Source of the DNA: an uncultured Chlorobiaceae bacterium
Lineage (GTDB): Bacteria; Bacteroidota; Chlorobiia; Chlorobiales; Chlorobiaceae
Length of the DNA: 13,475 bases
NCBI GenBank assembly: GCA_903838095.1
Contig: CAILXE010000264.1
Span: 1 to 13,475, forward strand
Direction of reading: 5' to 3'
Position numbers and translations under genes: made by a program. Positions 1-13,475 of this stretch are shown here, piece by piece. The notes beneath the pieces are model-generated. The model did no database searches, was not told the origin of the DNA, and saw only the letters and a program-made list of their open reading frames with translations. Each line of letters begins with the position of its first letter. Positions within the stretch are counted from its first letter, which is position 1.

Positions 1-1482
1 AAAGACTACATCCTTGTGATGCTGTTTTTAAAATACATTTCAGACGTCTGGCAGGATCATTACGATACGTATCAGAAGCAGTATGGGGATGATGAGGGAC
101 GAATCCTCCGCAAAATGAAGCGAGAGCGATTTGTTCTGCCGGTTATAACACTGACCGAAAAAAACAGGGAGAGCGGTGAAGAAAAGATTCTTGACAAGTT
201 TCCGGCAACTTATTACAGCCTTTATGAACGCAGGGCAGCGGCCAATATCGGTGAGCTGATCAATATTGTTTTTGATCACATTGAAGAATCCAACAAAGCC
301 AAGCTGGAAGGAGTTTTCCGCAACATTGACTTTAACAGTGAAGCAAACCTCGGCAAGACCAAAGATCGTAACCGACGCCTGAAACAACTGCTGGAAGACT
401 TTTACAAGCCACAGTTGAATATGAAGCCAAGCCTTGTTTCAGAGGATGTTATTGGCAACACCTATATCTATCTGATTGAGCGCTTCGCCTCGGATTCAGG
501 GAAAAAGGCCGGAGAGTTTTTTACCCCGCTTAAAGTGACCGAACTCGTGGCCAAACTCGCCAGCCCCAAACCTGGTGACCGTATTTGTGATCCAGCATGT
601 GGTTCTGGCGGTCTTCTGGTACAGGCGGCCAAAGTGGTCGGTGACCGGAACTTTGCACTGTTCGGTCAGGAGTCCAACGGCAGTACCTGGGCGCTTTGCC
701 GTATGAATATGTTTCTTCACAGTTTCGACAGTGCCCGCATCGAGTGGTGCGACACCCTGAACAGTCCTCTTCTGGTGGAAAATGACCGCCTGATGAAATT
801 CAATTGCGTTGTGGCCAATCCACCATTCTCGCTCGACAAATGGGGAGCTGAAGAGGCCGAAAGTGATCAATTTAACCGTTTCTGGCGCGGGGTTCCTCCC
901 AAAGGGAAAGGGGATTGGGCCTTTATCAGCCACATGATTGAAACAGCGCTTGAAAAAGAGGGTCGAGTTGCCGTGGTTGTCCCTCATGGAGTGCTTTTCA
1001 GGGGTGCTGCTGAGGGGCGCATTCGCCAGAAAATGATCGAAGAAAACCTGCTTGATGCAGTCATCGGGCTGCCGGGCAATCTCTTTCCAACCACCAACAT
1101 CCCGGTGGCGATTCTGGTTTTTGACAGAAGCCGGGAACGACCTGGGAACGCCGAGCCCCAGCTTGGCAATGTACTCTTCATTGATGCGAGCCGTGAGTTT
1201 GTTTCTGGCAAAAATCAGAATACGCTCAGTGCAGCGCATCTCGACAAGATTATAGGTACCTACAAAGAGCGCAAAGAGGTCGAAAAATATGCCCATGTGG
1301 CCGAGTTCGCCGAGATCAGGGAAAACGACTTCAACCTCAATATTCCTCGCTACGTAGATACCTTTGAAGAGGAAGAGGAGATTGATATTGATGCCGTACA
1401 GGCGGAGATTGACAAACTGGAACAAGAGCTGGCAGAGGTGCGCCTGACGATGGCTGCAAAGCTCAAGGAGATTCAGCGATGA
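1..1482 (+). CDS. hsdM: Type I RM methyltransferase subunit HsdM (5' partial)
   Basis: N6-adenine DNA methyltransferase subunit of a type I RM system; with HsdS it methylates the recognition site using S-adenosylmethionine. The reading frame is open from base 1 (KDYILVMLFLKYISD, a typical HsdM N-terminal helix), so the GTG/ATG at 16/19 are internal and the gene is cut by the window edge; family lengths suggest roughly 30 residues are missing. Counting from base 1, motif I is DPACGSGG starting at residue 197 (AdoMet binding) and the catalytic N6-adenine motif NPPF is encoded at 817-828. SGKKAGEFFTPLKVTELVAKL just before motif I is the family-typical N6_Mtase entry. The C-terminus is an acidic stretch followed by a Glu/Lys-rich coiled coil (about 1370-1480), as expected for contact with HsdS. 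No frameshift is seen. Its stop overlaps the ATG of a degraded KilA-N ORF, not hsdS, which lies 2.4 kb downstream. Confidence 0.96.
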   Translation, partial: KDYILVMLFLKYISDVWQDHYDTYQKQYGDDEGRILRKMKRERFVLPVITLTEKNRESGEEKILDKFPATYYSLYERRAAANIGELINIVFDHIEESNKAKLEGVFRNIDFNSEANLGKTKDRNRRLKQLLEDFYKPQLNMKPSLVSEDVIGNTYIYLIERFASDSGKKAGEFFTPLKVTELVAKLASPKPGDRICDPACGSGGLLVQAAKVVGDRNFALFGQESNGSTWALCRMNMFLHSFDSARIEWCDTLNSPLLVENDRLMKFNCVVANPPFSLDKWGAEEAESDQFNRFWRGVPPKGKGDWAFISHMIETALEKEGRVAVVVPHGVLFRGAAEGRIRQKMIEENLLDAVIGLPGNLFPTTNIPVAILVFDRSRERPGNAEPQLGNVLFIDASREFVSGKNQNTLSAAHLDKIIGTYKERKEVEKYAHVAEFAEIRENDFNLNIPRYVDTFEEEEEIDIDAVQAEIDKLEQELAEVRLTMAAKLKEIQR

Positions 1483-1628
1483 AGACGAAAAGGGTGGAAT
1501 TTGAGCCGTTTAGTTTTAATCCCATCGAATTCGATGCGGTTGCAAAGACTGTTGGTAAGCACCGTAATCCGGATTTTAATTATGTCGAATATGCCACAAT
1601 TAGAAATCAGGCAGGATTGAACAGTTAA
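1479..1628 (+). pseudogene. KilA-N-like gene fragment (N-terminal remnant)
   Basis: A 49-codon ORF starts with an ATGA overlap on the hsdM stop. Its product contains FNPIEFDAV and then FNYVEYATIRNQAGL. The second segment aligns with the KilA-N core seen again at 1774-1830 (FNSPEFEEIKNEAGL), sharing the pattern F-N-x-x-E-aromatic-x-x-I-basic-N-x-A-G-L. The ORF stops right after this segment, where intact KilA-N proteins continue into a longer DNA-binding fold, so it is a truncated relic. The overlap with hsdM suggests a full KilA-N gene was once coupled to hsdM. KilA-N domains occur in phage antirepressor-type proteins and are often found beside type I RM genes. Family assignment is by motif recall only. 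Confidence 0.55.
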
Positions 1629-1645
1629 AAAATCAGTGTCAAGGA

Positions 1646-1759
1646 ATGTGTAGCAAAAACCAGCAAGTCATTCTTGGTAAGAATATTGCGTCTCTTTATG
1701 AGGTACTACCCATTCGGCTTAGAGAGCAGGTACAGCGTAATATTGAGCGCTTCCCCTGA
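1646..1759 (+). pseudogene. ORF6N-domain gene fragment with frameshift
   Basis: This short frame encodes VILGKNIASLYEV and QVQRNIERFP and then stops. It matches the start of the ORF6N domain in the intact gene at 2886 (VMLDRDLARIYDVETRAF, AVKRNIERFP) at equivalent spacing. The frame breaks at a run of four C (1753-1756): removing one C would read ERFPEDL, the usual ORF6N continuation, so a +1 insertion is the likely lesion. Almost at once the sequence switches to a KilA-N coding frame. No ribosome binding site or credible start is seen. Diverged from the intact copy, so an independent relic rather than a recent duplicate. Confidence 0.6.
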
Positions 1760-1920
1760 AGATTTACAACGAACATTTTAATTCCCCCGAATTCGAGGAA
1801 ATTAAAAACGAGGCAGGCTTGAAACGTTTTGTGTTATCGGTTAAGCTGTGGGTAGAAAAAACAGGTTCTATTGGTATCGTTGCCAAAGCAGGTTATCCGT
1901 TCTCTATTTTCAACTGTTAA
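1759..1920 (+). pseudogene. KilA-N domain gene fragment (truncated both ends)
   Basis: Frame 1 encodes KIYNEHFNSPEFEEIKNEAG, then LKRFVLSVKLWVEKTGSIGI and VAKAG. This is the conserved KilA-N core of proteins that normally continue RYGGT and 'AFEFASWISPEF'. Here homology ends at the KAG (about 1891) and the frame reads YPFSIFNC then stop. The 5' side is missing too: a stop (1744) lies just upstream and the preceding sequence is ORF6N-derived. So it is an internal piece left by deletion on both sides. Its start shares an 18/21 nt direct repeat with the first KilA-N remnant (1514-1534 and 1776-1796), consistent with recombination between related copies. Confidence 0.65.
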
Positions 1921-1940
1921 TTTTTAAAGGAGATGTTGCC

Positions 1941-2810
1941 ATGAGCAGCAAGGAGATAGAAAAAAAACATCACCAGACTTTTGAGGAGATTAAGCAGACT
2001 GCTGGAAATGGCAAAGAGTTTTGGACGGCTCGAAAGCTTTCAAAAACACTGGATTATTCTGAGTATCGTCATTTTATTCCTGTTGTTGAAAGGGCGAAAG
2101 AAGCCTGTCAAAACAGCGGTCATGGAGTGGCAGACCATTTCGAGGATGTCCTCGATATGGTCGAAATTGGCTCGGGAGCCAAGCGAACTCTTGAAGATAT
2201 AAGACTTTCCCGTTATGCCTGCTACCTGATTGTTCAGAACGCTGACCCATCAAAACCGGTAATCGCCAACGGCCAGACCTATTTTGCCATCCAGACCCGC
2301 AGACAGGAATTGGCTGACGATGAGGATTTCAAACGACTCAAGGAGGAGGAAAAACGGCTCTTTCTTCGTGACGAAATGCGCGTTCACAACAAACAATTAG
2401 TGGAAACTGCTCATCAGGCGGGAGTGGAAACCACTCTCGATTTTGCCATTTTTCAAAATCATTGCTACAAAGGGCTTTATGGTGGACTTGATGCCAAGGG
2501 TATTCATCAACACAAAGGTCTGAAAAAAAGTCAGCATATTCTTGATAATATGGGCAGTACTGAGTTGGCAGCCAACCTCTTCCGTGCTACGCAGACAGAG
2601 GAAAAACTTCGCCGGGAACATATTCATGGTAAGATTAGAGCCAATCAGACCCATTTTGATGTCGGTAAAAAAGTACGCCAGACCATCAAGGAACTGGGTG
2701 GTACCATGCCAGAAGATTTGCCGAAACCAGAAGAGGATCTGAAAAAGCTGGAGCGGCGGGCGCAATTATCGGAGAAGAAACTGGGAGGAGGAAGCAATGA
2801 GCATGAATAG
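1941..2810 (+). CDS. dinD: DinD, DNA-damage-inducible protein D homologue
   Basis: Full-length 289-residue DinD (E. coli about 274). ATG 1941 is chosen over the upstream in-frame GTG at 1848 because an AAAGGAGA site lies at 1926-1933 and the DinD-like sequence begins there; the 93 nt between belong to the KilA-N relic. Very well conserved blocks include YSEYRHFIPVVERAKEACQN, LSRYACYLIVQNADPSKPVI, GQTYFAIQTRRQELADDE, MGSTELAANLFRATQTEEKL, and THFDVGKKVRQTIKELGGTM. In E. coli dinD is SOS-induced and the protein acts on RecA filaments, inhibiting strand exchange. No convincing LexA box of the E. coli type lies upstream here. Placed between hsdM and hsdS, it may adjust RecA activity on restricted DNA, which is inference. 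The C-terminal tail is charged and likely coiled coil, and its end resembles the 3' end of the next gene. Confidence 0.93.
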   Translation: MSSKEIEKKHHQTFEEIKQTAGNGKEFWTARKLSKTLDYSEYRHFIPVVERAKEACQNSGHGVADHFEDVLDMVEIGSGAKRTLEDIRLSRYACYLIVQNADPSKPVIANGQTYFAIQTRRQELADDEDFKRLKEEEKRLFLRDEMRVHNKQLVETAHQAGVETTLDFAIFQNHCYKGLYGGLDAKGIHQHKGLKKSQHILDNMGSTELAANLFRATQTEEKLRREHIHGKIRANQTHFDVGKKVRQTIKELGGTMPEDLPKPEEDLKKLERRAQLSEKKLGGGSNEHE

Positions 2811-2889
2811 AACAGGATCAAGAATGGGAAAAAGTCTTGCAACGATGCGGGTAAAGAGGGCTGAAACCCTCACGGAGATCCGGAAATGA
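2797..2889 (+). CDS. Possible 30-aa coupling ORF between dinD and ORF6N gene
   Basis: An ATG at 2797, preceded by a strong GGGAGGAGGAAGC ribosome binding site inside the dinD 3' end, opens a 30-codon basic ORF (MSMNRTGSRMGKSLATMRVK...). Its TGA (2887-2889) overlaps the ATG of the ORF6N gene at 2886 as ATGA. The strong SD and overlaps at both ends suggest a translational bridge that carries ribosomes from dinD into the ORF6N gene. No protein family is recognised, and it could be fortuitous: dinD ends in GGGSNEHE, which itself requires a purine-rich sequence. Existence as a protein is doubtful. Confidence 0.3.
   Translation: MSMNRTGSRMGKSLATMRVKRAETLTEIRK
2856..2871 (+). promoter_or_regulatory. 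Small hairpin just before the ORF6N gene RBS
   Basis: GAGGG (2856-2860) and CCCTC (2867-2871) are perfect complements around a 6-nt loop CTGAAA, followed directly by the GGAGATC ribosome binding site of the gene starting at 2886. There is no T-run, so it is not an intrinsic terminator. It could influence translation or RNA processing between dinD and the downstream gene. A 5-bp stem can occur by chance. Confidence 0.25.
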
Positions 2890-3845
2890 GCGAAAACAAG
2901 CAAATGATTCCTTTTGATAAAATCCAAAGTATGATTTTTACTATCCGTGGCGTTCAGGTGATGCTGGATCGTGACTTGGCTCGAATTTATGACGTTGAAA
3001 CCCGAGCCTTCAATCAGGCGGTAAAAAGAAATATTGAACGTTTTCCTGAGGCTTTCAGATTTGAGCTGACTTTTGATGAGTATGAATACATGAAATCACA
3101 AATTGAGACCTCATGTGCTTACGATAACTCTTTAAGATCACAGACTGTGATCTTAAAGAGTGGTGGGCGAGGTCAGCATAGAAAATATCTCCCCTCTGTT
3201 TTTACGGAACAGGGCGTCTCCATGCTTTCTGCTGTGATTAAAAGCGCAACAGCGATCAAGGTGAGTATAAAAATTGTTAACGCATTTGTGGAGATGCGCC
3301 GTTTTATTCAGACCAATGCTCAGGTGTTTGCCCGTTTGGATTCTGTCGAACGCCGTCAGATTGCATTGGAATCCGAAACGGAAAGAAATTTTGAAAAGGT
3401 GTTTCAGGCACTGGAACAAGGACCGGAACTCCCCAGACAGGGTATATTCTATGATGGGCAGGTGTACGATGCGCATGTTTTCGTATCCGATCTGATCCGC
3501 AGTGCCAGAAAAAGCTTGATTTTGATTGATAACTATGTTGATGATTCTGTTCTGACGCTGCTTGGCAAACGGGCAGAGGGTGTAACCGCTCTTATGTACA
3601 CCAAATCTGTTTCAAAACAGCTCTCTCTAGATTTGAAGAAGTACAATCAGCAGTACCCCACTATTTCAATTGAAACCTTCATGGGTGCTCACGACCGTTT
3701 TCTCATAATCGATGGAACTGACATTTATCACATCGGCGCATCGCTCAAAGACTTGGGGAAAAAATGGTTCGCTTTTTCAAAGTTTGAAACCGGTGCTGTG
3801 GAGATGTTGAATAAACTGGGAGGCTGTTCAAATGAAATCAGATAG
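2886..3845 (+). CDS. ORF6N-domain protein with PLD-like C-terminal domain
   Basis: A 319-residue protein. Residues about 8-120 form an ORF6N domain (IRGVQVMLDRDLARIYDVET, AVKRNIERFPEAFRFELT, KYLPSVFTEQGVSMLSAVI), a likely DNA-binding module common in phage antirepressor-type proteins and beside RM genes. Residues about 125-180 are helical and charged. The C-terminal part (about 190-305) has the pattern of a phospholipase D-like fold: ILIDNYVDDSVLTLL, then H269-x-R271-x4-D276 in GAHDRFLIIDG, then HIGASLKDLGKKW. The HxRx4D differs from canonical HxKx4D by Lys to Arg, so catalysis is uncertain and a single motif would need a dimer. ATG 2886 follows GGAGATCCGGAA. The gene sits between dinD and hsdS. 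Codons 81-92 coincide with a perfect 17-bp inverted repeat. The product may regulate the locus or act as an accessory nuclease; neither is proven. Confidence 0.85.
   Translation: MSENKQMIPFDKIQSMIFTIRGVQVMLDRDLARIYDVETRAFNQAVKRNIERFPEAFRFELTFDEYEYMKSQIETSCAYDNSLRSQTVILKSGGRGQHRKYLPSVFTEQGVSMLSAVIKSATAIKVSIKIVNAFVEMRRFIQTNAQVFARLDSVERRQIALESETERNFEKVFQALEQGPELPRQGIFYDGQVYDAHVFVSDLIRSARKSLILIDNYVDDSVLTLLGKRAEGVTALMYTKSVSKQLSLDLKKYNQQYPTISIETFMGAHDRFLIIDGTDIYHIGASLKDLGKKWFAFSKFETGAVEMLNKLGGCSNEIR
3127..3161 (+). repeat. Perfect 17-bp inverted repeat inside the ORF6N gene
   Basis: The left arm ACTCTTTAAGATCACAG (3127-3143) is the exact reverse complement of the right arm CTGTGATCTTAAAGAGT (3145-3161), around a single A at 3144. 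Both arms are coding (N81-S92, read as NSLRSQ and TVILKS), and the frame is kept. A 35-nt palindrome this perfect is very unlikely by chance. It can form a cruciform in DNA or a strong hairpin in RNA, and there is no T-run to make it a terminator. It could be an operator bound by the ORF6N protein or a recombination scar. Confidence 0.9.
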
Positions 3846-3857
3846 AAGGGAATCAAG

Positions 3858-3889
3858 AATGGATAATGGTCAATGGATAATTGATAATG
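3858..3889 (+). repeat. AT-rich tandem repeat, period 14, upstream of hsdS
   Basis: AATGGATAATGGTC (3858-3871) is followed directly by AATGGATAATTGAT (3872-3885) and the start of a third unit, AATG. The first ten bases of the units are identical. The tract lies in the 78-nt gap between the ORF6N gene and hsdS, about 35 nt before the hsdS ribosome binding site. It could be a slippage-prone spacer, part of a promoter region or a dispersed intergenic repeat. No clear -35/-10 pair is seen in it. Confidence 0.5.
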
Positions 3890-3923
3890 CCTTGTTCTGT
3901 CAATTAAGTGAGGAGAGGCAGTG

Positions 3924-5129
3924 ATGAAAAATACACAAGCTCTTCTAAAGAAAGCTCGGATTTCATTTGTCCCGGAAAAATGGACGATTTCAATTGTAGG
4001 GGATGCTTGCTCAATTAGAAACGACTTACGCAAGCCAATCAGTATAGAGGAACGTGCATCAATTCAAGGTGTATATCCTTATTATGGCCCAACTGGAATT
4101 TTAGATTATATCAATGAATTTATGGTAGAAGGCGAGTTTTCATTGATTGGTGAAGATGGCGATCATTTTCTAAAACCAGATGAGAAGCCGCAGACAATTT
4201 TAGTACAAGGAAAATTTAATGTAAATAATCATGCGCACTTGATAGCGTCGTCACCGACTTGCTATGCGCATTGGTTTTCAATGTTCTTTAAGCATAGAAA
4301 AATTACCGACTTTCTGAGTAGACAAGGCGCAAATAGATATAAGCTGAATAAAGCAACATTAGAAAAATTGCCAATTCTTCTTCCTCCACTTATCGAACAA
4401 CAAGCGATTGCCGATTTGCTCTCAACTTGGGATGAGGCTATAGAGAAAATTGAACGGCTGATTCGGGCGAAAGAAAAGCGATTTAAGCGCTTCCTGAATG
4501 ATCTTATTTTTCTACCTACAGTGAGTGGGGAATGGAAAGAGATACTAACTAAGTCGCTTTTCAAAGAACGAACAGAATCAAAGCGAGGTGATTTGCCGCT
4601 TCTCTCCATAACAAATGGTGATGGAGTGATTCCTCGTGATGAGACAAACAGGAAAGACTCATCCAACGAAGATAAATCAAAATATCTTCGAATTTGCGCC
4701 GGAGATATCGGCTATAATACAATGAGGATGTGGCAAGGTGTCTCAGCTCTTTCAACCTTGGAAGGCATCGTAAGTCCTGCTTATACAGTTTGTATCACAG
4801 GAGAGAAACTTCACCCTTCATTTGTTGCGTATTTGTTCAAGATGCCGTTTATGATTCATCGATTTTACAGATATTCTCAGGGTTTAACATCAGATACATG
4901 GAATTTGAAGTATCGAAATTTCTGCGAAGTTAGAATGCCTCTTCCATCACTTGACGAACAGAAGGTAATAGCCGAGACCCTGAATTCTGCCCGAAACGAA
5001 ATTGATATCCTCAAGCAATTACTGGAAAAATATAAATCGCAGAAACGCGGGCTGATGCAGAAGATGCTCACCGGTACATGGAGGGTAACGCCCGAATTTG
5101 TTAATACCTACGAGGAGGCCCGTGGATGA
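3924..5129 (+). CDS. hsdS: Type I RM specificity subunit HsdS
   Basis: A 401-residue specificity subunit that recognises a bipartite DNA target. ATG 3924 is preferred over the adjacent GTG 3921, since AGGAGAGG (3911-3918) is spaced 5 nt before it. The two-fold layout is clear. TRD1 covers about residues 15-150 and ends in NRYKLNKATLEKLPILLPPL. The central conserved region EQQAIADLLSTWDEAIEKIE (E158 onward) is helical. TRD2 covers about 195-340. The C-terminal conserved region LPSLDEQKVIAETLNSARNE (near residue 345) ends in KSQKRGLMQKMLTGTWRV. The two conserved helices are diverged repeats (EQQAIADLL and EQKVIAETL), so the half-targets should differ. Only one hsdS and no inverted partial copy is present, so there is no sign of TRD shuffling. 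The target sequence cannot be predicted. Its last 4 nt overlap the OLD nuclease gene. Confidence 0.95.
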   Translation: MKNTQALLKKARISFVPEKWTISIVGDACSIRNDLRKPISIEERASIQGVYPYYGPTGILDYINEFMVEGEFSLIGEDGDHFLKPDEKPQTILVQGKFNVNNHAHLIASSPTCYAHWFSMFFKHRKITDFLSRQGANRYKLNKATLEKLPILLPPLIEQQAIADLLSTWDEAIEKIERLIRAKEKRFKRFLNDLIFLPTVSGEWKEILTKSLFKERTESKRGDLPLLSITNGDGVIPRDETNRKDSSNEDKSKYLRICAGDIGYNTMRMWQGVSALSTLEGIVSPAYTVCITGEKLHPSFVAYLFKMPFMIHRFYRYSQGLTSDTWNLKYRNFCEVRMPLPSLDEQKVIAETLNSARNEIDILKQLLEKYKSQKRGLMQKMLTGTWRVTPEFVNTYEEARG

Positions 5130-7411
5130 AAATAGCATTTATTGATATTCAGAATTTCAGGAAGCTCAAGAGATGTCGTGTAGAGTTTTCTGACACGAAA
5201 ACGGTGTTTGTTGGAGCGAATAACAGTGGGAAAACTTCAGCAATGGATGCCTTAATGGTGTTCCTTAAGAAATCACGACGTAAAGATTTGTCAACAACGG
5301 ATTTTACGCTTTCAAACTGGCGAGGGATCAATAAAATAGCAAAAGACTGGATTGAGAGCCAGAAGCCTGACGACTTGAACCTGAGTTCTGAGGCTTGGTA
5401 CTCGTATGCTCCTTCAATAGATGTTTGGCTCCATGTAGAAGATAATGAAATTCATTATGTGAGTCATATCATTCCAACACTTGATTGGTCAGGAGGAAAA
5501 CTTGGGGTTCGACTGGTGTTTGAACCGAAGAACCTCGAGGAGCTATATAAGGCTTACAAATCAGCATTTGAAGCGGCAAAAAATACCAGTGAGTCAAGAG
5601 AAAACGGTACATCATTAAAGCTATGGCCACAATCAATGCGGGATTTTCTGGAGAAAGAACTACATCGGCATTTCACAGTTAACGCTTATATTCTTGATCC
5701 TTCAAAATCTACGAAAGAAATTACTCAGAATCTTCCTGCGAATTCAGAGCCTATTGATGGTGATCCATTTGATGGTTTATTCAAAATTGACATCATAAAC
5801 GCACAGCGGGGATTTTCTGACCCTAATTCAGGGGATGGCGGTTTAAACAACGACAGGAGACTCTCCACTCAACTCAGAGGATATTTTGATACACATCTTA
5901 ATCCATCTGAATTACCGGATGTCAGTGATCTTGACGCATTGGAAGCAATTGATACAGCTCGAAAGGCTTTTGATGCCAAACTGAAGGAGAGTTTTAAGGC
6001 ATCAATCGGTGAATTGGAAGGTTTAAATTATCCGGGTTTTAGTGACCCTAAGATAGAAATATCCAGCAAAGTAGATCCATTGGAAGGGCTCAATCATGAT
6101 TCTGCCATTCAGTTTAATGTACAACGGGGTGATTCAAGCGCTGACGAAATTTCGTTGTGTCTCCCAGAGAAGTATAACGGCTTAGGTTATCAAAATCTAA
6201 TATCAATGATTTTCAACCTGATTCGCTTTCGTGATGAGTGGATGCAAGTTGGTAAAGCCGGTAAACGGAATGATTCCAATGACGATTTTATTGAACCACT
6301 ACACATTGTTTTGATTGAGGAACCAGAAGCACACTTACATGCTCAGGTACAGCAAGTCTTTATTAAAAAGGCATATGACGTTTTGAGAAATAATAAAGAC
6401 CTTGGAAAAAATACCCATTTTTCCACTCAATTGGTTATAAGTACGCATTCAAGCCATATCGCACATGAAATTGATTTTATAAGCTTGCGCTATTTCAAGC
6501 GTAAGCCCGCTACCGATGTAAACGATGTACCATGTGCTGAAGTGGTTAACCTTTCAAGTGTTTTTGGCAAAAAAGATGATGCTACCGCTAAATTTGCAAC
6601 CCGATATCTGAAAACCACACATTGTGATCTGTTTTTTGCTGATGCAGCTATACTTATAGAAGGGCCTGCTGAACGTATGCTGGTTCCGTATTTTATCTGT
6701 AAGAATTTCCCGGAATTGGATCGCTGTTACATTTCTCTGTTGGAAATTAGCGGCAGTCATGCACATCGGCTGAGACCGTTAATCGAGACATTGGGATTAC
6801 TGACGTTGGTCATTACGGATCTGGATTCTCTGAAAAAGGAGCAGGTAACTGATGAAAAAACCGGCAAAACTAAGCCCAAGATTTCAAAGATTTTGCCGGA
6901 AAAAGGTAAAAACTATGAGACAGGCAACGATACTATAAAATCTTGGGTTCCAGAAGAAAAGGATCTGGATAAAGTTCTTGAAACAGGTCCCGATAACAAG
7001 GTCAAAGGAGGAATTGTCAGGGTTGCATACCAATATCAGATAGATCTGAAATTCAACGGTACAGAAGTAAGCGCTATCCCTTATACGTTTGAAGATGCCG
7101 TTGTTCTGAGCAATGTCGATTTGTTTAAGGAAAAGTCTAGTTCGACAGGTTTACTGAAAAAGATGGTAGATGCTGTCAATCTGCCATCGGTTCAAGAGGC
7201 ATGCCACAAAATGTTTGAGGATCTATCCCAGAACAGCAAAAAAGCTGAAATGGCCTTGGAACTCCTTTATACATCGGAACCCGGAGAGATGAGCCCCCCC
7301 CAATATATTGCCGAAGGACTCAAATGGCTTGAAGAAAGGCTGCTTCATCGTAACGCCGACTATATTCTTCAGGAAGATACGGAAATTAAAGGAGCTCAAA
7401 ATGAGCAATAA
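5126..7411 (+). CDS. OLD-family ATPase/TOPRIM nuclease (Gabija GajA-like, class 2 OLD)
   Basis: A 761-residue ABC-type ATPase fused to a TOPRIM nuclease. Walker A is G30-ANNSGKT37. A signature-like GLGYQNL lies at 352-358, Walker B is HIVLIEEPEAHLH (E398, E399), and an H-loop STHSSHIAHEIDF follows. The TOPRIM domain begins around residue 500 with ILIEGPAER (E512, E516) and continues to ITDLDSL (D565, D567), so the metal-binding acidic residues are present. A Lys/Thr-rich insertion (KTGKTKPKISKI) follows the DLD, then a long C-terminal region. The start ATG overlaps the hsdS stop (ATGA). OLD proteins beside a UvrD-type helicase are called class 2 and this is the Gabija composition (ATP-regulated DNA nickase plus helicase). 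At 761 residues it is clearly longer than the described Gabija GajA (about 580), so it is a divergent relative. Function in phage defence is inferred from family and setting. Confidence 0.88.
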   Translation: MKIAFIDIQNFRKLKRCRVEFSDTKTVFVGANNSGKTSAMDALMVFLKKSRRKDLSTTDFTLSNWRGINKIAKDWIESQKPDDLNLSSEAWYSYAPSIDVWLHVEDNEIHYVSHIIPTLDWSGGKLGVRLVFEPKNLEELYKAYKSAFEAAKNTSESRENGTSLKLWPQSMRDFLEKELHRHFTVNAYILDPSKSTKEITQNLPANSEPIDGDPFDGLFKIDIINAQRGFSDPNSGDGGLNNDRRLSTQLRGYFDTHLNPSELPDVSDLDALEAIDTARKAFDAKLKESFKASIGELEGLNYPGFSDPKIEISSKVDPLEGLNHDSAIQFNVQRGDSSADEISLCLPEKYNGLGYQNLISMIFNLIRFRDEWMQVGKAGKRNDSNDDFIEPLHIVLIEEPEAHLHAQVQQVFIKKAYDVLRNNKDLGKNTHFSTQLVISTHSSHIAHEIDFISLRYFKRKPATDVNDVPCAEVVNLSSVFGKKDDATAKFATRYLKTTHCDLFFADAAILIEGPAERMLVPYFICKNFPELDRCYISLLEISGSHAHRLRPLIETLGLLTLVITDLDSLKKEQVTDEKTGKTKPKISKILPEKGKNYETGNDTIKSWVPEEKDLDKVLETGPDNKVKGGIVRVAYQYQIDLKFNGTEVSAIPYTFEDAVVLSNVDLFKEKSSSTGLLKKMVDAVNLPSVQEACHKMFEDLSQNSKKAEMALELLYTSEPGEMSPPQYIAEGLKWLEERLLHRNADYILQEDTEIKGAQNEQ

Positions 7412-9296
7412 CGCTGGATCTCCATCGGTTAATGATGAGATCTACGCATGTCTCGACCTCGATAATCCCAAAAGCTTTTTTCTTTTCGCTGGAGCAGGAT
7501 CAGGAAAAACACGAAGTCTTGTTGAGGTTTTAAAGCAATTTCGGCAAAATAACATTAAACGATTACGCACAAGCGGTAAAAAGGTTGCCATCATAACTTA
7601 TACAAATGCTGCATGTGATGAGATCAAACGTCGCCTTGATTTCGATTCTGCTTTTTATGTTTCAACTATTCACAGTTTCGCGTGGGAACTGATCAAGCCT
7701 TATACCGATGATATCAAGAAATGGGTAAGATTGTCGCTTGAAACGGAAATAGCTGATTTCGAAGCGAAACAAGGCGGAGCCAGAAGCCCGATTTCTAAAA
7801 CCTATATTGATCGTGCAAGAAAGATCGAATCGAAAAAAAGGCGACTGGATGCCTTGCCCTTGATCAAAAAATTCATATACAATCCGAATGGCGATAACAT
7901 TGGGCAGGATTCGCTGAATCATACCGAGGTAATTAGTATTTCAGCCGACTTCATACATAACCGCCCACTTATGCAAAGCATTTTGGTTCGGAAATATCCC
8001 ATTTTACTAATTGATGAGAGCCAAGATACGAAGAAAGAGCTTATGGAAGCATTTTTCAAGGTGCAGGAACAAAATTTTGATTGTTTTTCGCTAGGCATGT
8101 TCGGAGATACAATGCAGCGTATTTACACCGATGGAAAACCGGATCTCGGCGAAGGGATTCCTGATTCATGGGCAAAACCATCGAAAACCATCAATTACCG
8201 ATGCCCAAAACGCGTAATCAAGCTTATTAACAAGATACGGGCTGATGTGGATGGAAAGAAACAGGAGCCCGGCAAGGATGAAGAAGGTGTTGTTCGTTTT
8301 TTTATTGTGGATACGAGTCGGTTCGATGACAAGGCTATGATTGAAGCTGAATTGTCGTCAGCAATGGTCATTTGCACTGGCGACCATGAGTGGACACCTT
8401 CCTTGTCGGTGATCAAGGTATTGACACTTGAACATCATATGGCTGCTTCGCGTGGTGGCTTCTCGCAGTTTTTTGATTCTCTTTATGCTGTGGATAAATA
8501 CAAAACAGGTCTCCTCGATGGAACGTTGTCCAGTGCGACCTTGTTCGCGAATCAAGTTCTTCCGCTTATTGATGCGAAGATCTCTGGAGAAGAGTTCGCG
8601 GTATCAAGCATCGTTCGTAAATATTCTCCTCTGCTAAAAAAGGATGTACTCAAGGTCAGCGAAAAACCGGTTGAAATTATACGTGCTGCTGGCTTAGCTG
8701 CCACAGAATTGTATTCTTTGTGGAAAGATGGTGCCGACCCTTCTTTATCAGATATTCTTAGAGAAGTTCATCGAACGGGACTTTTTCAAGTACCAGAAGC
8801 ACTGTTTCCGATTGCGGAGCGTCTGGGGAAGATTGATGAAGTTTTTGAAGACATAGATGATACAGATCTCGATCCCGTGATTGAGGCATGGGAAACCGCG
8901 TTACAATGTCCGTTCAGTCGGTTTAAAGAATATGTGAAATACATATCCAAAGATTCAATGTTCGGTACGCATCAAGGTGTTAAAGGGTTGGAGTTTCCGC
9001 GAGTCATGGTAATCCTTGATGACGAAGAAGCTCGGGGATTTATGTTCAGCTACGAGAAACTTTTCGGTGCGAAGGATTTATCGGATACTGATCTGCAAAA
9101 CGAAGCACAAGGAAGAGAAACAAGTATTGATCGTACTCGGAGGCTTTTTTATGTCACATGTAGTCGAGCTGAGAAAAGCTTGGCAATAGTAGCATATACT
9201 AAAGAACCTCAGAAAGTTAAACAATATGCTATCGATCAAGCTTGGTTTGATAAGAATGAGATAATTATACTCGGGGAGGCAAAGGGTAATGAGTGA
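7401..9296 (+). CDS. UvrD-like SF1 helicase (Gabija GajB-like partner)
   Basis: A 631-residue superfamily 1A helicase. ATG 7401 is chosen because AAAGGAGC lies just upstream and the following sequence runs straight into the helicase fold; it overlaps the OLD gene by 11 nt. Motifs in order: Walker A G31-AGSGKT37; Ia IITYTNAACDEIKRRL; II IDESQD (D205-D209); III GDTMQRIY (G235 to Y242); IV-like INYRCPKRVIKLINKI; V H524-QGVKGLE531; VI YVTCSRA (Y584-A590). All key catalytic residues are present. The protein is shorter than UvrD/PcrA (about 720), and the region between motifs IV and V has no clear UvrD 2B-like sequence, as in compact Gabija-type helicases. It likely unwinds or senses DNA ends and works with the upstream OLD nuclease. 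Overlap with hsdR by 8 nt ties it to the RM system. Confidence 0.9.
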   Translation: MSNNAGSPSVNDEIYACLDLDNPKSFFLFAGAGSGKTRSLVEVLKQFRQNNIKRLRTSGKKVAIITYTNAACDEIKRRLDFDSAFYVSTIHSFAWELIKPYTDDIKKWVRLSLETEIADFEAKQGGARSPISKTYIDRARKIESKKRRLDALPLIKKFIYNPNGDNIGQDSLNHTEVISISADFIHNRPLMQSILVRKYPILLIDESQDTKKELMEAFFKVQEQNFDCFSLGMFGDTMQRIYTDGKPDLGEGIPDSWAKPSKTINYRCPKRVIKLINKIRADVDGKKQEPGKDEEGVVRFFIVDTSRFDDKAMIEAELSSAMVICTGDHEWTPSLSVIKVLTLEHHMAASRGGFSQFFDSLYAVDKYKTGLLDGTLSSATLFANQVLPLIDAKISGEEFAVSSIVRKYSPLLKKDVLKVSEKPVEIIRAAGLAATELYSLWKDGADPSLSDILREVHRTGLFQVPEALFPIAERLGKIDEVFEDIDDTDLDPVIEAWETALQCPFSRFKEYVKYISKDSMFGTHQGVKGLEFPRVMVILDDEEARGFMFSYEKLFGAKDLSDTDLQNEAQGRETSIDRTRRLFYVTCSRAEKSLAIVAYTKEPQKVKQYAIDQAWFDKNEIIILGEAKGNE

Positions 9297-12200
9297 CTTT
9301 CCGGTAAATGAAAAATATCTTTCTCAAATCCCGGCGGTGCAGTTGCTGGTGGCGATGGGCTACGAATATATCTCCCCGGCTGAAGCGCTTCGTGAACGAC
9401 AGGAGCGAACCTCCAATGTGCTGCTGGAAAATATTTTGCGCACTCAACTGAAGGAGATCAACCGCATCCGTTACAAAGGAGGTGAGTACCTCTTCAGTGA
9501 GGAAAATATTCAGTCGGCGGTGCAGAAGCTGAAAAACATCAAGTATGACGGGCTCCTGAAAACCAATGAAGCGATTTACGATCTGCTCACGCTTGGAGCT
9601 GCCATGGAGCAGATTATCGAGGGTGATTCCAAAAGCTTTAATCTCAACTATATCGACTGGCGGAATGGAGAGCGTAATCGGTTTCATGTAACGGTTGAGT
9701 ATAGTGTTGAGCGCTCCAGAAGCACCGAGTCTGCCCGACCCGACATTGTGCTGTTTGTCAATGGTATTCCATTTTGTGTGATCGAATGCAAATCGCCACA
9801 AGTTGAGATTGATCAGGCTGTTTCGCAGTCCATCAGGAACCAGAACGACGATCATATCCCAAAACTGTTCATTTATACCCAGTTGGTGCTGGCATTGAAC
9901 AAGAACAGTGCCAAGTATGCCACAACGGGGACAGCCGCAAAATTCTGGAGTGTCTGGAAAGAGCCGCAGCTCGAAGCCGGAGGCCGGGAGTTCGGTAAGC
10001 TTCAGGAGATTGTCAACAAGCCGTTGCATAAAGATATTTTTTTTAGCCTTACTCACTCCCTTGACGTTAAGCCTCCTCGGCAGGATGCCGATCGACTTGT
10101 CACGGAGCAGGATAGAGCCCTTTACGCGCTCTGCCGACCGGAGCGACTGCTTGAGCTGACATGGAAGTTTACCGTATTTGATGGCGGGCTGAAAAAGATT
10201 GCCCGTTATCAGCAATATTTTGTGGTTCAATCAACACTGAATCGTGTCAAGCATTTTGACGGAACCGGTTCACGAAAGGGTGGAGTTATCTGGCACACGC
10301 AAGGGTCAGGAAAGTCCCTGACCATGGTCATGCTGGCCCGAAACCTTGCTCTCGACCCGGAGATTCTCAACCCGAGAATTGTACTGGTTACCGATCGGGA
10401 TGATCTGGATAAACAGCTTGGCAATACTTTTGCTGCCTGCGGTCTTGAGGCAGAACGGGCAACTTCGGGCCGCAATCTTCTGGAGTTGGTTGCTGAAAAG
10501 AAATCCGGGATTATCACCACACTTATCCACAAGTTCGACAAGGCTTTTGCCGTAAAGAAGTATCAGGATGACTCCCCGGATATTTTTATTCTTGTCGATG
10601 AAAGCCATCGTACCCAGTTTGGCTCATTTTCTGCCCGGATGCGGCAGATGTTTCCCCATGCTTGCTATTTGGGGTTTACGGGCACTCCGTTATTGAAAAA
10701 GGAGAAAAACAATTTCAGCAGGTTTGGGGAGCTGGTTGAGCCTCATTACTCCATTTCACAGGCGGTAGAAGATGGTGCCGTTGTTCCGCTTTTGTATGAA
10801 GGGCGGCATGTTGAGATGAGCCAGAATCAGGTGGCGGTGGATTTATGGTTCGAGCGCCATACCCAGGGTCTTTCACAACAACAGCAAGCGGATCTCAAAC
10901 GTAAATATGCCAGGGCTGAGATGCTCAACAAGGCAGAACAGGTGATTTACATGAGGGCTTTTGATATTACTGAACACTATCGCGCCAACTGGCAGGGAAC
11001 CGGATTCAAGGCACAGCTTGTTGCTCCCAGTAAAGTGTCTGCTCTTCACTACCATTTCTGCCTTAATGAAATCGGTATCGTTACGTCAGATGTCATTATT
11101 TCTCCGCCAGATATGCGTGAAGGGTATGAAGAGACCGATGATGAGACGACCGATGAGGTTGTGAAATTCTGGCAGAAAATGATGAAGCGCTATGGCAGTG
11201 AAGAGGAGTATACCAAACAGCTCATCAACCAGTTTAAACATGGCAGCGAACCCGAAATATTGATTGTTGTCGACAAGCTGCTGACCGGGTTTGATGCACC
11301 AAGAAATGCAGTTCTCTATTTATGCCGGGTGTTGCGGGAGCATACGTTGCTTCAGGCCATCTCAAGGGTTAACCGCCTCTATGAAGGCAAGGAGTGCGGT
11401 TTTATTATTGATTATGCAAATGTTCTTGGTGAGCTGGATAAAGCCTTGACCATGTACAGCGCCTTTGATGGCTTTGATGAAGCCGACCTGGTTGGCACAC
11501 TGAGCTCGATAAACAGTGAAATTGAAAAATTGCCGGGATACTACTCGGATTTATGGGATCTCTTTAAAACGGTAAAGCACTCTTATGATGAAGAGGCGTA
11601 TGAACTTTTGCTTGCTGATGAAGAGCTGAGAGAGGAGTTCTACAGTCGTCTTGCAGAGTTTGCAAAAACACTGGCCATAGCGCTTTCATCGGAAAAATTT
11701 TTGTCGGATACGGATGAAAAAATCTTGTCGCGCTACAAGGTGGATTTACGAAAATTTCAGGCGCTGAAGGTTTCTGTAAAGCTGAGATATGCGGAGAGCA
11801 TTGATTACCGGGATTATGAGCCAAAGATCAAGAAGCTTCTGGATACTCATATTCAGGCTCATGAGGCCATTCAGCTCAATGAACCGGTCAATATTTTTGA
11901 TGACACGCTCTTCAGTCAACTCAAAGAGGAGCAAGGGATCTATCAGACAAGGAGAACCACCGCATCAAAAGCGGACACGATTGCTCATGCAACCAGGAAA
12001 GTTATTACAGAAAAAATGGATGAGGATCCTGCCTGGTACGAGAAGTTCTCTATACTGGTGCAGCAGGCCATTGATGCTTTCCGAGCCAAAAGAATATCCG
12101 ATCTTGAATACCTGCATTCTGTTGTTGCTCTCAGGAATAAAGTTGTTGGCAAGGTTCATGATGATGTGCCTGATATGCTTTCCGGCAATGAAGATGCCAT

Positions 12201-12507
12201 GGCATATTATGGTGTGTTAAAGCCTTTTATTGAACTGGCAGGCAGAGGTGCAGAGCCACCAAAGAGTGACGCAGTGCTTGAAAATATTACAGCAACTGCG
12301 GCTGTTGCAATACACCTCATTCTTGAAAAGAACAGGAAAGTTCATTTCTGGTATGATGAAGATGCCCAGAAACAAACGGTCAACCAGATTGACGACTATC
12401 TTTATGATGAGTTGAAAACAGAAAAAGGTATTGAGTTGTCACTGGATCAAATGGACGCACTCATCGAAAAGGTCTTGCAAGTGGCAAAACACAGGAGTTA
12501 CAAGTGA
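9289..12507 (+). CDS. hsdR: Type I RM restriction subunit HsdR
   Basis: A 1072-residue restriction and translocation subunit. It starts at ATG 9289 after GGGGAGG (9273-9279), overlapping the helicase gene by 8 nt. The N-terminal HSDR_N domain carries a PD-(D/E)xK nuclease: D152, then E166-C-K168 in VIECKSP. The SF2 motor has Walker A HTQGSGKS (336-343), DESH (437-440), GFTGTPLL, TGFDAP (666-671) and QAISRVNR (689-696). The C-terminal region (about 850-1072) contains the FRAKRISDLEYLHSVVALRN block of the DUF3387-type C-terminal domain that binds the methylase core. With HsdM and HsdS it would pump unmodified DNA and cut at distant sites. No frameshift and no missing motif, so the nuclease is predicted active. 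Unusually, two unrelated genes separate it from hsdS. Its stop overlaps the next gene's GTG start. Confidence 0.97.
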   Translation: MSDFPVNEKYLSQIPAVQLLVAMGYEYISPAEALRERQERTSNVLLENILRTQLKEINRIRYKGGEYLFSEENIQSAVQKLKNIKYDGLLKTNEAIYDLLTLGAAMEQIIEGDSKSFNLNYIDWRNGERNRFHVTVEYSVERSRSTESARPDIVLFVNGIPFCVIECKSPQVEIDQAVSQSIRNQNDDHIPKLFIYTQLVLALNKNSAKYATTGTAAKFWSVWKEPQLEAGGREFGKLQEIVNKPLHKDIFFSLTHSLDVKPPRQDADRLVTEQDRALYALCRPERLLELTWKFTVFDGGLKKIARYQQYFVVQSTLNRVKHFDGTGSRKGGVIWHTQGSGKSLTMVMLARNLALDPEILNPRIVLVTDRDDLDKQLGNTFAACGLEAERATSGRNLLELVAEKKSGIITTLIHKFDKAFAVKKYQDDSPDIFILVDESHRTQFGSFSARMRQMFPHACYLGFTGTPLLKKEKNNFSRFGELVEPHYSISQAVEDGAVVPLLYEGRHVEMSQNQVAVDLWFERHTQGLSQQQQADLKRKYARAEMLNKAEQVIYMRAFDITEHYRANWQGTGFKAQLVAPSKVSALHYHFCLNEIGIVTSDVIISPPDMREGYEETDDETTDEVVKFWQKMMKRYGSEEEYTKQLINQFKHGSEPEILIVVDKLLTGFDAPRNAVLYLCRVLREHTLLQAISRVNRLYEGKECGFIIDYANVLGELDKALTMYSAFDGFDEADLVGTLSSINSEIEKLPGYYSDLWDLFKTVKHSYDEEAYELLLADEELREEFYSRLAEFAKTLAIALSSEKFLSDTDEKILSRYKVDLRKFQALKVSVKLRYAESIDYRDYEPKIKKLLDTHIQAHEAIQLNEPVNIFDDTLFSQLKEEQGIYQTRRTTASKADTIAHATRKVITEKMDEDPAWYEKFSILVQQAIDAFRAKRISDLEYLHSVVALRNKVVGKVHDDVPDMLSGNEDAMAYYGVLKPFIELAGRGAEPPKSDAVLENITATAAVAIHLILEKNRKVHFWYDEDAQKQTVNQIDDYLYDELKTEKGIELSLDQMDALIEKVLQVAKHRSYK

Positions 12508-13229
12508 TTGGTGCAGCAAGGCACGATAACCATTCGTTTCTCTATGGCAACAACGTCATTGATTACACTCTTTTGTATTGTGAGAGAAAGAGTATGGAAG
12601 TTGCGGTTCATCCCGATTGCTCTGTTGTGGTAAAGGTGCCAACTGGTTCGAATATGGTGTTGATTGAGACGAAGATTAACAAAAGAGCCCGATGGATTCT
12701 CCAGCAACAGAGCTACTTCAGGCAGTTTACTCCGAAGACTCCTGAGCGATGTTATCTCAATGGTGAAACCCACCTCTATCTTGGCAGACAATATCGCCTG
12801 AAAATTGCCCGGGGAGATGAGAATAGTGTCAAGTTGTCCAGAGGTTTTTTTCATGTTACCCTGCGAGAGGAGCCCAATCAGGAAAGAGCAAAAAAATTGT
12901 TGAGCAAATGGTATGTAACGAAAGCCTCTCTGCAGTTCAATGAAAGCCTTGATCGTTGCTGGCCCAGGTTTGCCCGCTTTGCATTTCCAAAACCAGCACT
13001 ATCTATCAAGCAGATGCAGAAGCGATGGGGAAGCCTCTCTGACAAAGGTACGGTGACCCTCAATACCAATCTGGTTAAAGCGCCAAAGGAGTGTATTGAT
13101 TACGTTGTTACCCATGAACTCTGCCACTTGAAGCATCCTGATCACAGCTCAGAGTTTTACAAACTCCTTGATACTGTAATTCCAGGCTGGGAAAAAGTAA
13201 AACACAAACTTGAATTGGGTATGGTTTGA
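12504..13229 (+). CDS. YgjP/DUF45-type zinc metallopeptidase (HExxH)
   Basis: A 241-residue protein starting at GTG 12504, which overlaps the hsdR stop as GTGA; AGGAG at 12493-12497 supports this start. The C-terminal half has the YgjP-like signature: QMQKRWGSLSDKGTVTLNTN, then YVVTHELCHLKHPDHSSEFY with zinc ligands H204-E-L-C-H208 and a probable third ligand H214. WGSC-like and HExxH blocks place it in the YgjP/SprT-like (DUF45, M48-related) family. There is no signal peptide or membrane segment, so it is cytoplasmic. Genes of this family often follow hsdR in type I operons, but their role there is not settled. In E. coli, HsdR is proteolytically controlled (by ClpXP) to limit self-restriction; a similar role for this peptidase is inference. 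Confidence 0.9.
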   Translation: MIGAARHDNHSFLYGNNVIDYTLLYCERKSMEVAVHPDCSVVVKVPTGSNMVLIETKINKRARWILQQQSYFRQFTPKTPERCYLNGETHLYLGRQYRLKIARGDENSVKLSRGFFHVTLREEPNQERAKKLLSKWYVTKASLQFNESLDRCWPRFARFAFPKPALSIKQMQKRWGSLSDKGTVTLNTNLVKAPKECIDYVVTHELCHLKHPDHSSEFYKLLDTVIPGWEKVKHKLELGMV

Positions 13230-13321
13230 GTACGAGGAATCTGTTTCCCGTGCCAGGCACGCGTAGCTTATGGCAAAAAGCTCTTGCCGAGACTGACGGT
13301 ATGTCGTTGGTAAAGGAGGAA
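13230..13321. other. Convergent intergenic region with weak hairpins
   Basis: Ninety-two nt between the peptidase stop and the stop of the convergent gene. Two small inverted repeats are visible: CGTGCCAGGCACG (13249-13261), a perfect 13-nt palindrome around one A, and GGCAA/TTGCC (13272-13276 and 13284-13288). Neither is followed by a clear T-run on either strand, so a rho-independent terminator is not established. An AAAGGAGGAA stretch at 13312-13321 looks like a ribosome binding site, but no start codon follows it. Confidence 0.4.
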
Positions 13322-13475
13322 TTATTTCAAGTAGATAAGTGTCCTTGCAATTTGGTCTCTTAATTCAGGCGACACTGCTGCTTCATCAGCATACGTTTTC
13401 CATTGTGCTACCGCTGCATTGATTTCGTCAATTGCCTCTTTTGCTTTTTTATTGTTGATGGATTTACCAATGATT
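13322..13475 (-). CDS. C-terminus of a HipA-like toxin kinase (partial)
   Basis: On the minus strand a frame is open from the window end to a TAA at 13322-13324, giving 50 residues: IIGKSINNKKAKEAIDEINA, AVAQWKTYADEAAVSPELRD and a short tail ending in LIYLK. The pattern (a helix, then 'AVAxW..(F/Y)A.EA.VS', then a last helix) is that of the C-terminal tail of HipA-family serine/threonine kinases, the toxins of HipBA toxin-antitoxin modules. No catalytic motif is within the window. It is transcribed toward the RM operon and is probably not part of it. The assignment rests on a short tail and could be wrong. Confidence 0.5.
   Translation of the reverse strand, partial: IIGKSINNKKAKEAIDEINAAVAQWKTYADEAAVSPELRDQIARTLIYLK

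Follow-up and report, generated by a model that had tools for sequence, protein, structure and literature searches.

A Gabija system with a long-form GajA lies between hsdS and hsdR in a type I restriction-modification (RM) operon of a probable green sulfur bacterium. The pair looks like exchangeable cargo and not like a new machine. We consider it highly probable that gajAB, the sole cargo of this slot, is exchanged as a block, is expressed with the hsd operon and forms a second, separate layer. Exchange would rely on homologous recombination, with the conserved hsdS 3' end and hsdR as its sites, expression would come from the hsd operon through co-transcription and translational coupling, and Gabija would work beside the type I enzyme.

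Layout of the locus and identity of the pair

The window, by which we mean the whole 13,475-nucleotide stretch analysed, is one entire contig (C264) of a 2.37-Mb, 518-contig assembly, and all of its genes from hsdM through a YgjP-like metallopeptidase gene lie on the + strand. The 5' end of hsdM (1..1482; Pfam N6_Mtase at 339.5 bits, HsdM_N, NCBIfam TIGR00497 over cut-off) is cut by the contig end: its start lies outside, leaving 493 aa compared with 522-523 aa in sibling HsdM ORFs. A repeat-like stretch is present in hsdM. The gap between hsdM and hsdS holds a dinD-like gene (1938..2810; NCBIfam NF008573 at 477.7 bits, PADLOC PDC-S13) and an ORF6N-domain gene (2886..3845; Pfam PF10543 at 105.5 bits, PADLOC PDC-S05). 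The specificity subunit gene hsdS (3921..5129) has two Pfam Methylase_S stretches, and reading of the junction showed that its stop overlaps the gajA start. It is followed by gajA (5126..7411), gajB (7401..9296), hsdR (9289..12507; HSDR_N, SWI2_SNF2 and T1R_D3-like domains, TIGR00348 over cut-off) and, at the operon end, the metallopeptidase gene (12504..13229; Pfam PF01863 at 191.3 bits). The locus belongs to type I RM: hsdM (5' end beyond the contig), hsdS and hsdR are present on one strand with their domains.

Successive ORFs overlap by 4 bp (hsdS-gajA), 11 bp (gajA-gajB), 8 bp (gajB-hsdR) and 4 bp (hsdR-metallopeptidase gene), from which we infer a single operon with coupled translation. 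A promoter scan of the window gave 22 sites against 22.2 expected, and a terminator scan gave 21 against 12.2 expected, many of them within genes. Shine-Dalgarno-like stretches precede the overlapping starts of gajB and hsdR. Together with the overlapping starts, these stretches argue against gajAB being a neutral or decaying passenger with no present function, as do the intact ORFs (gajA from ATG 5126 to a stop at 7411, gajB from ATG 7401 to a stop at 9296) and their preserved motifs. Signs of decay elsewhere, namely a frameshifted gajB in a related locus (L022) and two stops in gajA of another (L137), and the incomplete genome assembly would fit a passenger, which we nevertheless regard as extremely improbable.

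The long-form GajA (761 aa; AAA_15 and OLD-like_TOPRIM) matched the PADLOC profile PDLC00093 at 951.7 bits over its full length (profile positions 1-729 of 736), and GajB (631 aa; UvrD-helicase) matched PDLC00111 at 816.5 bits over positions 6-623 of 625. Because the scores are high and the profiles are covered nearly whole, these matches are not due to chance, and they bear out the Gabija make-up that an initial annotation had read from the DNA. That annotation had placed an ABC ATPase-TOPRIM protein with E512/E516 and D565/D567 and a complete SF1 helicase between hsdS and hsdR, and both descriptions held: the coordinates were right and the helicase ORF is intact. In GajA the ABC ATPase precedes the TOPRIM domain with its E...E and DxD residues; E512, E516, D565 and D567 are invariant across 55 aligned rows, the window included, and so are K36, E398, E399 and H441. 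GajB retains its Walker A residues (G31, G33, G35, K36, T37) and D205/E206, invariant in 48 rows.

Searched by fold, the predicted GajA structure found solved GajA as its best matches, with whole-chain TM-scores of only 0.35-0.6; by sequence the long GajA reached 35 bits against solved GajA, and the structural alignment showed about 20% identity. For the GajB model, UvrD, PcrA and Rep all ranked above solved GajB (8sm3_B; rank 39, E 1.2e-12). The low similarity to characterised Gabija and the extra length (about 180 residues in GajA and 130 in GajB relative to the solved pair) would be compatible with a merely Gabija-like OLD-helicase system that has a different function. This we judge very unlikely, given that PADLOC GajA and GajB models of similar length match at more than 800 bits, that GajA finds GajA as its best fold matches, and that gajB, a UvrD-like helicase gene directly downstream of gajA in the window, follows gajA in 79 of 80 genome loci (the best 80 of at least 370 relatives; the remaining contig ends after gajA). 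These comparisons support the assignment of the window pair to Gabija, with the long form of GajA.

Relative to the Gabija system of B. cereus VD045, the window shares an ABC ATPase-TOPRIM nuclease and a UvrD-like helicase in the same gene order, the TOPRIM E and DxD residues and the overall GajA fold. It differs in length (GajA about 578 aa vs 761 in the window; GajB about 494 vs 631), in its weak sequence similarity and in the position of the pair inside an hsd operon. The nuclease had initially been called larger than described GajA and possibly a distinct subtype. The first statement holds against the solved B. cereus chains (575-675 aa deposited) but not against PADLOC-DB (2023), whose two best GajA models have 736 and 752 positions. 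An unknown GajA subtype was ruled out, since long GajA and GajB models are already catalogued there.

Cargo of the same slot in sibling operons

Of 98 genomes of the class, 16 (counting that of the window) encode a close HsdR (E 1e-100), and loci from 12 of the other 15 were compared. HsdR is 77-98% identical between the window and these orthologous operons of relatives, and neither gajA nor gajB was found at E 1e-5 in any of the 12 sibling loci. Both hsdS and hsdR border the slot in nine siblings, and all nine slots are loaded; the contig start truncates L125 and L130, and L127 is without a detectable hsdS. Sibling slots hold 1-10 ORFs of at least 70 aa over 1,075-8,540 bp (4,159 bp in the window), with the first cargo ORF starting -11 to +88 bp relative to the hsdS stop in the nine slots.

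Cargo was named through Pfam and PADLOC scans of 20 and 10 proteins, and the rest through BLASTP against those. The slot of L126 holds a full QatABCD set, DUF2188, Fic, a shortened RhuM and PDC-M29AB. DUF2188, AAA PDC-S06 and Fic occur in L123, and the same three with RhuM in L131; L128 carries a longer AAA PDC-S06 and RhuM, and L124 carries PDC-M29AB, Fic, RhuM and a 23S-IVP-like gene. A Y1 transposase is accompanied by PDC-M29AB in L121, by Fic and RhuM in L132, and by a HAD-family gene and RhuM in L129. RhuM is alone in L122. The window, with gajAB between hsdS and hsdR where sibling slots hold other cargo, is thus a case of embedded defence. Defence genes embedded in other systems, as a general concept, are reportedly treated in Payne 2024.

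From position 9288, which lies one base ahead of the hsdR start, the window and L121 share 97.3% identity over 3,942 bp, and blastn gave no match longer than 60 bp between them from the hsdS 3' end to 9288. Across the 12 sibling loci, homology to the gajAB-less operons restarts within 9282..9322 (+ strand): right-hand blastn blocks start at 9282-9288 in six and at 9322 in the other six. On the left side, shared hsdS 3' sequence stops between 5074 and 5119 in the nine loci that have it. This sequence in gajAB-less siblings also ruled out that a gajAB leader had been mistaken for the hsdS tail. As the flanks match with no match between them, the hsdS-hsdR block differs as a whole, and the restart of homology in the first codons of hsdR suggests that whole cargo blocks are exchanged. 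Judged from the breakpoints only, homologous recombination in the flanks would be the simplest route. The siblings form a clean comparative set, in which HsdR is up to 98% identical, the cargo is wholly different and breakpoints lie at the first codons of hsdR. Such a set makes testable both the route of block exchange and what a nested system gains from its restriction host beyond shared expression.

The hsdS-linked lineage and wider occurrence of gajAB

One related locus is L022, from an FCB-group MAG whose phylum group in the genome collection (245 genomes) differs from that of the window. It has the order hsdS-gajA-gajB-hsdR and a 4-bp hsdS-gajA overlap, both as in the window. Identity to the window is 68% for GajA, 72% for GajB in two pieces, 64.5% for HsdR over the first 352 residues, at the contig end, and 33% for HsdS. 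The host RpoB fragment is 70% identical to that of the window host; 19 of the 20 genomes compared span 62-76%.

A second relative, G072, is of the same genus as the window. Its GajA is 86% identical and adjoins an Eco57I-type enzyme pair, and its 12.6-kb contig has no hsd operon. Blastn aligned window positions 5055-9266 with G072 at 87.3%, and homology begins 71 bp before gajA: G072 keeps a remnant of about 25 codons of the hsdS 3' end, corresponding to 5055..5129 (+) of the window, with the stop and the ATGA junction. The remnant belongs to hsdS, because siblings without gajAB have the same hsdS end, and this fossil implies that the G072 copy of gajAB was once hsdS-linked.

In a tree of 20 selected GajA rows, the window, G072 and L022 lie on one side of a branch with support of 94/95 (not starred), recovered in 91% of 200 bootstrap trees; a quick 59-row tree again placed them on one branch (SH-aLRT 94). 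As all three nearest GajA copies have a present or past linkage to the hsdS 3' end, nesting appears heritable in a small clade. The closest reading is that the lineage has long been hsdS-linked and would have moved with, or by way of, the hsdS flank. This repeated linkage exceeds pure stand-alone behaviour.

Beyond this clade, nesting is rare. A scan of genome contigs with GajA gave at least 581 stretches in at least 370 relatives, of which the best 80 were kept. Flanks were searched with profiles built from the window's proteins; since 17 of the 80 loci have less than 1.5 kb on one side, counts of hsd neighbours are lower bounds. Besides the window, at least one of these best 80 loci (L022 only) is nested between hsdS and hsdR, and at least seven have type I homologues in their flanks (L022, L037, L043, L045, L074, L084, L097). 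Eco57I-type enzymes are also present in the flanks of L054 and L080. Among nearest upstream genes (n=73, from the same best 80 of at least 370), phage integrase was most frequent (6) and Methylase_S occurred once (L022); downstream genes (n=73) included N6_Mtase in 4, Eco57I in 4 and HSDR_N in 2, one N6_Mtase row being the L097 hsdM, substituted for a 101-aa ORF.

On plasmids, no hsdS or full hsdR was annotated beside gajAB in eight neighbourhoods from 100 matching records, whose gene tables are incomplete; plasmid locus L013 has, 89 bp upstream, a gene with the N-terminal domain of HsdR. A search for more nested loci in the G098 phylum matched one of 245 genomes, that of L022 itself. In the window's phylum sample, 5 of 394 genomes matched at E 1e-150, the window's own and G072 included; the three further loci (L135-L137) showed no hsd gene in the short stretches examined. 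None of 63 viral loci was nested by tblastn with the window's proteins, a search in which divergent hsdS can be missed.

The initial annotation had proposed that Gabija and the RM complex form one composite system and had looked to conserved nesting among homologues for support. The neighbour counts do not provide it, and siblings whose cargo is quite unlike that of the window have an HsdR that is up to 98% identical; a composite system is mostly unsupported. A composite-only default was ruled out, because nesting is rare among the examined loci and the slot is common to other cargo. The outcome that was to count against a composite, homologues occurring mostly as stand-alone pairs, was found: most of the examined loci lie away from hsd genes. 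The present or past hsdS linkage of the three nearest copies speaks against a plain stand-alone reading.

A functional composite would have HsdR cleave or stall and GajAB take over the ends, above all where a phage end-binding protein excludes RecBCD. It draws on the tight hsdS-gajA-gajB-hsdR overlaps and on the identical order in L022 despite a host RpoB identity of only 70%. Published excerpts also favour it: Gabija is described as licensed by blocked DNA ends (PMC12407980, preprint), and tgvAB by itself was 10-100-fold less protective than the complete type I cluster against several phages (PMC11411939). Against it, the same HsdR type accompanies unrelated cargo, most examined GajAB loci (best 80 of at least 370) have no hsd genes in the available flanks, and G072 pairs an 86% copy with a contig free of the hsd operon. 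We consider this functional composite unlikely; cooperation of Gabija with HsdR, for example at HsdR-made ends, is an attractive possibility. A broader version appears equally doubtful. Here the hsdS-hsdR slot of the genus would be an exchange site for defence modules, with the conserved hsdS 3' and hsdR 5' ends as recombination arms; Gabija, Qat, Fic, RhuM and other modules would swap under one promoter, the type I enzyme would anchor the locus, and in the Gabija version the two systems would also cooperate, Gabija acting where HsdR has made or left DNA ends and RecBCD is blocked.

Proposed mode of action, published parallels and host

In our preferred reading, a separate second layer, the type I enzyme would supply modification-based recognition (missing methylation) and Gabija would catch DNA that escapes it or has shielded ends. 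By analogy with studied systems, GajA-GajB would most likely act on foreign linear DNA whose ends are unprocessed by RecBCD, for instance where a phage end-binding protein blocks this enzyme. Excerpts of two sources (PMC12407980, a preprint, and PMC12904381) propose that Gabija prevents circularisation of linear DNA without RecBCD action and that phage end-binding proteins license it. This RecBCD-linked mechanism may not carry over, because the long GajA is far from the studied ones in bit score, identity and TM-score.

Gabija might instead guard restriction in the manner of PrrC, set off by phage inhibition of the type I enzyme, e.g. through the DNA mimic Ocr. PrrC, which lies within a type I locus, senses type I inhibition (passages of PMC12707154), and the introduction of PMC12255303 has PARIS, Gabija and Zorya II activated on Ocr sensing. 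By contrast, the passages of PMC12407980 and PMC12904381 give lost RecBCD action on DNA ends as the Gabija trigger, Ocr being named as triggering PARIS or inhibiting RM and BREX; most examined GajAB loci (best 80 of at least 370) also have no type I genes in the available flanks. A guardian role is decidedly unlikely.

Published cargo in type I operons, as described in excerpts, shows that the window locus is not the first of its type. In the RRDM island of E. coli E2348/69, DarTG2 lies between hsdS and hsdR and a metallopeptidase gene follows; four genomes have an RNA-binding/ATPase pair in the same place, and the site was termed a potential recombination hotspot (PMC12255303). This is the slot and operon order of the window, but DarTG2 is a toxin-antitoxin pair with a repressor gene (rptR) in front, and the metallopeptidase is described as M48 where that of the window is YgjP-like. 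In V. cholerae VPI-2, TgvAB lies between hsdR and hsdS of a type I operon, and so does RloF in Campylobacter (PMC11411939). They too are defence genes within a type I operon, and the TgvAB pair protects on its own, but they are GmrSD-like or DUF262 proteins and not Gabija. PrrC in ecoprrI is likewise an accessory defence gene within a type I locus, differing as a tRNA nuclease set off by restriction inhibition (PMC12707154). In the open-licence PMC texts searched, as far as their excerpts go, no report of Gabija in the hsdS-hsdR slot was found. With DarTG2, TgvAB and RloF already in print, the window adds Gabija to the cargo seen there.

The host encodes a full-length RecB (928.5 bits, over the family cut-off, as in 6 of 13 genomes searched), so the condition for RecBCD-linked Gabija action exists here. 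The FMO protein family marks green sulfur bacteria. Its profile PF02327 matched above cut-off in the host genome (42.7 bits, only 27 residues) and in none of 14 control genomes. The host is therefore probably a green sulfur bacterium, and its genus may be Chlorobium.

The hsdM-hsdS gap and the hsdS-hsdR slot

The gap between hsdM and hsdS (window 1483-3920) is a second variable slot of the operon. It holds DinD and ORF6N in the window, and DinD and/or KilA-N, present as fragments in some cases, in seven sibling loci that carry close HsdR (L121, L124, L126, L127, L128, L131 and L132). None of these was found in the gap of sibling L129.

The hsdS-hsdR slot of the orthologous operon in L126 (genome G027) holds a complete QatABCD system together with Fic, RhuM and PDC-M29AB (L126:5417-13415), in a cargo of 8.5 kb.

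Sequence features within hsdM and hsdR

Two main versions of the first dozen HsdR codons (window 9289-9340) were seen across siblings, and the version tracks the adjoining cargo only in part. Within HsdM, a short stretch (window 1141-1164) recurs near the start of the Y1-transposase ORF in L121 and possibly represents a repeat dispersed in the genus.

Gabija pairs in other restriction contexts

In the same-genus genome G072, about 25 hsdS codons survive as a remnant upstream of gajA (L102:7529-7603), and gajA and the remnant adjoin an Eco57I-type restriction pair. The IMG/VR contig L155 is a further type I-Gabija neighbourhood with gajAB placed differently: the C-terminal part of HsdR and a YgjP-like gene are followed, after about 30 bp, by a distant gajA-gajB pair (27% identity; L155:2-5347).

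Other arrangements were observed in species genomes. An M.Eco57I-type gene lies immediately 5' of gajA with a 1 bp overlap (L054:6868-10631), and an HsdR with an EcoR124_C domain lies immediately 5' of gajA at 14 bp (L074:48-4531). Photorhabdus bodei carries two gajAB pairs in tandem (L025:3365-11200).
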